Positions 1 through 64,000 of a DNA stretch of 64,000 nucleotides are shown here, piece by piece. Each line of letters begins with the position of its first letter. Position 1 is the first letter of the stretch. The DNA comes from Hyphomicrobiales bacterium (GTDB lineage Bacteria; Pseudomonadota; Alphaproteobacteria; Rhizobiales; Beijerinckiaceae): assembly GCA_947455995.1 (NCBI GenBank), contig CANGQA010000006.1, forward strand, positions 1 through 64,000. Reading direction: 5' to 3'. A program made the translations under genes and the position numbers. The notes below the pieces were generated by a model. The model was not told where the DNA came from, ran no database searches, and saw nothing but the letters and a program-made list of their open reading frames with translations.

Positions 1-1624
1 CCATAGCACCACCATTGTGATGGACCGCGCCCTCATGCGCGGTCTCGGAATGTGACAGCCTCATGAATTTCGGCCCCGCTATTTTCAACAGCAGCCACGG
101 TGTAATAGTCACAGCGACAAAGAAGGAAAAGATCATTGCCACAGAGGCATTGGCCGGAATCGGACTCATATAGGGGCCCATCATGCCGCTGACGAACATC
201 ATCGGCAGCAAGGCGGCAATGATGGTCAGCGTGGCCACGATGGTCGGATTGCCCACCTCGGCCACCGCCTCGATCGCCGTTTCGACAAGATCGCGTTTAC
301 CGCGCATGTCCCAATGGCGGATGATGTTCTCGACCACCACAATCGCATCATCGACCAGAATCCCGATAGAAAAAATCAGCGCGAACAGGCTGACGCGGTT
401 GATGGTGAAACCCATCAGCCACGAGGCGAACAGTGTCAGCAAAATCGTTGTGGGAATGATTACAAACACCACCATGCCTTCCCGCCAGCCGATCGCCAGC
501 GTGATCAGCACGACAATAGACAGGGTGGCGAGGGCAAGATGGAATAATAGCTCATCGGCTTTTTCTGTCGCTGTCTCGCCATAATCGCGGGTAATGGTCA
601 CTTCCAGCCCCTGCGGCAGGATGGTGCCTTGTGCGGCATTAAGACGCTCGACCAGATCATGCGAAACGCTGACCGCATTGGCGCCTTTGCGTTTGGCGAA
701 AGCAATGCTGACGGCAGGCCGCGTATCAAACCCGCCTCTGCCATCCGGTGTCATCGTCCAGGCACGCTTGTCGCTTTGCGCTGCCCCGACCACAACCTGT
801 GCGACATCCTTGACATAGACAGGGTGCCCCTCGCGCGTGGTCAACAACAAGAGCCCGATATCGGGAACGCCTTGCAGGGTCTGGCCTGCCAGCACCGGCA
901 ATAATTGATTGTCATGCCGGAACGCGCCGACCTGAAAACTGCGATTGGCATTGCTGAGCTTGTCAATCAGCTGGTTCAGCGTCAAGCCATAGAGCGAGAG
1001 CTTTTCGGGATCGGGTTCAACCCGGATCTGATTGGGATGACCGCCAACCAGATAGCTCGCTCCGATCTCTTTGACCTTGTGCAAGTCGTGACGCAATTCA
1101 TCGGCGACAAGATAGAGTGCATGATCATCCCAACGTGCCGCATGGTCAGGTTTTGCAGCCAGCGTCAGCACCATGATGGCAACATCATTGATACCCCGCC
1201 CGACGATCACCGGCTCGGGAATGCCTTTGGGCAATCCGCCAATATTGGCGCGGATTTTCTCATGCACCCGCAAAATCGCATTGTCCTCGTCGGTGCCGAC
1301 GAAGAAACGGGCGGTAACCACCACCCGGTCATCTATCGTCTGCGAATAGACATGCTCGACACCGTTGATGCCCTGAATGATCGCCTCCAGCGGGCGTGTC
1401 ACCAGTTCAACCGCACTATCGGCTTTCCAGCCGTTAGCTTGCACGATGATATCGACCATGGGCACGCTGATTTGCGGCTCCTCCTCGCGCGGCAGAGCCA
1501 TCAGGGCGATGACCCCGACCAGCACTGCGCCAATCAGCAACAGCGGTGTCAGGGGAGATTGAATGAAAAAGCGGGTCAGCAGGCCCGAAAGTCCCGATGG
1601 ACGTTGTTGATCTTGCGGCATCAT
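1..1624 (-). CDS. RND efflux transporter permease subunit (C-terminus beyond window)
   Basis: This is the inner-membrane, proton-driven pump subunit of a tripartite RND exporter (AcrB/CzcA superfamily). The minus frame stays open from the start codon at 1624 to the left edge, about 541 codons, roughly the N-terminal half of a usual 1,020-1,060 residue protein. A first membrane segment lies at about residues 18-40 and is followed by PREEEPQISVP, typical of the porter-domain entry. A later helix carries LVDDAIVVVENI, the TM4 motif whose adjacent aspartates carry protons. The start overlaps the adaptor stop codon (ATGA), so the two are co-translated. Two adjacent ATGs are possible, at 1624 and 1621. 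The exported substrate cannot be read from the sequence. Confidence 0.9.
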   Translation of the reverse strand, partial: MMPQDQQRPSGLSGLLTRFFIQSPLTPLLLIGAVLVGVIALMALPREEEPQISVPMVDIIVQANGWKADSAVELVTRPLEAIIQGINGVEHVYSQTIDDRVVVTARFFVGTDEDNAILRVHEKIRANIGGLPKGIPEPVIVGRGINDVAIMVLTLAAKPDHAARWDDHALYLVADELRHDLHKVKEIGASYLVGGHPNQIRVEPDPEKLSLYGLTLNQLIDKLSNANRSFQVGAFRHDNQLLPVLAGQTLQGVPDIGLLLLTTREGHPVYVKDVAQVVVGAAQSDKRAWTMTPDGRGGFDTRPAVSIAFAKRKGANAVSVSHDLVERLNAAQGTILPQGLEVTITRDYGETATEKADELLFHLALATLSIVVLITLAIGWREGMVVFVIIPTTILLTLFASWLMGFTINRVSLFALIFSIGILVDDAIVVVENIIRHWDMRGKRDLVETAIEAVAEVGNPTIVATLTIIAALLPMMFVSGMMGPYMSPIPANASVAMIFSFFVAVTITPWLLLKIAGPKFMRLSHSETAHEGAVHHNGGAM

Positions 1625-2586
1625 GGTGCGATGACCACATCGCCGACCTGCAATCCAGCAAGAATTTCAATATTCTCGCGCCGTCTCTCGCCCGTTTGCA
1701 CCATCACTTCCACACCAGATTTCAGCCTGACAAAATCAAGTCCAGCCCGTCTGACCAGTGCTGTGGCAGGCACCAACATGCTGCGCCGTTGTCCAGTGGC
1801 AATGATCACACGTGTTTTCTCGCCGACGAAATATCCATCGAGCGTGGCGACCGCGACATCTGCGATCACCCGTCCACCCTTGATTTCGGGATAGACAATC
1901 CTGACAGTGCCAGTGTCGGTGGTCTGTTCGGCGGTGCCGCGTCCGGCAATCTCAACCCGGTCTCCAACCCGCAAAAAACGTGCGTGGCGTTCGGGCAATT
2001 GCAGCCTCAGGATGTAATGATCCACCGCCAGCGTTGCGACCGCCTCACCCGCCATAACCACGCCGCCGTCCACAATCGGAACCGTCAAGACCCGCCCTGC
2101 AGCAGGAGCCAGCACGGTTCCTTCGGAAATTTGCTGCTTGATTACATCGCGATCAGCCATCAGCCCTGTCAGGATACGCTCGGCGACATCAAGTGCGGTT
2201 TTGAATTGATCCACCTGTAACTGGCTTCCGACATTTCTCCGCAAGAGATCCTGCATCCTCTCGTAATCTGCGCGCGCTTGATCGCGCTGGGCCTCTTGCG
2301 ATTGAATGCGCGCCTCGATGCCCTTGATCTGCAAAACCAGCTTCTGATCAGCAATCACCGCGAGCACGGCACCAGCAACAACCTCCTGCCCTTCGATGGT
2401 CTGCAACACGGTGACCACGCCGCCGATCCTTGCCCGTGCCGTCAATTCGTGCGTCGGCTCGACAGTGCCGATCACCGATTTCCGATCCTCCACCATCTGC
2501 CAGGCAACCGTAACCTCACTTGCCCTTAATGGCACCAGCGTGGACAAAAGGCTGATACCTGCCCCGACTATCAAAGCCTTGCTCAT
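1621..2586 (-). CDS. RND efflux periplasmic adaptor subunit (membrane fusion protein)
   Basis: A 321-residue HlyD/AcrA-family adaptor that would link the RND pump to an outer-membrane channel. The chosen ATG is preceded by GAGGGA and gives an N-terminal hydrophobic signal (ALIVGAGISLLSTLV). An upstream in-frame start at 2622 would fall inside the divergent promoter and lacks this support. The lipoyl-like half-motif (GGVVTVLQTIEGQEVVAGAVLA) is followed by a coiled coil at about residues 75-150 and then the second lipoyl half (GTVLAPAAGRVLTVPIVDGG). The C-terminus ends in a beta-barrel and membrane-proximal region. It is the first gene of the pump operon, and no outer-membrane factor gene is visible here. 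It is divergent from the BigR-like regulator with 65 bp between the starts. Confidence 0.9.
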   Translation of the reverse strand: MSKALIVGAGISLLSTLVPLRASEVTVAWQMVEDRKSVIGTVEPTHELTARARIGGVVTVLQTIEGQEVVAGAVLAVIADQKLVLQIKGIEARIQSQEAQRDQARADYERMQDLLRRNVGSQLQVDQFKTALDVAERILTGLMADRDVIKQQISEGTVLAPAAGRVLTVPIVDGGVVMAGEAVATLAVDHYILRLQLPERHARFLRVGDRVEIAGRGTAEQTTDTGTVRIVYPEIKGGRVIADVAVATLDGYFVGEKTRVIIATGQRRSMLVPATALVRRAGLDFVRLKSGVEVMVQTGERRRENIEILAGLQVGDVVIAP

Positions 2587-2621
2587 CCACACAACTCCCT
2601 CAATGCAAAAAAGATTTGACA

Positions 2622-2649
2622 TTTATATTAGAATTATCTAAATTAGCAA
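2622..2649. promoter_or_regulatory. Face-to-face promoters sharing one palindromic operator
   Basis: On the plus strand, TTGACA (2616-2621), 17 bp and TAAATT (2639-2644) point at the regulator gene. On the minus strand, TTGCTA (2649-2644), 16 bp and TATAAA (2627-2622) point at the adaptor gene. A perfect inverted repeat, TTAGA-ATTA-TCTAA (2628-2641), lies in both spacers, so one bound repressor would block both promoters. AT-rich palindromes of this kind are known operators of BigR/SqrR regulators. The plus -10 ends only 7 nt before the regulator ATG, so that transcript may be leaderless. Confidence 0.65.
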
Positions 2650-2651
2650 GT

Positions 2652-2969
2652 ATGAATTTAAATGCTCTCCAAACCAGTGCCGAAGCAGCCGAAACGCTCT
2701 TGAAGGCCATGGCCAACAAAAACCGCCTGATGATCCTGTGCCAGCTGCAACAGGGCGAGCAATCGGTTACGGCCTTGCAGCCTATGCTCGGGTTAAGCCA
2801 GTCGGCCTTGTCCCAGCACCTTGCAAGATTGCGCGCGGATGGTCTTGTTCAAACACGAAGAGAAGCACAGACAATTTACTACCGTCTGGCGGGCGACGAG
2901 GTCACCAAAGTCATCACCACTTTATACGCTATTTACTGCCAGGACGACGATAGCCTTGCCAAGATATGA
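2652..2969 (+). CDS. ArsR-family regulator of the BigR/SqrR persulfide-sensing type
   Basis: A 105-residue winged-helix repressor. The recognition helix is in LGLSQSALSQHLARLRADGLV (about residues 46-66), followed by the wing (TRREAQTIYYRL). Two cysteines, C30 and C96, are 66 residues apart, the same separation as the redox pair of BigR and SqrR, which form a disulfide or tetrasulfide in response to persulfides. There are no metal-site cysteines of the ArsR/SmtB kind. ATG 2652 is chosen over the upstream TTG at 2616 because that TTG is part of the -35 element. It sits divergent to the RND operon and 42 bp ahead of a DUF2892-type gene, a usual BigR-operon companion. Sulfide sensing is inferred from family and spacing. 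Confidence 0.8.
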   Translation: MNLNALQTSAEAAETLLKAMANKNRLMILCQLQQGEQSVTALQPMLGLSQSALSQHLARLRADGLVQTRREAQTIYYRLAGDEVTKVITTLYAIYCQDDDSLAKI

Positions 2970-3011
2970 CGCTTTTGTCCCAACAGCCGTCAAACCAATC
3001 AGGAGATTACC

Positions 3012-3224
3012 ATGACAATTCCAATGAGCATTGATCGGGTCGTGATCGCTTTTGCTGGCATGATGATTGTGCTGAGCCTGATCCTGAGCCAACTCCATCA
3101 CCAAAATTGGCTTTGGTTCACAGCCTTTGTCGGAGTCAATTTGCTCCAATCTTCCTTGACCGGCTTTTGTCCGCTGGCGATTGTCCTGAAAAAACTCGGC
3201 CTTCAATCCGGACGCGCCTACTAA
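3012..3224 (+). CDS. Small DUF2892/YgaP-type inner-membrane protein
   Basis: A 70-residue protein with two hydrophobic segments (about residues 10-28 and 32-50) joined by a short HHQNW turn. It ends with LTGFCPLA, the conserved cysteine-containing motif of DUF2892 proteins and of the membrane tail of YgaP. AGGAG lies 8 nt before the ATG. In many alphaproteobacteria this family is encoded with BigR-type regulators and sulfur-transfer proteins. Here it follows the regulator by 42 bp and is probably in the same transcript. No sulfurtransferase or persulfide dioxygenase accompanies it, so the operon looks reduced. Its biochemical role is unknown. Confidence 0.8.
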   Translation: MTIPMSIDRVVIAFAGMMIVLSLILSQLHHQNWLWFTAFVGVNLLQSSLTGFCPLAIVLKKLGLQSGRAY

Positions 3225-3247
3225 AACCGCCGTTTGGCTGGCTCAGA

Positions 3248-3261
3248 TTGATTTGAATCAA
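3248..3261 (+). promoter_or_regulatory. FNR/Anr-type box upstream of hemN
   Basis: The sequence TTGAT-TTGA-ATCAA is a perfect match to the FNR-family consensus TTGAT-N4-ATCAA. It ends 34 bp before the hemN start codon, a position suited to oxygen-responsive control of an oxygen-independent enzyme. Control by FNR/FnrL is inferred from the motif and from known regulation of hemN in related bacteria. Confidence 0.75.
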
Positions 3262-3295
3262 TGTCCGCCTCTGCCAGACCGATAAAATCAAAGCC

Positions 3296-4642
3296 ATGGA
3301 TCACTCATGGCTCACTCTCCTCGACGCCCGCGTGCCTCGTTACACGAGTTACCCGACCGCGCCGCATTTTCACCCGCGCATTGGCTCGGCTATTTTCGAG
3401 AATTGGCTGAAGGACATTGATCCGCAAAAGCCGATTTCACTCTATGTCCATGTGCCTTTCTGCTACCAGCTGTGCTGGTATTGCGGCTGCAACACCCATA
3501 TTGTCAAAGGCGAACGGCCGGTCGAGCTCTTTCTCAAAAATGTTCTTAAAGAGATCGCGTTGGTTCAGCGCTACCTGCCCGGACGCCCGAAAGTCTCGCA
3601 TCTGCATTTTGGTGGTGGCTCTCCCAACCGCCTGACAGCTGACCAATTCGACCAGATCATGCTGCAGCTTCACCAGACATTCGAGCTGATCGAAGGCGCA
3701 GAAATCGCGCTTGAAATCGATCCGCGTCATCTCGGCCACCTCCAGACAGAGGCCTATGCCCGCTGGGGCGTCAACCGCGCCAGTCTGGGGGTTCAGGACT
3801 TCGACCCCGAAGTGCAAAAAGCGATGAACCGGATCCAACCATTCGACATGGTGGCGGGCGCCGTAGACCTGCTGCGCAAAGCCGGAATCACCGCTATCAA
3901 TTTCGATCTGCTCTATGGCCTGCCGCTGCAAACCATCGACAGCATCCATGCCACCATCGAGCAAACAGTCCTGCTCTCGCCCGATCGTGTCGCATTGTTC
4001 GGCTATGCCCATGTGCCCTGGATTAAAAAGCAGCAAAAGACACTGGAGCGTTTCGGCTTGCCGTCCGTCCAGCAGCGGGCCGAATTGGCGTTTTATGCCC
4101 GCAGTGAACTTGAAAAACATTATGAGCCAATCGGCATCGACCATTTCGCCAAAGCCGATGACAGTCTGGCCGTAGCGGCGAGAAAGAAGCAACTTCACCG
4201 CAATTTTCAAGGTTACACAATCGATGAAGCCCAAACACTGATTGCCTTCGGTCCCAGCGGTATTTCCTCCACCCCGCAGGGGTTTGCCCAAAAGGAACCC
4301 GAACTGGCAGCATGGAACCAATGCATCGAGGCCGGTCAACTGGCAATCCGTCGCGGTATCGCCCTTCAACCATCCGACCGGTTGCGCAGTGCCATCATCG
4401 AGCAGATCATGTGCCATCTTGGCGTTGATGTTGAGGCTGTTGCCCGCGAGCACAGTCAAACACCAGAGCAGTTTTTGCCCTGCTTTGATCGCCTCGCCTC
4501 CTTTGCTGCCCAAGGCCTTGTGAGAATCGAAGGATGGCGGCTATCCATCCCCGAGAATCGTCGCCTTGCCGCCCGCTCGGTTTCCGCCGCCTTTGACGCT
4601 TATTTCCAGCCGGAAGAAAACCATCACTCAGCAGCAGTTTAA
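3296..4642 (+). CDS. hemN: Oxygen-independent coproporphyrinogen III oxidase
   Basis: A 448-residue radical-SAM enzyme that decarboxylates coproporphyrinogen III to protoporphyrinogen IX in the cytoplasm when oxygen is scarce. The [4Fe-4S] motif CX3CX2C is C56, C60 and C63, with a further cysteine two residues later (WYCGC), as in true HemN. The SAM-binding FGGGSPN follows at about residue 105. Full length and the C-terminal HemN domain separate it from the shorter HemW-like proteins. It stands alone behind a perfect FNR box. No strong Shine-Dalgarno sequence is visible before the ATG. It converges on mscL with a 28-bp gap. Confidence 0.95.
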   Translation: MDHSWLTLLDARVPRYTSYPTAPHFHPRIGSAIFENWLKDIDPQKPISLYVHVPFCYQLCWYCGCNTHIVKGERPVELFLKNVLKEIALVQRYLPGRPKVSHLHFGGGSPNRLTADQFDQIMLQLHQTFELIEGAEIALEIDPRHLGHLQTEAYARWGVNRASLGVQDFDPEVQKAMNRIQPFDMVAGAVDLLRKAGITAINFDLLYGLPLQTIDSIHATIEQTVLLSPDRVALFGYAHVPWIKKQQKTLERFGLPSVQQRAELAFYARSELEKHYEPIGIDHFAKADDSLAVAARKKQLHRNFQGYTIDEAQTLIAFGPSGISSTPQGFAQKEPELAAWNQCIEAGQLAIRRGIALQPSDRLRSAIIEQIMCHLGVDVEAVAREHSQTPEQFLPCFDRLASFAAQGLVRIEGWRLSIPENRRLAARSVSAAFDAYFQPEENHHSAAV

Positions 4643-4670
4643 CCCATCCGCTTGGTCACGTTTATAAAGA

Positions 4671-5090
4671 TCAGGCTTGCGGTTTTTTAGCCAGCAAATC
4701 CCTGATTTCCATCAGCAAGGCCTCCTGCCGGGTGGGTTCAGGCGCGGCTTTGGCTTTGCCCGCATTGAGACGGTTGATGGCCTTCATGACCAGAAAAAGA
4801 ACCCAGGCAATGATCAGGAAACTGATCAACACCGTGATGAAATTACCGTAACCCAACACCGCCCCGGACTTTTTTGCATCCTGATAGGCAAGGGCTGAAT
4901 TGACCGCACCCGACAGTGGTAAATAATAATTTGAAAAATCCAGACCACCTGTCAGCGCACCGATCACCGGCATGATGAGATCGGCCACAACGGAGTCGAT
5001 AATCTTGCCAAAGGCCGCACCAATCACCACACCGATCGCCAGATCGACGACATTGCCACGCATGGCAAAACTTTTGAATTCTTTCAGCAT
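4671..5090 (-). CDS. mscL: Large-conductance mechanosensitive channel
   Basis: A 139-residue homopentameric channel that opens under membrane tension and releases solutes during hypo-osmotic shock. The N-terminal amphipathic helix and TM1 are typical ([20 protein letters not shown], then [15 protein letters not shown]). TM2 (about residues 80-103) is followed by a charged cytoplasmic helix ending in MEIRDLLAK. The start has a good ribosome-binding site (GGGAGA). It lies downstream of the MucR-like gene in the same direction but is separated by 160 bp, so it may have its own promoter. Its length is normal. Confidence 0.97.
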
Positions 5091-5250
5091 CGGATATCTC
5101 CCGGGTTAAATATTTCAGGGACGACCATCACGCAAAAATACAAATCAAAACACGCCGCACCTGCAGCGCAGGCACATCGGACAGTGTTTCAAATTATTCA
5201 GTTCGTGGAATTGAGTCCAGCGCACAGACGGGCAGCGGAGGAGTCCATGC

Positions 5251-5805
5251 TCAGACTTGGGGTTTGTTGCGTTCATAACGCCCCAATTGATGGGAACGGG
5301 CAAGATAGGAACGGCGCCGGGAATAGTTTTCTGCAACCATGGGGTAATCGGCAGGCAAGCCCCATCTCAGCCGATAGGCATGCGGACTGAGCTGGAATTT
5401 GTGCTTGAGATAGCGCTGCAAGGATTTGCACTGATGCCCATCTTCGAGACAGATAAGGTAATCGGCTGTAACCGACTGGTCGATGGGCACGGCTGGGAGT
5501 CTGGCCTGCTTCAACGAACCATTGTGCAAAGCCGCGCGCAAGGAGGATACCAGTTCGACCAGTGCATCTGGTGTCAAAGGTTGGGTCTCAATGTAGCGCA
5601 GGACAATCTTGGTCGCCAGCACGCTATGCAAATCCAGTTGTGGATTTGAGGAGCGCGTCAATAACTCTCCCATATCCTGAATAAAGCCATCCAGATCACG
5701 GTCTATTTGACGAGCTGGGTCGGACGAGGGCTCTGCAAAACGGGACACCTGATCAGTTTGGCGTGGATGGTCGAGCATGGTGGTATCCGTGGTTCCAGCA
5801 AGCAT
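5251..5805 (-). CDS. MucR/Ros-family transcriptional regulator with altered zinc-finger residues
   Basis: A MucR-like DNA-binding protein, 184 residues from ATG 5805; a GTG at 5838 would add 11. The MucR core is clear: SVTADYLICLEDG at about 111-123, then RWGLPADYPMVAENY at about 148-161. Usual members have RHLRTHY after the CLEDG loop, with both histidines as zinc ligands. Here the segment is RYLKHKF, with Y132 and K136 at the histidine positions and H135 one place earlier. The N-terminal 65 residues are longer than in typical MucR. MucR proteins bind AT-rich DNA and act as broad H-NS-like regulators. Whether this one holds zinc is uncertain. It follows kdpE in the same direction. Confidence 0.82.
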   Translation of the reverse strand: MLAGTTDTTMLDHPRQTDQVSRFAEPSSDPARQIDRDLDGFIQDMGELLTRSSNPQLDLHSVLATKIVLRYIETQPLTPDALVELVSSLRAALHNGSLKQARLPAVPIDQSVTADYLICLEDGHQCKSLQRYLKHKFQLSPHAYRLRWGLPADYPMVAENYSRRRSYLARSHQLGRYERNKPQV

Positions 5806-5886
5806 GGATAAGATAAATTTCTTGCCAGCATGGCGCACAAGCCCATTAAATTGCGATGGTGAAATAAAGCCTCGCCCATAAGCAAT

Positions 5887-5928
5887 TCATAAAGTGAAGG
5901 CTTCTTCTCATAAAGTGAAGGCTTCTTC
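5887..5928. repeat. Perfect 21-bp tandem duplication across the kdpE stop codon
   Basis: Two identical adjacent 21-bp copies occupy 5887-5907 and 5908-5928. Each copy read on the minus strand encodes the last six KdpE residues (EEAFTL) and a TGA stop. The gene therefore ends in the first copy it meets (5928-5908) and the second is untranslated. Being perfect, it is probably a recent slippage duplication. Confidence 0.9.
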
Positions 5929-6621
5929 GGGCATGATTTCCACCAGCCTATAACCGACACCCGGCTGGGTCAGGATCAATCGCGGCTCGGACGGGACAAA
6001 CTCGATTTTCTGGCGCAACTGGCCAATAAAGACACGTAAATATTGCGTGTCGGACATATGGGCCGGCCCCCAAATCGCATTGAGAATAAAACCGTGTGTC
6101 AGGACGCGCCCCGCATGACGGGCCAGCAGATGCAACAGCTCGAATTCCTTGGGCGTGAGACTAATCTCCTGATCCTGCCTCTTCAAATGGTAATGCTCGA
6201 CATCCAAAAGCAAATCGCCGAAACGGAACTGGCGGCGGGCCGGATCGGCGCCGTGATGCTGCCGCAATGCGGCACGAAGTCGGGCCAGAAACTCTCCGAT
6301 TGCGAACGGTTTGACAATAAAATCATTGGCACCCAAATCAAGTGCTGCGATTTTTTCAGACTCGTCATCACGAGCCGAGAGAACGATGATCGGAATTGTG
6401 TGCTTCTTGCGCAATTCGGCAATTACGCTTTTGCCATCACGGTCGGGCAAGCCGAGATCAAGCACGACAAGCGCAGGATGCTCGCGGGCTACGCTATCGA
6501 GAGCTTCGGCGGCATTGCTGGCCAGCGCGACCTCGTAACCTTCCATTTTGAGGCTCGGCGATAAGAAACGCTGAATCTGGCGTTCATCATCCACCACAAG
6601 AATCAATGATTTGCGGCTCAT
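5908..6621 (-). CDS. kdpE: OmpR-family response regulator KdpE
   Basis: A 237-residue two-component response regulator. The receiver domain (1-120) has the acidic pair D11/D12, phospho-acceptor D55 in VVLDLGLPD, and the conserved lysine in FIVKPF. The C-terminal winged helix contains LTPKEFELLHLLARHAGRV and ends in TQPGVGYRLV, typical of KdpE. The start overlaps the kinase stop (ATGA), so the pair is co-translated. No kdpFABC genes are nearby. The potassium gene in reach is kup, whose upstream region carries a KdpE-like box. Its 3' end has a 21-bp tandem duplication. Confidence 0.93.
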   Translation of the reverse strand: MSRKSLILVVDDERQIQRFLSPSLKMEGYEVALASNAAEALDSVAREHPALVVLDLGLPDRDGKSVIAELRKKHTIPIIVLSARDDESEKIAALDLGANDFIVKPFAIGEFLARLRAALRQHHGADPARRQFRFGDLLLDVEHYHLKRQDQEISLTPKEFELLHLLARHAGRVLTHGFILNAIWGPAHMSDTQYLRVFIGQLRQKIEFVPSEPRLILTQPGVGYRLVEIMPEEAFTL

Positions 6622-8174
6622 AACATAACAGACCCCACTGCATCAGGCGGCACCGGAAACCGCAGACTGAAGGATGATCCGCGCCCCTCCGACAGGGGGC
6701 TTTCAACTGATACCGCGCCTTGCATCAGCTGGGCAATGTTGCGGGTGATGGTCAGCCCCAATCCAGCCCCCATTTGCCTTTCATCGGGTTTGAGCCGGAC
6801 AAATTTGTCAAAAATTCGCGTCTGGTCGACCATCGCAATTCCGCTCCCCTGATCACTGACGCTCACCACCAGCCACGCCCCGTCCTTTCGCAAGGCCACA
6901 GAGATTTGGCTGGCTGGCGGCGAATATTTGGCTGCATTTTCAATAATATTGAACACGCCCTGTTCAACAAGGGACGGAAAGCCCCGCAACAGCGGTAAAT
7001 CCGTTTGCATGGTCAGCACGATCTCGTGACGGTCAAAATAACGCCGTGCGCGTTCAACCGTCGGATGCAGGATATCTGCCAGATCGAACCATTCAGCCTC
7101 TCCGACAAAGCCCGCCTCGGTCCGCGTGACCGCTAGTAAATGATCGATGAAGCGCGAGAGACGCACAGCCTCATCCTCGATGGTTTCAGCCAATTCGCGT
7201 TTGGTTTGCGCTTCCAGCGTCGACTCGAACTGACGCAATGTTGAGGCTGAACCGATGATAGAGGCCAAGGGCGTGCGCAGATCATGCGAGACCGACGAGA
7301 GCAAGCTGGCCCTCAATCGCTCCTTTTCAGTTTGGGCGCGAGCAGACTCGTTTTCCTGAACCAGGGCTGCCCGCTCGAAGGCGATCATCGCCTGCGCCAG
7401 AATGGCATCCAGCAAACGCCGGGCTTCACTGCCCTCGGCAAAATCCGTGGCCCTGTCGACGACAACCAGCACAGCCGACCCATGCAGCGGACGCAGCAAA
7501 AGCGAAAGCTGATGCGGGCCTGCTTTGCCCTCGCGCACAAAAGTCTCTATCCGGCCTGCGTCCCAACCCTCTGTGCATAACAGCTCGGATGAGTCCAATG
7601 CATCAGGCCAGGATCGTGCGTCACAGTTACCCTCGGCGGAGATTGTGACAATATGATGGGCAACCGCCCATCGGGCCGCCAGTTCGTGACTGATCACAGC
7701 AAAAATTTCGGACTGGCTGGAAGCAGCGGCCAATTGCCCTGTTAACGCCACCAGAGATTGCATCCATTCCGAATGCAGTTCGGCAAGATGATATTGTTCT
7801 CGGATTTTACCCGCAAGACCTCCAGTAACCAAGGCAGTCAGCAAGAACATGAAAAGAGCAAAAAAGTCATCCGGATTGGCAATCAAAAGCGTGAATGTCG
7901 GAGGAATAAAGAAATAATTATAGGCTAAAAATGCACAAAAGGCGGTCATGAGCCCGCCGCTAATTCCGGTCAGCAGAGCCGAGACCAGCACCGCCAGCAA
8001 AAACAGGTTGGCGAGCGTGTAGACATTGAAATGGGCCTGCACCGCCAGCGCCACAAGCGTGGAAGCCGTGACACAAATCAAGGCCAGCAACAAACTGACA
8101 GGCCATGGCCGAGACAACAGCCATGTGCGTGACAAAAGCAACGAAATGCGCATCCCCGGACCAGCCCCGAACAA
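6618..8174 (-). CDS. kdpD: KdpD-type sensor histidine kinase lacking the N-terminal KdpD/Usp domains
   Basis: A 518-residue membrane kinase matching the C-terminal part of KdpD. Residues 25-120 form the four-helix DUF4118 membrane domain, followed by a GAF-like region (about 140-270), the HisKA box SVSHDLRTPL with phospho-accepting H297, and an ATPase domain with N (NIIENAAKYS), G1 (DQGSGI) and G2 (GAGLGLTI) boxes. Canonical KdpD is about 900 residues with an N-terminal Walker-A KdpD domain and a universal-stress-like domain; both are absent and upstream is intergenic DNA. TTG 8174 has GAAGG eight bases upstream, while ATG 8153 is an alternative start. It is divergent from kup. Confidence 0.88.
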   Translation of the reverse strand: MFGAGPGMRISLLLSRTWLLSRPWPVSLLLALICVTASTLVALAVQAHFNVYTLANLFLLAVLVSALLTGISGGLMTAFCAFLAYNYFFIPPTFTLLIANPDDFFALFMFLLTALVTGGLAGKIREQYHLAELHSEWMQSLVALTGQLAAASSQSEIFAVISHELAARWAVAHHIVTISAEGNCDARSWPDALDSSELLCTEGWDAGRIETFVREGKAGPHQLSLLLRPLHGSAVLVVVDRATDFAEGSEARRLLDAILAQAMIAFERAALVQENESARAQTEKERLRASLLSSVSHDLRTPLASIIGSASTLRQFESTLEAQTKRELAETIEDEAVRLSRFIDHLLAVTRTEAGFVGEAEWFDLADILHPTVERARRYFDRHEIVLTMQTDLPLLRGFPSLVEQGVFNIIENAAKYSPPASQISVALRKDGAWLVVSVSDQGSGIAMVDQTRIFDKFVRLKPDERQMGAGLGLTITRNIAQLMQGAVSVESPLSEGRGSSFSLRFPVPPDAVGSVML

Positions 8175-8230
8175 CCACCTTGCCTTCTTATAACCGATCT
8201 CGGTGGTACGGTCGCATAGATCGGGCGATC

Positions 8231-8247
8231 TTTATGGATTCTTTATA
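8231..8247 (+). promoter_or_regulatory. Candidate KdpE operator in the kdpD-kup intergenic region
   Basis: Two TTTAT half-sites are arranged as a direct repeat, TTTATG-GATTC-TTTATA. The 6-5-6 layout with 11-bp periodicity is the same as the known E. coli KdpE box (TTTATA-N5-TTTACA). It lies 57 bp from the kinase start and about 150 bp from the kup start, so it could act on either gene. The identification is inference from the motif and its neighbours. Confidence 0.55.
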
Positions 8248-8356
8248 TCGTGATCTGTTTTTCCCTATCGCAAACTTATCCGAAACGGACGCAAAAGCCA
8301 GTTCTGTCAGGTCTGCCTGAGAGCTATGCGGCAAGTGCGGGGTGACAGTTAAAGGA

Positions 8357-8376
8357 CATCCTCTTGCATCCTCTTG
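8357..8376 (+). repeat. Two tandem copies of a 10-bp unit in the kup leader
   Basis: CATCCTCTTG occurs twice without a gap, 24 bp upstream of the chosen kup ATG. It lies in the untranslated leader and no function is apparent. The copies contain TTG codons that could be mistaken for an earlier start. Confidence 0.85.
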
Positions 8377-8399
8377 TACCCGATCATTCAAGGTTTGTT

Positions 8400-10340
8400 A
8401 TGCGTCATCTTTCACACTCTGCCGGCAACGATCATCAATCTACAGACAATCAACCAACCGCACACAACGTCCATCCCAACCATAAGCAATCGACCCAATC
8501 GAGCCTGATGCTCGGCGCGCTCGGGGTGGTTTATGGCGATATCGGTACTTCACCACTCTATGCTTTCAAGCAATCGGTCGAGGCCGCGGGTGGGGTCAGC
8601 GAGGTCAATGTGTTGGCCATCCTGTCCTTGATGATTTGGTCTTTGCTGCTGGTGGTCACATTGAAATATGTCGTGGTCATCATGCAGGCCAACAACAAGG
8701 GAGAAGGCGGCACGCTGGCGTTGACGGCATTGGCTTTGAGCTGTGTGACCACCCCCAAAATGCGCTGGCTCGTCATGTGCATCGGCCTGATCGGCGCATC
8801 ATTGTTTTACGGCGACAGCGTCATTACTCCCGCCATCTCGGTACTGAGCGCGATCGAAGGGCTGGAAGTGGCAACCCCACTGCTCAAGCCCTATGTCATT
8901 CCGATCACCTTACTGCTGATTACCGCGCTGTTCGCCATCGAGCGGCACGGCACCGCGGCCATCGGACGGCTGTTCGGACCGATCATGGTGATCTGGTTTC
9001 TGGTCTTGGGCCTTTTAGGCCTCAAAGGAATGATGAGCGATCTCGGCGTTTTGAAGGCCTTTGATCCGCGTTACGGCATCCTCTTCCTGTTCAACCACCC
9101 AGGCCTGAGCGCGGCCGTGCTTGGCGCTGTTGTGCTGACTGTGACCGGCGGCGAGGCACTCTATGCGGATATGGGGCATTTTGGTGCCAAGCCAATTACA
9201 CGCGCATGGATCCTTATGGTGCTGCCTGCTTTGCTGCTGAATTATATGGGGCAAGGGGCTTTGCTCCTGCACGATCCTGCGGCTTTGGAAAATCCATTCT
9301 ACCTTCTCGCTCCTGATTGGGCCCTGGTGCCAATGGTGGCTCTTTCTGCAGCTGCAACGGTGATTGCCTCGCAAGCCGTGATTTCAGGCGCGTTTTCGAT
9401 TACCAATCAGGCTGTGCAATTGGGCTATCTGCCCCGTATCAGGGTGCGCCATACATCCTCGGACGAAATCGGCCAAATCTATGTCAGCCAGGTCAATATC
9501 GTGCTTTTCACGGCTGTCGTGGCACTGGTGTTGGGCTTCAGGACCTCCGAAAGTCTGGGTGCGGCCTATGGCATCGCTGTCACCGGAACCATGGCGACAG
9601 TGACCATTCTGGCCTGCATTGTGATGATCCGCAAACTCCAATGGTCAGCTGCCGTTGCGTTGCCGCTGTTTGGGCTCTTTCTGGCGATCGATCTGATATT
9701 TTTCGGCACAAATCTATTGAAATTCATGGAAGGCGGCTGGTTCCCCATCCTGATGGCCAGCTTGATTTTCTTCGTGATGATTGCCTGGATCAATGGCCGC
9801 GAGCGGCTTCTGGCCGCCCGTTGGCGCGATACCACACCGCTCGATGAATTCGTCGCCAAAATGACCCCCGAACACCCGCCACGCATTCCCGGCACCGCCA
9901 TTTTTATGGTGCCCAACACAAAGGTTGTGCCGCAAACCCTGTTGCACAACCTCAAACATTTCCGCGTGTTGCACGAACGGGTGATCCTGATGACCGTGCG
10001 AACCACCAGCTCGCCTTACGTCAGAGATGACGAGCGGATCAGCATTGAAGCGATCGGTAATAATTTCTATCTGGTCGGCGTCACCTATGGCTTTTTCGAG
10101 GAGCCCAAAATCCCGCGCGTGCTGGCACAGATCCGGATCAAGGAATTCCGGATGAAACTGGCAGAAGTGTCATTCTTCATCGGGCGGGAACGGTTGACGT
10201 CCAACTCGACAAATCTCTGGCGCAGCCTGTGCGACCATATTTTTATCGCACTTCACCGCAATATGCTGTCGGCCACAGAATTCTATCGGATTCCGCCCGG
10301 CCATACTGTGGAATTGGGCGGACATATCGAAATCGGCTGA
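8400..10340 (+). CDS. kup: Potassium uptake protein Kup (KUP/HAK/KT family)
   Basis: A 646-residue proton-coupled potassium importer. The N-terminal family signature GALGVVYGDIGTSPLYAFK is at about residues 38-57, followed by about 12 membrane helices to residue 460 and a hydrophilic C-terminal domain that includes the conserved IPGTAIFM segment. ATG 8400 is chosen because AAGG lies six bases before it and the upstream TTG falls in a tandem repeat. About 35 polar residues precede the first conserved block, a long N-terminus for the family. The divergent kdpD/kdpE pair and the KdpE-like box between them suggest potassium- or turgor-responsive control of kup in place of kdpFABC. Confidence 0.96.
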   Translation: MRHLSHSAGNDHQSTDNQPTAHNVHPNHKQSTQSSLMLGALGVVYGDIGTSPLYAFKQSVEAAGGVSEVNVLAILSLMIWSLLLVVTLKYVVVIMQANNKGEGGTLALTALALSCVTTPKMRWLVMCIGLIGASLFYGDSVITPAISVLSAIEGLEVATPLLKPYVIPITLLLITALFAIERHGTAAIGRLFGPIMVIWFLVLGLLGLKGMMSDLGVLKAFDPRYGILFLFNHPGLSAAVLGAVVLTVTGGEALYADMGHFGAKPITRAWILMVLPALLLNYMGQGALLLHDPAALENPFYLLAPDWALVPMVALSAAATVIASQAVISGAFSITNQAVQLGYLPRIRVRHTSSDEIGQIYVSQVNIVLFTAVVALVLGFRTSESLGAAYGIAVTGTMATVTILACIVMIRKLQWSAAVALPLFGLFLAIDLIFFGTNLLKFMEGGWFPILMASLIFFVMIAWINGRERLLAARWRDTTPLDEFVAKMTPEHPPRIPGTAIFMVPNTKVVPQTLLHNLKHFRVLHERVILMTVRTTSSPYVRDDERISIEAIGNNFYLVGVTYGFFEEPKIPRVLAQIRIKEFRMKLAEVSFFIGRERLTSNSTNLWRSLCDHIFIALHRNMLSATEFYRIPPGHTVELGGHIEIG

Positions 10341-10377
10341 TGTGAAACGGCTCTGATTATTGCGGCTGCTGTTTGCG

Positions 10378-10403
10378 AAAGGCGTACCTTCGGGGACGCC
10401 TTT
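10378..10403 (+). terminator. Possible stem-loop terminator after kup
   Basis: AAAGGCGT (10378-10385) pairs with ACGCCTTT (10396-10403) around a 10-nt loop, 37 bp after the kup stop. There is no clear T-run beyond the three Ts in the stem, so termination would be weak or factor-assisted. Confidence 0.4.
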
Positions 10404-10512
10404 GGTCATTTATGACTATTGTTTGCGATGTTGCCTTCCTAAATCAGGGTGTGGCACTTCACTTTTTACGATAAGATCTCCATATCTAAAAAAACCATGC
10501 CAAGCATCTTGA

Positions 10513-12813
<2,301 letters not shown>

Positions 12814-12854
12814 GCCTTCGGGCTTCTGCCTTTTCTTAAAATGACCCGAACAGG

Positions 12855-12885
12855 ACACCCGCAGAATAGATTCTGCGGGTGTTTT
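12855..12885 (+). terminator. Strong intrinsic terminator after katG
   Basis: A perfect 12-bp stem, ACACCCGCAGAA (12855-12866) with TTCTGCGGGTGT (12871-12882), closes a 4-nt TAGA loop and is followed by a short T-run. It starts 41 bp after the katG stop and should end that transcript. Confidence 0.9.
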
Positions 12886-13022
12886 GCTGCTGAGGGCTGA
12901 AATCCGAAATTCGGCCCAAAACTTCCTGGCTAAAGACTTTTCGGCGCAAGGCTTTGATGGCTCGAAACATCGTCTCATACGGGTTGGCCAAGTCACCGAT
13001 TGCAGCCGATCATTCCTAAAAC

Positions 13023-13036
13023 TGTATACGGATACA
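13023..13036. promoter_or_regulatory. Candidate GntR operator (inverted repeat TGTAT-N4-ATACA)
   Basis: The palindrome TGTAT-ACGG-ATACA lies about 60 bp upstream of the putative -35 of operon A and 157 bp before the GntR gene. FadR-subfamily GntR proteins commonly bind short AT-rich palindromes of this type near their own gene. The assignment is inferred from position and symmetry only. Confidence 0.4.
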
Positions 13037-13093
13037 ATCTCTTTTATAGGTATATTTTCATAAATTTGGACATATTGATCAAAAATTGTCCGC

Positions 13094-13121
13094 TTGACGG
13101 CTGATTTGTGACATTTAAGAT
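13094..13121 (+). promoter_or_regulatory. Putative promoter of operon A
   Basis: TTGACG (13094-13099) is followed after 16 bp by TAAGAT (13116-13121), about 70 bp before the GntR start codon. It resembles a sigma-70 promoter. The inverted pair GGACA...TGTCC ends three bases upstream of the -35, as an activator or repressor site might. Confidence 0.45.
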
Positions 13122-13192
13122 ATACAGATTATCAACGCGAGGCGGTCGCCTGAAACTGCTTCTTACGGATGCTTTCTGATGATTGCCATATC

Positions 13193-13930
13193 ATGAGTGA
13201 ACCACAGGCCGAGCACACGACGATCAGGCACCTGTCACGGCGCGACAGCCTGAGCGAGCGCATCTATTTTGAATTGCGCGGCAAGGTGCAGCGGTCAGAA
13301 GTGGCACCGGAATTCCGGTTTGTCGATGTCGATATTGCCACCGAATACGGCACATCGCGAATGCCGGCGCGCGAAGCGCTTCTGCGACTGGCCAATGAGG
13401 GCTATCTTGTTGGCACCACACGGGGATTTATGGTACCTCGCCTGTCGCTTGATGACATCCGTGACGTATTCGAAGTCCGCCGCCTGCTCGAACCGCGTGC
13501 AGCCGCCAATGCGGCGCAACATCTCGACAACCAGGCCGAACAGGATATGAGCCGCGCTTTACAAGAGGCCTCTCTGGCCGCTGAACGCCATGATGCCAAT
13601 CGGATGATCCTGGCAAATATTGCCTTTCGGCAAGCCTGGCTGGCCAAAGTGCGCAACCGGCGGCTGGCTGACACGATCGGCCGTTTTGTCGACCACGCGC
13701 AAACGGTCCGCTTGAAAACCCTGCAAACCGAGAGCACCCGAACGGTCGTCCTCAACGGTTTAAAATCGCTGCACAGCGCCTTCATGCGGCACGATCCGAT
13801 TTCGGTCAATGACCGCATGGTCGCGTTTATGGCAGCAGCGGAAGATGCCTTTTTTTCGATCCGCCAGACTGAACTGGAAGATACGGCAGACCGGAGAAGC
13901 CTGTCGCAGAACAAACGCGAAAAAAGGTAG
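13193..13930 (+). CDS. GntR-family transcriptional regulator (FadR/FCD subfamily)
   Basis: A 245-residue regulator with an N-terminal winged helix-turn-helix (DVDIATEYGTSRMPAREALLRLANEGYL, about residues 44-71) and an all-helical FCD ligand-binding domain beginning at IRDVFEVRRLLEP. FCD domains usually bind small organic acids, often with a metal, and the proteins usually repress nearby catabolic genes. It is the first gene of operon A; the next start is only 10 bp away, so it is probably co-transcribed and autoregulated. The start is uncertain: ATG 13193 gives a normal polar N-terminus, and ATG 13169 would add eight residues. Neither has a strong ribosome-binding site. Confidence 0.88.
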   Translation: MSEPQAEHTTIRHLSRRDSLSERIYFELRGKVQRSEVAPEFRFVDVDIATEYGTSRMPAREALLRLANEGYLVGTTRGFMVPRLSLDDIRDVFEVRRLLEPRAAANAAQHLDNQAEQDMSRALQEASLAAERHDANRMILANIAFRQAWLAKVRNRRLADTIGRFVDHAQTVRLKTLQTESTRTVVLNGLKSLHSAFMRHDPISVNDRMVAFMAAAEDAFFSIRQTELEDTADRRSLSQNKREKR

Positions 13931-13940
13931 GGAGCCCGTG

Positions 13941-15035
13941 ATGATCAGACCCCACCCCCTCAAAGGCAATAACACTTTCAAGCTCGGTGTGTTTTCAGCC
14001 AATGCCGATGGAGGTTTGGCGATCACCGATGTGCCGGAGCGTTGGCGGGCCAGTTGGGACGATATCATGACGGCGGCAGGAATTGCCGATCGCGCAGGGC
14101 TGGAATTTTTTCTTCCTATTGCCCGTTGGCGAGGGTTTGGTGGCAAAAACCGCGTGCGCGAACATTCTTTTGAAACATTTACCTTTGCGGCGGGTCTTGC
14201 TGCTGCCACCCAAAATATCGGCCTCTTCATGACCGTGCATGTGCCAATCGTGCATCCGGTTTATGCCGCCAAGGCTCTGGCAACCGTCGACCATATCAGC
14301 AAGGGCCGTGCGGGCCTCAATATTGTATGCGGCTGGAACCCTGACGAATTTGCGATGTTCGGCATGAGTGTTGACACCGACGCCTATGGCCGAGCGCAGG
14401 AATGGATCGATATTATCGACCAATGCTATGGCCCGAACCAGCCTTTCGATGTCGATGGTAAATTCTATAAGCTCAAACAGGTTGTGAGCCGCCCTGCCAG
14501 TCTACAAGCGCCCCGCCCAGTGACGATGAATGCGGCTTTCGGCCCGCCAGGGCGCAATTTTGCGGCAAGAAACTGCGACTTCCTGTTTTCGACTTTTGCC
14601 GAGATCGAGGATGGCAAGGCTCATATTGCCGATATTCGCACCCGCGCCAGCGAGTATCAGCGTGATGTCGGGATCTACACTGTCTGCCATGTGGTTTGCC
14701 GCGAGACACAGCAGGAAGCCGAGGATTATTACACCTACTATGCTGTGACCCAAGCCGATCACGCTGCAGTCGATTATCACATGGCCAGCAAAAAAGAATT
14801 TGCGAACTCGCACGACAATGCGGCTTTCGATAAATACCGCAAACGGTTTGCAGGCGGGGCAGGCACCTATCCGCTGGTCGGCACGCCCGAAAAAATAGTC
14901 GATGACATGATCAAAATTTCCCAAGCCGGATATGCCGGAACTGGGATGACCTTTGTAAATTATAATTACGAACTACCCTTCTTCTGCGATCGTGTATTGC
15001 CTTTGATGAAACAGGCGGGCTTGCGGATCGCATGA
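13941..15035 (+). CDS. LLM-class flavin-dependent monooxygenase (RutA-like group)
   Basis: A 364-residue luciferase-like (bacterial bilin/F420 fold) oxidoreductase expected to use FMNH2 and oxygen. The N-terminus (FKLGVFSANADGGLAITDVPERW) and the GLNIVCGWNPDEFAMFG segment match the subgroup containing pyrimidine monooxygenase RutA, which opens an N-heterocycle via a flavin-peroxide. The central TMNAAFGPPGRNFAARNCD segment is the usual phosphate-binding part. ATG 13941 has an upstream AGGGAG. It follows the GntR gene by 10 bp. No flavin reductase gene is adjacent, so reduced flavin must come from elsewhere. The substrate is unknown; cleavage of a ring C-N or C-C bond is my inference from the subgroup. 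Confidence 0.82.
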   Translation: MIRPHPLKGNNTFKLGVFSANADGGLAITDVPERWRASWDDIMTAAGIADRAGLEFFLPIARWRGFGGKNRVREHSFETFTFAAGLAAATQNIGLFMTVHVPIVHPVYAAKALATVDHISKGRAGLNIVCGWNPDEFAMFGMSVDTDAYGRAQEWIDIIDQCYGPNQPFDVDGKFYKLKQVVSRPASLQAPRPVTMNAAFGPPGRNFAARNCDFLFSTFAEIEDGKAHIADIRTRASEYQRDVGIYTVCHVVCRETQQEAEDYYTYYAVTQADHAAVDYHMASKKEFANSHDNAAFDKYRKRFAGGAGTYPLVGTPEKIVDDMIKISQAGYAGTGMTFVNYNYELPFFCDRVLPLMKQAGLRIA

Positions 15036-15068
15036 GGATGATAACGACCAAAAGCGAAGGAGACGGCG

Positions 15069-15908
15069 ATGTTTGATCCACGCCGCGCAACATTGCGATA
15101 CGGGCTGGCCAGCGGCCGCTGCCTTGGCGTTGCCTGGCTGTCATTGGGCTCGGCGGCGATTACCGAAACCATTGCCCGTGCCAAGCCCGATGGCATCGTG
15201 ATCGACCTGCAACACGGCCTTTGGGAACGGCGAGAACTGGAAGCCGCGATCGGCCTGACTCCGGCCAATATTCCGGTGATCGCACGGGTGGCCGAAAACT
15301 CGGCCTTTGCCATTGGCGCTGCCCTTGATGCGGGCGCGGAAGCGGTGATGGTCCCCCTGATTGAAAATGCCAAGCAGGCCGAAAAAGCCGTATCATTTGC
15401 CAAATATCCCCCGCATGGCATCCGCTCGGGCGGCGGGGTCAGACCGTTGTCCAATTTTGTTGATTATGTCGAAGGCTCTGACAAGATTGTTGTCATCGTG
15501 ATGATTGAAACCGTTGAAGGGGCAAAAAATGCCGCTGAAATTGCGGCGGTCGACGGGGTCGATATGGTCTTTATCGGGACTGGCGATCTGTCACTGTCCC
15601 TCGGTGTGTTTCCGGATATCAGCCACGACCACACCAAAACCTGTTCCGACATCCATGAGGCGTGCAAAAAGGCGTGGACGCCGTGTGGCATTTTCACACC
15701 TAATCTCGAATTGGCGAAAATCCGCCGTGGACAAGGCTACCGGATGGTCGTCACCACCAATGATGCCGACCTGATCGCAAGGGGGGCGCAACAAGCCGCG
15801 ACTGCCTTTGCCGCACCGGTTCCCAAAGCCGCCGAAGAGCACGAACTGATCGAGGTCAGCACAACACGCACCCCAACCGCACCCAAACAGATCAGAGGCC
15901 GATCATGA
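15069..15908 (+). CDS. HpcH/HpaI-type aldolase or citrate-lyase-family protein
   Basis: A 279-residue TIM-barrel lyase. Class II pyruvate aldolase features are visible: IVIDLQHG near residue 43, VIARV at about 74, the metal ligands in VMIETVEGAKN (glutamate) and FIGTGDLSLSLG (aspartate), and the family hallmark YPPHGIRSGGG. Members cleave 4-hydroxy-2-oxoacids to pyruvate and an aldehyde or catalyse related retro-aldol reactions. The C-terminal 30 residues (VSTTRTPTAPKQ) are low-complexity. The stop overlaps the next gene by four bases. In this operon it could release a C3 unit from a ring-opened intermediate. Confidence 0.88.
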   Translation: MFDPRRATLRYGLASGRCLGVAWLSLGSAAITETIARAKPDGIVIDLQHGLWERRELEAAIGLTPANIPVIARVAENSAFAIGAALDAGAEAVMVPLIENAKQAEKAVSFAKYPPHGIRSGGGVRPLSNFVDYVEGSDKIVVIVMIETVEGAKNAAEIAAVDGVDMVFIGTGDLSLSLGVFPDISHDHTKTCSDIHEACKKAWTPCGIFTPNLELAKIRRGQGYRMVVTTNDADLIARGAQQAATAFAAPVPKAAEEHELIEVSTTRTPTAPKQIRGRS

Positions 15909-16411
15909 GTGGATCATTCAAGGAACGCCTCAGTTTTGATGATGAAACCGGTGCCCTGTTCGATCAGAGCCGCCGCTATATGATGATCAGGCCAGATGCG
16001 CTGATGGGTATTTTCAAACGCCTGCCACCCGATCAACGGATGGCGGCCTTGCAGGCCTTTGCCGAATCCATTGCCGAACAAGGCGGCGATTCCGCCCGCG
16101 CTTATGTGGCTATGGGAGGGAGTGGACCGAAATTATTGGATGTGATTGCTGCCACAGCACCCGAATTGGGCTGGGGCATCTGGGCGTTTCACATGGACGG
16201 GGACCACTTCGGCCTCAGCGTCCGAAATAGCCCATTTGCCGCAGGCTTCGGCCCCTCAGACCATCCTGTCTGCGCCCCGATTGTCGGCATGTTCGGCGCT
16301 GTCACAACGATTGTGGCTGGCAAGCCGATGCTGGCGCGCGAAACGGCCTGTGTCGCGATGGGGGCAGAGCTGTGCCGGTTTGAATCCACCCCGAGGACAA
16401 GCACTCCATGA
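15905..16411 (+). CDS. Small V4R-like domain protein
   Basis: A 168-residue soluble protein. The motif RYMMIRPDALMGIF near residue 24 and the ending RETACVAMGAELCRFES, with two cysteines eight residues apart, resemble the V4R (4-vinyl reductase) ligand-binding domain found in sensors of aromatic compounds and in chlorophyll-related proteins. No DNA-binding or transmembrane part is present. It is locked into the operon by ATGA overlaps on both sides, so it probably works with the aldolase and dehydrogenase. It may bind a small molecule or metal; an enzymatic role is not shown. The family assignment is moderately sure. Confidence 0.6.
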   Translation: MSGSFKERLSFDDETGALFDQSRRYMMIRPDALMGIFKRLPPDQRMAALQAFAESIAEQGGDSARAYVAMGGSGPKLLDVIAATAPELGWGIWAFHMDGDHFGLSVRNSPFAAGFGPSDHPVCAPIVGMFGAVTTIVAGKPMLARETACVAMGAELCRFESTPRTSTP

Positions 16412-17799
16412 CGCAGAGGCCGCTGCCCGTCATCACGGCCCTTCTTGCGGCCCTAAAGCCCGATCAGGTTTTGACGGGCAAGAATATCCCTGCGCGCAAC
16501 CGGCAGGATGCGTCACGCGCGCCTGAGACAGAGCCACTCGCCCTGTTACTGCCTCGCACCACCGAGGATGTGGCCACCGCATTGGCCATCTGCAATGCCC
16601 ATCACCAAGCGGTGGTGCCTCAGGGTGGCATGACCGGATTGGTCAAGGCGGCCCATCCAGATCAGGCTGAAATTGCCATATCCATGGAACGCATGGTCGG
16701 AATCGAGGACATCGATCCGCAGGCGGGCACCCTAACGGTTTGGGCAGGCACACCGCTGATCACCATCCAACAGGCTGCCGAGCAGGCAGGTTTCTTATGC
16801 GGCATCGATCTTGGTGCGCGCGGCTCGTGCACCATAGGCGGCAATATTGCCACCAATGCCGGCGGCAATCAGGTCCTTCGATACGGCATGGCACGGCGCA
16901 ATGTTTTGGGGCTGGAAGCAGTATTAGCTGATGGCCAGATTGTGACATCGATGAACAAGATGCTGAAAAACAATGCGGGCTATGACTGGACGCAACTTTT
17001 CATCGGCTCTGAAGGCACTCTTGGCCTGATCACGCGGGCTGTGCTGGCCCTGCATCCGCGCCCCAAAGGGGTCGAAACAGCCTTGGTGGCCCTGAGTTCG
17101 ACCCAAGCTGCCATCCATCTGCTGCGTGAAGTCAATGGAAGGCTGGCCGGTGGATTGCAGGTGTTCGAAGCCATGTGGAGCGACTTTTTGCGCGTGGCCA
17201 CAGACCACATCGGCCTGCAAAAACCCTTTTCGCATGACCATGTGCTGACCGTCCTGCTCGAAACACCGACCAACGGAACCAGCGCGGCTAAAGAGGCTTT
17301 CGAGACCGTGTTGGCCAGCTTGGCCGAAGACGGATTGATTGAGGATGCAATCATCGCCCAATCGGACAAGGATCGGGCGCGGTTGTGGGCCTATCGGGAA
17401 AGCCCTTACGACTATGGACGCTTTCTGCCACCGCTGATCGGCTTTGATGTGTCTGTCCCGATCGGTTCGTTTGAACTCACCATTGACCGGATCAAAAAGG
17501 ATATGGCGCAGCGCTGGCCGCAGGCCATCGTGGTTACGTTCGGGCATCTGGCCGATTCCAACCTGCATATGATCATGGCTGTAGAAGGACTGGATACCGA
17601 TACCAAACATGCGATCGAAGCAATGGTCTATCATCATGTCGCCACGGTCAGCGGTTCGGTCTCAGCCGAACATGGAATCGGGCGCTCAAAACGCGACTAT
17701 CTTGGCTTGAGTCGCACAGCATCCGAGCTCACACTGATGAAGACCATTAAGAATGCGCTCGACCCCAACGGGATTTTAAGCCCGGGGCGAATTTTTTAA
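16408..17799 (+). CDS. FAD-binding oxidoreductase (D-2-hydroxyacid dehydrogenase/GlcD family)
   Basis: A 463-residue flavoprotein of the vanillyl-alcohol-oxidase fold. The FAD-binding PQGGMTGLVKAA (about 70) and GGNIATNAGGNQVLRYG (about 147-163) are present. The C-terminal substrate domain has FGHLADSNLHM and SAEHGIGRSKRDYL, whose histidines are typical of D-lactate and D-2-hydroxyglutarate dehydrogenases. It probably oxidises a D-2-hydroxyacid to a 2-oxoacid with electrons leaving to a quinone or flavoprotein. Two genes downstream is a 2-oxoacid:ferredoxin oxidoreductase that could use such a product. The start overlaps the upstream stop. The natural substrate is unknown. Confidence 0.87.
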   Translation: MTQRPLPVITALLAALKPDQVLTGKNIPARNRQDASRAPETEPLALLLPRTTEDVATALAICNAHHQAVVPQGGMTGLVKAAHPDQAEIAISMERMVGIEDIDPQAGTLTVWAGTPLITIQQAAEQAGFLCGIDLGARGSCTIGGNIATNAGGNQVLRYGMARRNVLGLEAVLADGQIVTSMNKMLKNNAGYDWTQLFIGSEGTLGLITRAVLALHPRPKGVETALVALSSTQAAIHLLREVNGRLAGGLQVFEAMWSDFLRVATDHIGLQKPFSHDHVLTVLLETPTNGTSAAKEAFETVLASLAEDGLIEDAIIAQSDKDRARLWAYRESPYDYGRFLPPLIGFDVSVPIGSFELTIDRIKKDMAQRWPQAIVVTFGHLADSNLHMIMAVEGLDTDTKHAIEAMVYHHVATVSGSVSAEHGIGRSKRDYLGLSRTASELTLMKTIKNALDPNGILSPGRIF

Positions 17800-17824
17800 C
17801 CGCTAGGATGAGGGAGAAACGATC

Positions 17825-18619
17825 ATGAGCAAGTCGGTATTGTCGAAATTGGCCAAGGCGATCCTCAAGCAGGACATCAGGATTATCGACCTGACACAGA
17901 CACTGCAACCATCTACCCCTGTCATCCAGTTGCCGCCGCCCATGTCTCCGACCAAGCCGTTTTCAAGTGAATTGATCTCGCGCTATGACGAGAAGGGTCC
18001 GGCCTGGTACTGGAACAATATCGCCTGCGGCGAGCATACCGGCACGCATTTTGATGCGCCGATCCATTGGATTACCGGACGCGATCTGGACGATGGCGCC
18101 ACCGATACCGTCAATCCGCAACGCTTTGTTGCGCCGGCCTGCGTGATCGATGTGTCCAAGCAATGTGCCAAGGACGAACGGTTTTTGCTTACCCCGAAAC
18201 ATATTCTGGCTTGGGAAAAAAAGCATGGCAAAATCCCAAAAGGATCATGGGTATTGATGCGTTCGGACTGGTCCAAACGCACTGATCCGGCGGCGTTTTT
18301 GAACATGCACGAAGACGGCCCGCATGTGCCCGGCCCCAATGCCGATGCTGTGCGCTTTTTGGTCGAGGAGCGTGACATCAATGGCTGGGGCGTGGAGGCG
18401 GTCGGCACCGATGCCGGACAGGCCTTTGCGTTCGAGCCGCCTTTCCCCGCACATGCTCTCATGCACGGATCCAACAAATTCGGACTGGCCAGCCTGTGCA
18501 ATCTCGATCAACTGCCACCAACAGGCGCCTTGCTCATTGCCGCACCGCTTAAAATCGCCAACGGCTCGGGAAGTCCCCTGCGGGTGCTTGCTTTGATTGA
18601 CGACACGCAAGATGATTGA
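17825..18619 (+). CDS. Cyclase-family metal-dependent hydrolase (kynurenine formamidase/isatin hydrolase fold), copy 1
   Basis: A 264-residue member of PF04199. The signature HTGTHFDAPIHW near residue 77 holds the metal-binding histidines and aspartate. Family members hydrolyse N-formylkynurenine, isatin or other cyclic and acyl amides. A paralogue of the same length is encoded in operon B (30063-30857); shared blocks include IDLTQTL, GPAWYWNN, LVEERD, GTDAGQA and GSGSPLRVLAL. The two probably act on related substrates or successive intermediates. It sits between the hydroxyacid dehydrogenase and the IorA-like gene. Whether it acts on an indole-derived ring is inference. Confidence 0.88.
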   Translation: MSKSVLSKLAKAILKQDIRIIDLTQTLQPSTPVIQLPPPMSPTKPFSSELISRYDEKGPAWYWNNIACGEHTGTHFDAPIHWITGRDLDDGATDTVNPQRFVAPACVIDVSKQCAKDERFLLTPKHILAWEKKHGKIPKGSWVLMRSDWSKRTDPAAFLNMHEDGPHVPGPNADAVRFLVEERDINGWGVEAVGTDAGQAFAFEPPFPAHALMHGSNKFGLASLCNLDQLPPTGALLIAAPLKIANGSGSPLRVLALIDDTQDD

Positions 18620-18660
18620 GCCCGTTGGAATGAATAGACCGGAAAACGTCGGAGACAAGC

Positions 18661-20826
18661 ATGGCTGAGCGGTCCTTTAAGGAAGAAGTGAAGTCTCTCA
18701 GGCTCGGTGCAGGTGAAGAATTCCACGGAGAAGGAATTCTCGCCATCACCAAGGCCCTGCTTGAATCCGGCGTGTCCTATGTCGGCGGCTATCAGGGCGC
18801 ACCCATCTCGCATCTGATGGACGTACTGGCTGATGCAGAAGATGTCCTGAACTCGCTTGACGTTCATTTTGAATCAAGTGCTTCCGAAGCCACCGCAGCC
18901 GCCATGCTTGCCGCTTCGGTCAACTATCCCTTGCGCGGTGCGGTGACATTCAAATCAACGGTCGGAACCAATGTTGCCTCGGATGCGCTTGCCAATCTGG
19001 CTTCCGGTGGGGTGACGGGTGGCGCCCTGATCATCGTCGGAGAGGATTACGGCGAAGGCTCTTCCATCATGCAGGAGCGCAGCCACGCTTTCGCTATGAA
19101 AAGTCAGATCTGGCTGATGGACCCACGTCCCAATCTCCCCAAAATTGTCGACTGTGTCCGCAAGGGTTTCGAACTGTCGGAGGCCAGCAACACACCGGTG
19201 ATGCTGGAAGTGCGGATCAGAACCTGCCATGTGACCGGACAATTTACGGCAAGTGATAATATCCGCTCGGCCTTCACCCTCAAGGATGCGCTCGAAAATC
19301 CGGTGCGCGACACCAATCGCATCGTACTCCCACCGGCCAGCTATCTGCACGAGAAGGAAAAGCTCGAAGTGCGCTGGCCCGCCGCCACACAGTTCATCCG
19401 GGATCACAAGCTGAATGAATTTTTTGATGGGGACCTCAATGACATCGGCATTGTCATGCAAGGCGGCATGTACAATACCACTTTGCGTGCATTGGAATTG
19501 GCAGGCTTGGCCGATCCGTTCGGCAATACACGCGTGCCGCTTTATGTCCTGAATGTTACCTATCCGCTGGTCGATGAAGAGTTGATAGGCTTCACCGCAG
19601 GCAAGAAGGCGATCATGATCGTCGAGGAAGGTGCCCCCGAATATATCGAACAAACAGTGGCAACACTGTTGCGGCGCGCCGACATCCAGACGAAAATCCA
19701 TGGCAAAGATATGCTGCCCATGGGTGGCGAATATACGGGCCTCGTCCTGAAAGCAGGTGTGGGACAATTCATCCAGACCTATCACCCCGAACTGGTGGCC
19801 GCTGCACCACTCAACAGTGGCGATAACCGTCTGAAATCGGCACTGGCTGCGCTTGACGGACAAGTGCATGGCCGCCCGCCTTCCTTCTGCACAGGCTGTC
19901 CGGAGCGCCCTATTTTTACTGCAATGAAACTGGTGGAACGGGAATTGGGGGCCCATCACGTGGCTTGCGATATCGGCTGCCACCTGTTCTCGATTCTTCC
20001 GCCGTTCAATATCGGCTCGACGACCATGGGCTATGGTTTGGGCGGAGCCAGCGCATCAGCATTCAACATCAAGGGCGAGAACAAAGCCTCCAAACGCGCG
20101 ATCTCGATCATGGGCGATGGTGGCTTCTGGCATAACGGATTGTTATCGTCGGTCGGCAATGCGGTGTTCAACAAATCAGACAATGTCATGATCATTGTCG
20201 ACAATGGCTATTCCGCAGCAACCGGCGGGCAGGATATCTTGTCCTCCCACCACAAGCACGATACCCGCTCAACCCAAAATTCGATTGAAAAAGCCGTGCG
20301 CGGCGTTGGTGTCGAGTGGGTCCATACCTTAACGCGCACCTATGATCTCAAGGCCATGATCCGTACCCTTAAAGAGGCCCTAACCAGCACGGAGCCGGGA
20401 CCGAAGGTCATTGTCGCGCAATCCGAATGTATGCTGAACAAGCAACGGCGCGAGCGACCCTTGCTTAACAAAGCCATCCAGGACGGCAAGCGCGTTGTGC
20501 GTGACCGTTTCGGTGTTGATCCCGACACCTGCACGGGCGACCATTCCTGCATCCGGTTGTCGGGCTGCCCTTCGCTCACCCTAGCCCCCAACCCCAATCC
20601 TCTGCGCCGGGAACCGGTGACAAAAGTCATCAATTCCTGTGTCGGTTGTGGCCATTGCGGCGAGGTCAGCCACGCTGCGGTGTTATGCCCCTCTTTCTAC
20701 AAGGCCTCCATCATCAATAATCCGGACCGCAACGATACGCGCAAACAAAAGTGGCGGCAGCGGGTGATCGGCTTCCTGCAACGCCGCCACGCCCGCACTC
20801 TTGCCTCCAATGCGGCAGGTCACTGA
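18661..20826 (+). CDS. Indolepyruvate:ferredoxin oxidoreductase-type alpha subunit
   Basis: A 721-residue thiamine-diphosphate enzyme subunit that would oxidatively decarboxylate an arylpyruvate or other 2-oxoacid to its acyl-CoA. The N-terminal pyrimidine-binding domain has GYQGAPISHLMD at about 41. The TPP motif starts at MGDGGFWHNGLL and ends at IIVDNGYSAATGG (about 485-520). The C-terminus carries a ferredoxin domain with cysteines in CTGDHSCIRLSGCPS and CVGCGHCGEVSHAAVLCP, fit for [4Fe-4S] clusters. It is followed after three bases by the beta subunit. In archaea IorA acts on indolepyruvate; here aromatic 2-oxoacid specificity is inferred. Such enzymes are oxygen-tolerant in aerobic proteobacteria. 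Confidence 0.87.
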   Translation: MAERSFKEEVKSLRLGAGEEFHGEGILAITKALLESGVSYVGGYQGAPISHLMDVLADAEDVLNSLDVHFESSASEATAAAMLAASVNYPLRGAVTFKSTVGTNVASDALANLASGGVTGGALIIVGEDYGEGSSIMQERSHAFAMKSQIWLMDPRPNLPKIVDCVRKGFELSEASNTPVMLEVRIRTCHVTGQFTASDNIRSAFTLKDALENPVRDTNRIVLPPASYLHEKEKLEVRWPAATQFIRDHKLNEFFDGDLNDIGIVMQGGMYNTTLRALELAGLADPFGNTRVPLYVLNVTYPLVDEELIGFTAGKKAIMIVEEGAPEYIEQTVATLLRRADIQTKIHGKDMLPMGGEYTGLVLKAGVGQFIQTYHPELVAAAPLNSGDNRLKSALAALDGQVHGRPPSFCTGCPERPIFTAMKLVERELGAHHVACDIGCHLFSILPPFNIGSTTMGYGLGGASASAFNIKGENKASKRAISIMGDGGFWHNGLLSSVGNAVFNKSDNVMIIVDNGYSAATGGQDILSSHHKHDTRSTQNSIEKAVRGVGVEWVHTLTRTYDLKAMIRTLKEALTSTEPGPKVIVAQSECMLNKQRRERPLLNKAIQDGKRVVRDRFGVDPDTCTGDHSCIRLSGCPSLTLAPNPNPLRREPVTKVINSCVGCGHCGEVSHAAVLCPSFYKASIINNPDRNDTRKQKWRQRVIGFLQRRHARTLASNAAGH

Positions 20827-20829
20827 CTC

Positions 20830-22374
20830 ATGAACCCACACGCATCCCAATCCGCAACCTCGATACCGGTCCGCTCGATCCGCATCGCCATTTTGGCGAT
20901 GGGAGGGGAAGGCGGCGGCGTGTTGGCCAACTGGCTGATCGACATGGCGCGTGCCCATGGTTACACCGCACAGATGACCTCGGTGCCGGGTGTTGCGCAG
21001 CGCACCGGAGCGACGATCTATTATATCGAGATGTTTCCCGTGGCCCATATCGGCGCGGGCCAGCAACCCGTATTGGCCTTGATGCCGGTGCCCGGCGATG
21101 TCGATATCGTGCTGGCCTCCGAATTGATGGAAGCAGGGCGAGCCATCCAGCGCGGTTTTGTGACGCCTGACCGCACAAGCCTGATTGCCTCCTCGCATCG
21201 GGTGTTCTCGATGACCGAACGCATAGCCATGGCAGACGGGCGGGTCGACGAACAGGCCCTCCTCACCGCCTGTCGGACTGCGGCCAACCGGTTTATCTCG
21301 TTTGATATGATGCGGATGGCAGAGCAAAGCGGCAGCGTTATTTCTGCCGTTATGTTTGGTGCGCTGTCGGGGGCGGGCTTGCTGCCGTTTGACCGTCAGG
21401 CCTATGAAGATACGATCCGCGAAGGCGGGATCGGCGTCCAGGCCTCGCTGCGCGCGTTTAACGCCGGTTTTTCCGCAGCATCCGGCGACCTGATCACCCC
21501 GCCTTCTGAGCTGGCACGACCCGCCAAACCAACACCATTCGAAGCCCTGCACCGCCAATCGCGCGAGCAGTTTCCGTTGCAGGCGCAAGAGCTGATTGGT
21601 GCGGGTATCGACCAGTGTCTGGATTGGCAAGATCCGGCCTATGCCCGCCTCTATCTCGAACGGCTACAGCCCTTTGCCGCATTCGATCAGGCCCGTGGCG
21701 ATAGCGCGTATACATTATTACTGGAAGTGGCACGGCAACTGGCTTTGACCATGAGCTATGAAGATACGATCCGCGTGGCCGATTTGAAAATTCGCAGCAG
21801 TCGCTTTGAACGGGTGGCTGAGGAGGTCGGATTAAAAGACGGACAGCTTATGGAAATCCGCGAATATCTGCATCCGCGCCTGCAAGAAATTGTCGAAACC
21901 CTCCCCGCTTTTTTAGGCCGTTTCATCGTCACAACAGGCTGGCTCAAAAGCCTGATCGAGCGGTTGACCAGCGAGGGCAAGACGGTCGAAACCACCTCGA
22001 TCCGTGGCTTCGTCATGTTGTATCTGGTGGCCTCATTGCGGCGCTGGCGGCGGTCGAATTTGCGATATGCCTATGAGCAAAAAACCATCCAGCACTGGCT
22101 TGATCAGGTCATGGAAACGGCCAAGCGTGATTATGGCTTGGCTATCGAGCTGGCCGAATTGCGTGGCCTTGTCAAAGGCTATGGCGATACGCATGCGCGC
22201 GGCACCGACAATTTCAACCGTATATGCGCGATCATTCCAGAACTTGAAGGCCCGCAAGCCAGCCAAACTGTGATGGCTTTGCGCAAAGCCGCCAATGCTG
22301 ATGATACCGGCAAGGCCTTGGATGCGCTGCTCATTCCACTTCACAAGCAATATCATCACCAGGAACGAACTTGA
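20830..22374 (+). CDS. Indolepyruvate oxidoreductase beta subunit with DUF6537-type C-terminal extension
   Basis: A 514-residue protein. The first about 200 residues are the gamma/IorB-type domain, with a nucleotide-like AILAMGGEGGGVLANWL and the usual VPGVAQRTGATIYYIEM. The remaining about 300 residues, including DPAYARLYLERLQPF and the helical tail, match the long extension found in fused IorAB enzymes of aerobic proteobacteria. Archaeal IorB is only about 200 residues. Here the two halves are separate genes rather than the usual fusion of about 1,150 residues. It works with the preceding alpha subunit to bind CoA and accept the acyl group. Confidence 0.83.
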   Translation: MNPHASQSATSIPVRSIRIAILAMGGEGGGVLANWLIDMARAHGYTAQMTSVPGVAQRTGATIYYIEMFPVAHIGAGQQPVLALMPVPGDVDIVLASELMEAGRAIQRGFVTPDRTSLIASSHRVFSMTERIAMADGRVDEQALLTACRTAANRFISFDMMRMAEQSGSVISAVMFGALSGAGLLPFDRQAYEDTIREGGIGVQASLRAFNAGFSAASGDLITPPSELARPAKPTPFEALHRQSREQFPLQAQELIGAGIDQCLDWQDPAYARLYLERLQPFAAFDQARGDSAYTLLLEVARQLALTMSYEDTIRVADLKIRSSRFERVAEEVGLKDGQLMEIREYLHPRLQEIVETLPAFLGRFIVTTGWLKSLIERLTSEGKTVETTSIRGFVMLYLVASLRRWRRSNLRYAYEQKTIQHWLDQVMETAKRDYGLAIELAELRGLVKGYGDTHARGTDNFNRICAIIPELEGPQASQTVMALRKAANADDTGKALDALLIPLHKQYHHQERT

Positions 22375-22387
22375 AAGGGGACTGCTC

Positions 22388-23938
22388 ATGACTGATTTTA
22401 ATCGCCGACAACTCATGACTTTGGGGGCGGGTGCAGCCGCATTGGCAGGATTGGGCGTGCCGCTCGATGTCTTGGCCCAAGCGAGTGCCAAAGGTCAGCT
22501 GACTATCGGCTTTCCCGCCGATTTGCCGACATGGGATCCCAATGCGCGTACGCTGGCTGCCGTGCAATCGCTCTACAAGCTGATTTTTGACCAGCCTCTG
22601 GCCCAGAACGAGGATGCCTCGGTCAGGCCTTCGCTGGTCACCAAATATGCCTTTACCTCGCCCAAAACCCTCGAACTCGATCTGCGCACCGATGTGGTTT
22701 TCCATGATGGCAGCGCGATGACATCGGAAGATTTCAAATATTCCTTCTTCGAGCGCCAGCAGCAGCCTGTGCCGCAAGGCGGTCGCAAACTGGACACCTC
22801 CTTTATCTGGCGCAAGGTTACAGGCATCGAGACGCCGACCCCGAGCAAGGCCATCATGACATTTTCCGAGCCTATGCCCTCGGCTGTGGCCTGGCTGTAT
22901 TTTCTGGCATCCTTTGTTGTGCCCAAAGCCCATCTTGAAAAAGTTGGCGTCGAGGAATTCACCAAAAAGCCGATCGGCACGGGCCCTTACCAGTTTGTCG
23001 AATACCAGCAAGGTGCGCGACTGGTGCTGGTCGCCAACGAGAAATATTGGGGCGGCGCTCCCAAGATCAAAAATGTCACGATTGAATTCATCCGCGATCC
23101 GACGGCACGTGTTGCTGCCTTTGAATCCAAACGCGTCGATGTCGCCATCGATGTTCCGATCCGGGAAGCGCAGCGGCTTGGAACGCAGACAGGTGTGACC
23201 ACCAGCATCTATCCGATCACCGATATCGTGTTGTTGCAGATTACCAAAAATGGTGGCTTTGCTGATGACAAGGCCCGTCTGGCAGCCCATCACGCGATTG
23301 ACAAAGCGGCCATTTCAAAGGCGCTGTTCGGGGGCTTTGCGCCGACCATCTCGGTGCCTGCAGCTTTGGGATCTCCGGGCTATCCGACCGGCTATGAATT
23401 CAAATTCGACACCGCCAAATCAACCGCTCTGCTCAAGGAGTTGGGCTTTGGACCGGACAAACCGCTAAAAATCAAACTTGCCTCTACCAACGGGGTATTC
23501 CCGAACGATTTCGACACAGCGCGTGCGATTGTGCAGATGTGGAAGAAGGTCGGCATCGAGGCCGAGCTGGAAGCCATCGAGACCTCGGTCTATCAGGAGC
23601 GCTTGAGGGCAGGCACCCTGCCGGAAGCCACCTTGTTCTCGTGGGGCAATGCAGCGGCCGATCCCGAATTCTATGGCGGCTATCTGCTTGATCCCAAATC
23701 CATCTTCTCGGCTTTCAAATCGGACGAGCTGGCTCCCAAAATCCAGCCTTTGTTGATTGAAACTGACGAAGCCAAACGGCTGAGCGGATACAAGGAGTTC
23801 CACCAGTTTGCCGCCGAGCGGGGCTTTACCATCGCGCTGTTCCAGACGGTCAAAACAGTCGTTCACACCAATAATTTGAACATTGTCAAACATGTGAACG
23901 GACATATCCTGCCACAGACATATTCGTTCAAATCCTGA
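22388..23938 (+). CDS. ABC transporter substrate-binding protein, peptide/opine/nickel (SBP_5) family
   Basis: A 516-residue periplasmic binding protein. ATG 22388 has AAGGGG upstream. The N-terminus DFNRRQLMTLGAGAAALAGL is a Tat-type signal (twin arginine plus hydrophobic core) with cleavage probably after VLAQA. The mature protein has the SBP_5 features TWDPNA, LRTDVVFHDGSAMTSEDFKYSF and KPIGTGPYQF. A strong stem-loop follows the stop codon. It delivers its ligand to the permeases and fused ATPase that follow. Binding proteins of this family carry peptides, sugars or small organic molecules, so the ligand cannot be named. Confidence 0.92.
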   Translation: MTDFNRRQLMTLGAGAAALAGLGVPLDVLAQASAKGQLTIGFPADLPTWDPNARTLAAVQSLYKLIFDQPLAQNEDASVRPSLVTKYAFTSPKTLELDLRTDVVFHDGSAMTSEDFKYSFFERQQQPVPQGGRKLDTSFIWRKVTGIETPTPSKAIMTFSEPMPSAVAWLYFLASFVVPKAHLEKVGVEEFTKKPIGTGPYQFVEYQQGARLVLVANEKYWGGAPKIKNVTIEFIRDPTARVAAFESKRVDVAIDVPIREAQRLGTQTGVTTSIYPITDIVLLQITKNGGFADDKARLAAHHAIDKAAISKALFGGFAPTISVPAALGSPGYPTGYEFKFDTAKSTALLKELGFGPDKPLKIKLASTNGVFPNDFDTARAIVQMWKKVGIEAELEAIETSVYQERLRAGTLPEATLFSWGNAAADPEFYGGYLLDPKSIFSAFKSDELAPKIQPLLIETDEAKRLSGYKEFHQFAAERGFTIALFQTVKTVVHTNNLNIVKHVNGHILPQTYSFKS

Positions 23939-23946
23939 CCATCACA

Positions 23947-23969
23947 CGGGCCGTGTTTGACACGGCCCG
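23947..23969 (+). promoter_or_regulatory. Stem-loop after substrate-binding-protein gene (operon A)
   Basis: CGGGCCGTGT (23947-23956) pairs perfectly with ACACGGCCCG (23960-23969) around a TTG loop, 8 bp after the binding-protein stop codon and without a T-run. It is more likely an RNA-stabilising or attenuating hairpin inside the operon than a full terminator, keeping binding-protein mRNA in excess over permease mRNA. Confidence 0.65.
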
Positions 23970-23986
23970 CCAACTATCCGGATGTC

Positions 23987-25018
23987 ATGGCGTTTCTGGC
24001 TCTTCAATTGCTGATTAAGCGGGCATTCTTGGCTGTGCCAATTCTGCTGTGTGTTTCGGCACTTGTTTTTCTGATTCTCAGGCTGTTGCCTGCTGACCCT
24101 ATTGCGATGTCCCTGCCGCCGGGAGCCACACAGGCTGATTACGATATGATGCGGATCGCGTTTGGGCTCGATCGGTCGCTGCCCGAACAGTATCTGATCT
24201 GGCTCGCCAAATTACTGCATGGCGATTTCGGCGGCTCTATTTTCTTCCGCCGTCCGGTGATGGAACTGATTTCAAAAGCCCTGCCCGCCACCCTGGAACT
24301 GGTCAGCTTTGGCTTCATGCTCGGTGTGCTGATTGGCATTTCCGGCGGCTTGGGCATGTTCATCACCCGGGGCCGCTGGGGCGAACAGGTGCTAGACAGC
24401 TCGACCACCATCATGATGGCTATCCCTGAATTTCTCTGGGCTATTTTGTTGATCCTCTTTCTCGGTGTTCTTCTCCCTGTTTTTCCGTTCATTGGCCGGC
24501 TTGCGCCAGACCTGACACTTCCTGCGTCGATAACAGGCTTTTTGCTGGTTGATTCCGCGCTCTCCTTGCGACTCGATTTACTGATAAGCGTTCTGGCGCA
24601 TATGATGCTGCCAGCACTGGCGCTGGCTATCGGTATTGCGCCCTTGTTGATGCGCGTGCTGCGGTCCTCTTTGCTGGAGACCATCCACGAGGATTATGTC
24701 ACCCAGGCCCGTTTGCGCGGCATCAGCGAAAACCGCATCGTTATTCGCCATGCTTTCCCCAATGCCGCTTTACCAACCTTGAGCCTGATCGGGGTGCAAG
24801 GCGGTTTCATGTTCGGGGGCACGGTGCTGGTTGAAATGATTTTTGCCTATCCCGGTCTCGGCAATCTGATGATCGACGCCGTGCGCAATCATGATCTGCC
24901 GGTCATCCAGGCGGTCGCGCTGATTTATTGCGTTTTGGTTCTTGGTATCAATGCTGTGGTCGATGTCATCTATCTGGCAGTCAATCCCCGCCTAAGACTG
25001 AAGGGGCGCCCGGCATGA
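23987..25018 (+). CDS. ABC transporter permease, DppB-like
   Basis: A 343-residue inner-membrane subunit with about six helices. The N-terminal helix (FLALQLLIKRAFLAVPILLCVSALV) and the SLPPGAT segment are typical of DppB/OppB proteins. The EAA loop that contacts the ATPase is DYVTQARLRGISENRIVIRHAFPNA. The C-terminal FAYPGLGNLMIDAV is also typical. ATG 23987 is chosen because the protein then begins just before the first helix; an in-frame TTG at 23957 lies inside the stem-loop. The stop overlaps the next start. Confidence 0.92.
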   Translation: MAFLALQLLIKRAFLAVPILLCVSALVFLILRLLPADPIAMSLPPGATQADYDMMRIAFGLDRSLPEQYLIWLAKLLHGDFGGSIFFRRPVMELISKALPATLELVSFGFMLGVLIGISGGLGMFITRGRWGEQVLDSSTTIMMAIPEFLWAILLILFLGVLLPVFPFIGRLAPDLTLPASITGFLLVDSALSLRLDLLISVLAHMMLPALALAIGIAPLLMRVLRSSLLETIHEDYVTQARLRGISENRIVIRHAFPNAALPTLSLIGVQGGFMFGGTVLVEMIFAYPGLGNLMIDAVRNHDLPVIQAVALIYCVLVLGINAVVDVIYLAVNPRLRLKGRPA

Positions 25019-25893
25019 TCCGACGATCTCCGCGTTCCGCAGCCGCATGGCAACGCTGTCTTTCAAGCCCGCGCGTCATGGCGGGTGCTGCTATCATCCT
25101 CATATTGATCATAGTCGCCATTGCTGCACCGTGGCTGTCTCCCCATGATCCGCAGGATCAGGATTTGCTGTCGGTCCTGCTGCCTCCCTTCTGGATGGCT
25201 GATGCCGATCCTCGCTATCCACTGGGAACCGATACGCTGGGTCGCTGCATTCTTTCCCGTCTGGTCTATGGCACCCGCATCGCCCTGTATGTGGCGGGCC
25301 TTGCGGCAAGCGGGGCAATGATAATAGGCACCGTTCTGGCAATTCTTGCCGGATATTTTGGCGGCAAGATTGATTGGCTTATCAGCCGTGCCGTCGATAT
25401 CTGGATGGCCTTTCCGCCCGTTGTCCTCGCGCTGATCCTGCTGGTGGGATTGGGCGCAGGAGTCAACAAGGTGATTCTGGCCATCGTGCTGATCGACTGG
25501 ACGAGATTTTGCCGTGTGATCCGTTCCGAAGTGCTGGTTACGATGACGCTCGATTACATTCCGGCGGCACGCCTGCTCGGTTTCAGTCACCAGCAAATCA
25601 TGCTGAAGGAAATTCTTCCGGCTGTCACACCGCTGATCATCACAATGCTATCGATTGAAATGGGCATTGCCGTTATTGTAGAGGCCATCATGTCATTTGT
25701 CGGCATGTCGGTTGAGTCCAATGTGCCTGCTTGGGGTGTGATGATCGCCGATGCCCGCACCACCATGCACCAAGCTCCATGGAGCGTGGTATTTCCGATT
25801 GGCGCCATTTTCATGACCGTGCTGGCCTTCAATCTGCTGGGGGACGGTTTGCGACGTGCTTTGGATGGCCGCCTTGTGCAGAGGAACGGCTGA
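25015..25893 (+). CDS. ABC transporter permease, DppC-like
   Basis: A 292-residue inner-membrane subunit. It has the DppC N-terminal helix (VMAGAAIILILIIVAIAAPWLSP), the PLGTDTLGRCILSR motif after it, and an EAA loop at YIPAARLLGFSHQQIMLKEILP. The C-terminal MSVESNVPAWGVMIADAR is typical. Start overlap (ATGA) with the DppB-like gene and one-base overlap (TGATG) with the fused ATPase show translational coupling. It pairs with the DppB-like protein as the channel of the operon A peptide-type importer. Confidence 0.93.
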   Translation: MIRRSPRSAAAWQRCLSSPRVMAGAAIILILIIVAIAAPWLSPHDPQDQDLLSVLLPPFWMADADPRYPLGTDTLGRCILSRLVYGTRIALYVAGLAASGAMIIGTVLAILAGYFGGKIDWLISRAVDIWMAFPPVVLALILLVGLGAGVNKVILAIVLIDWTRFCRVIRSEVLVTMTLDYIPAARLLGFSHQQIMLKEILPAVTPLIITMLSIEMGIAVIVEAIMSFVGMSVESNVPAWGVMIADARTTMHQAPWSVVFPIGAIFMTVLAFNLLGDGLRRALDGRLVQRNG

Positions 25894-27737
25894 TGGTGCT
25901 GCAAGCCCGCAATCTGACGGTATCGATGCAAGTCAATGGCGAGCAGATCGATGTGCTGCGCGATGTCTCCTTCGATCTTCAACCCGGCAAGGTGCTGGGC
26001 CTGGTCGGGGAATCCGGGGCAGGAAAAAGCATGATCGGCCGGGTGATCTCGCGCAATCTGCCCAAGCAGTTTGCTGTTACCAATGGCAGTCTGGTTTTTG
26101 AAGGCCGCGATATCATCCATGGAGCCGATACTTTGCTGGCCAGCCTGTTGGGCAAGCGGATCGCTTTTGTGCCGCAAGAACCGCTGACCGCCCTCAATCC
26201 ACTGATGACCATCGCACAGCAATTTGGCGAGCATCTCGATCGCAACGGTGTTGCGCACGCGCACCAGCTTGAGTGGATGATCAATGCATTGCAAGAAGTG
26301 CGGCTACTCGATCCGAAGCGGGTACTGTCGAGTTATCCGTTCCAACTATCGGGTGGGATGTGCCAGCGTGTGCTGATCGCCATGGCGTTTATCAGCCAGC
26401 CTGCCCTTGTGGTGGCCGATGAGCCAACCACCGCGCTGGATGTGTCCACCCAAGCCACCATTGTGCAGATCATCCGCAGACTGCAAAAAGACCATGGCAC
26501 GGCCTTGTTGTTTATCACGCATGATCTCAGACTTGCTGCCCATGTCTGCGATCATATTCTCGTGCTCTATGCAGGTGAGGTTGTCGAACGCGGACCAGCG
26601 CGCGCCATTTCCAAGGATCCGCAGCATCCCTATACCCGCGCATTGCAGGCTGCCAATCCATCGCTCGACGGCCCGCTGACACGATTGCCCTCACTGCCCG
26701 ACAATATGCCCGGCATCTCAGGATTTTCTGCCATCAAGGGCTGCCGGTTCGGACCGAGATGTCCTGTTGGCGACAGCATCTGTTGCAATGCCGTCCCGCA
26801 ATTGCGCGAAATCGCCCCTGGCCACTGGGTACGATGTTCGCCTGCCTGCCAACACGCAGAACCGTCGACCGCGCCTTTAATCGAACATGCAGCAATCCGC
26901 GACAATGGCGCAGTGATTTTGAATGCCACAGGACTGTCCAAGCATTACGAGTCACCCCGCAATTGGCTGGGCCGCCGCGACGGGCCGGGACTGCACGCCG
27001 TCAGGCCAATGGATTTCACCGTACGCGCTGGAGAATTTGTCGGGGTAGTCGGTGAATCCGGATCAGGAAAATCGACACTCGCACGCTTGCTGATGGGTCT
27101 GGAAAAGCCCAGCACCGGGCAGATCAGCCTTGACGGGCGCGATATCACCGATACCAGCCAGCAGACCACGCAATTACGGCTCGACACGCTGCAAATGGTC
27201 TTTCAGGATCCCCAATCGGCCCTGAATCCGCGTCGCTCTGTTGAGGATCTGGTAACACAGGTGATGGAAAGCCACTTGAAAGCCGTTACCCCCGAGGCGC
27301 GCAGGCAAAGGGCTCAAGACCTTCTGCGCGAGACAGGCCTATCGCCGGAATTGATCCACCGGTATCCCTCGCAATTATCCGGCGGACAGAAACAGCGTGT
27401 CAACATCGCCCGCGCTTTGTGTGTCACGCCCCGATTGCTGATTGCCGATGAAATCGTCTCGGGTCTCGATGTTTCAGTGCAGGCGCAGATTCTCAATCTA
27501 TTGCTTGATCTGAAGGCACAACGCCAGATTGCACTTGTGTTCATCTCCCATGATTTGTCGGTGGTGCGCTATCTCTGTTCATCGATGGTCGTGATGCGCC
27601 ATGGCAAGGTGGTAGAGCAGGGTCCGACAGAACAGATTTTTTCCAATCCGCAACATGCCTATACCAAAGCGCTGTTCGCCGCCGCCCCGCCTGCGGATCT
27701 CGATTGCGTCTGGCCTCCCGAACAAACGAGTCTGTAA
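25893..27737 (+). CDS. Fused dual ATPase of peptide-type ABC importer (DppD-DppF fusion)
   Basis: A 614-residue protein carrying both nucleotide-binding domains in one chain. The first half has Walker A GESGAGKS, signature LSGGM and Walker B VVADEPTTALD. It ends with the oligopeptide-transporter C-terminal cysteine block (GCRFGPRCPVGDSICC and HWVRC), which binds an iron-sulfur cluster in some members. The second half has GESGSGKS, LSGGQ and LIADEIVSGLDV, with isoleucine in place of the usual proline after glutamate. Peptide importers usually encode DppD and DppF separately, as the second such system in this window does. Cytoplasmic energy source of the operon A importer. Confidence 0.93.
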   Translation: MVLQARNLTVSMQVNGEQIDVLRDVSFDLQPGKVLGLVGESGAGKSMIGRVISRNLPKQFAVTNGSLVFEGRDIIHGADTLLASLLGKRIAFVPQEPLTALNPLMTIAQQFGEHLDRNGVAHAHQLEWMINALQEVRLLDPKRVLSSYPFQLSGGMCQRVLIAMAFISQPALVVADEPTTALDVSTQATIVQIIRRLQKDHGTALLFITHDLRLAAHVCDHILVLYAGEVVERGPARAISKDPQHPYTRALQAANPSLDGPLTRLPSLPDNMPGISGFSAIKGCRFGPRCPVGDSICCNAVPQLREIAPGHWVRCSPACQHAEPSTAPLIEHAAIRDNGAVILNATGLSKHYESPRNWLGRRDGPGLHAVRPMDFTVRAGEFVGVVGESGSGKSTLARLLMGLEKPSTGQISLDGRDITDTSQQTTQLRLDTLQMVFQDPQSALNPRRSVEDLVTQVMESHLKAVTPEARRQRAQDLLRETGLSPELIHRYPSQLSGGQKQRVNIARALCVTPRLLIADEIVSGLDVSVQAQILNLLLDLKAQRQIALVFISHDLSVVRYLCSSMVVMRHGKVVEQGPTEQIFSNPQHAYTKALFAAAPPADLDCVWPPEQTSL

Positions 27738-27738
27738 T

Positions 27739-29331
27739 ATGCCAATCTTCGATCTAAGCCGCCAATTTCCCCCTGCGGACCGCACGTTGCCCTGCATGCT
27801 GTCGCGTCAGGCCGAACGGTTCGGGGACAAGACACTGTTGCAGATCGGCGAGCATAGTCTTTCATTCGACCAATGCCAGGATCTGGCGGCCCGAATGGCG
27901 GGGGCGCTTGCTGGAGCGGGGATTGTGCGCGGAGACCGCGTTGCGGTGATCTGCTCCAACCGCATCGAATTGATCGCTTTGCTGCTGGGCTGTGGCTGGA
28001 TGGGCGCTGTCCTGGTTCCCGTCAATACCGCCTCCCGTGGTGCACAATTACAGCATGTGCTGTCCAATTCGGGGGCCCGCCTGCTTGTGGCTGAAACCAG
28101 CTTCCTGACCCATCTTGCAAGCCTTGATCGGGAGAGCTTGGCGATAGAACGCATCTGGTCGATTGGGGGGTCACCCAACGATATGCCGGAACAATGCGAG
28201 CCGATGCCCCTGACCGGCCCCGCGCTTTCTCCAGCCAAACTCGGTCCAGCCGATATGATGGCGATTTTATACACCTCGGGCACAACGGGACCTGCCAAAG
28301 GCGTATGCTGTCCGCATGCCCAATTTTTCTGGTGGGGCGTCAATACGGGCGCCTTGCTCGAATTGCGCCCTGATGATGTGTTGTGCACGACATTGCCATT
28401 GTTTCATACCAATGCGCTCAACACATTTTTCCAAGCACTTCTCCACGGTTTGACAGTCAGCTATGAGACGCGGTTTTCGGCCTCGGGCTTCTGGGACATG
28501 GTGGCCGAGCGCAAAGCAACGGTGACCTATCTTCTGGGTGCGATGGTGCCTATTTTGCTCTCGCGGCCCGCCGGCCCGCATGAGCTCGCCCATCGGGTGC
28601 GGATCGCATTGGCCCCTGGCGTCCCTGTGCAGTTTCAAGATCATTTCCGGACCCGCACCGGCATCGGCCTGTTGGAGGGATATGGCTCGACCGAAACAAA
28701 TTTTGTTATCGGTGCCGGGCTCGACAAACAGAAAGCCGGCGCGATGGGCCCGGTTTTTTCCGGTTTCCAAGCCAAAGTGGTCGATGAAAATGATGAACCT
28801 TTACCCGATGGCGAAGCGGGTGAATTGCTATTGCGTGCTGACGAACCATTTGCCTTTGCGACAGGCTATTTCGGCATGCCGGACAAGACCGTCGAGGCAT
28901 GGCGCAATTTATGGTTCCATACCGGAGATCGCGTGGTCCGCGATCCCGACGGCACGTTCCGCTTTGTCGACCGCTTGAAGGATGCGATCAGGCGACGCGG
29001 AGAAAATATTTCCTCTTTCGAGGTCGAGCAGGTTTTGCTTGGCCACCCCCAGGTTGCCAATGCGTCAGTGTTTCCGGTGCGCTCCGAATTGGGCGAGGAT
29101 GAAGTCATGGCGGCTATTGTGCTCAAACCTGACAGCACACTCGAGGCGCTTGCACTGGTCCAGTATTGCGAACCCAGACTGGCCTATTTCTCGGTGCCGC
29201 GTTTCATCGATTTTGTCGATGCGTTGCCTGCCACCGAAAACGGAAAGGTCCAGAAATTCAAACTGCGTGAACGCGGAGTGGGACCAGCGACATGGGACCG
29301 TGAAGCCAGCGGTTATGTTCTCAAGCGCTAG
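27739..29331 (+). CDS. AMP-binding acyl-CoA ligase (operon A)
   Basis: A 530-residue ANL-superfamily enzyme that would activate a carboxylic acid with ATP and CoA. The P-loop-like ILYTSGTTGPAKGV is at about residues 176-190, GYGSTETNFV at about 315, the hinge TGDRVVRDPDG at about 395, and the C-terminal catalytic lysine in ENGKVQKFKLRE. The sequence most resembles crotonobetaine/carnitine- and other short or aromatic acid ligases. It begins 1 bp after the ATPase stop, the last gene of operon A, and ends three bases before the convergent SDR gene. The substrate is unknown. Confidence 0.88.
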   Translation: MPIFDLSRQFPPADRTLPCMLSRQAERFGDKTLLQIGEHSLSFDQCQDLAARMAGALAGAGIVRGDRVAVICSNRIELIALLLGCGWMGAVLVPVNTASRGAQLQHVLSNSGARLLVAETSFLTHLASLDRESLAIERIWSIGGSPNDMPEQCEPMPLTGPALSPAKLGPADMMAILYTSGTTGPAKGVCCPHAQFFWWGVNTGALLELRPDDVLCTTLPLFHTNALNTFFQALLHGLTVSYETRFSASGFWDMVAERKATVTYLLGAMVPILLSRPAGPHELAHRVRIALAPGVPVQFQDHFRTRTGIGLLEGYGSTETNFVIGAGLDKQKAGAMGPVFSGFQAKVVDENDEPLPDGEAGELLLRADEPFAFATGYFGMPDKTVEAWRNLWFHTGDRVVRDPDGTFRFVDRLKDAIRRRGENISSFEVEQVLLGHPQVANASVFPVRSELGEDEVMAAIVLKPDSTLEALALVQYCEPRLAYFSVPRFIDFVDALPATENGKVQKFKLRERGVGPATWDREASGYVLKR

Positions 29332-29334
29332 CTC

Positions 29335-30066
29335 TCAAATGGTCAACGTTCCGACGCTTGCACCACCGCAGACATAAAGTGTCTGTCCGGTGATAAAGCC
29401 CGCATCAGGAGATGCAAAAAAACTGACGGCATTGGCGACGTCTGACACCTCGCCCAAACGCTTGACAGGAATGGCCTGTGCCAGAGCCTGCTCGCGCGCG
29501 CTGCCCGCCGCTATGATCTCATGGAACATGTCGGTGGCACGGATCGGGCCCGGTGCAACCATGTTGACCGTAATGCCATCGGAGGCAAGCTCCAAGGCCC
29601 AAGTCCGCCCCATACCGATCAACCCTGCTTTGGTGGCCGAATAGGCGGTACGCGTACCCGCGCCCAAAGCAGCCCGAGACGAGATCAGCACAACACGGCC
29701 AAATTGGTGCTGGCGCATCCCAGGCAATACAGCCTTGAGCAGGATCAGCGCTGTCCCCAGATGCAATTGGGTCAGATCGAGCAGATCCGAGGCAGGCGTA
29801 TCATCGACCGGATTGGGGCGTATCACGCCGGCATTATGTACGAGATAGCCCACATGATGATCACGCGCGATCTCGCTCGCCAGATGTGAGGTGGCCGCAC
29901 TATCGAGCAAATCGACTTGAAAAGGGATCAAGCGGTCATGATGGATCGAAGGAGGCTGACGGTCGAGGGATAGCACGGTCAATCCTCGCGCCAGCAGTGT
30001 ACCGACGATCGCTGCACCGATACCGGTACTGCCTCCTGTGACAAGGGCTGTTTGGGTCACACTCAT
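29335..30066 (-). CDS. Short-chain dehydrogenase/reductase (SDR)
   Basis: A 243-residue classical SDR. Cofactor binding is shown by TGGSTGIGAA near residue 11 and by LVHNAGV. The catalytic set is complete: S in LISSRAALG, then YSATK with tyrosine and lysine. The arginine and lysine pattern around residue 36 (LDRQPP) suggests NAD preference but is not decisive. It is the last gene of operon B, with ATGA overlap to the upstream cyclase. It may oxidise a 3-hydroxyacyl-CoA or a cis-dihydrodiol produced by the Rieske dioxygenase. The Rieske/SDR pairing supports the latter but does not prove it. Confidence 0.9.
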   Translation of the reverse strand: MSVTQTALVTGGSTGIGAAIVGTLLARGLTVLSLDRQPPSIHHDRLIPFQVDLLDSAATSHLASEIARDHHVGYLVHNAGVIRPNPVDDTPASDLLDLTQLHLGTALILLKAVLPGMRQHQFGRVVLISSRAALGAGTRTAYSATKAGLIGMGRTWALELASDGITVNMVAPGPIRATDMFHEIIAAGSAREQALAQAIPVKRLGEVSDVANAVSFFASPDAGFITGQTLYVCGGASVGTLTI

Positions 30067-30857
30067 CGCCCATCCCCCATTGTGGCCACCAATGCCAGCA
30101 CCCGCAATGGACTACCGGAACCCTGACGAATTTTCAGCGGAGCAGCAACAATCACCACGCCGGTCGCAGGCAGTTGATCGAGATTGGTCAGACATTGGAG
30201 ACCGTAACGCCCTTTGCCGTGCATGTAGAAATGGGCCGGATAAGGCGGATTGAAATGATGGGCTTGGCCTGCATCGGTCCCGATGGTTTCGGTGCCGAAG
30301 CCCAGCACATCGCGCTCCTCAACCAGCCAGCGCACCGCCTCGGGCGCAGGACCCGGCGTATGGGCGCCGTCCTCGCGCAATCCGGCAAAATCGGCATAGG
30401 ATTTTTTCGACCAATCGGTGCGCAACAACACCCAGCTGCGGGCGGGAATGCGCCCGTATTGGGTCTCCCATGCCAGCAGATCATCAATCTTTAGCGTGAA
30501 ATCGGCATCCCCTGCCGATTGCACCGAGCAATCGATGACCACGGCGGGTGCGATGAAATGATGCGGTGCAATTGTATCCACCGCATTGTCAGGCAAATCT
30601 TTACCCGACACCCAATGGATCGGCGCGTCGAAATGGGTGCCTGTATGCTCGCCCATGGTGAAATTATTCCAGTACCAAGCCGGACCACGCGCATCATAGC
30701 GCGACACCTCCTCAAGCCTGAACGGTGCGCATTGTCCAAATTCCGGCGGCAATGCAATAGTCGGGAAATCCGGTGTCAATGTCTGCGTCAGATCGATCAC
30801 ACGCACCGCACCGGATGCCACGGCTTGGGCAAATGCAAGAAGATCGGAAGGGCTCAT
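30063..30857 (-). CDS. Cyclase-family metal-dependent hydrolase, copy 2
   Basis: A 264-residue PF04199 hydrolase with the metal motif HTGTHFDAPIHW near residue 76. It is clearly paralogous to the operon A protein at 17825-18619. The two share length, domain extent and many blocks (GPAWYWNN, VDT, SWVL, LVEERD, GTDAGQA, LTNLDQLP versus LCNLDQLP). The start has AAAGGA upstream. The paired copies in two convergent operons argue that both operons serve one pathway. Hydrolysis of an N-formyl or cyclic amide intermediate is inferred from kynurenine formamidase and isatin hydrolase, which share this fold. Confidence 0.88.
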   Translation of the reverse strand: MSPSDLLAFAQAVASGAVRVIDLTQTLTPDFPTIALPPEFGQCAPFRLEEVSRYDARGPAWYWNNFTMGEHTGTHFDAPIHWVSGKDLPDNAVDTIAPHHFIAPAVVIDCSVQSAGDADFTLKIDDLLAWETQYGRIPARSWVLLRTDWSKKSYADFAGLREDGAHTPGPAPEAVRWLVEERDVLGFGTETIGTDAGQAHHFNPPYPAHFYMHGKGRYGLQCLTNLDQLPATGVVIVAAPLKIRQGSGSPLRVLALVATMGDGR

Positions 30858-30883
30858 GGTGCAGTCCTTTGATTGGAACGGTT

Positions 30884-32128
30884 TCAGCCTTCAGCCAATT
30901 CACGTTCAAGCGCTTTGGGATTGGCAGCCAGGCGCTCGCGGATGTCGTTGGCGATATCACCGACAAACACATCCTCCAGCCCTTGTTTAAGGGCAGTGAC
31001 CACCGCTTTGGCGAGTGCAGAAGGGGCCAGTTTGGGTGGCGGAACGGTTTGGAACCATTCTGTCTCCAAAGGACCGAAAAAGGCATTGAGCACTTTGACG
31101 CCCCCGGGGCGCAATTCGGCTCGAAGGCATTGCGCCGCCGACAAACATGCTGCCTCAGCTGCTGAATGAGCCCCGAAAGCAGGCCAGTTCATCAGGGCGT
31201 GGACCGACAGCAGATTGACAAAGGCCGTAGCGCTACTTTGCCCATCTGCACCGCGGAAACGCAAAGCCGGACCGAAAGATTGCGCCAGACGCATCAGGCC
31301 GAAATAACGCACGTCCATTTCGTCGCGTGCTTCAGTCAGGCCAGCACGTCCGAGAATGCCACCTGAACGCACATGTTCAGCGGTGTTGACAAGAATGTCG
31401 ATCCTCCCGCCATTCTGTGCTGCCAGATCGGCAACCGACTGGCTGTCTGTCACGTCCAACGGCACGATTTCGACCCCCGCCAACTTGGCTAGACTGTCCA
31501 TACCAGCAAAGGGTTTCCATGGATGAGCAATGCCGACAAAAACGATCGAGGCCCCCGCCTCCGAAAAAGCCTTGGCCATCGCCTGTCCAACCGAAGAGCG
31601 GCCGTCGGTAATCAGCACGCGCCGGAATTGAGGATCGCAGGTCATCTCGCGCAGGATAGGATCGGCTTCCATAGAGGGCGTCTCCAGTGCAGGCATAGCG
31701 ACCATGACGGCCGCACCGCTTTTATCAAGCTTCAGGGATAGGGTGACCCGCTCGCCTTCCTTCGTGTCCCCATGCAAATGGGCAATCACCAAGGGACCGG
31801 AATCCAGCTGCACGGTGCCTACACGCCAAGGAGTCCGTTCGCGGAAATAGGGATCCGTCGAAATCCTTACAGTTGTTTCCACAACCAGCCGCCCGCCAGG
31901 GCTTACATCCTTGAAGGGGAGTTGCGCACCCAGACAGAACGGGCAGGCATCCCGCGGGGGATAGATGGTTTTACTGCATTCGTCACAGACTTGCAGGGCA
32001 AAACGTCCCTGGGCGGCAGCCAGTGTCAGACCATGCGCGGTACGGCTGCGCTGGCCGTGCGGCAACAACGGCAGGCGGGTGCGCTCTAGTGGATTTTTCC
32101 GTTTGGGACGGATCAGCGGCTTGCTCAT
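30884..32128 (-). CDS. Zn-ribbon/OB-fold (DUF35-type) protein fused to a degenerate SDR domain
   Basis: A 414-residue two-domain protein. The N-terminal part has a zinc ribbon (C48, C51, C62, C65) and an OB fold (about 75-150), the acyl-CoA-binding partner type that complexes with thiolase-like enzymes. From about residue 168 an SDR fold follows, but key residues are lost. The cofactor motif reads TDGRSSVG instead of TGxxxGIG, the NNAG motif reads VNTAEH, and the catalytic YxxxK positions hold H321 and E325. It is therefore probably not an active dehydrogenase. ATG 32128 overlaps the thiolase-like stop. Function is likely structural or regulatory within a thiolase complex. Confidence 0.8.
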   Translation of the reverse strand: MSKPLIRPKRKNPLERTRLPLLPHGQRSRTAHGLTLAAAQGRFALQVCDECSKTIYPPRDACPFCLGAQLPFKDVSPGGRLVVETTVRISTDPYFRERTPWRVGTVQLDSGPLVIAHLHGDTKEGERVTLSLKLDKSGAAVMVAMPALETPSMEADPILREMTCDPQFRRVLITDGRSSVGQAMAKAFSEAGASIVFVGIAHPWKPFAGMDSLAKLAGVEIVPLDVTDSQSVADLAAQNGGRIDILVNTAEHVRSGGILGRAGLTEARDEMDVRYFGLMRLAQSFGPALRFRGADGQSSATAFVNLLSVHALMNWPAFGAHSAAEAACLSAAQCLRAELRPGGVKVLNAFFGPLETEWFQTVPPPKLAPSALAKAVVTALKQGLEDVFVGDIANDIRERLAANPKALERELAEG

Positions 32129-33309
32129 GAGGCCCTCGCAAGAATGGCGGCACACGAGGACAGGCCACGATCATAATTGATCATACCGAAGCCCGAGACC
32201 AGCCCCAATTTGGCATGTGGCACCGGTGTGCCCAGAGCTGTATCAGTCAAATGCCGGATGGCTTCCACCAAGCCCAGAAACCCTCCAGCCGCCCCTGCTT
32301 GGCCGACTGAGAGTTGACCGCCCGATGTATTGTGCGGGAAAGAGCCGTCATTGGTCAGGCTATGGCTACGCACAAAATCCGGTCCCTCGCCTTTTTTACA
32401 AAAGCCGAGATCCTCGAACTGCATCATCGATATCACGGGATAATCATCATAGGTCTCGACGAAATCAACGGCATCGGCAGTCACACCCGCCATGGCCCAG
32501 AGATCATCAGCATCCATCGCCCAGCCGCCCCTGATCTGCACCGGATCATCGGGAAAAGCATTATGCCGCTCGATGGTCGACAATATCCGGACGGTTTTCA
32601 ATCCCAACGACCGGGCGGTATCCTCGTGGCAGACCAGAAAGGCCTCCGCTCCGGCGCATGGCATGACACAATCGAAAAGATGGATCGGATCAGCAATCGG
32701 ACGGGCCGCCAGATAGGCATCAAGCGTCAGTTTTTGTTTCATCAAGGCCAGGGGATGACCAAGCGCATTGTCACGCTGGGCTACGCAAATCTTGCCGAAA
32801 TCCTCGCGTGTCGCACCAAACATATTCATGTAGTTTTTTGTGATCAGCGCAAAGCTGGCATTGGGCCCGCCCGAGCCGTAGGGATAGACCGCATCCTGAG
32901 CAAATCGCGAAAAGGTCGAAAGGGTTTTGCGAAAGGAATCGACATGATTTGTATCGGCAGCCACACAGGCCACAATGTCTGCATCCCCTGCCTGCACCGC
33001 CCGTGCCGCCCGCCGCAACGCGACCACCGCACTGGCTCCGCCCAATGGAATGTGATCGAGCCAACGCGGACACAGACCGAGGTGCTGTGTCAACCCGATC
33101 GCCGTATCGGGTCCGGCGGTAAAGCTCGACAAAGCAAAACCATCAAGATCCTTGATCTGCAAACCCGATTGCCGCAGAAGCCCGTGCAAAGCACGACCGA
33201 TCCACCACGCCGCACTCTCCGGCGAAAACCGCGTATAGGGTACTGTCACCGGTGCACAGGCCACGACGGTGTCATAGGATTTGCGAATGGAGCGTGCGGG
33301 AATGGCCAT
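32125..33309 (-). CDS. Thiolase-superfamily protein with non-canonical active site
   Basis: A 394-residue protein of the SCP2/acetyl-CoA acetyltransferase fold (QHLGLCPRW, GDADIVACVAADT, NTSGGQLSVGQAGAAGG). Canonical catalytic positions are changed. The nucleophilic cysteine of NNCATG aligns with G91 in LGGASAVVAL, the usual HDCF is YDDY, and the usual GHPxGATG histidine is glutamine in GQAGAAGG. Thiolases paired with DUF35 proteins do C-C cleavage or formation on acyl-CoAs, and this one sits directly before such a partner. The loss of cysteine and histidine means standard thiolysis is doubtful. Starts at M33309 in TGATG overlap with the ligase stop. Confidence 0.82.
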   Translation of the reverse strand: MAIPARSIRKSYDTVVACAPVTVPYTRFSPESAAWWIGRALHGLLRQSGLQIKDLDGFALSSFTAGPDTAIGLTQHLGLCPRWLDHIPLGGASAVVALRRAARAVQAGDADIVACVAADTNHVDSFRKTLSTFSRFAQDAVYPYGSGGPNASFALITKNYMNMFGATREDFGKICVAQRDNALGHPLALMKQKLTLDAYLAARPIADPIHLFDCVMPCAGAEAFLVCHEDTARSLGLKTVRILSTIERHNAFPDDPVQIRGGWAMDADDLWAMAGVTADAVDFVETYDDYPVISMMQFEDLGFCKKGEGPDFVRSHSLTNDGSFPHNTSGGQLSVGQAGAAGGFLGLVEAIRHLTDTALGTPVPHAKLGLVSGFGMINYDRGLSSCAAILARAS

Positions 33310-34946
33310 CAATGCGTTCCCCGTTTTTTCATGGAGCGGGTATCAAAACAGCCCGCTGTTCCGATAACGCCCGCGACCAGATCCTTCAGGCCACCGCGCT
33401 GGATTTTCTGCGTCGATGTCAGCGGCACCGCAGTCACAAAGCCGACATAGCCCGGTGCCTTGTAATAAGCCAACCGAGACAGGCACCACGCCACAATATC
33501 GGCTGCCAGCTTTTCATCACCCTGATAGCCATCCTCAAGAACCACACAAGCGAAGACCTCGTCACCCCTGACCTGATCGGCCACAGGGGCGACCGCGACC
33601 GATTTCACGGCCTTATGCTGCAACAACACCCCTTCAACCTCGACAGCAGATATATTCTCGCCAGACCGGCGGATCACGTTTTTCTTGCGGTCTATGAAAT
33701 GCAACGAGCCATCGGCCCCGCGCCGAACTACATCGCCGGTATGGAACCAGCCCCCGGCCCATGCCTCTCTCGTCGCCTTCTCGTCTTTCAGATAGGCTCT
33801 AAAAAATCCGTAATGCGGATCATATCCGGAATGGCGCACCAGCAATTCACCAGGGACATTGACAGGCGCCTCCGATCCATCTTCCGCGACCAGCCGGACT
33901 TCAAGTTCATTGGACGGTTTGCCGAAGCAACGTGTGCCGAGATGACGCGGCTCGTGAGAGGCGACAACCACCGCCCCTGCTCCTGTTTCGGTCATTGCCC
34001 ACGCTTCAACCAGCGGAAAGCCGAAGCGGTCCTCGAAGGGGACATGCAAGCCCTGATCAACCCCCGCCCCGAAACCGAAACGAACCGAATGCTCCTTGTC
34101 TTGCGCGCTTTCAGGCGCACCAATCAGCATCGAAGGCATGACGCCGAGATAGTGGACAATCGTCGCCCTGCTTTCGCGCACACTATTCCACCATGAGCGC
34201 GGATGGAAACGGTCGAGCACAATCAAGCAACCACCGGTCATCACCATGGCCATGGCCGAATAGGCCATCGCATTCATGTGGAAAATCGGCAACGGCGTCA
34301 GCATCCTTTCGCAGCCCGCCTGCATCGCGATCAGCCCCCCGATAGTGGCGTACCAATGGCCTGCATAGAGAAAATATTCATTAGGCAAAATACAGCCCTT
34401 GGGCTGGCCTGTGGTGCCGGATGTGTAAAGCAAGGCACATTCACTGTTGATGTCAGGCTGGCCCGAACGTGGTGGTTTTCCGGTCAGCACGGGCGGGAGA
34501 TCGTCAACTCCGTAAAGCGGCAATGTGATATTTTTGGCTTTGGCTGCGACATTCAAATCGTCAACCCGCGATGGCAAAACAAGGGCTGCGACAATCTCGG
34601 AATGACTGATCAGATATTCCAGCTCGGCTGCGCGCAGATCGGGATTGATCGGCACAACCGATACGCCAAGACTATTCAGAGCAAACCAGTGCATAAAAAA
34701 TGATGGCCGGTTTTCGAGCAGCAAACCGACCCGATGCCCATACCCGTAACCAGCCTGCCGATAGGCCTGCTGCAAGCGGACAATCCCGGACTGCGCCACG
34801 CGATAGCTGATATCTCCCGCAGGAATCTCATAGGTCTTAGCTGTCTCCGGCAAGACCGACAGAAATGCGCAGGACGGATAACGGGCCGCTGTCTGCTCGA
34901 AAGCGGCAAACACGGTTGGAACAGATGATGGGAAATGCTGATCCAT
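33309..34946 (-). CDS. AMP-binding acyl-CoA ligase (operon B)
   Basis: A 545-residue ANL-superfamily ligase. It has the P-loop-like LLYTSGTTGQPKG (about residue 175), the motif AWAMTETGAG (about 310), the hinge GWFHTGDVV followed by RKKNVIRRSGENIS, and the catalytic lysine in TSTQKIQRGGLKD. It belongs to the same broad group as the operon A ligase but is a separate, distantly related copy. The start at 34946 shares one base with the dioxygenase small-subunit stop, indicating coupling. It probably activates an aromatic or alkyl acid for CoA-dependent steps with the thiolase-like protein. The substrate is unknown. Confidence 0.88.
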   Translation of the reverse strand: MDQHFPSSVPTVFAAFEQTAARYPSCAFLSVLPETAKTYEIPAGDISYRVAQSGIVRLQQAYRQAGYGYGHRVGLLLENRPSFFMHWFALNSLGVSVVPINPDLRAAELEYLISHSEIVAALVLPSRVDDLNVAAKAKNITLPLYGVDDLPPVLTGKPPRSGQPDINSECALLYTSGTTGQPKGCILPNEYFLYAGHWYATIGGLIAMQAGCERMLTPLPIFHMNAMAYSAMAMVMTGGCLIVLDRFHPRSWWNSVRESRATIVHYLGVMPSMLIGAPESAQDKEHSVRFGFGAGVDQGLHVPFEDRFGFPLVEAWAMTETGAGAVVVASHEPRHLGTRCFGKPSNELEVRLVAEDGSEAPVNVPGELLVRHSGYDPHYGFFRAYLKDEKATREAWAGGWFHTGDVVRRGADGSLHFIDRKKNVIRRSGENISAVEVEGVLLQHKAVKSVAVAPVADQVRGDEVFACVVLEDGYQGDEKLAADIVAWCLSRLAYYKAPGYVGFVTAVPLTSTQKIQRGGLKDLVAGVIGTAGCFDTRSMKKRGTH

Positions 34947-35452
34947 CACATGAACAACTGGATATTGCCGAAGGCCGCATCGCAATTGACGATATCGACA
35001 CGTTTCAATTTGATTTTCAGGCGCCCGTCCTCGACACACAAGGTATGTGTTGCCCAAGCCGCAAATAATTGCTGTTCATCGAACCGTGTTTCAACATAAT
35101 GCATCGGCGTCCATGTCTGATAGAGATTGGCGCTCTCGTTGCGGCTATCGACCTGCGGTGTCTGCAAGACGTGATGGCAACGGCTTTTGGGCTTTTGGGA
35201 AAAGGTCCGATTGCCCTTGAGACGCTCGACACGGATTTTCAGCAGCAGCCTGTCCTCATACATCAAGGAACAAGTCAGGCGGGGATCGGTCTGTCCCCAT
35301 TCCAGCGGCATCCAGTAATGGCCATCCTCACTGAACAGATCGAGCCATTCCTCGAACCGCTGCATATCGATCATACGGGCTTCAGAAACCACGAAATCAA
35401 TCAACTGCTGATCTGTCGGCGGACCGGTGAGACATGAAGCTGGACTATTCAC
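34946..35452 (-). CDS. Aromatic-ring-hydroxylating dioxygenase small (beta) subunit
   Basis: A 168-residue member of the NTF2-like ring-hydroxylating beta subunits. Conserved features include FVVSEARMIDMQRFEEWLDLFSEDGHYWMP near the N-terminus, the RVERLKG segment in the middle and a C-terminal KLKRVDIVNCD. It lies 9 bp after the alpha subunit gene and overlaps the ligase gene. In alpha3-beta3 oxygenases such as benzoate and anthranilate dioxygenase the beta subunit is structural and stabilises the oligomer. No separate ferredoxin gene is present. Confidence 0.9.
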   Translation of the reverse strand: MNSPASCLTGPPTDQQLIDFVVSEARMIDMQRFEEWLDLFSEDGHYWMPLEWGQTDPRLTCSLMYEDRLLLKIRVERLKGNRTFSQKPKSRCHHVLQTPQVDSRNESANLYQTWTPMHYVETRFDEQQLFAAWATHTLCVEDGRLKIKLKRVDIVNCDAAFGNIQLFM

Positions 35453-35461
35453 GATGACACC

Positions 35462-36775
35462 TCACATGCTCATGGTGATAAATTTGGACCAAGCCCGAAA
35501 CTGGTTTCTCATCTGCCATTCGGTCGTGCCATTGGTTTCGGCCGTCACGTCGGGTTTTTCATCCTGGGAATACAACCGCTGGATATTGACCCATTGATTG
35601 GCATCGACATGCAGGCCTTCCTGTGCGCGTTCGTACATTTCAAGATCATCATGCCCGACCACAGATGTCGGAGCGTTGATGAGACGGTTATACATCAAAG
35701 TACGTTCCAGCAGCACATCCGGTGCATCGACAAGCCGGAAAGTCCAGCTTTCCACGAGTGTCTTATTGGCAGAAATCGGCTTGAACAGCCGCAGAAGCTG
35801 GATTGGCCCCTTAATCATTACATTGGGAAAATAGACGGTATTATGCCGATTTTCGTCGAGAATGGCCTTGGCCTTCTCCTCGCCATAGGCCTCGCTCATC
35901 TGCTCGAAATAGCCGGGAATAACCGAATAGTCGGAATGGATGGAATGGCTCACCCCCGTATGCCCATGCCCGTTCGGCCAGACCCGGATTCCCATACCCT
36001 CGAAAAACTCATAGGACGACATAAACGGAGCAAAAATTTCAACCGCCATCGGCTTCTTGGTGCCTTCAGGAGCATTCTTCCAGACATCAATGGCGGTACC
36101 TGCCGAGGATTCATGCGCCACCATAGGATGGCAGGTGTCTGTCTGGTTTTCGACCAGCATTTTCCAATTGCAATTGTGCATGTAACGCAACACGCCACCG
36201 GCGACTTCCAGCCTGCCTGCGGGCGAGCGGTCAACCATATTATCGAGGCTAGAGAGACTATCGGCAAAAAAATCCTCGAAGTCGAGGCCACCATCATTGA
36301 GCTTGGCAAACACGAAACCGCGATAATTGCGGACGTGTTTAACCGGAGTCAGACCCTTGATCGCTTCGCTCTCCTCAAGGCCGGTATTTTCGTATCCTTT
36401 TTTAAGAGGAATAGCGAGGAGACTGCCGTCAAGCTTGAACGACCATGCATGATAGGGACAACGGAAAAACTTGCCCGTATTGCCGCAGGTTTCGGTTGTG
36501 ACTCGCACACCTTTATGCGGGCAGCGGTTGAAAAGCACATGCACCGAGCCATCCCCGTGGCGCACCATCAGAACGGGTTGCGAGCCGATGGTCGTCCCGA
36601 AATAATCGCCTGCATTGGCGATCTGGCTGTCATGACCGACATAGACCCATGTATTGGCGAACAGATGGTCCATTTCGAGCTGGAAGACTTCCTCGTCGAT
36701 ATAGACATCGCGATGCACCTCGCGCTCACGAACCAAACCTCTGACTGCTTCGACATTGCCTTTGTAGCGTGACAT
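35462..36775 (-). CDS. Rieske aromatic-ring-hydroxylating dioxygenase large (alpha) subunit
   Basis: A 437-residue oxygenase. The Rieske [2Fe-2S] ligands are C85, H87, C106 and H109 (RCPHKG and RCPYHAW). The mononuclear iron site is ENQTDTCHPMVAH, giving H216 and H221, with D213 as the bridging residue between the centres. Members add oxygen across an aromatic ring. The closest type visible is the benzoate/anthranilate/indole-acetate group rather than toluene/biphenyl dioxygenases. ATG 36775 is preceded by GGGGA; an in-frame ATG at 36790 adds five residues. Electrons probably come from the reductase encoded upstream. Substrate is unknown. Confidence 0.93.
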   Translation of the reverse strand: MSRYKGNVEAVRGLVREREVHRDVYIDEEVFQLEMDHLFANTWVYVGHDSQIANAGDYFGTTIGSQPVLMVRHGDGSVHVLFNRCPHKGVRVTTETCGNTGKFFRCPYHAWSFKLDGSLLAIPLKKGYENTGLEESEAIKGLTPVKHVRNYRGFVFAKLNDGGLDFEDFFADSLSSLDNMVDRSPAGRLEVAGGVLRYMHNCNWKMLVENQTDTCHPMVAHESSAGTAIDVWKNAPEGTKKPMAVEIFAPFMSSYEFFEGMGIRVWPNGHGHTGVSHSIHSDYSVIPGYFEQMSEAYGEEKAKAILDENRHNTVYFPNVMIKGPIQLLRLFKPISANKTLVESWTFRLVDAPDVLLERTLMYNRLINAPTSVVGHDDLEMYERAQEGLHVDANQWVNIQRLYSQDEKPDVTAETNGTTEWQMRNQFRAWSKFITMSM

Positions 36776-36792
36776 GTGTCCATCCCCCATGT

Positions 36793-37764
36793 TCAGAGAT
36801 CCAGCACCAGCTCATTCGAATGGGCCCGCGAAATGCAAATCTGGATCAAGCGACCAGCGGCTTTCTCTGCGTCAGACAAGATAAAATCGCGATGGTCGGG
36901 CACACCCGCGACCACCCCCACCTGACAGATCCCACAATCACCACGCTGGCAGTCATAGATCGGATCTTCACCCGCCCCTATCAGCACATCCAGAATGGTT
37001 TTATCGGCGGGCACCAGATAGCGTTTGCCCGAGGATTGAAGCACAATCTCGAAAGGCTTGTCGCCGGCCTGCGCCTCTGGCGCACTGAATATCTCAAAAT
37101 GCAGACGATGCTCGGCCCAGCCCAGTTGTTTGGCAGCCGCAATCCCTGCCTGAATCATTGGCAGCGGTCCGCACAGATAAAGCGGCTCTTCATGAACCAG
37201 CGAGGCCATCAACCCGCCAAGTTCAAACTGGCCTAACTCCGCATCGCAATGCACACGCAACGCCTCTGACGCCAAGGCCTGCACCTCGTCCAAAAAGGCC
37301 AGCTGGTCACGGTTGCGAACGGCATAGATCAGCCGATAAGGCCGCTTTGCGGCTTGCAGTTCCGCAGCCATCGATATCAATGGCGTGATCCCGATGCCGC
37401 CTGCAACCAAAACTGTTTCATGAGGCGAAGAGGCAAGCGCGAAATGGTTGCGCGGGCCGCTGGCATTGACCCGATCCCCCACCTGCAAGCCGTGCATGAA
37501 ACGCGAGCCCCCCCCGCTGTGCTCCGACAGCCGGACACCGAGCAGATAGGTTGTCGGAGCGCGTGTAGTGGTGGCACCGGCCATCGTATTGACCAGTGAA
37601 TAGGAGCGTTCCGATCCATCGGGGAGCGCAATATTGATATGGGCACCTGCCTGCCAGTCCGGCAAGGCCGAATGATCAGGAGCAGCCAGCGTGATGGCCC
37701 TGATCACCGGCGTGAGCGTGCGCACATCGCTGACAACCAGACTGTGTATGGGGGCGCTACTCAT
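36793..37764 (-). CDS. Phthalate-dioxygenase/VanB-type oxygenase reductase
   Basis: A 323-residue flavin- and [2Fe-2S]-protein that carries electrons from NAD(P)H to the Rieske oxygenase. The N-terminal flavin domain has ERSYSLVN (FMN/FAD binding). The NAD-binding domain has VAGGIGITPLISM at about 120-132. The C-terminal plant-type ferredoxin has cysteines in YDCQRGDCGICQVG with the fourth further on. FMN-type reductases of this order (flavin, NAD, ferredoxin) supply class IA oxygenases without an extra ferredoxin, which fits the absence of one here. ATG 37764 has GAAGG upstream. It is the first gene of operon B. Confidence 0.92.
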   Translation of the reverse strand: MSSAPIHSLVVSDVRTLTPVIRAITLAAPDHSALPDWQAGAHINIALPDGSERSYSLVNTMAGATTTRAPTTYLLGVRLSEHSGGGSRFMHGLQVGDRVNASGPRNHFALASSPHETVLVAGGIGITPLISMAAELQAAKRPYRLIYAVRNRDQLAFLDEVQALASEALRVHCDAELGQFELGGLMASLVHEEPLYLCGPLPMIQAGIAAAKQLGWAEHRLHFEIFSAPEAQAGDKPFEIVLQSSGKRYLVPADKTILDVLIGAGEDPIYDCQRGDCGICQVGVVAGVPDHRDFILSDAEKAAGRLIQICISRAHSNELVLDL

Positions 37765-37862
37765 GGTCTGGCCTTCATGCTCATCGGTGGCTTCACCCAT
37801 TTCGCACCGAGCAGGGTGAACCGCGCCATCGCGTCATACCCCGAAGGTGATTTTATACTCCC

Positions 37863-37891
37863 ACTTTAGGTCTGTGAAATTTAAGCGTCAA
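37863..37891 (-). promoter_or_regulatory. Putative promoter of operon B
   Basis: On the minus strand TTGACG (37891-37886) is followed after exactly 17 bp by TAAAGT (37868-37863), about 100 bp before the reductase start codon. It resembles a sigma-70 promoter. The -35 hexamer is identical to that proposed for operon A. Confidence 0.5.
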
Positions 37892-38054
37892 CCACGTCGT
37901 CCAACATGAGGCAAACCCTTGAAATCAGATATAACGGCGACCGCCCATGCAGCCTAGTTTATCTTAATTATTGTTATTTTTTATGAGGTTAGCTTATTTT
38001 TCAGCCCCTATTGGCATGATACCTGAGCAGATAAATCCGGCTTGCAACTAATCG

Positions 38055-38082
38055 TTGACAGCCTTTCGAGGATGTTTAAGCT
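38055..38082 (+). promoter_or_regulatory. Putative promoter of operon C
   Basis: A consensus TTGACA (38055-38060) is followed after 16 bp by TAAGCT (38077-38082), about 88 bp before the racemase-like start codon. The -10 is a moderate match. Confidence 0.4.
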
Positions 38083-38169
38083 TGAAGTAATTTCGTATGA
38101 TCGACAGCACCGGACATGGATCCTCCATGAATGGCTTCATGTTGCATCTTGGGCGGGGTCGTCGGGTTT

Positions 38170-38973
38170 ATGCGCATCCTTTGGCAAAGTTTTGTAGACC
38201 TCGCGCAGAATGCGCCTTATCTCGAAGTCTTGTCACGCTATCTCAACGAGATTGCTGCCCCCAACACGGTCGTCGATGTGGTCGGGATCACGCCGCCCGA
38301 CCGCGATTTTGGACGACTGACCGAATTCCGCTGCGCCGCTCAAACCATAGATCACTGCATCGATGCCGCCGATCAGGGCTATGACGCCTTCGTCATCGGA
38401 CATTTTCAGGATCCTGGCCTTTACGAGGCCCGCTCTGCGGTGCGAATACCTGTGATCGGAACGGGCGAAGCCACCCTACACTATGCTGCACAGATGGGCC
38501 GCCGTATTGCGATGATCTCGATCGATCCGGTTTTCGAGGTCTGGCATTACGAGCAGGCAGAACGTTACGGGCTTTCCAGCCGGATCAGTGGCGTGACCGG
38601 ACTGGGCTTTGCCGCGCAGGATTTTAACGATGCCTTTGCCGGAGACGAAACTGCTTTCGAGCGGATGCGGGCTGTTTTCCATGACAAAGCCAAGCCACTG
38701 GTCGATGCGGGCGCGGATGTGGTGATCCCCGCTGGCGTATTGCCCGCTTTGCTGCTGTGCCGTTTGCGCGGCTACACCATTGGCCATGCTCCGGTGATCA
38801 ATTCGGCCTCTGTTACGCTAAAAACTGCAGAAATGGCGGTCGCCTTACATCAGCTGGACGGACTTGAACCCAGTCGTGGCCCCAGTTTCGCGCTTGCGCC
38901 CGACCGCGCCATTGCCGATTTTCGCCATTTCGTCGCTTACGGGGTGCAAAATAAAGGTCCTCGAGATGGCTAA
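38170..38973 (+). CDS. Asp/Glu/hydantoin racemase-like protein without catalytic cysteines
   Basis: A 267-residue protein of the cysteine racemase fold. The usual two catalytic cysteines in hydantoin racemases (ACFGDPGL and LGCAGM) are replaced. The first reads GHFQDPGL with H78 at the cysteine place, and the second reads IPAGVLP with A188. IPVIGTGEATLHYA keeps the phosphate- or carboxylate-binding GxGEA pattern. It cannot act by the two-cysteine mechanism and may be an isomerase, lyase or decarboxylase with another mechanism. ATG 38170 is chosen because MRILWQSF is the typical N-terminus. It leads operon C, ahead of a Liv-type importer. Confidence 0.75.
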   Translation: MRILWQSFVDLAQNAPYLEVLSRYLNEIAAPNTVVDVVGITPPDRDFGRLTEFRCAAQTIDHCIDAADQGYDAFVIGHFQDPGLYEARSAVRIPVIGTGEATLHYAAQMGRRIAMISIDPVFEVWHYEQAERYGLSSRISGVTGLGFAAQDFNDAFAGDETAFERMRAVFHDKAKPLVDAGADVVIPAGVLPALLLCRLRGYTIGHAPVINSASVTLKTAEMAVALHQLDGLEPSRGPSFALAPDRAIADFRHFVAYGVQNKGPRDG

Positions 38974-39087
38974 TTTATTTGCCAGACAGCATCCTCATGC
39001 CATCATGGGCCTTGGCGTATTGGTCTTTCAATCCAGAAATCAAACGGAGCGAACCCGCATGTTCGCAGTCAGTGGAGGGGTCCTCTC

Positions 39088-40236
39088 ATGAAAACAAGCC
39101 TTCGTACACTCGTTGCCGTTGCCGGCACGCTGCTTTCCGGCCTGCCCGCACATGCGGATATTACTGTGGGCTTTGTTACGGCCTTGAGCGGCCCCGGTGC
39201 CTCGATCGGGATTCCCTATGGCAAAGGCATAGCTGCTGCGTTCGATTATATTTCTTCCGTCAGTGGCGAGAAGATCAAATTGATCCAGCTTGATGACGGC
39301 TCCGACCCTTCCACCGCAGCACGTAATGCCCGCAAGCTGGTTGAAGAAGAAAAAGTCGACATTCTGATCGGCACCGCGCAGGCGCCTGCCTCCATTGCCA
39401 TGATGGCTGTGTCAGCCGAATTGAAAGTGCCGATGATCTCGGTATCACCGGTGGTTGTCCCCCCCACAACAGACCGTTGGGGTGTGGCAGTCCCGCAATT
39501 ACCAAGCTTGATGTTCAAGGCCGTGACCGACCGTATGGTTAAAGACGGCATCAAGACAGTCGGCTATATCGGCTTCTCGGATGCCTGGGGTGATCTGGTC
39601 TATTCCGGTGCAAAAGCAGCCGAAGACCGTGGTGAAATGAAGGTTGTTGCCAATGAACGCTATGCCCGCACCGATACATCGGTAACCGGACAGGTGCTGA
39701 AGATTGTGGCGGCCAAGCCCGATGCGATCATGAACGGCGGTTCGGCCACCCAAGGTGCCTTGCCTTTACTGGCTTTGACCGAGCGCGGGTATAAAGGCAA
39801 GATTTACGGCACACCAGCTTTGCTGAATGCCGATTTCATCCGGGTTGGCGGCAAATCGGCCGAGGGAATTCTGGTGTCTGCCGGTCCCGTGATTGTGGCA
39901 GAACAGTTGCCCGATAGCCACTTCAGCAAAAAGCCTTCAATGGCATTCCGCGCCAGCTACCAGAAGGTCAACGGCAGCGAAACCACCGACGGTTTTTCAG
40001 CCTATTCATTTGATGCATGGTTGATCTTTGTCGATTCTGCCAAGCGTGCCATGGCGAAAGCAAAGCCCGGCACACCGGAATTCCGTACGGTGCTGAAAGA
40101 TGAAATCTTCGCTACCAAGGAACTGGCAGGCGTGCATGCCATCTATAACTTCAAGCCTGATTCCGCCTATGGTGTTGACGAGCGCAGCCTCGTGCTGGTC
40201 CGTCTGACAAATGGCGTGTGGCGCTACGAGCCATAA
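39088..40236 (+). CDS. Branched-chain amino-acid-type (Liv) ABC substrate-binding protein, operon C
   Basis: A 382-residue periplasmic binding protein of the LivJ/LivK fold with a Sec signal peptide (KTSLRTLVAVAGTLLSGLPAHA, cleavage after AHA). The mature start ITVGFVTALSGPGASIGIPYGKGI and the later GYIGFSDAWGD and GGSATQGALPLLAL segments are family-typical. Many members import aromatic acids rather than branched-chain amino acids. A strong stem-loop follows the stop codon. The ATG is preceded by GGAGGGG. It is the second gene of operon C and feeds the permeases downstream. Confidence 0.93.
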   Translation: MKTSLRTLVAVAGTLLSGLPAHADITVGFVTALSGPGASIGIPYGKGIAAAFDYISSVSGEKIKLIQLDDGSDPSTAARNARKLVEEEKVDILIGTAQAPASIAMMAVSAELKVPMISVSPVVVPPTTDRWGVAVPQLPSLMFKAVTDRMVKDGIKTVGYIGFSDAWGDLVYSGAKAAEDRGEMKVVANERYARTDTSVTGQVLKIVAAKPDAIMNGGSATQGALPLLALTERGYKGKIYGTPALLNADFIRVGGKSAEGILVSAGPVIVAEQLPDSHFSKKPSMAFRASYQKVNGSETTDGFSAYSFDAWLIFVDSAKRAMAKAKPGTPEFRTVLKDEIFATKELAGVHAIYNFKPDSAYGVDERSLVLVRLTNGVWRYEP

Positions 40237-40255
40237 GCAAGAGTTGCATGATCGG

Positions 40256-40274
40256 GGGCCGCCGCTGGCGGCCC
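40256..40274 (+). promoter_or_regulatory. Stem-loop after substrate-binding-protein gene (operon C)
   Basis: GGGCCGCC (40256-40263) pairs perfectly with GGCGGCCC (40267-40274) around a GCT loop, 19 bp after the binding-protein stop and without a T-run. Position is the same as in operon A, suggesting a shared way of making more binding protein than membrane subunits. Confidence 0.65.
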
Positions 40275-40320
40275 TCATTGTCTGACGTGACCACTCCCCT
40301 CGCATGATCGGTCTGATTGT

Positions 40321-41364
40321 ATGTCCAGTGATATAGCTGCCATTTTGGCCATCGACGGCATTGCAAGTGGGGCCATTTATGTGCTGATCGCCATCGGCTT
40401 TGTGCTGATTTTCGCGGTCACCCGCGTGATCTTTGTGCCGTTTGGAGATATTTCTGCCTTTACCGCCCTGACTCTTGCCGCCCTTGAAACCCAACGCCTG
40501 CCCGGCACCATGGGTCTGGTCGCCATGTTGGCCGCGATGGCAACATTGATGCAGCTAACGGCCGATATCCGGGCAAGCGATCTCAAAGCCATTCCGTCGA
40601 CACTGTTCTTCTATCTGGTTGTCCCTCTGGTACCGGTGGCTTTGATGTGGTTTGCAGCCGGATCTGTGATGTCAATGCCGGTGCGCATGGGCCTGTCTCT
40701 GTTGCTGGTGTTGCCGATTGCGCCTTTGCTCGACCGCATCGTATTCCGCCCGATTGCCGATGCCTCGGTGCTTTTACTGCTGACGGTTTCAATGGCGCTT
40801 CATTTTGCACTTGTCGGGCTTGGCTTGATGTTTTTTGGTCCCGAAGGCGTGCGCACCCAACCACTGACTGATGCCAGCTGGGAGATTGCCGGCATGCAGG
40901 TGTCGCTGCAAACCTTCCTTATTGTCGGCAGTGCGGTGGTGTTTAGCACGCTGCTCTATGCCTTTTTCGAACTCACCCTGACAGGCAAGGCCCTGCGTGC
41001 CACAGCCGTGAACCGCACAGGCGCAAGATTGGTCGGCATCAGACCTGCCTATACAGGCACCATGGCCTATGTGCTGGCCTCGATTTTGGCGGGCATTTCG
41101 GGCATCCTGATCTCGCCGGTGACCACGATTTTCTATGATTCTGGCTTCCTGTTCGGGCTGCGGGCTTTTGTCGGCGCAATCATCGGCGCGATGGTCAATT
41201 ATCCTGTGACTGCGCTTGGTGCGTTGCTGGTGGGCGTGCTGGAAAGCTTTGCATCCTTCTGGAGCAGTGCCTTCAAGGAAGTGATCGTCTTTTCTCTGTT
41301 GCTGCCTGTGCTGTTATGGCGATCGCTCTCGGTCGGTGAAGTGGAAGACGAGGCTGAAGAATGA
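40321..41364 (+). CDS. Branched-chain-type ABC permease, LivH-like (operon C)
   Basis: A 347-residue inner-membrane permease with about eight helices. The N-terminus IDGIASGAIYVLIAIGFVLIFAVTRVIF is the LivH signature, and the EAA-like loop is TGKALRATAVNRTGARLVGIRP at about residue 220. No clear ribosome-binding site precedes the ATG. The stop overlaps the next gene by four bases. It forms the channel with the LivM domain of the following fused protein. Confidence 0.93.
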   Translation: MSSDIAAILAIDGIASGAIYVLIAIGFVLIFAVTRVIFVPFGDISAFTALTLAALETQRLPGTMGLVAMLAAMATLMQLTADIRASDLKAIPSTLFFYLVVPLVPVALMWFAAGSVMSMPVRMGLSLLLVLPIAPLLDRIVFRPIADASVLLLLTVSMALHFALVGLGLMFFGPEGVRTQPLTDASWEIAGMQVSLQTFLIVGSAVVFSTLLYAFFELTLTGKALRATAVNRTGARLVGIRPAYTGTMAYVLASILAGISGILISPVTTIFYDSGFLFGLRAFVGAIIGAMVNYPVTALGALLVGVLESFASFWSSAFKEVIVFSLLLPVLLWRSLSVGEVEDEAEE

Positions 41365-43130
41365 GCAAGACCCAGTTTCGCTTTCTGACGCTTGCCGCTC
41401 TGTTTTTGCTGGTTGCGTCTCCTTTCTATCTCAATGCGTTCAGCATGACCTTGCTGAATTATATCGGTGTTTATGGACTGGTCGCTCTTGGCCTTGTCCT
41501 GCTCACCGGCATTGGCGGCATGATGTCGTTCGGTCAGGCGGCCTTTGTCGGCATCGGAGCCTATGCGGGAGCTTGGGCTAGCGCGCTGCAAGGCTACTCG
41601 CCTTGGGTCGGGCTTATGCTGGCGATTGTGCTGTCCTGTAGCGTTGCACTGGTCCTGGGGGCGATAACCCTGCGGCTGGGCGGCCATTTTCTGGCGCTGA
41701 GCACCGTGGCATGGGGCCTGTCGATTTTCTTCCTGTTCGGCAATCTCGACGGCTTAGGCAATTATAACGGCATCGCCAATGTGCCACCTATCAGCCTCGG
41801 ACCGCTCAAACTGGTGGCCAGCTGGCAGATGTTCTATCTGATCTGGGCGATTGTGCTGCTGGCCTTGCTGGCCTCTCGCAATTTGCTCGACTCCCGTTCG
41901 GGCCGCGCCATGCGTGCCTTGCGTGGCGGCAATTTGCTGGTGGAAAGCCTCGGGATCAATGCCTTTTTCACCCGTCTGGCGACCTTTGTGATTGCGGCCC
42001 TGTTTGCGGGACTGTCTGGATGGCTCTACGCACATCTCAACCGTTTTGTGAGCCCTGCACCGTTTGAAGTGCATGTCGGCATTGACTATCTGATGATGGC
42101 CATGGTGGGCGGAGCCACCGAGCTGATCGGGGCCTTTATCGGCTCGGCGCTTGTGACGCTGACGAAAAACAGCATTCAGGATTATCTGCCCATGATCGCC
42201 AAAGGGGCATCCGGACAGCTGGAAATCGTTGTGTTCTCCATCGTCTTTATCGTATTGCTGCAACGCTGGCGTGGCGGGTTGATTTCGATCTCCTCGCATC
42301 TTTTGCCAAGTCCGCATCACGACATCGACCGGACTGTCACTCCACTGTCCCGCCGCCCCCTGCCGCAACCAGGCGAGGTGCTGCTGACAGCCGATCAGGT
42401 CGAACGCCGTTTTGGTGGCCTGGTGGCCGTCGATAAAGTCAGCTTCACCCTCAATGCCGGCGAAATTCTTGGCCTGATAGGTCCGAATGGTGCGGGCAAG
42501 AGCACCATGTTCAATCTGCTGACAGGAGCCTTGCGGCCCAATAGCGGGCGTGTGGTCTTTCAGGGCCGCGACATTACCCATGCCCCCCAGCGCGAGATTG
42601 CCAAAGCTGGCATTGCCCGCACGTTCCAACATGTCAAAATCCGCCCTAAAATGACCCTGCTCGACAATGTCCTGCTCGGCACCCATCCGCGCACAACTTC
42701 GGGCTTTTTCAGCGGCGCTTTGCGGCTCGATCGCGCTGAAGAAGCGCAGGCCCGTGCCGAAGCCCTGCGCCAGTTGCAGCGGGTCGGCCTTGGCGACAAG
42801 CCGTTCGAGCTCGCTGGCAATCTGCCGCTGGGCAATCAGCGCGTGCTGGAAATTGCCCGCGCTCTGGCGGCCGATCCAGTCCTGCTGGTGCTTGATGAGC
42901 CTGCCGCCGGTTTACGCCGTCAGGAAAAACAGGCTCTTGCAGAACTGCTGCAATCGCTCCGGTCTGAAAATCTCTCCATCCTGCTGGTCGAGCATGATAT
43001 GGAATTTGTGATGGGACTGGTGGACCGTATCGTCGTGATGAATTTCGGCTGCAAGATTTGTGAAGGCTTACCACTGGAAGTCCGACAAGATGCCCAGGTT
43101 CAGGATGCCTATCTTGGAGGGCTGGTCTGA
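41361..43130 (+). CDS. Fused LivM permease and LivG ATPase (operon C)
   Basis: A 589-residue protein joining a LivM-type permease (residues 1 to about 320, with [35 protein letters not shown]) to a LivG-type ATPase (from about residue 340). The ATPase has Walker A GPNGAGKS, a modified signature region at [19 protein letters not shown] (LPLGNQ where LSYGQQ-like sequence is usual), and Walker [12 protein letters not shown]. The linker is rich in proline and histidine. In the other Liv system of this window the two parts are separate genes. Coupled by overlaps on both sides. The fusion fixes a 1:1 ratio of permease to ATPase. Confidence 0.93.
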
Positions 43131-43843
43131 TGTCTCTTTTGGCGATCCGCTCCCTCGATGTCTGTTATGGCAAGGTAGAAGCTGTAAGGCAGGTTTCACT
43201 CTCGATAGAAGCAGGTCAGATTGTTACGGTAATCGGTCCCAATGGTGCTGGTAAAACCACCTTGCTGGCAGCGACCATCGGCTTGCTTCCATCCGTAGGC
43301 GAGATGCTGTTCGAGGGCCACGATCTGCGGCGGTTACAGGTCGAAGCCCGCGTCGAGGCCGGTATTGTGCTGGTCCCCGAAAACCGCGAATTGTTTGGCG
43401 ATATGAGCGTGGCCGACAACCTCGTTCTGGGGGCCTATAGCCACCGTCACGACCGTGCCGGCAACCGCCGCAATCTCGACGATGTCTATCACCGTTTTCC
43501 TCGCTTGCTCGAACGGCGTCAACAAAAAGCCAACACGCTGTCAGGCGGCGAACGCCAGATGCTGGCACTGGGCCGCGCCTTGATGGCAAAACCCCGACTG
43601 CTGCTATTGGACGAGCCGAGCCTCGGCCTTGCCCCGCTGATTGTTCGCGAGATTTTCAAGATCATCGCCTCGTTGCGCGAGACGGGCGTGTCGGTGTTGT
43701 TGGTCGAACAAAACGCCCGCGCCGCCCTTGAAACCGCCGATGTCGGCTATGTTCTCGAAACAGGCGAAATTGTGAATTCCGGTCCTGCCGATACGCTGAT
43801 CCACGACCCCAAACTTATCGCCACCTATCTGGGCGGGCATTGA
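43130..43843 (+). CDS. Branched-chain-type ABC ATPase, LivF-like (operon C)
   Basis: A 237-residue ATPase with Walker [10 protein letters not shown] at about residue 36, signature [17 protein letters not shown], Walker [14 protein letters not shown] and the H-loop-equivalent LVEQNAR that marks LivF. It pairs with the LivG domain of the preceding fusion. The start shares one base with the upstream stop (TGATG). It is the last gene of operon C and ends 37 bp from the convergent TRAP operon. Confidence 0.95.
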
Positions 43844-43877
43844 GGGGCGCGGTGGGAACAACGGTCCACAGCCCCTC
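43842..43877. terminator. Hairpin between convergent operon C and TRAP operon
   Basis: GAGGGGC (43842-43848) pairs with GCCCCTC (43871-43877), and an inner GTGG/CCAC pair extends it. It fills the 37-bp gap between two convergent stop codons and could slow polymerase from either side. No T-run is present, so strength is uncertain. Confidence 0.45.
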
Positions 43878-43880
43878 TCC

Positions 43881-45740
43881 TCACAGAAACCCGAGCGATA
43901 TCCAGGGCACATAGCAGATCAGCAGCAGCCCCAGAAAAAGCCAGCCGAGATAGGACCATATGGTGCGCATCGCGGCATCGGGTTCAACCTTGCCGATGAT
44001 ACAGGCCGCGTAATAGCACAGCCCGAACGGTGGCGCGAAAAGTCCCAGGCCCATCGCCAGAATGACAATCATCGAATAATGGATTTCATGGATACCGAAT
44101 TGCCGGGCAATCGGAAACAACAAGGGGCCAAACAAAACAATGGCCGGTATCCCTTCCAGCACCGAACCCAGAACGATGAAAGCCACCAGCGAGACGGCAA
44201 TAAAGCCGTAAGCACCGCCTGGCACATTGGCCATGATTTTGGCCAGATCATGCGAAAATCCCGATTGCGCCAAAGCCCAGGCCATCCCGCTGGCAGACCC
44301 GACTATAAACAGGATCGCACCGGACAATGATGCCGTTTGCACCAGCATCGGCTTGATTTTCAACCAGGTCAGCGTACCGCGATACAAAAACAATCCCAAC
44401 AGCACGCAATAGACAATGCCGATGGTCGACACTTCCGTGGCTGTCGCAATCCCCTCCACCACCGAGGAGCGGATCAGGAATGGCAAGGCCAGAGCGGGCG
44501 AAGCGACAATCAAGGTCTTTTTGATCACCGGCCATCCGGCGCGTTGCACATGTGTGCGGGTATCATCCATCGACACAGCCCGGTGGCGGGCGACAAGCCC
44601 CAACACCACAGCCAGCACGATCGCCGGGAAAATGCCCGCCGTAAACAGCGAGGCTATCGAGACGCCGGTCACCGATGCAATGGCGATCAATACGATTGAG
44701 GGCGGAATTGTTTCGCTCATGACGCCCGAAGCGGCAAGCAATGAGACCAATTCGCCATCTTTCATGCCGCGTTTGCGCATTTCGGGAAACAGTACCGGAG
44801 CAATCGCAGCCATATCGGCTGTCTTTGAACCCGATATACCCGACACCAGCAGCATCGCGCCCAAAAGCACATAGGACATTCCGCCGCGCACATGCCCGAG
44901 CAGTGACGACAGGAAAGCCACCATCACCTGTGCCATGCCGGTGGCTTCCACCAATTGTCCGAGCAGTACAAACAAAGGCACAGCCAGCAGGATCAGCGAG
45001 CTCATGCCTTCGTCAATTCTGCCGACCACAACCAGTATCGGCGTACGGGTCGTCGCCAACAGAAACGAGATGGTCGCCAGACAAAAGGCAAAGGCGATGG
45101 GCACTCCCGCCATGATCGCAGCCCCAAGCAGAATGATGAAAAACAGCACCAAATTCCAGTTGCCGATCGATTTGATCCAAGGGGCTGCAAGATAGAGCCC
45201 GGCCGATAAAACAGCCAGCAGACATGCTACGCTGAACAAATCTTTGAATTTGATATGGGGTAAACGCAACAGACAGCTTGCCAGCGCGACCACGCAACCA
45301 ACCGGAATTGCCAGGGACCGCACCACCCCCGACCAGCCCAAAGCAGGCGTTTCGACAAAGGCCTGATCCTCAACATATTCAAGGGCGGGATGAAGGATAA
45401 TGGCAAAAAATAAAGCCACGGCACCGGCCGACAGGGCTTTGACCCAATCCTGACCGCGCGGCGAGAGTGCGGAGATGAAAAAGGTCAGGCGCATGTGCTC
45501 GGATCGCTGCACCGCGATCACTGCGCCAAACATCGCCAGCCATAAAAACAGGATCGAGGCCAGTTCATCGGCCCAGATAATCGGTTTGTGAAAGACCCCG
45601 CGCGCCAGAATGCCGATGAACAGCAAAGCCACTTCCACCACCACCAAAACACAGGCGGGCCATTCGATGACGTGGTGCAAGATGCGTTCGATCCGGCTGT
45701 CGGCAACACCGACAGCCCCTGATGTGTGCTGCTCCTGCAT
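43881..45740 (-). CDS. Fused TRAP transporter permease (DctQ-DctM)
   Basis: A 619-residue membrane protein. The first about 170 residues are a four-helix DctQ-like small subunit (ADELASILFLWLAMFGAVIAVQRSEHMRL), and the rest is a DctM large subunit of about 12 helices with PLFVLLGQLVEATGMA, GGMSYVLLGAMLLVSGISGSKTADMAA and a C-terminal GLFAPPFGLCYYAACI. TRAP importers move organic acids using an ion gradient. It begins 3 bp after dctP and ends the operon. The fusion of Q and M is a known variant. Confidence 0.92.
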   Translation of the reverse strand: MQEQHTSGAVGVADSRIERILHHVIEWPACVLVVVEVALLFIGILARGVFHKPIIWADELASILFLWLAMFGAVIAVQRSEHMRLTFFISALSPRGQDWVKALSAGAVALFFAIILHPALEYVEDQAFVETPALGWSGVVRSLAIPVGCVVALASCLLRLPHIKFKDLFSVACLLAVLSAGLYLAAPWIKSIGNWNLVLFFIILLGAAIMAGVPIAFAFCLATISFLLATTRTPILVVVGRIDEGMSSLILLAVPLFVLLGQLVEATGMAQVMVAFLSSLLGHVRGGMSYVLLGAMLLVSGISGSKTADMAAIAPVLFPEMRKRGMKDGELVSLLAASGVMSETIPPSIVLIAIASVTGVSIASLFTAGIFPAIVLAVVLGLVARHRAVSMDDTRTHVQRAGWPVIKKTLIVASPALALPFLIRSSVVEGIATATEVSTIGIVYCVLLGLFLYRGTLTWLKIKPMLVQTASLSGAILFIVGSASGMAWALAQSGFSHDLAKIMANVPGGAYGFIAVSLVAFIVLGSVLEGIPAIVLFGPLLFPIARQFGIHEIHYSMIVILAMGLGLFAPPFGLCYYAACIIGKVEPDAAMRTIWSYLGWLFLGLLLICYVPWISLGFL

Positions 45741-45743
45741 CGG

Positions 45744-46778
45744 TTAGGCCATTGTGCCGACAGCAGCTTCAAGAACTTTCCAGTTGTCCTCGCCGAATTT
45801 GCCGCGCCATTCGGTATAGAAGCCGGATTTGCTCAACGCTTTGCGGAAGGAATCCTTGTCGGAACTGACAAAGGTCAGGCCTTTGGCTGTCAGCTGGTCT
45901 TTAAGGGTCACATTCAGCTTGGCGGTATCCTCGCGCTGTTCAAGAGCGGCGCGGTCGAATTCCTTGCGCACCAGTTCTTGCAGGTCGCTTGGCAGGCCCG
46001 TCATCGAGCGACGATTACCAAGGATAAAGAACGGATCCCAGATGTGATTGGTTTCCGATACATATTTTTGCACCTCATACAGCTTGCCCGCCTCAATGGT
46101 GACCAAGCCGTTTTCCTGGCCATCGACAATATGGGTTTGCAAGGCGGTATAGAGTTCGGTGAAATTGATCGACGTCGGGCTTGCGCCAAGTGATTTGAAC
46201 AGGGATGTGAAAATTGGCGATACCGGCACGCGAATTTTATAACCGTTCAAATCATCCGCTGTCCTGATTGGCTTCGACGTTGAGGTGATTTGACGGAATG
46301 TATTATCAGCTGGCTTGGCGACAACCAGCGCACCGGTTTTTTCCACCTGGCTGGCTATCAACTTGCCCAGATCACCGTCAAGCGCCTTCCAGACCTGACC
46401 GTAATCAGAAAAGGCAAAGCCGACATTGGCGATACCCGCCACCGAGGCGACGGTTGAGAGAACTGAACCCGCGATATTGAGAAAATCGACGCCGCCGCTT
46501 CTGATCTGCGTCAACAGATCGGTGTCCGATCCCAATTGCGAGGCCGGAAAGAACCGGATCTCCAGACGCCCGCCAGATGCCTGATTGATACGCCCGACCG
46601 CCTGCTCCAGGCGTGTATTGATTGGCTGTGTCAAAGACTGGCCGGTCGCCAGCTTGTAGGTGAATTCGGCAGCCCCGGCAGGTCGCGTCAAAATTGCAGC
46701 GCTGGTGACCACGGCAGCCGATGCCATGAATGTGCGGCGAGAAAGACGTGTTTCTGCCTTAAATTGATGATCCTTCAT
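45744..46778 (-). CDS. TRAP transporter solute-binding protein (DctP family)
   Basis: A 344-residue periplasmic binding protein with a Tat signal (RLSRRTFMASAAVVTSAAILTRPAGA). The mature part has YKLATGQSLTQPINTRLEQAVGRINQASGGRLEIRFFPASQLG and later FTELYTALQTHIVDGQENGLVTIEA, typical of DctP, where a conserved arginine (here R in GYKIRVPV) binds the ligand carboxylate. ATG 46778 has a strong GGAGG; upstream the leader is A-rich. It follows the SAF-domain dehydrogenase, whose substrate may be what this transporter brings in. Confidence 0.93.
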   Translation of the reverse strand: MKDHQFKAETRLSRRTFMASAAVVTSAAILTRPAGAAEFTYKLATGQSLTQPINTRLEQAVGRINQASGGRLEIRFFPASQLGSDTDLLTQIRSGGVDFLNIAGSVLSTVASVAGIANVGFAFSDYGQVWKALDGDLGKLIASQVEKTGALVVAKPADNTFRQITSTSKPIRTADDLNGYKIRVPVSPIFTSLFKSLGASPTSINFTELYTALQTHIVDGQENGLVTIEAGKLYEVQKYVSETNHIWDPFFILGNRRSMTGLPSDLQELVRKEFDRAALEQREDTAKLNVTLKDQLTAKGLTFVSSDKDSFRKALSKSGFYTEWRGKFGEDNWKVLEAAVGTMA

Positions 46779-46843
46779 GATTTCCTCCATCATCCCTGTT
46801 GCGTGTTTGTTTTTTGTTTTGTTTTATTTTTTAAATTTTGTTT

Positions 46844-46880
46844 CCCGCATTCCGGCCACTGAAGCAGTCCGGAATGCGGG
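46844..46880. promoter_or_regulatory. Strong stem-loop in the leader of the TRAP binding-protein gene
   Basis: CCCGCATTCCGG (46844-46855) pairs perfectly over 12 bp with CCGGAATGCGGG (46869-46880) around a 13-nt loop. It lies between the dehydrogenase stop and dctP. Read on the minus strand it is followed by a 40-nt A-rich leader and then GGAGG. It may stabilise the 5' end of the transporter mRNA or partly separate the two gene outputs. Confidence 0.7.
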
Positions 46881-46938
46881 TGTGGTTTTTGAAGGTCCCG
46901 GCCATCAATGAAAATCGCAACCAGAACCGGAAAGATTG

Positions 46939-48279
46939 TTACTGGCTAAATGCCGCTTCCATCTCACGGCGCACTTTGACCGCGAGATCGGTTTCATCAA
47001 TCTCGGCGTCGGACCATTTCAACCGCTGACCAGCCTTCACATCGGCCTTCAATTTAACGGAATGGGCCAGACCGAGTGGGAGATAGCCTTCTTTGAGTGA
47101 TGTCTTTGCAGGTGTCTGTTTGCCCCACACACAGAAGCCGCCTTCTCCATCCAGCATTTCGCCAGCCTTCAAATCGCGCTTGGCGGTGGCAATCACATCC
47201 GAATTGAACATTTGCGCCGAACCTGTCGACTCATGCCGCAAGGCCGCCGAGGCTACGGAAATTCCGAGTTCCAGCCCGATCATATGGGTAGGGCGATAGA
47301 GGGCAGCATATTTGGCGCTTTTATCCGGCAGCAGATTATATTCGCGCACACAGCGTTGCGCATAATCAGTTCCAGCCTCGAACACCACATAGGTGCCCAT
47401 GACCAGATTATGCGGCACATCGCTGCCGTCACGATAGACGGAGGATGTGACCTCGGTCACGCCTGCGCGTTCGAGCAATCCACCTGCGCTTTTGGGCTTG
47501 CAGATTTCGGCATGCTCAAAGCGGGTGGCTGGCGGGAAAGACAGGCCCTCTGTTTGCGATTCCAGGCCGGTGGCATTGCACACTGCGGTCATTTCAATGC
47601 CCGATTTGGTGCCGTCGACAAAGGAATTAAACATTTTTGGATTGATCGAATTGCGGTCGTCGATCTTGAGGTATTTGTCGAGAATATCCCAAACCGTGTC
47701 AGGGGTCGATTGATGATAGGTCGGATGGTAGCGCGTGCCTTTGCCTGCCGATACCACCTTGAAACCCGCCGCGCGTGCCCAGTCGATATGCTCGCAGATC
47801 AAGGCAGGCTGATCGCCCCATGCCAACGAATAGACCACACCAGCTTCGCGCGCCTTGCGCGCCAGCAGCGGACCGGCCACCACATCCGCTTCCACATTGA
47901 CCATGATCACGTGTTTTTTGTTCTGGATGGATTTTAGCGCATATTTGATCCCGTTGCGCGGATCGCCCGTGGCCTCGATGATCACTTCAATTGCCGGATT
48001 ATCGACCAGCAGATCGGCATTGTCTGTGACAAAGGTGGACCCGTGCTTGAGCGCATCCTCCATAGATGTGGCTTGATATTGCTCCTTGGGCCAGCAAGCC
48101 ACATCGAGATGGGCATGGGCGCGTTTCACATTAAGGTCAGCAATCGCAACCATATGCATGCCATCGGTGACGCGCACCTGCGACAAAAACATGGTTCCGA
48201 ATTTTCCTGCCCCGATCAAGCCGATTGTAACAGGTTTGCCCGCAGCCTTGCGCGCAAGCAGCATATGATGAAGATTCAC
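46939..48279 (-). CDS. Homoserine-dehydrogenase-like NAD(P)-binding oxidoreductase with SAF-like C-terminus
   Basis: A 446-residue protein. The N-terminal Rossmann domain has IGLIGAGKFGTMFLSQV (about residues 17-33), VAIADLN and IIEATGDPRNG. The last about 60 residues (IATAKRDLKAGEMLDGEGG to VKAGQRLKWSDAEID) resemble a SAF or antifreeze-like domain, as in a group of uncharacterised dehydrogenases of sugar-acid catabolism. GTG 48279 is chosen because AAAGGA lies eight bases before it; the ATG at 48264 has less support and the in-frame start at 48351 is unsupported. It is divergent from the LysR gene and first in a TRAP operon. Substrate is unknown. Confidence 0.75.
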   Translation of the reverse strand: MNLHHMLLARKAAGKPVTIGLIGAGKFGTMFLSQVRVTDGMHMVAIADLNVKRAHAHLDVACWPKEQYQATSMEDALKHGSTFVTDNADLLVDNPAIEVIIEATGDPRNGIKYALKSIQNKKHVIMVNVEADVVAGPLLARKAREAGVVYSLAWGDQPALICEHIDWARAAGFKVVSAGKGTRYHPTYHQSTPDTVWDILDKYLKIDDRNSINPKMFNSFVDGTKSGIEMTAVCNATGLESQTEGLSFPPATRFEHAEICKPKSAGGLLERAGVTEVTSSVYRDGSDVPHNLVMGTYVVFEAGTDYAQRCVREYNLLPDKSAKYAALYRPTHMIGLELGISVASAALRHESTGSAQMFNSDVIATAKRDLKAGEMLDGEGGFCVWGKQTPAKTSLKEGYLPLGLAHSVKLKADVKAGQRLKWSDAEIDETDLAVKVRREMEAAFSQ

Positions 48280-48585
48280 GACAACAGTCCTTTCAGTTGA
48301 ATCCAGACAAGCGACAGCAAAACCTCGGTCACACAGGTGCGAGATACTCATTCCGCCACTCAGAAAACGCCAATTACCAAGCCTGCATATCGGCGCTGAT
48401 CGTCACGGGTAATGATGAGAGGAGTTCACCCTTTCGGAGAAACCCTTGTTGATTCCACCCCTGATAATCGACACCCAAAACACGTTTTATTTCGGGAATT
48501 TTTTATGGTTTTATCTCTTATTGCCTTTGATGCTAATCCGAATTTTCAATTAGTAAAAATGAAATAATTTTGATAAATTGACAAA
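48280..48585. other. Divergent control region of the TRAP operon and LysR gene
   Basis: About 306 bp with no credible gene. The right third is AT-rich. An inverted repeat, ATTTTG (48567-48572) and CAAAAT (48582-48587), separated by 9 nt, overlaps the start codon of the LysR gene and could serve autorepression. A further pair, TTCA-N11-TGAA, lies just left at about 48545-48563, and its spacing is like a LysR T-N11-A site. Confidence 0.5.
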
Positions 48586-49530
48586 ATGAATTCATCATTA
48601 AAAAGCCTCCCCCCTTTGAAATTGCTGGTCACTTTTCGTGCCGTGATCGACCATGGCAGCTTTGCCAATGCCGCGCGGGCTTTGAACCTGACCACCAGTG
48701 CCGTCAGCCACCAGATGCGCGCATTGGAACAGTCTCTCAATCAACCTTTATTCCTGCGCCAGAACCGCACGGTCCGCCCGACGCCCGAAGCCTTGAGCTA
48801 CAATGCCGCCCTGCTGGAAAGCTTTGCACAGATTGCCAGTGCCACGCGCCGTGTTGCCTCGCGTGGCAATCGCGGACGGTTGACACTGCATTCATCGCCC
48901 AGCTTTGCCACGCTGTGGCTGATGCCGCGCATCGGCGAATTCATTCACGATCACCCCGAGATCGACGTGACGTTGTCCTCGGGCAACGAGCCGATGCGGT
49001 TGGGCGATGACGGTTTCATGATCGACATCCAGCACGCCCGCCCGATTCCCGAGGCTTGCGAGGGCATCGTGCTGGCAGAAGAAATCATGGCCCCGATGGC
49101 CAGCCCTGCTTTTGTCAAGCAACACAAGTTGAAGCATGTCACCGATATAGAAAGGGTGCCCTTCATCTTTTCCATCCGCTGTCAGGTGCAATGGAACCAG
49201 TGGTTGGATCAGTATGCCAGCCACATTCCCTTGCCGACCAGTGGAATGATTTTCGACCGTTCCTATCTATCGATTGCTGCTGCAATGGATGGCCTTGGCC
49301 TTGTGCTGGACTCAACCCTTCTGGCCGATCACGCGCTCAGAACGGGCAAGCTGGTGATGCCTTTCGGGCCGAAAGGAATCAAAGTTATCTCGCATCGGCT
49401 GATCTATCGCCGGGCAGACCGGCATGATCCTTTTATCATGTCATTCATCGAATGGATCACCAAAAAGCTCGCCACCGATTCAGCCCCAAACCGGCACAGC
49501 CTTTCATCCAAAAACGCAGCCCCAAACTGA
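48586..49530 (+). CDS. LysR-family transcriptional regulator (GcvA-like subgroup)
   Basis: A 314-residue regulator. The winged helix-turn-helix is FANAARALNLTTSAVSHQMRALEQSL (about residues 27-52), followed by FLRQNRTVRPTPEA, and an effector-binding domain that starts at RGRLTLHSSPSFATLWLMPRI, as in the GcvA/AmpR subgroup. It is divergent from the SAF-domain dehydrogenase and TRAP operon, the usual arrangement of a LysR with its target. No Shine-Dalgarno is visible; the AT-rich inverted repeat covers the start codon. Confidence 0.92.
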   Translation: MNSSLKSLPPLKLLVTFRAVIDHGSFANAARALNLTTSAVSHQMRALEQSLNQPLFLRQNRTVRPTPEALSYNAALLESFAQIASATRRVASRGNRGRLTLHSSPSFATLWLMPRIGEFIHDHPEIDVTLSSGNEPMRLGDDGFMIDIQHARPIPEACEGIVLAEEIMAPMASPAFVKQHKLKHVTDIERVPFIFSIRCQVQWNQWLDQYASHIPLPTSGMIFDRSYLSIAAAMDGLGLVLDSTLLADHALRTGKLVMPFGPKGIKVISHRLIYRRADRHDPFIMSFIEWITKKLATDSAPNRHSLSSKNAAPN

Positions 49531-49573
49531 TGACCGCCAAACAAGGCGGGTATCGAGGCGGGTTATATGTGGC

Positions 49574-50251
49574 TCAAGTCGAACTTACCACGCGGGTCCG
49601 GTAGTACTGCTTCACTGTCAGCACCAAGCCCCCGACCCATGGCAGTGCATATTCGCCCAGATCATGCATCGGATCGATATGGGCAGCGACGAAGGGTTCG
49701 GCGGCAATCATCTTGATGGCCACCACATACAAGACGAAGGCTCCGGCAAAGATACTGTCGGGATAATGTTCCATGATCCTGCTCACCAATGTACTGCCGA
49801 ACAGGATAATCGGCACGCTGACCAACAGGCCGATGATGATCAACACCCAGTTTCCGCTGGCAGCCCCGGCAATGGCGAGCGCGTTGTCCAAACCCATCAC
49901 GGCGTCAGCCATGATGATTGTACCCATGGCCCCCCAAAAGCTCGTTGCCGATTTGACCTGGTCGTGGTCGTGATTGCTCGTGGTGAGCTTCCACGCAATG
50001 AAGATCAGCGCGATACCGCCGACCAGACGCAAGCCCGGAATCATCAGCAGATAGGTCAGCGCAGCCACGCAAGCGAAACGCGTGGCCACTGCCCCCAATG
50101 TCCCCCACAACATGGCGCGCTTGCGTAAATCTTCCGGCAGCTTTTTGGCCGCCATGGCAATCACCAATGCGTTTTCACCGCCAAGCACAACATCAATCAT
50201 GATGATGGCCACCAAAGCCCACACAAAATCAATCGATAAAATATCCATCAT
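49574..50251 (-). CDS. TerC-family integral membrane protein (YjbE/Alx-like)
   Basis: A 225-residue seven-helix protein. Family features are the acidic positions in the helices: VDVVLGGENALVIAMA-like sequence near the N-terminus (IDVVLGGENALVIA) and MADAVMGLDNALAIAGA in the middle. In several bacteria TerC proteins export manganese or support metal loading of secreted proteins. ATG 50251 has AGGA upstream; adjacent ATG 50248 is also possible. It is downstream of umuC in the same direction with a 160-bp gap. I saw no yybP-ykoY-like element upstream. Confidence 0.9.
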   Translation of the reverse strand: MMDILSIDFVWALVAIIMIDVVLGGENALVIAMAAKKLPEDLRKRAMLWGTLGAVATRFACVAALTYLLMIPGLRLVGGIALIFIAWKLTTSNHDHDQVKSATSFWGAMGTIIMADAVMGLDNALAIAGAASGNWVLIIIGLLVSVPIILFGSTLVSRIMEHYPDSIFAGAFVLYVVAIKMIAAEPFVAAHIDPMHDLGEYALPWVGGLVLTVKQYYRTRVVSST

Positions 50252-50412
50252 ATTTTCCTGACCAAGCATGCGAATTATCGCACCCCTCCCGCTATCATAG
50301 AAAATCCATTCTCACAGCATTTAAAGCAAAATTGAGGCAAGCACGCGATGCTTTATATCACGGGTGAACACTGCCCATAATTCCATGATCTTTAAGGGAT
50401 CATCACCCGCAC

Positions 50413-51678
50413 TCAACACAGCACTTTCGGCAAATCTGTCCAGCGGCTTGTATAACGGGGAGAGCGGTATTCGGCGCGCAAGGACCAATCTCGTTTGATG
50501 CCTGTGACGGCCTGATAGACTGTGCCCCGTCCCATCCGTTTGTTGAGCTGGTCCATCACCTGCATCATCGCACTGCTTTTGCCGGAGGGGGCAGGCTCGA
50601 ACAACTGGCCCTGTCCCGTGCCTTCCGGCACAAGCTCGTTGAGGATGACGCCCGCCTTGGCATAACGATAGCCTTCACGCCAGATGGCTTCCAGACCATG
50701 CAAGGCGTAGTGGATCAGCATCCGGCTATCATGGGTAGGAATCGGCAGACGGATGGCTCGCGAGGCTGAATATTTGGGATCCTTGTTAAGCACATTCGTA
50801 CGGATGAATACGCTCAGATAGCTGCATTCCTGCCGGGCCTTGCGCAGTTTTTCACCCGCCCGCGCTGCATAGAAACTGACGGCTTCCTCCATCTCGTGAT
50901 AGGCGGTTACCGGCTTGCCGAACGAGCGGGTGACGGCGGTGGCCTGTTTGGGTTTCGGATGCAGCTCAAGATCCGAGCAGGGAATACCGTTCAATTCCTG
51001 GACCGTCCGCTGCCCCACCACAGTCAGTAATTCGCGCGCCCGTATCGGATCGAGACGCTTCAAGTCCAGTGCCGTCTGCACGCCGATTGCATTCAAGCGC
51101 GCCAGATAGGAGCCCCCAATTCCCCAGACTTCCTTGACATTGATCGGCGCGAGCATCTCGTCAATCCTGTCGGGTGGCAAATGGCACACCCCTTTCATCG
51201 GCGGGTTTGTCTTGGCGATGTGGTTGGCGAGTTTGGCCAGTGTTTTGGTCGGACCTATCCCGACACAGGTCGGGATGCCCACCCATTGCAGCACGGTTGC
51301 GCGCATGCTCGCTCCCAAGGCGACCGGATCATACCCGAGAGGAAGATCGGACAGATCGAGAAAACTCTCGTCGATCGAATAGTTTTCAATGCGCGGGCTG
51401 AATTGCGACAAAGCCGCATCCACCCGCGCGCTGATATCGCCGTATAGCGCATAATTGGACGAGCGGACCACAACCTGTTGCGAGGAGACAAGCTCCCTGA
51501 TTTTGAACAGCGGCACACCCATCCTGATGCCCAAAGCCTTGGCTTCGGCCGAACGGGACACGGCACAGCCGTCATTGTTGGATAGCACAATGACCGGCCT
51601 GCCTTCGAGTTTGGGATCAAACAGACGTTCGCAACTCACATAGAAATTGTTGCAGTCGACAAGTGCGAAAAGCGGCAT
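50413..51678 (-). CDS. umuC: DNA polymerase V catalytic subunit UmuC
   Basis: A 421-residue Y-family translesion polymerase. Motifs seen are LVDCNNFYVSCERLFDP (catalytic aspartate at the N-terminus), VVRSSNYALYGDIS, and YSIDESFLDL with the second catalytic acidic pair. The helix-hairpin-helix region VKEVWGIGGSYLARLNAIG and a C-terminal UmuC-specific tail follow. It is full length and appears active. It lies 32 bp after the RidA-like gene and shares its direction with umuD, so the SOS unit here is umuD-ridA-umuC. No separate LexA box is visible before it. Confidence 0.96.
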   Translation of the reverse strand: MPLFALVDCNNFYVSCERLFDPKLEGRPVIVLSNNDGCAVSRSAEAKALGIRMGVPLFKIRELVSSQQVVVRSSNYALYGDISARVDAALSQFSPRIENYSIDESFLDLSDLPLGYDPVALGASMRATVLQWVGIPTCVGIGPTKTLAKLANHIAKTNPPMKGVCHLPPDRIDEMLAPINVKEVWGIGGSYLARLNAIGVQTALDLKRLDPIRARELLTVVGQRTVQELNGIPCSDLELHPKPKQATAVTRSFGKPVTAYHEMEEAVSFYAARAGEKLRKARQECSYLSVFIRTNVLNKDPKYSASRAIRLPIPTHDSRMLIHYALHGLEAIWREGYRYAKAGVILNELVPEGTGQGQLFEPAPSGKSSAMMQVMDQLNKRMGRGTVYQAVTGIKRDWSLRAEYRSPRYTSRWTDLPKVLC

Positions 51679-51710
51679 GGCAAACCTGTGGCTATCCTGT
51701 CTCTCTAGCC

Positions 51711-52052
51711 TTACAGAGCGGCCACAGCGATGATTTCGACCAGCATATCGTCATCCGCCATTTTCACTTCTCCGCAGGCGCGGGTCGGTGTTTGGCCGGG
51801 GATCACCCACCCATCCCACACGGCATTGAAACCATCATAGTCATCCATGGTTTTCAGCCAGATGCTGACCTGCACCAGCTTGCCGCGATCCGTACCCGCC
51901 TCGGCCAGCAGCACATCGATCTTGTGCAGGATCTGTTCGGTCTGGCCCTGAATACCGGCATCGGTATCGTCAGCATATTGACCCGACAGATAGACCATAT
52001 TGTTGACAATGATGGCGCGGCTGCGGCGGGCATTCTGGTGAAGTCTTTGCAT
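51711..52052 (-). CDS. RidA-family (YjgF/YER057c/UK114) protein inside the umuDC unit
   Basis: A 113-residue protein. RidA enzymes are trimeric deaminases that hydrolyse reactive enamine/imine intermediates of amino-acid metabolism. The catalytic arginine is R91 in PTRACGEV, and E106 in MLVEIIAVAAL matches the second active-site residue. LSGQYADD near residue 22 is typical. A strong GAGGAGG precedes the ATG. It lies 76 bp after umuD and 32 bp before umuC on the same strand. I know of no general link of RidA with SOS mutagenesis, so the placement may be incidental insertion or indicate co-induction. Confidence 0.9.
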   Translation of the reverse strand: MQRLHQNARRSRAIIVNNMVYLSGQYADDTDAGIQGQTEQILHKIDVLLAEAGTDRGKLVQVSIWLKTMDDYDGFNAVWDGWVIPGQTPTRACGEVKMADDDMLVEIIAVAAL

Positions 52053-52128
52053 GGAACCTCCTCATGGGACACAGATCGGTCTGACCGCAACAGTCATACC
52101 CTATTTTAGACGCATCAACAGCAGCCGA

Positions 52129-52587
52129 TCATCCGTCGCCTGCATTCTGGACATTGCGTGCATGACGCGTATCGAACTGATGGATGGCGGCGGTAACCAC
52201 ACCCCAGCAGCACAGATCGGATTCGTCCGAAATCTCGATGGCAGGATAGGCCGGATTGGCCGCCTCCAACCGCACAATGCCTTTGCGTCTGTACAGCCGT
52301 TTGACGGTCAGCTCAGCATTCAAAACCGCAATGATGATGGAGCCATGCCGAGCTTGCACGCTGCGGTCGACAACCAGAATATCACCGGAAAAAATCCCCG
52401 CTCCCGCCATCGAATCCCCCACCGCACGCACCATGAACGTGGCAGAGGGATGCGGGATCAGATGGTCGTTCAGGTCCAGTTGTCCCTCGACATAATCTTC
52501 AGCCGGTGACGGAAAGCCCGCCGATACCGCTGTCATATAGATAGGAAGACCAACCTTTGACCGGATACTCGCTTGAAGCGCACGCAC
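52129..52587 (-). CDS. umuD: SOS mutagenesis protein UmuD (S24/LexA-like self-cleaving)
   Basis: A 152-residue UmuD. The cleavage site is A23-G24 in VSAGFPSPAEDYVEG, with alanine in place of the E. coli cysteine. The catalytic serine is S59 in GDSMAGAG and the lysine is K96 in AELTVKRL, close to S60 and K97 of E. coli. After RecA-aided cleavage it forms UmuD' and joins UmuC. A GTG at 52587 is used; the resulting arm length fits the family. A LexA box lies 55 bp upstream. Confidence 0.93.
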   Translation of the reverse strand: MRALQASIRSKVGLPIYMTAVSAGFPSPAEDYVEGQLDLNDHLIPHPSATFMVRAVGDSMAGAGIFSGDILVVDRSVQARHGSIIIAVLNAELTVKRLYRRKGIVRLEAANPAYPAIEISDESDLCCWGVVTAAIHQFDTRHARNVQNAGDG

Positions 52588-52641
52588 AGGAACACCAATC
52601 CTTCATGAGAAAAAGAAGAATGATCATAATACAAGAATAGA

Positions 52642-52656
52642 GAACATAACAAGAAC
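52642..52656 (-). promoter_or_regulatory. LexA (SOS) box upstream of umuD
   Basis: On the minus strand the sequence is GTTC-N7-GTTC (on the plus strand GAAC-ATAACAA-GAAC), an exact match to the direct-repeat LexA operator of Alphaproteobacteria. It lies 55 bp before the umuD start, as expected for SOS control of the umuD-ridA-umuC unit. Confidence 0.85.
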
Positions 52657-52744
52657 AATTTAGCGCAAATCCATCTGTCCCATCCTCCCATTCGGTTTTT
52701 CAGATGCATCATGTCATGAAAAACAGAACGTCGCCGGCTCATAA

Positions 52745-52763
52745 TTACATAAATATTATGTAA
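52745..52763. promoter_or_regulatory. Perfect 19-bp palindrome in the umuD/FAD-oxidoreductase divergent region
   Basis: TTACATAA-ATA-TTATGTAA has 8-bp perfect arms around a 3-bp centre in a strongly AT-rich stretch. A TATAAT hexamer (52794-52799) follows 30 bp later, pointing at the operon starting at 52879. It is probably an operator for that operon; the regulator is not encoded next to it. Confidence 0.5.
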
Positions 52764-52878
52764 AATAATTAAAATAACAAATTAATTTGCGTATATAATA
52801 AAATTTGGTTATACAAAATCGAAATTACGCTGCACTATAGACAGCAATATCCTGAACGGGTTCTCAGAAAGTTGGCGC

Positions 52879-54192
52879 ATGAACGACCCAGTATCCGTTA
52901 TCGGAAATTTTGAACGGTCGCATTGGTCGCAGGTCAGCGAACCTGCATTGCAATGGCCGATTCTGGATGGGCCGCATGAGACGGAGATCGTGATTATCGG
53001 ATGCGGTTTTACCGGTTTGTCAACGGCACTGCATCTGTTGGAAGCTGGCAAAAAAGTCACTCTTGTTGAGGCGCAGCAACCCGGCTTCGGGGCATCCGGT
53101 CGCAATAACGGGCAGGTCATTCCCACCCTGACCCGACTTGATCCCGATGAGATGGTCCGGCAATACAAAGGGGCTGGCGAGCGTCTTGCTGAATTGGTGG
53201 GCGACTCAGCCACCATGCTGTTCGATCTCGTGCGCAAGCACGGCTTGCAGGCTGAAGCCGAACAATCCGGCTGGATCCAGCCTGCCCATACACCCGGACG
53301 CATGACATTGTCGGAACACCGCTTCAAGCAATGGGAAAAGCGCGGCGCACTAGTCCGCATGCTGGACAAAGCGGCCGTAGAACGGTTGACAGGCTCACCA
53401 ATCTGGCATGGCGGTTTCATGAATGACAGTGGCGGGCATATCAATCCGCTGGCTTTCGTCCGCACCATGGCTGCACGCGTGAAGCAGTTGGGCGGCGAGA
53501 TTTTTATCCAAAGTCCTGCCCAAACCATCCAGCACCACAATGGATTCTGGCAGGTACAAACGCCCAAAGGCAGCGTCAAAGCCCATGGCCTGCTTTTGGC
53601 CAGCCATTCCTATACGGATGCTTTCGCGCCCGATCTGATGCCGGATTTGGCGCATGAGGTTGTCCCGGTGCTCTCATGGCAGATGGCGACAGAACCGCTG
53701 ACCCAAAGCCAGCGCGCGGCAATCATTCCCGCGCGTCAGGCGGTGTCGGATACCCATGGCGATCTGTACTTCATGCGCTACGATGCCCGCCATCAACTTG
53801 TTACCGGTGGGGCACTCGTGATCCCCTATCGCGGACATGAGCGTTTGCAGGGGCGGATCGGAGAAAGGCTGATGCGGATTTTCCCGCAACTTCCTTCGGT
53901 ACGGTTCACGGCTGTCTGGAACGGCTATATCGGAATGACCAACGATTACGCTCCGCGCATCCACCAGCTCGGACCCAACGGATTTGGCTGGGTCGGCTGC
54001 AACGGACGTGGCGTCGCCCTGTCGACCGCTTTGGGACGCGAATTTGCCAAGGCGTTGGCGGGTGAACCGATTGATCGGCTCGCCTTACCGCTTTCAGATA
54101 TCAGGCCACTGCCGTTTCATGGCATGATCAGACGGTTGGCCCCCCTGATGCTGCTGGATTACCGGCGGCGCGATCTCACCGAAATCTCGTGA
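52879..54192 (+). CDS. FAD-dependent amine/amino-acid oxidoreductase (DAO family, PuuB-like)
   Basis: A 437-residue flavoprotein. The FAD dinucleotide-binding motif is IIGCGFTGLSTALHLLEAG with the acidic residue at E (LVEAQQP) at about residues 35-65. The segment GFGASGRNNGQVIPTLTRLDPD is typical of gamma-glutamylputrescine- and glycine-oxidase-like enzymes. The C-terminal NGFGWVGCNGRGVALSTALG closes the FAD site. It would oxidise a primary or secondary amine or an amino acid with release of ammonia and reduced FAD. First gene of the operon that also holds two ATC-hydrolase-family genes and a Liv importer. Substrate is unknown. Confidence 0.88.
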   Translation: MNDPVSVIGNFERSHWSQVSEPALQWPILDGPHETEIVIIGCGFTGLSTALHLLEAGKKVTLVEAQQPGFGASGRNNGQVIPTLTRLDPDEMVRQYKGAGERLAELVGDSATMLFDLVRKHGLQAEAEQSGWIQPAHTPGRMTLSEHRFKQWEKRGALVRMLDKAAVERLTGSPIWHGGFMNDSGGHINPLAFVRTMAARVKQLGGEIFIQSPAQTIQHHNGFWQVQTPKGSVKAHGLLLASHSYTDAFAPDLMPDLAHEVVPVLSWQMATEPLTQSQRAAIIPARQAVSDTHGDLYFMRYDARHQLVTGGALVIPYRGHERLQGRIGERLMRIFPQLPSVRFTAVWNGYIGMTNDYAPRIHQLGPNGFGWVGCNGRGVALSTALGREFAKALAGEPIDRLALPLSDIRPLPFHGMIRRLAPLMLLDYRRRDLTEIS

Positions 54193-54208
54193 CAGCAAGG
54201 AGTTTTCC

Positions 54209-54730
54209 ATGACCCAACCAGCCGCATCAGACCGCACTGTCGCCGCAACCGATATGCAGCATCTTCTGCGCCGTTCCTTTGCCATGCGCGCCGCCTTTTA
54301 TGCCGAAACCTTCGATGTCCTGAAGGCTGAATTCGGACGTGAAAAGGCCATGCAGTTGTGCATGACCATGACACGCCGCATGGGAGAGAAAATGGGTGGC
54401 GCCTATGCTGCCCACGGCCCGGCCGATCTGGCAGGTCTGAAAGACGCTTTTCTTTGCGGGATCATCGAGGGAGAAGCGCTGTTCTCGCCAGAGGTTATCC
54501 GTTGCGATCACGATGCACTGGAAATCAACTTCCACCGTTGCCCCTTGAAGGAAGCATGGGAGGACCAGGGCCGCGCAGGCGCCGAGCTTGAAGACCTGTG
54601 CGTGATTGCAGGCGCCATTGATGGTGGCCTGTTTGAAACAGCAGGTTTCACCTTTGCCGGCGAAACATGGCGGCAAGGACAGCAGGGCTGCTGTCGTCTG
54701 AAAGTTCTGCCCGGCCCGGCCAAAGCCTAA
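54209..54730 (+). CDS. L-2-amino-thiazoline-4-carboxylic acid hydrolase-family protein, copy 1
   Basis: A 173-residue soluble protein of PF14196. Family features are the central HRCPLKEAWEDQG, LCVIAGAIDGGLFETAGF and the terminal TWRQGQQGCCRLKV, with several conserved cysteines and acidic residues. The named member opens 2-amino-thiazoline-4-carboxylate on the way to L-cysteine, but most members have no known role. It lies 17 bp after the FAD oxidoreductase and before the binding protein. A second, different member ends the operon. Confidence 0.75.
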   Translation: MTQPAASDRTVAATDMQHLLRRSFAMRAAFYAETFDVLKAEFGREKAMQLCMTMTRRMGEKMGGAYAAHGPADLAGLKDAFLCGIIEGEALFSPEVIRCDHDALEINFHRCPLKEAWEDQGRAGAELEDLCVIAGAIDGGLFETAGFTFAGETWRQGQQGCCRLKVLPGPAKA

Positions 54731-54775
54731 CCCGATTTGCATTCACCACCCGATCTTACCGAAAAGGATAGCATC

Positions 54776-55897
54776 ATGAAAAATCGCCGTAATATTCTAG
54801 CCCTTGGCAGTGCGCTGGCACTGGCCACTCTGCCGCTTCCCGTTTATGCACAACAGCCAACCTATAAAATCGGCTATCAATTGCCGCTGACCGGCAACAC
54901 CGCGCAATATGGCATTGATTTTAAGAATGCCGCCGAAATCGCGCTGGACCAGTTCGCCAAGGCAGGCAAGCCATTCAAGGTTGAAATCGTATTCGAGGAC
55001 AGTCGTTCCGACACGAAAGAAGGCGTGGCGATTGCCCGCAAATTTGTCGATGACAAATCGATTGTCGGTGTCCTGGGTGATTTCACATCCGGTGTCTCGA
55101 TCGCTTCCGCGCAGATTTACAAGGAAGCAGGCATGCCGCAATTGTCGCAGACGGCATCGCACCCCGATTACACCAAAGTCTCTGAATGGCAGTTCCGCAA
55201 TATTACCACTCAGGCGCAGGAAGGCCCGCTGAATGCTGAATGGCTTTATGCCAGCGGCTACCGCAAGGTTGCGGTGATTGCCGAGCAGACCGATTGGGGC
55301 CAAACGGTGGTTTCTAATTTCGTTGACAAGTTCAAAGCGTTGGGTGGACAGGTCGTTTTTTCCGAATTCTTCAACCGCGGCCTTGCAGATTTCCGTCCGA
55401 TTATCACCAAGATCGCACGTGACAATCCCGATGCCATTTATACCGGCTACTTCTACGAAGACGGCGCACAATTCCTGAAACAGATGAAACAGTTGAGTGT
55501 GACCATTCCCGTGCACTCGACCTCTGCCTCCTACAACCAGCAATTGATCACGCTGGCTGGAGCAGATGCTGAAGGCATGAAACTGACGGCAACCTTCTTG
55601 CCGAACAATCCAGCCAAAAACGTGCAGGATTTTGTGGCTGCATGGAAAGCCAAAACCGGACAGGCCGAACCCGGCCAGTTCCCCGCTCAAGCCTATGACG
55701 CTGTCAATATCATGCTGGCCGCGCTCGAACGCGCCCATCCCAATGTCACACGCAAAAGCCTGCGCGACCAGCTGGCTGCCACCAAAAACTTCCCCGGCGT
55801 CACAGGAGATACGACCTTTGATGCCGATCGCGAACCAGCCAAAAAACTTGTCCGCGCACAGGTTAAAAATGGGACTTTTGTTGCTGTCGACCAATAA
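54776..55897 (+). CDS. Liv-type ABC substrate-binding protein (amine operon)
   Basis: A 373-residue periplasmic protein with a Sec signal (KNRRNILALGSALALATLPLPVYA). The mature protein begins QQPTYKIGYQLPLTGNTAQYG and contains the LivJ-type FLGDFTS-like VLGDFTSGVSIASAQI and NAEWLYASGYRKVAVI. The ATG has AAAGGA upstream. A short stem-loop follows the stop. It would bind an amino-acid-like ligand processed by the operon's oxidoreductase and hydrolases. Confidence 0.93.
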   Translation: MKNRRNILALGSALALATLPLPVYAQQPTYKIGYQLPLTGNTAQYGIDFKNAAEIALDQFAKAGKPFKVEIVFEDSRSDTKEGVAIARKFVDDKSIVGVLGDFTSGVSIASAQIYKEAGMPQLSQTASHPDYTKVSEWQFRNITTQAQEGPLNAEWLYASGYRKVAVIAEQTDWGQTVVSNFVDKFKALGGQVVFSEFFNRGLADFRPIITKIARDNPDAIYTGYFYEDGAQFLKQMKQLSVTIPVHSTSASYNQQLITLAGADAEGMKLTATFLPNNPAKNVQDFVAAWKAKTGQAEPGQFPAQAYDAVNIMLAALERAHPNVTRKSLRDQLAATKNFPGVTGDTTFDADREPAKKLVRAQVKNGTFVAVDQ

Positions 55898-55912
55898 CTA
55901 ACAGGTAGATCA

Positions 55913-55928
55913 AGGATCATCCGATCCT
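55913..55928 (+). promoter_or_regulatory. Short stem-loop after the third substrate-binding-protein gene
   Basis: AGGATC (55913-55918) pairs with GATCCT (55923-55928) around ATCC, 15 bp after the binding-protein stop, without a T-run. It is weaker than the hairpins at 23947 and 40256 but sits in the same place relative to the gene. Confidence 0.4.
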
Positions 55929-55963
55929 GATGCGCTATTGAAACGAAAAGGAAAGCCCGATCC

Positions 55964-56872
55964 ATGGACTATTATCTCCAGCAATTGGTGATCGGGCTTT
56001 CTTTGGGCATGGTCTATGCCCTGGTTGCGATCGGCTTCACACTGATTTTCGGTGTGTTGAACGTGGTCAATTTCGCCCATGGCGAAGTCTACACGATCGG
56101 AGCCTTTGTCGGCCTGCTGATCTTTGTCAGCTTTGCACCGCCGCTTGTCGTGGTCTTGCTGGTTGTGCTGGCGGTGGGGGCTATGACAGGAGTGGGACTG
56201 GAGCGCTTCGCCTTCAAACCCTTCCGACGGTTCAACGATGAGGCGACACTCAAATCCCGTGCGATGCGGGAGGCGACCTTGATGTCCTCGCTGGCTTTGT
56301 CGATTGTCGCGCGCGAGGGCATCGAGCTTTTTTTCGGATCGCAATTCCAGTCACTTCCGCTCAAGCACATGCTGAATTCACCGATCAAGATCGGGCCGGT
56401 CACCATTGTCGATGGTGATCTGATTATTTTCGGAACGTCGTTTCTCATGCTGGCGGGGCTGCAATTTGTCCTCAAACATACCAGCGTTGGCCTGTCGATC
56501 CGTGCTGTGTCCAACAATCCGCTGGGTGCCCGCTATGTTGGTGTCAACACCGACCGCACGATTGCCTGGACCTTTGCCGTCGGATCGGGCATGGGCGCTG
56601 TCGCCGGAATTCTGGTCGGCTTGTATTACGGCGCGATTTTTCCCGCCATGGGCTTTACGCCGGGCATCAAGGCCTTTGTGGCAATGGTCATGGGCGGATT
56701 GTCATCCATTCCCGGCGCGGTTGTTTGTGCGCTCATCATCGGGATCAGTGAAGCGATGTCCAGCATCTTTGTATCATCCGTGTGGCAAGATCTGGTGGCT
56801 TATGCCTTCTTGATCATTACGCTGATCTTTTTCCCTCGTGGCATTTTCGGAGGGGCCCGTGAACGCGTCTGA
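55964..56872 (+). CDS. Branched-chain-type ABC permease, LivH-like (amine operon)
   Basis: A 302-residue inner-membrane permease. The N-terminus QQLVIGLSLGMVYALVAIGFTLIFGVLNVVNFAHGEVY is the LivH signature. The coupling loop is TSVGLSIRAVSNNPLGARYVGVN and the end RGIFGGARERV is typical. AAAGGAAAG precedes the ATG. It overlaps the next gene by 14 bp, in a different frame. Confidence 0.95.
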   Translation: MDYYLQQLVIGLSLGMVYALVAIGFTLIFGVLNVVNFAHGEVYTIGAFVGLLIFVSFAPPLVVVLLVVLAVGAMTGVGLERFAFKPFRRFNDEATLKSRAMREATLMSSLALSIVAREGIELFFGSQFQSLPLKHMLNSPIKIGPVTIVDGDLIIFGTSFLMLAGLQFVLKHTSVGLSIRAVSNNPLGARYVGVNTDRTIAWTFAVGSGMGAVAGILVGLYYGAIFPAMGFTPGIKAFVAMVMGGLSSIPGAVVCALIIGISEAMSSIFVSSVWQDLVAYAFLIITLIFFPRGIFGGARERV

Positions 56873-57902
56873 TACCTCCCATCATCGCTGGCTCTGGACC
56901 GGTATTATCCTGACGGGCCTGTTTGTGCTTGTGCCGCTGCTCTTGTCCCTTGCTGGCCGCAGCTATTTTTACCAGATCGCCAACACGATCATGATCTTCG
57001 CACTGCTGGCTGCGTCCATGCATCTGGTGACGGGGGTTGCGGGCCTTTTGCAACTCGGCCATGCTGCCTTTTACGGCATTGGCGGTTATTGCGCCGCGCT
57101 GCTGGCCACCCATTTCAAACTCTCCTTTGTGGTGACCATCCCGCTTGCCGGAATGATGGCGGGGCTGATTGCCTTTCTGGTGGCGGTGCCGACCATGCGG
57201 CTGGTCTCGATCTATTTTGCGGTGGCTACCCTGGGTATCGGCCAAATGCTGCATGTGATCACACTGAACTGGGTACCGGTAACCAAGGGGCCGAACGGCA
57301 TTTTGCTGTTTGGCGGCATGAAAGTCTTCGACATCGATTTTTCAAAACCCGTACCCGCTTATTATCTTGTGGCAGTCATCGTGGCGGCTTGTATTTATGT
57401 CATTCACTGCCTGTCCCATTCCTATTACGGCAATGCCCTGCGTGCCCTTCGCGAAGACGACCAATGTGCCGATGCGATGGGCATCAATACGCCGCGTCTG
57501 AAGCTGGAAAGTTTTACGGTCTCGGGCTTTTTTGCGGGTGTTGCAGGTGCCTTGTGGGCGCACACCGCGGGCTATATCTCGCCTGCCGATTTCAATTTCA
57601 ATGTCTCGATTCTGATCCTGTCGATGGTTGTGCTGGGGGGTCTTGGCTCCTTGCCAGGTTCGATCCTCGGCGCAATCATCCTGATTGGCTTACCGGAAGT
57701 CCTCCGCGAATTTAAAGCGGGCGATTTCCGCAACATCATCATCGGTATTGTGCTGTTCGGGGTGATTTTATTCCAGCCCAGAGGACTGATCGGCGAGGTC
57801 AGCGCGCTGGATTTCATCCGCAATCAGTTTGGATTAGGGCGCAAGGCCAAAAATGACGCCAACAAGACTGACGGCAAGCAGATGCGGGTGGGGTGGTTAT
57901 GA
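56859..57902 (+). CDS. Branched-chain-type ABC permease, LivM-like (amine operon)
   Basis: A 347-residue permease with about nine helices. LivM features are MHLVTGVAGLLQLGHAAFYGIGGYCAALL and GNALRALREDDQCADAMGINTPRLKLESF (coupling loop). GTG 56859 is chosen because GGAGG lies five bases upstream; the in-frame GTG at 56838 has less support. It overlaps both neighbours, so the operon is translationally coupled. The C-terminus ends with a charged tail. Confidence 0.93.
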   Translation: MNASDTSHHRWLWTGIILTGLFVLVPLLLSLAGRSYFYQIANTIMIFALLAASMHLVTGVAGLLQLGHAAFYGIGGYCAALLATHFKLSFVVTIPLAGMMAGLIAFLVAVPTMRLVSIYFAVATLGIGQMLHVITLNWVPVTKGPNGILLFGGMKVFDIDFSKPVPAYYLVAVIVAACIYVIHCLSHSYYGNALRALREDDQCADAMGINTPRLKLESFTVSGFFAGVAGALWAHTAGYISPADFNFNVSILILSMVVLGGLGSLPGSILGAIILIGLPEVLREFKAGDFRNIIIGIVLFGVILFQPRGLIGEVSALDFIRNQFGLGRKAKNDANKTDGKQMRVGWL

Positions 57903-58654
57903 GTGCCTTTCTGGAAACCCTACAGCTCGGCCGCACCTTTGGCGGCCTGAAAGCCGTCGATGATGTCTCGATAGCGATCCAACAAGGCGAGCTGGTGGGC
58001 CTGATCGGACCGAATGGTGCGGGCAAGACCACTTTGTTCAATCTGATTTCTGGCTTTACCGCACCCACGTCTGGCGAGGTCAGATTGAAAGGCGAGCGGA
58101 TTGACGGCCTGACACCCCATGACATTGCGCAGCGCGGAATTGGCAGAACATTTCAGAATTTACGGATTTTTCCTAATATTTCTGTGTTCGACAATGTCAC
58201 CGTTGGCGCCATCGGGCACGAAAATATTGGGCTTGGATCGATCTTACCGTGGCAGAAGGCCAAAAGCGACCGAATTACCCAAAAGAGCTTCGAGGCTTTG
58301 CAAGCGGTCGGCCTGCTGGAGGAGGCCGATCAGCTCGCTGCGAATATTTCCTACGGCAAACGCAAATATCTAGAAATTGCCCGCGCTTTGGCCATGCAAC
58401 CGGACCTGTTGATTCTGGATGAACCCGCCGCCGGTTTGAATGAAACAGAAACACAGCACCTCGCCAGTTTCATCAGCCGCCTGCACCAAGAAGGCCGGAC
58501 GATCATTCTGATCGAGCATGATATGCGGCTGGTCATGTCAATCTGCCAGCGGGTGATTGTGCTGGCTTCGGGCCGCAAAATCTGCGATGGCACACCCGAT
58601 ATGGTGCAGAAAGATACGGGCGTGCTCGAAGCCTATTTGGGAGTGGACGAATGA
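57899..58654 (+). CDS. Branched-chain-type ABC ATPase, LivG-like (amine operon)
   Basis: A 251-residue ATPase. Walker [10 protein letters not shown] is near residue 38; the signature region ISYGKRKYLEIARAL, Walker [15 protein letters not shown] and the switch histidine in LIEHDMRLVMSIC are all present. The stop overlaps the LivF start. Compare the LivG domain in operon C, which is fused to its permease. Confidence 0.95.
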   Translation: MSAFLETLQLGRTFGGLKAVDDVSIAIQQGELVGLIGPNGAGKTTLFNLISGFTAPTSGEVRLKGERIDGLTPHDIAQRGIGRTFQNLRIFPNISVFDNVTVGAIGHENIGLGSILPWQKAKSDRITQKSFEALQAVGLLEEADQLAANISYGKRKYLEIARALAMQPDLLILDEPAAGLNETETQHLASFISRLHQEGRTIILIEHDMRLVMSICQRVIVLASGRKICDGTPDMVQKDTGVLEAYLGVDE

Positions 58655-59397
58655 TCGCCGGCCCCGCGCTTGAAATCAATAATTTGCACGTCGGCATGGG
58701 TGTCCAATCCATCCTGCGCGGCATAGATCTTACTGTTCAAGAAGGCGAAATTGTCGCCGTCATCGGGGCCAACGGTGTTGGTAAAACCACACTGATGCGG
58801 GCTATTTCAGGCGTCTATGCCTCACAAGAAGGACACATCCGCTTTTATGGTGAGGACATCACCCATTGGCCGTCACATGAGATTGTCGCATGCGGTCTCT
58901 TGCAGGCCCCCGAGGGCAGGCAAATCTTTTCGGCAATGAGCGTCCGCGAAAATCTCATCCTTGGCGGGGGGCCGCTTGGCTTGTCTGAACTGGACAAAGT
59001 TCTGTCCCTGTTTCCGCTTCTAGGAGATCGCATGCAGCAGAATGCCGGCTCACTCTCGGGGGGCGAACAGCAAATGCTTTGCGTGGCGCGCGCCCTGATG
59101 CGCCGGCCAAAAATGCTGCTGCTGGACGAGCCGTCTTTGGGACTGGCACCCAAGATCATCAAGCTGATTTTTAATCTGGTCCAATCCATCCGCAATACGG
59201 GTGTTTCCATTTTGCTGGTGGAACAGAATGCCCGTTCGGCCCTTGCCGTTGCGGATCGGGCGGCGGTGATGGATGGCGGCCGTATTGTCCTGTCTGGACA
59301 AGCCAGCCAGTTATTGGATGATCCGCGGGTCAAGGAAACCTATCTTGGCGGAAACGCACAGCATGCCCCTGCTGCAAACAACGAGGCTGCATCATGA
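58651..59397 (+). CDS. Branched-chain-type ABC ATPase, LivF-like (amine operon)
   Basis: A 248-residue ATPase with Walker A GANGVGKTT near residue 37, signature SLSGGEQQMLCVARALM, Walker [13 protein letters not shown] and the LivF-type LVEQNARSAL. The start overlaps the LivG stop and its own stop overlaps the second ATC-hydrolase-family gene (ATGA), so that small enzyme is tightly tied to the transporter. Confidence 0.95.
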   Translation: MIAGPALEINNLHVGMGVQSILRGIDLTVQEGEIVAVIGANGVGKTTLMRAISGVYASQEGHIRFYGEDITHWPSHEIVACGLLQAPEGRQIFSAMSVRENLILGGGPLGLSELDKVLSLFPLLGDRMQQNAGSLSGGEQQMLCVARALMRRPKMLLLDEPSLGLAPKIIKLIFNLVQSIRNTGVSILLVEQNARSALAVADRAAVMDGGRIVLSGQASQLLDDPRVKETYLGGNAQHAPAANNEAAS

Positions 59398-59885
59398 CAC
59401 AATCCCCTGCTTCTCCCCCCATGCCCATGATCGAACGCCGACGGCTGGAGGCCAACATCTTGAAGTTCGTCTATGAGACGGTCAAACAACGCCACGGCAC
59501 CGATGAAGCCAAATCCGTGATCGGCGAGGCTGTCCGCCAGGCTTCAATTGCACAGGGCCGGGATATGGCCAAGCAGGCTGAAGGTCCGACCTCCTTGCAA
59601 AGCTTTGCCGATCTGCTGCCGCTGTGGACAATGGATGACGCCTTAGAGATGGACGTGCTCAACAGCTCCGACACTGCGCTTGATTTCAACGTCACCCGCT
59701 GCCGCTATGCCGAAATGTATCGGGACATGGGCATCGGAGAAATCGGCCATTTGTTGTCCTGCCAGCGTGACGGTACCTTTTGTGAAGGTTATGACCCAAA
59801 ATTGAAGCTGGAGCGCAGCCAGACCATCATGCAAGGTGCCTCGCATTGTAATTTTCGCTATCGTTACGATAAGCAGGGCGCATAA
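59394..59885 (+). CDS. L-2-amino-thiazoline-4-carboxylic acid hydrolase-family protein, copy 2
   Basis: A 163-residue PF14196 protein. The family pattern is VTRCRYAEMYRDMG, LLSCQRDGTFCEGYDP, then RSQTIMQGASHCNFRYRY at the end. It resembles copy 1 only in overall motif order, so they are distant paralogues. The conserved cysteine and acidic positions suggest a metal or thiol role, but the catalytic mechanism is not clear from sequence. Last gene of the amine operon; it converges on the peptide-type importer with a 22-bp gap that has no terminator. Confidence 0.78.
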   Translation: MTQSPASPPMPMIERRRLEANILKFVYETVKQRHGTDEAKSVIGEAVRQASIAQGRDMAKQAEGPTSLQSFADLLPLWTMDDALEMDVLNSSDTALDFNVTRCRYAEMYRDMGIGEIGHLLSCQRDGTFCEGYDPKLKLERSQTIMQGASHCNFRYRYDKQGA

Positions 59886-59907
59886 CCGCTCAAGCAGACC
59901 ATTGCCA

Positions 59908-60891
59908 TCACACAACAAGATGGCAGGCAACAGCGTGATCTTGCGACAAGGGGCGCAATGGTGGCCTTTCTTGCGAACACACAGCAACGGCATGTGGACA
60001 GCGGTTGTGAAAGCGGCAACCCGCAGGCGGATTGATCGGGCTTTCGACATCGCCTTTGAGAGTGATCCGCTTGCGCCTGTCACGCGGATGGGAGATTGGA
60101 ACGGCCGCCAGTAATGCCTGTGTATAGGGATGTTGGGGCCGCTCGAACAATTCTTGACGTGTCGCCAGTTCGACAATCTGGCCCAAATACATTACCGCAA
60201 TCCGGTGGCTGATATGACGCACGACCGATAAGTCATGCGCGATGAACAGATAGCTGATGGCATAATCATCTTGCAGGTCCATCATCAGATTTATGACCTG
60301 CGCTTGTACCGATACATCCAGCGCCGATACCGGCTCATCGCCGATGATCACACTTGGTCCCAAAGCAAGGGCGCGGGCAATTCCAAGTCTTTGTCTTTGA
60401 CCGCCGGAAAATTCATGCGGAAAATTCTGTCGTTGGTCGGGCCGCAAGCCAACCCTTTTAAAGAGAAAGGCAATCCGTTCATCCTGTTCGGCTGCAGTTC
60501 CCCGATTGAAATTGGTCAGCGGCTCACCGACAATCTCGCCGGCCCGCATACGCGGATTGAGCGAAGAATAGGGATCTTGAAAAATCACCTGCAACCGCTG
60601 GCGTCTTGCAATCATCTCTTGCGCGGATAAAGCCGTAATATCCTCACCCTCGAGCCTGATCGTACCGGACGTCGGTTCCACGAGTCGGAGAATAGTCCGG
60701 CCCAGCGTGGACTTGCCGCAACCACTTTCGCCAACCAGACCCAGTGTTTCGCCCCGTCCCAATGTGAAGCTGACATCATCGACGGCATAGACGAGCGCTT
60801 GTTTGTTGCTGAACCAACTGCCAGCTAATTCATAATGTTTGGACAGATTGACGACATCCAAAGCCGGTGGTGTAGCAACCTGATTGCTCAT
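59908..60891 (-). CDS. Peptide-type ABC importer ATPase, DppF-like
   Basis: A 327-residue ATPase. Walker A GESGCGKS at about residue 55, signature FSGGQRQRLGIARAL, Walker B IGDEPVSALDVSVQAQ, and the C-terminal oligopeptide block (PAGCRFHNRCPHAVAVCSQERP) are present. The start ATG 60891 overlaps the DppD-like stop. It is the last gene of the second peptide-type importer. Confidence 0.95.
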   Translation of the reverse strand: MSNQVATPPALDVVNLSKHYELAGSWFSNKQALVYAVDDVSFTLGRGETLGLVGESGCGKSTLGRTILRLVEPTSGTIRLEGEDITALSAQEMIARRQRLQVIFQDPYSSLNPRMRAGEIVGEPLTNFNRGTAAEQDERIAFLFKRVGLRPDQRQNFPHEFSGGQRQRLGIARALALGPSVIIGDEPVSALDVSVQAQVINLMMDLQDDYAISYLFIAHDLSVVRHISHRIAVMYLGQIVELATRQELFERPQHPYTQALLAAVPISHPRDRRKRITLKGDVESPINPPAGCRFHNRCPHAVAVCSQERPPLRPLSQDHAVACHLVV

Positions 60892-61889
60892 GGATGACGC
60901 TCCTGAGGTGAGCCAGCATGCCAGCACGCGACACTGTGTTCTCCCGCCATGAGACGCAAAGGCGGCATAGAATCGAAACAATGCCGGGTCGCCTTCTCAC
61001 AACGCGGGGCAAAGCAACATCCCTGGCCGCGTTCATGCAAAGCGGGCACGATTCCCGCAATTTCCTTGAGACGCGTTTGTGCGCCTTCTGCATTGAAACG
61101 CGGCATCGCCGCCATGAGAGCCTGTGTATAGGGATGTGTAGGGGCATCGAACAATTCGAGCGCCGTCCCCTGCTCGATCTGGCGTCCGGCATACATGACC
61201 AGAACACGATCGGCCATTTCGGCAACCACGCCGAAATCATGGGTGATCAAAATCACAGCTGTTCCTGTGCGCTGTTTGAGATCCTGGATCAGTTCCAAGA
61301 TCTGCGCTTCGATCGTGACATCAAGTGCTGTGGTCGGCTCGTCCGCCAACAGAATTTTCGGATCGCAGACCAAAGCCATCGCGATCATCACACGTTGGCG
61401 CATCCCGCCTGAAAGCTGGTGGGGGTAATCATCCATCCGGCGTTCGGGTTCGGGAATTCGCACCAATTTAAGCATATCCAGCGCACGTTGGCGGCACGCC
61501 GTCTCATCCAGCCCTTCATGCACCTTGACCATTTCGCTAATCTGGCTGCCGATTGTCAGCACCGGATTCAGACTGGTCATCGGTTCCTGAAAAATCATCG
61601 ATATTGCGCGGCCCCGCAACATCCGCATATCGGCTTCGCTAGCCGTGGCAATATCGCGGCCTTCGAGCATGATCCTGCCCGCCCCGATCATGCCATGCGG
61701 GCGCGGTAAAAGGCGCATCAACGACAAGGCTGTCAGACTTTTACCGCAACCCGATTCACCAACGATACATAATGTTTCTCCTGCATTGAGACTGAATGAC
61801 AGCTCCTGCACCGCCGCGACAGGCGGGCCGTCGGGAGAGGAAAAGGCGACTGTTAAGCCGTCAACGCTCAGCAGAGGGTTGTCTGTCAT
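60888..61889 (-). CDS. Peptide-type ABC importer ATPase, DppD-like
   Basis: A 333-residue ATPase with Walker A GESGCGKS near residue 42, signature LSGGMRQRVMIAMAL, Walker B LLADEPTTALDVTIEAQ and a C-terminal block with GCCFAPRCEKATRHC. ATG 61889 (MTDNPLLSVDGL) is chosen because it fits the family start and overlaps the DppC-like stop; an in-frame start at 62000 would intrude on the permease gene. Confidence 0.95.
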   Translation of the reverse strand: MTDNPLLSVDGLTVAFSSPDGPPVAAVQELSFSLNAGETLCIVGESGCGKSLTALSLMRLLPRPHGMIGAGRIMLEGRDIATASEADMRMLRGRAISMIFQEPMTSLNPVLTIGSQISEMVKVHEGLDETACRQRALDMLKLVRIPEPERRMDDYPHQLSGGMRQRVMIAMALVCDPKILLADEPTTALDVTIEAQILELIQDLKQRTGTAVILITHDFGVVAEMADRVLVMYAGRQIEQGTALELFDAPTHPYTQALMAAMPRFNAEGAQTRLKEIAGIVPALHERGQGCCFAPRCEKATRHCFDSMPPLRLMAGEHSVACWHAGSPQERHP

Positions 61890-62773
61890 CGCACCCTCGT
61901 TTGCAGCCGCGGATCCAGCATGTCGCGCAAACCGTCGCCCAACATATTGATCGACAATACCATCAAAGCCAGAAAGACACTCGGACAAACGATATTCCAA
62001 GGGGCGATCTGCACATAAAGCCGTCCCTCAGCTATAATATTGCCCCAACTGGGAACTTCCGGTGGCGTCCCTACACCGAGAAAACTCAGATAGCTTTCAA
62101 TCAGCACCGCAGAGGCAGCAATGTAGGTCGCCTGAACAATCAGCGGTGCCAGTGTATTGGGCAAAATATGTTTCAGCATCAGCCTGGGCAACCTGGTGCC
62201 GGTGGCAATCGCTGCCTGAATATAGACCTGTTCCCGCACGCTCAACACAACGGCCCGAACCAACCTGACCACGCGCGGAATTTCAGGAATCGTAATGGCG
62301 ACAACCACCACGCCGATGCCCGGTCGTGCCAGGGACATCAAGGCAATCGCCAGCAGGATGCCCGGAATGGCCATCAAGCCATCCATGATGCGCATCAAAA
62401 CAGCATCGGCACTGCGCGAATAGCCTGCAAGAATGCCGATCAGCAAACCAATCAGAGTGCTCAATCCGGCCACGGAAAGACCAATCAGCAAAGAGATCCG
62501 GCCACCGTAAAGAGTGCGGCTGAAGAGATCGCGCCCATAGGCATCTGTTCCGAAAAAATACTCCTCACCTGGTTCACGCAAGCGGTCTACGACATTCATC
62601 TCGAACGGATCGAAGGGAGCAAGCCAAGGAGCCAGAACCGACAGCACCGTTAAGCTGATCAGCACAAAACCGCCAATGAGCGAGAGCGGATAGCGCCGCC
62701 ACAATCGTCGCAAACCAGCGCGCGTTGCGCTCAGTCCCGAGTGAGAAAGTCCCTGTTGCAAACTTTGGGTCAT
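61886..62773 (-). CDS. Peptide-type ABC importer permease, DppC-like
   Basis: A 295-residue inner-membrane permease. It has an N-terminal helix (SLIGGFVLISLTVLSVLAPWLAP), GTDAYGRDLFSRTLYGGRISL, the coupling loop YIQAAIATGTRLPRLMLKHILPNT and the ending GDGLRDMLDPRL. The start shares one base with the DppB-like stop, and its own stop overlaps the DppD-like start. Confidence 0.95.
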   Translation of the reverse strand: MTQSLQQGLSHSGLSATRAGLRRLWRRYPLSLIGGFVLISLTVLSVLAPWLAPFDPFEMNVVDRLREPGEEYFFGTDAYGRDLFSRTLYGGRISLLIGLSVAGLSTLIGLLIGILAGYSRSADAVLMRIMDGLMAIPGILLAIALMSLARPGIGVVVVAITIPEIPRVVRLVRAVVLSVREQVYIQAAIATGTRLPRLMLKHILPNTLAPLIVQATYIAASAVLIESYLSFLGVGTPPEVPSWGNIIAEGRLYVQIAPWNIVCPSVFLALMVLSINMLGDGLRDMLDPRLQTRVR

Positions 62774-63714
62774 TAAAAGCGGATCCGGGGATCAAACAGG
62801 GAATAGCTGAGATCGATCAGCAGATTGACCACAACATAGACCGAGGCGATAACCAGAATGACCCCTTGGATCACCGGATAATCACGTTGCAACACGGCTT
62901 CGATAGTCAATCGCCCGATACCGGGAATTGCGAAAACGCTTTCGGTCACCACAACGCCGCCGATCAACAAAGCGAGCCCTGTTCCAATGGTCGTTATGAT
63001 GGGGACTGAGGCGTTTTTGAGCGCATGCAAAACCAGCACGCGGCTTTCGGTCAGCCCTTTGGCGCGGGCGGTCCGGATATAATCCTCGTTGAGAATTTCC
63101 AACATGGTCGCGCGCGTGATACGGGCCAACAGAGCCGTGTAAACGAGTCCCAGAGTCATTGTCGGCAACACCAGATGGCGGATAAAATCTCCGACACTTT
63201 TATGGATACTGACAAAGCCTTGAACCGGCAGCCAGTTCAGTGTCAGTGAAAACTGGATCACCAACCCGTAACCGATCAGAAAAACCGGCACTGAAAAGGC
63301 CATCACAGCAAAGGCCATGATGGTCTGGTCAATCCATGTGCCAGCGCGCCAAGCAGCCAGCACGCCCAAAGGCACGGCGAGCACAATAGCAAAGGCCATG
63401 GTTGAGAGTGATAAAGCCAGCGTCGGTTCGACCCGCTCGCCAATTAATTGCAAAACGGGACGCTTGAGATAGATCGAATAACCGAAATCACCCGTGATTA
63501 ACTGACCAATCCAGCCGAAAAATTGTTCCAGATAGGGCCTATCCAATCCCAGCTGCTCGCGGATCTGCAAGATGTCGTTGGCACTGGCATTGTCACCGGC
63601 AATGATCGCCGCAGGATCACCCGGACTGAGCCGCAGAAGCAAAAACACGACAATGGCCACCACGCCCAACACGGGCAAGGTCGACAAAATCCGCTTGATG
63701 ACATAGGCCAACAT
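62773..63714 (-). CDS. Peptide-type ABC importer permease, DppB-like
   Basis: A 313-residue inner-membrane permease with the typical N-terminus VIKRILSTLPVLGVVAIVVFLLLRLSPGDPA, the segment DRPYLEQFFGW, the coupling loop DYIRTARAKGLTESRVLVLHALKNA and the ending FAIPGIGRLTIEAVLQRDYPVIQG. It is 28 bp after the binding-protein gene and overlaps the DppC-like gene. Confidence 0.95.
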   Translation of the reverse strand: MLAYVIKRILSTLPVLGVVAIVVFLLLRLSPGDPAAIIAGDNASANDILQIREQLGLDRPYLEQFFGWIGQLITGDFGYSIYLKRPVLQLIGERVEPTLALSLSTMAFAIVLAVPLGVLAAWRAGTWIDQTIMAFAVMAFSVPVFLIGYGLVIQFSLTLNWLPVQGFVSIHKSVGDFIRHLVLPTMTLGLVYTALLARITRATMLEILNEDYIRTARAKGLTESRVLVLHALKNASVPIITTIGTGLALLIGGVVVTESVFAIPGIGRLTIEAVLQRDYPVIQGVILVIASVYVVVNLLIDLSYSLFDPRIRF

Positions 63715-63742
63715 CGTGTTTTTTCCGTGCAGGAATGCTGGA

Positions 63743-64000
63743 TTATTTGCGTTCTATATTCCAGTAAACCGGCATGCCCGCAGCAACAATGCCATGCAGA
63801 TTGGCTTGCACAGCAATCGGCTGTGTATATTCACCAAATATAACATAGGGCAGAGTTTCCCAGGCACGACGGTGGATTTTTTCAAGAATAGGCCGCCGGG
63901 CTAAAGGATCGCGCTCACGCGACCATGCAGCAACCATGGCGTCCAGCTCCATATCGCAAGCCCAACCGGGATTGGCATTTTCACACCGCGTATTGAACCA
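63743..64000 (-). CDS. Peptide-type ABC substrate-binding protein (C-terminus only; gene runs off the window)
   Basis: The last 85 codons of a minus-strand SBP_5 gene. The frame is open to the right edge and contains NANPGWACDMELDAMVAAW and RRPILEKIHRRAWETLPYVIFGE, the usual helical C-terminal part in which the ligand lobe closes. The rest of the protein, its signal peptide and any regulator lie beyond 64000. Together with the four genes to its left it makes a complete importer in the order binding protein, DppB, DppC, DppD, DppF. I saw no clear stem-loop between it and the permease, unlike the other three binding-protein genes. Confidence 0.88.
   Translation of the reverse strand, partial: WFNTRCENANPGWACDMELDAMVAAWSRERDPLARRPILEKIHRRAWETLPYVIFGEYTQPIAVQANLHGIVAAGMPVYWNIERK

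Follow-up and report, generated by a model that had tools for sequence, protein, structure and literature searches.

A DUF35 protein fused to a degenerate SDR domain in the iad auxin degradation locus as the candidate partner of a putative retro-aldolase

ChsH2 consists of a MaoC domain devoid of catalytic residues and a DUF35 domain that binds Ltp2, and Shy likewise combines MaoC with a DUF35 domain, to which Sal binds; in Shy the zinc-ribbon/OB-fold (Zn/OB) half comes first (PMC11321319, as far as the parts at hand describe these proteins). BbsCD of anaerobic toluene degradation is a heterotetrameric SDR with inactive subunits, and the thiolase BbsAB belongs to the same CoA-ester pathway, according to the available portions of the literature. 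The third point of reference is the iad locus of Variovorax paradoxus CL014, which has its gene order, neighboring enzymes and pathway in common with the locus analyzed here (PMC12633357). The CL014 IadH protein is called an alcohol dehydrogenase from its annotation, and the sections of that paper available to us mention neither a Zn/OB half nor the loss of SDR residues; its likeness to the protein described below is drawn from gene order and neighbors.

ChsH2 is the closest architectural precedent for IadH. In the ChsH2/Ltp2 and Shy/Sal pairs, as in IadH, DUF35 is fused to a second domain, and the partially available descriptions indicate that this domain is catalytically dead in ChsH2 also; the Zn/OB half is placed first in IadH as it is in Shy. 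There, the fusion is bound to a thiolase-fold retro-aldolase, whereas here the connection is gene adjacency. IadH further differs from ChsH2 and Shy in that its fused domain is of the SDR type and its likely substrate an oxindole rather than a steroid. The Bbs system resembles IadH in its inactive SDR subunit, its CoA-ester pathway and its Zn-finger thiolase, but it is made of separate proteins and, as far as it is described in the sources at hand, performs a true thiolase reaction. By analogy, IadH appears to unite the ChsH2 and BbsCD ideas in one chain. Among the open-access matches listed, we found no literature on a DUF35-SDR fusion or on a retro-aldol step in iad.

The fusion gene and its locus

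We analyzed a stretch of 64,000 nucleotides (the window) from a Hyphomicrobiales bacterium (assembly GCA_947455995.1, contig CANGQA010000006.1, positions 1 to 64,000). From position 37800 down to 29335, its genes follow the order iadC-D-E-F-G-H-I-J, which is the published iad order as given in the available parts of PMC12633357, and the fusion gene lies between iadG and iadI, as it does there (Table 1). IadD matches PDB entry 9O71 (IadDE of Variovorax paradoxus CL014) at 1.8e-186, and IadI matches isatin hydrolase A (5nnb) at 7.7e-118 but kynurenine formamidase only at 5e-6; its HxGTHxDxPxH sequence is the metal motif described for isatin hydrolases in the sources consulted in part. Gene order and the matches of IadD and IadI identify the fusion gene, on sequence grounds, as iadH of the iad pathway for indole-3-acetate (auxin).

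Table 1. Genes of the iad locus in the window
Feature	Coordinates	Strand	Description
iadH	30884..32128	(-)	414 aa; ATG start; zinc ribbon + OB fold + pseudo-SDR half
iadG	32125..33309	(-)	thiolase-fold protein without thiolase catalytic residues; 4-base overlap (ATGA) with iadH
iadI	30063..30857	(-)	cyclase family, isatin hydrolase-like; HxGTHxDxPxH metal motif
iadJ	29335..30066	(-)	SDR; TGxxxGxG and YSATK intact
iadF	33309..34946	(-)	AMP-forming acyl-CoA ligase; ATG at 34946 (earlier TTG start of the ORF tool: 35057)
iadE	34946..35452	(-)	small subunit of ring-hydroxylating oxygenase
iadD	35462..36790	(-)	large subunit, Rieske oxygenase; near full-length match to PDB 9O71
iadC	36793..37800	(-)	oxidoreductase/ferredoxin-type reductase
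periplasmic binding protein, IadK-like	39088..40236	(+)	top PDB match 7ylt (8.3e-140)

We take 7ylt to be IadK2, going by the neighboring code 7yls. Elsewhere in the window, two genes at 18661-22374, with TPP_enzyme_C and POR + DUF6537 domains, resemble an indolepyruvate ferredoxin oxidoreductase pair. Plasmids of Shinella and Pukyongiella also carry genes of that name close to the fusion, and the stretch could represent a more extensive island of indole-acid genes. An Asp/Glu racemase-family gene (38131-38973) has a relative in 20 of 55 fusion loci, 12 of the 20 being loci without an IadD match.

In IadH, Pfam recognizes zf-ChsH2 at residues 37-70 (7.4e-9) and OB_ChsH2_C at 74-130 (6.3e-9), the zinc ribbon and OB fold of ChsH2/Shy-type DUF35 partners, with C48, C51, C62 and C65 as the zinc-ribbon cysteines. 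The second half, about 168-412, matches adh_short_C2 (178-363, 6.8e-19) and adh_short (170-362, 2.1e-17). The top NCBIfam match of the protein is the SDR family PRK08264 (1.5e-46, below the family's own cutoff), and because this match spans 170-413, the original prediction of SDR-like sequence over about 240 residues holds. The same prediction had placed H321 and E325 at the Tyr and Lys of the YxxxK site and called the cofactor motif broken; both were confirmed, with S308 retained, TGxxxGxG reading T174-D175-G-R-S-S179-V-G181 (D175 and S179 at two of the three glycines) and NNAG reading N248-T-A-E251, in which the Gly is replaced. The protein is thus devoid of the TGxxxGxG motif and of the Tyr and Lys of the Ser-Tyr-Lys triad that mark a catalytic SDR. 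An AlphaFold2 model of IadH from a 10-row alignment had a mean pLDDT of 52.2, too poor for reading the fold.

Among 397 genomes of the window's order, 22 carry the fusion, counting matches that start before residue 60; 33 of the 397 have any match at 1e-25, the remaining 11 being SDR-only. The fusion also occurs in 34 of 72,556 plasmid records (cutoff 1e-40). In the family of genome G733, which lies outside the window's class, 23 of 299 genomes have it, at 51-56% identity. No relatives of the fusion were found in the viral contigs scanned. Counting identical sequences once, we compiled 76 distinct fusions, 54 from fusion loci and 22 from the search of the G733 family; these are not 76 independent events, because many rows are close relatives. 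Three partial loci (L047, L062 and L063) lie outside the 54 and 76 fusion rows, L062 being included among the IadG rows, and a later find, L126, is outside the 76.

All four zinc cysteines are present in 76 of 76 fusions. The first cofactor Gly is absent from every one of them (Asp in 68, Asn in 8) and the second from 73. Tyr and Lys occur together in a single fusion, which still has Asp at position 175, so that homologues keeping YxxxK, which would have suggested local decay, are nearly absent. The exact H/E pair is found in just 5 of the 76: the window gene and three close relatives of it account for four, and the fifth is the distant L089; other fusions carry F/K, Y/Q, Y/E, F/N and further combinations at these sites. 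Decay of the catalytic site is uneven, since 29 of the 76 keep Lys with Tyr changed to Phe and one keeps both residues. Within the G733 family, 22 of the 23 rows read Phe/Lys and 1 reads Tyr/Lys, and Lys is lost in 46 of the 53 fusions outside that family. Of eight SDR-only relatives, all drawn from one search, every one has Lys and seven have Tyr, and the first Gly is present in all 7 rows that can be read there. These columns were left out when a quick tree was built; on it we count 10 changes at the Tyr site, 3 at the Lys site and 2 at the Gly site, one of the last from an SDR-only row with a gap, and Gly loss parts the fusions from the SDR-only rows. Its branches are long and many of its forks weak, 29 of 82 inner branches being open.

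Judged by its residues, the SDR half of IadH is therefore a family-wide pseudoenzyme, and its retention as such, already proposed for the window gene, is borne out across the 76 fusions. The arrangement had also been considered possibly undescribed. It is not rare, and it corresponds to iadH of a published locus; what stands of that claim is the dead SDR half, of which we noticed no mention in the accessible parts of PMC12633357.

IadG residues and the side-chain removal step

IadG accompanies the fusion in all 53 loci with enough upstream sequence (of 54 loci), so that the expected pairing of the fusion with a thiolase-fold gene is general; its partner had been taken for a thiolase, and on this point the residues disagree, resembling those of the retro-aldolases Sal and Ltp2. 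The best solved matches of IadG are CtSal (9myr, 1.8e-45, the top PDB match), 4u4e and Ltp2 (6ok1). Compared with the acetyltransferase 7yvy, IadG has Gly at the place of the Cys nucleophile and Gln at that of the GHP histidine. Among 54 IadG rows, position 91 (the thiolase Cys place) is Gly in 53 and Arg in 1, and GQ replaces GHP in all; for locus L067 the row is that of its second pair rather than of the fusion neighbor (which is also YDDY), and for L069 it is a two-piece match interrupted by a gap close to the Cys position. IadG thus has neither the Cys nucleophile nor the GHP histidine of beta-ketothiolases, and it does have the combination seen in Sal/Ltp2-type enzymes, i.e., no thiolase Cys and the Tyr of a YDxF/Y motif.

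This motif reads Y287-D-D-Y290 in IadG and YDDY in 54 of 54 different rows, unlike YDCY of Sal and YDHF of Ltp2. According to the parts of the literature at hand, CtSal depends on both the Tyr and the Cys of YDCY, and replacement of Sal Cys304 by Ala, Ser or His abolishes activity. IadG has the known acid residue of neither Sal (Cys of YDCY) nor Ltp2 (Tyr344): Asp takes the former place in 54 of 54 rows, and Gln, as in Sal, takes that of Tyr344. Asp at the third place of YDxY was absent from the descriptions of Sal/Ltp2-type aldolases examined, as far as these were available. Q332 and Q337 are likewise invariant (54/54) and, by spacing, would correspond to Gln347 and Gln352 of CtSal. By its residues, IadG thus resembles a Sal/Ltp2-like retro-aldolase and not a thiolase.

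The locus identity, the family-wide residue loss, the absence of thiolase residues from IadG and the constraint on both halves of IadH (see below), all read from the sequences, lead us to propose that IadG and IadH probably form a redox-neutral retro-aldolase that converts dioxindole-3-acetyl-CoA to isatin and acetyl-CoA, with the Zn/OB half as the aldolase partner and the SDR half as a pseudoenzyme. The ligase IadF would make dioxindole-3-acetyl-CoA, and the Zn/OB half of IadH would dock on IadG, by homology with the DUF35 domains of ChsH2 and Shy on Ltp2 and Sal. IadG would then cleave the thioester by a retro-aldol reaction, with Tyr287 deprotonating the tertiary hydroxyl and Asp289, at the place of Cys304 in Sal, protonating the acetyl-CoA enolate; the isatin released would be hydrolyzed by IadI. 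The SDR half may be kept for structure, as a scaffold, or for ligand handling, as a retooled pocket.

The substrate of Ltp2 carries a tertiary beta-hydroxyl, as does dioxindole-acetyl-CoA. A tertiary beta-hydroxyl does not permit oxidation to a ketoacyl-CoA, so retro-aldol cleavage to isatin would be the direct route. Because the hydroxyl-bearing carbon has no hydrogen, a dehydrogenase could not act at the side-chain step, and a redox-neutral step without a possible dehydrogenase would make the SDR half a pseudoenzyme. Several published observations bear on this proposal. Variovorax without iadH makes significantly less anthranilate, and C10H9NO4 (dioxindole-acetate) accumulates, an accumulation that also follows the loss of iadF, iadG or iadI (PMC12633357, available parts). 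Cultures of V. paradoxus CL14 contained isatin (as reported in the accessible part of PMC9613470), and in a Pseudomonas with a cluster also named iad a product was assigned as isatin (PMC8383072, likewise in part). The iadI deletion accumulates C8H7NO2 and not isatin (C8H5NO2), and side-chain removal was termed reductive in the sections at hand (Jiang et al., PMC12633357). The retro-aldol proposal must therefore suppose a later reduction of isatin, which IadJ or a host reductase, for example, might perform to account for C8H7NO2.

In the reading stated in the available parts of PMC12633357, IadG acts as a ketothiolase, IadH acts as an alcohol dehydrogenase, and the acetyl side chain is removed reductively by these two and IadF. 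It accounts for the buildup of C8H7NO2 both in the iadI deletion and in a strain with iadCDEFGH, J and K2 but no iadI, and the Lys and Ser of the SDR site are kept in the 23 G733-family rows. However, the roles of IadG and IadH were assigned from annotation, as far as that source tells. The loss of the first cofactor Gly from every fusion, with Tyr and Lys together missing from 75 of 76, argues against a dehydrogenase, and the missing Cys and His of IadG argue against a ketothiolase; on chemical reasoning, the beta-carbon of dioxindole-acetyl-CoA offers no hydrogen to oxidize. We regard this reading as unlikely, and from these residues the role published for IadH is probably wrong.

The SDR half and its retention

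R254 (75/76), R292 (76/76), W358 (73/76) and Q360 (75/76) are near-invariant in the fusions, and none of them is the consensus of SDR-only relatives. Of the columns conserved in the latter, 4/9 are kept in the cofactor loop, 1/5 in the second-strand segment, 12/15 in helix aE, 5/7 in the rest of aF and 5/5 in the PG strand, the segments being named from motif positions. It is conceivable, although we put it forward tentatively, that a rebuilt SDR pocket (R254, W358 and Q360) holds the oxindole or isatin moiety and passes it between IadG and IadI, making IadG-IadH(-IadI) a retro-aldolase that channels this moiety and works with a Tyr-Asp dyad; no description of such a dyad for this fold was seen in the literature examined, part of which was available. 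W358 is lost in 3 of 4 loci without a local iadI (L064, L065 and L090). A tie between the two losses was considered and dropped, as isatin-hydrolase homologues occur elsewhere in those genomes or records; in L083, one lies beside a second copy of the fusion.

Where the downstream sequence suffices, 45 of 49 fusion loci have IadI; IadD and IadE are found in 22 of 51 loci and IadJ in 19 of 48. Forty-five loci can be read on both sides, and among these iadJ accompanies iadD in 19 of 19 cases and is present in 0 of 26 loci that lack iadD. As IadJ tracks IadD and IadG and IadI are near-universal, G-H-I seems to form a module that can be separated from C-D-E-J, and the SDR half appears independent of the neighboring IadJ. 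This pattern bears on the idea that the pseudo-SDR half pairs with the catalytic SDR IadJ, in the manner of the inactive subunits of BbsCD, and so tethers a dehydrogenase to IadG, which would be compatible with IadG being a retro-aldolase. The gene iadJ lies two genes downstream of iadH with its motifs intact, and the putative dimer helices aE and aF of IadH keep most of the SDR-conserved columns (see above). Against this pairing, IadJ is missing from loci without iadD, and a BLAST search of the local stretch found another SDR gene in 7 of the 29 loci without iadD and none in 22, a count that leaves room for a distant partner. Most IadH loci without iadD thus differ from BbsCD in having no co-encoded SDR partner; moreover, the published work, as far as available, assigns IadJ to an earlier pathway step. 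On balance we consider such pairing improbable.

Five relatives of IadG, all with YDDY, are neighbored by a Zn/OB protein or frame lacking the SDR half (the second pair of L067, L127, L128, L154 and L155), suggesting a basic partner made of the Zn/OB half, to which the SDR half was added. In Sulfitobacter sp. THAF37 (L067, 9529-11129), the second IadG-like protein, 64% identical to that of the window, is paired with a stand-alone Zn/OB protein of 135 aa and shares its cluster with a full iad set. In L154 (genome G183) and L155 (G181), the IadG relative and the Zn/OB frame are accompanied by an IadF-like ligase, and no isatin hydrolase is present in the stretch; these are perhaps aldolases for another CoA ester. 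On an Azospirillum thermophilum plasmid (L069), where the IadG match is in two pieces, iadG and iadH are both unannotated, possibly as a damaged copy.

The SDR half could also be passive baggage of an old fusion that is slowly decaying, again compatibly with a retro-aldolase role of IadG. The five partners without an SDR half fit this idea, as do the drift of the catalytic Tyr site and a shortened fusion of 366 aa in Paroceanicella profunda (L126, 10164-11264), whose SDR half is strongly degenerate; that gene adjoins an IadG (YDDY) and a ligase gene, and no isatin hydrolase match was found in the plasmid. Selection on the two halves argues against it. We computed dN/dS by the Nei-Gojobori method with our own script for pairs with dS between 0.15 and 1.0 (n = 861) and obtained medians of 0.44 for the Zn/OB half and 0.46 for the SDR half (maxima, 0.96 and 0.93), the SDR value being lower in 454 of 861 pairs. 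Between the window gene and its two nearest relatives, in L044 and L046, the ratios were 0.08 and 0.10 for the Zn/OB half and 0.06 and 0.07 for the SDR half. Both halves of IadH are under purifying selection; the higher ratios in distant than in close pairs may reflect weaker constraint or synonymous saturation. The near-invariance of R254, R292, W358 and Q360, which depart from the SDR-only consensus, also speaks against mere baggage, to which we give little credence. Local decay of the window gene is ruled out by the residue loss across 76 fusions together with the purifying selection on both halves. A scaffold role for the SDR half, as the original prediction had it, is plausible by analogy with ChsH2; the other role it named, a CoA-ester shuttle, is hypothetical.

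A true beta-ketothiolase route, in which 2-formamidobenzoylacetyl-CoA is thiolysed and the product then deformylated by IadI, has a precedent in the older route postulated for Bradyrhizobium, agrees with the annotation of IadI as a kynurenine formamidase (PMC12633357) and involves an acid that by our calculation is an isomer of C10H9NO4, but it is highly improbable given the missing thiolase residues of IadG, the far closer match of IadI to isatin hydrolase, the demonstration that C8H7NO3 is not N-formylanthranilate (PMC12633357) and the loss of one deuterium from C10H9NO4, as expected for dioxindole-acetate, the literature points being taken from the available parts of their sources.

Meaning for auxin degradation

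Removal of the auxin side chain in iad was assigned from annotation, according to the sections of PMC12633357 at hand, and the sequences argue that the "ketothiolase" and the "alcohol dehydrogenase" are neither. Retro-aldol cleavage by IadG with IadH as its partner would be a simple alternative without a redox step. IadH would then join ChsH2 as an example of an inactive enzyme domain carried on a DUF35 aldolase partner, and this reading would bear on the engineering of auxin-degrading root bacteria, which carry these genes.
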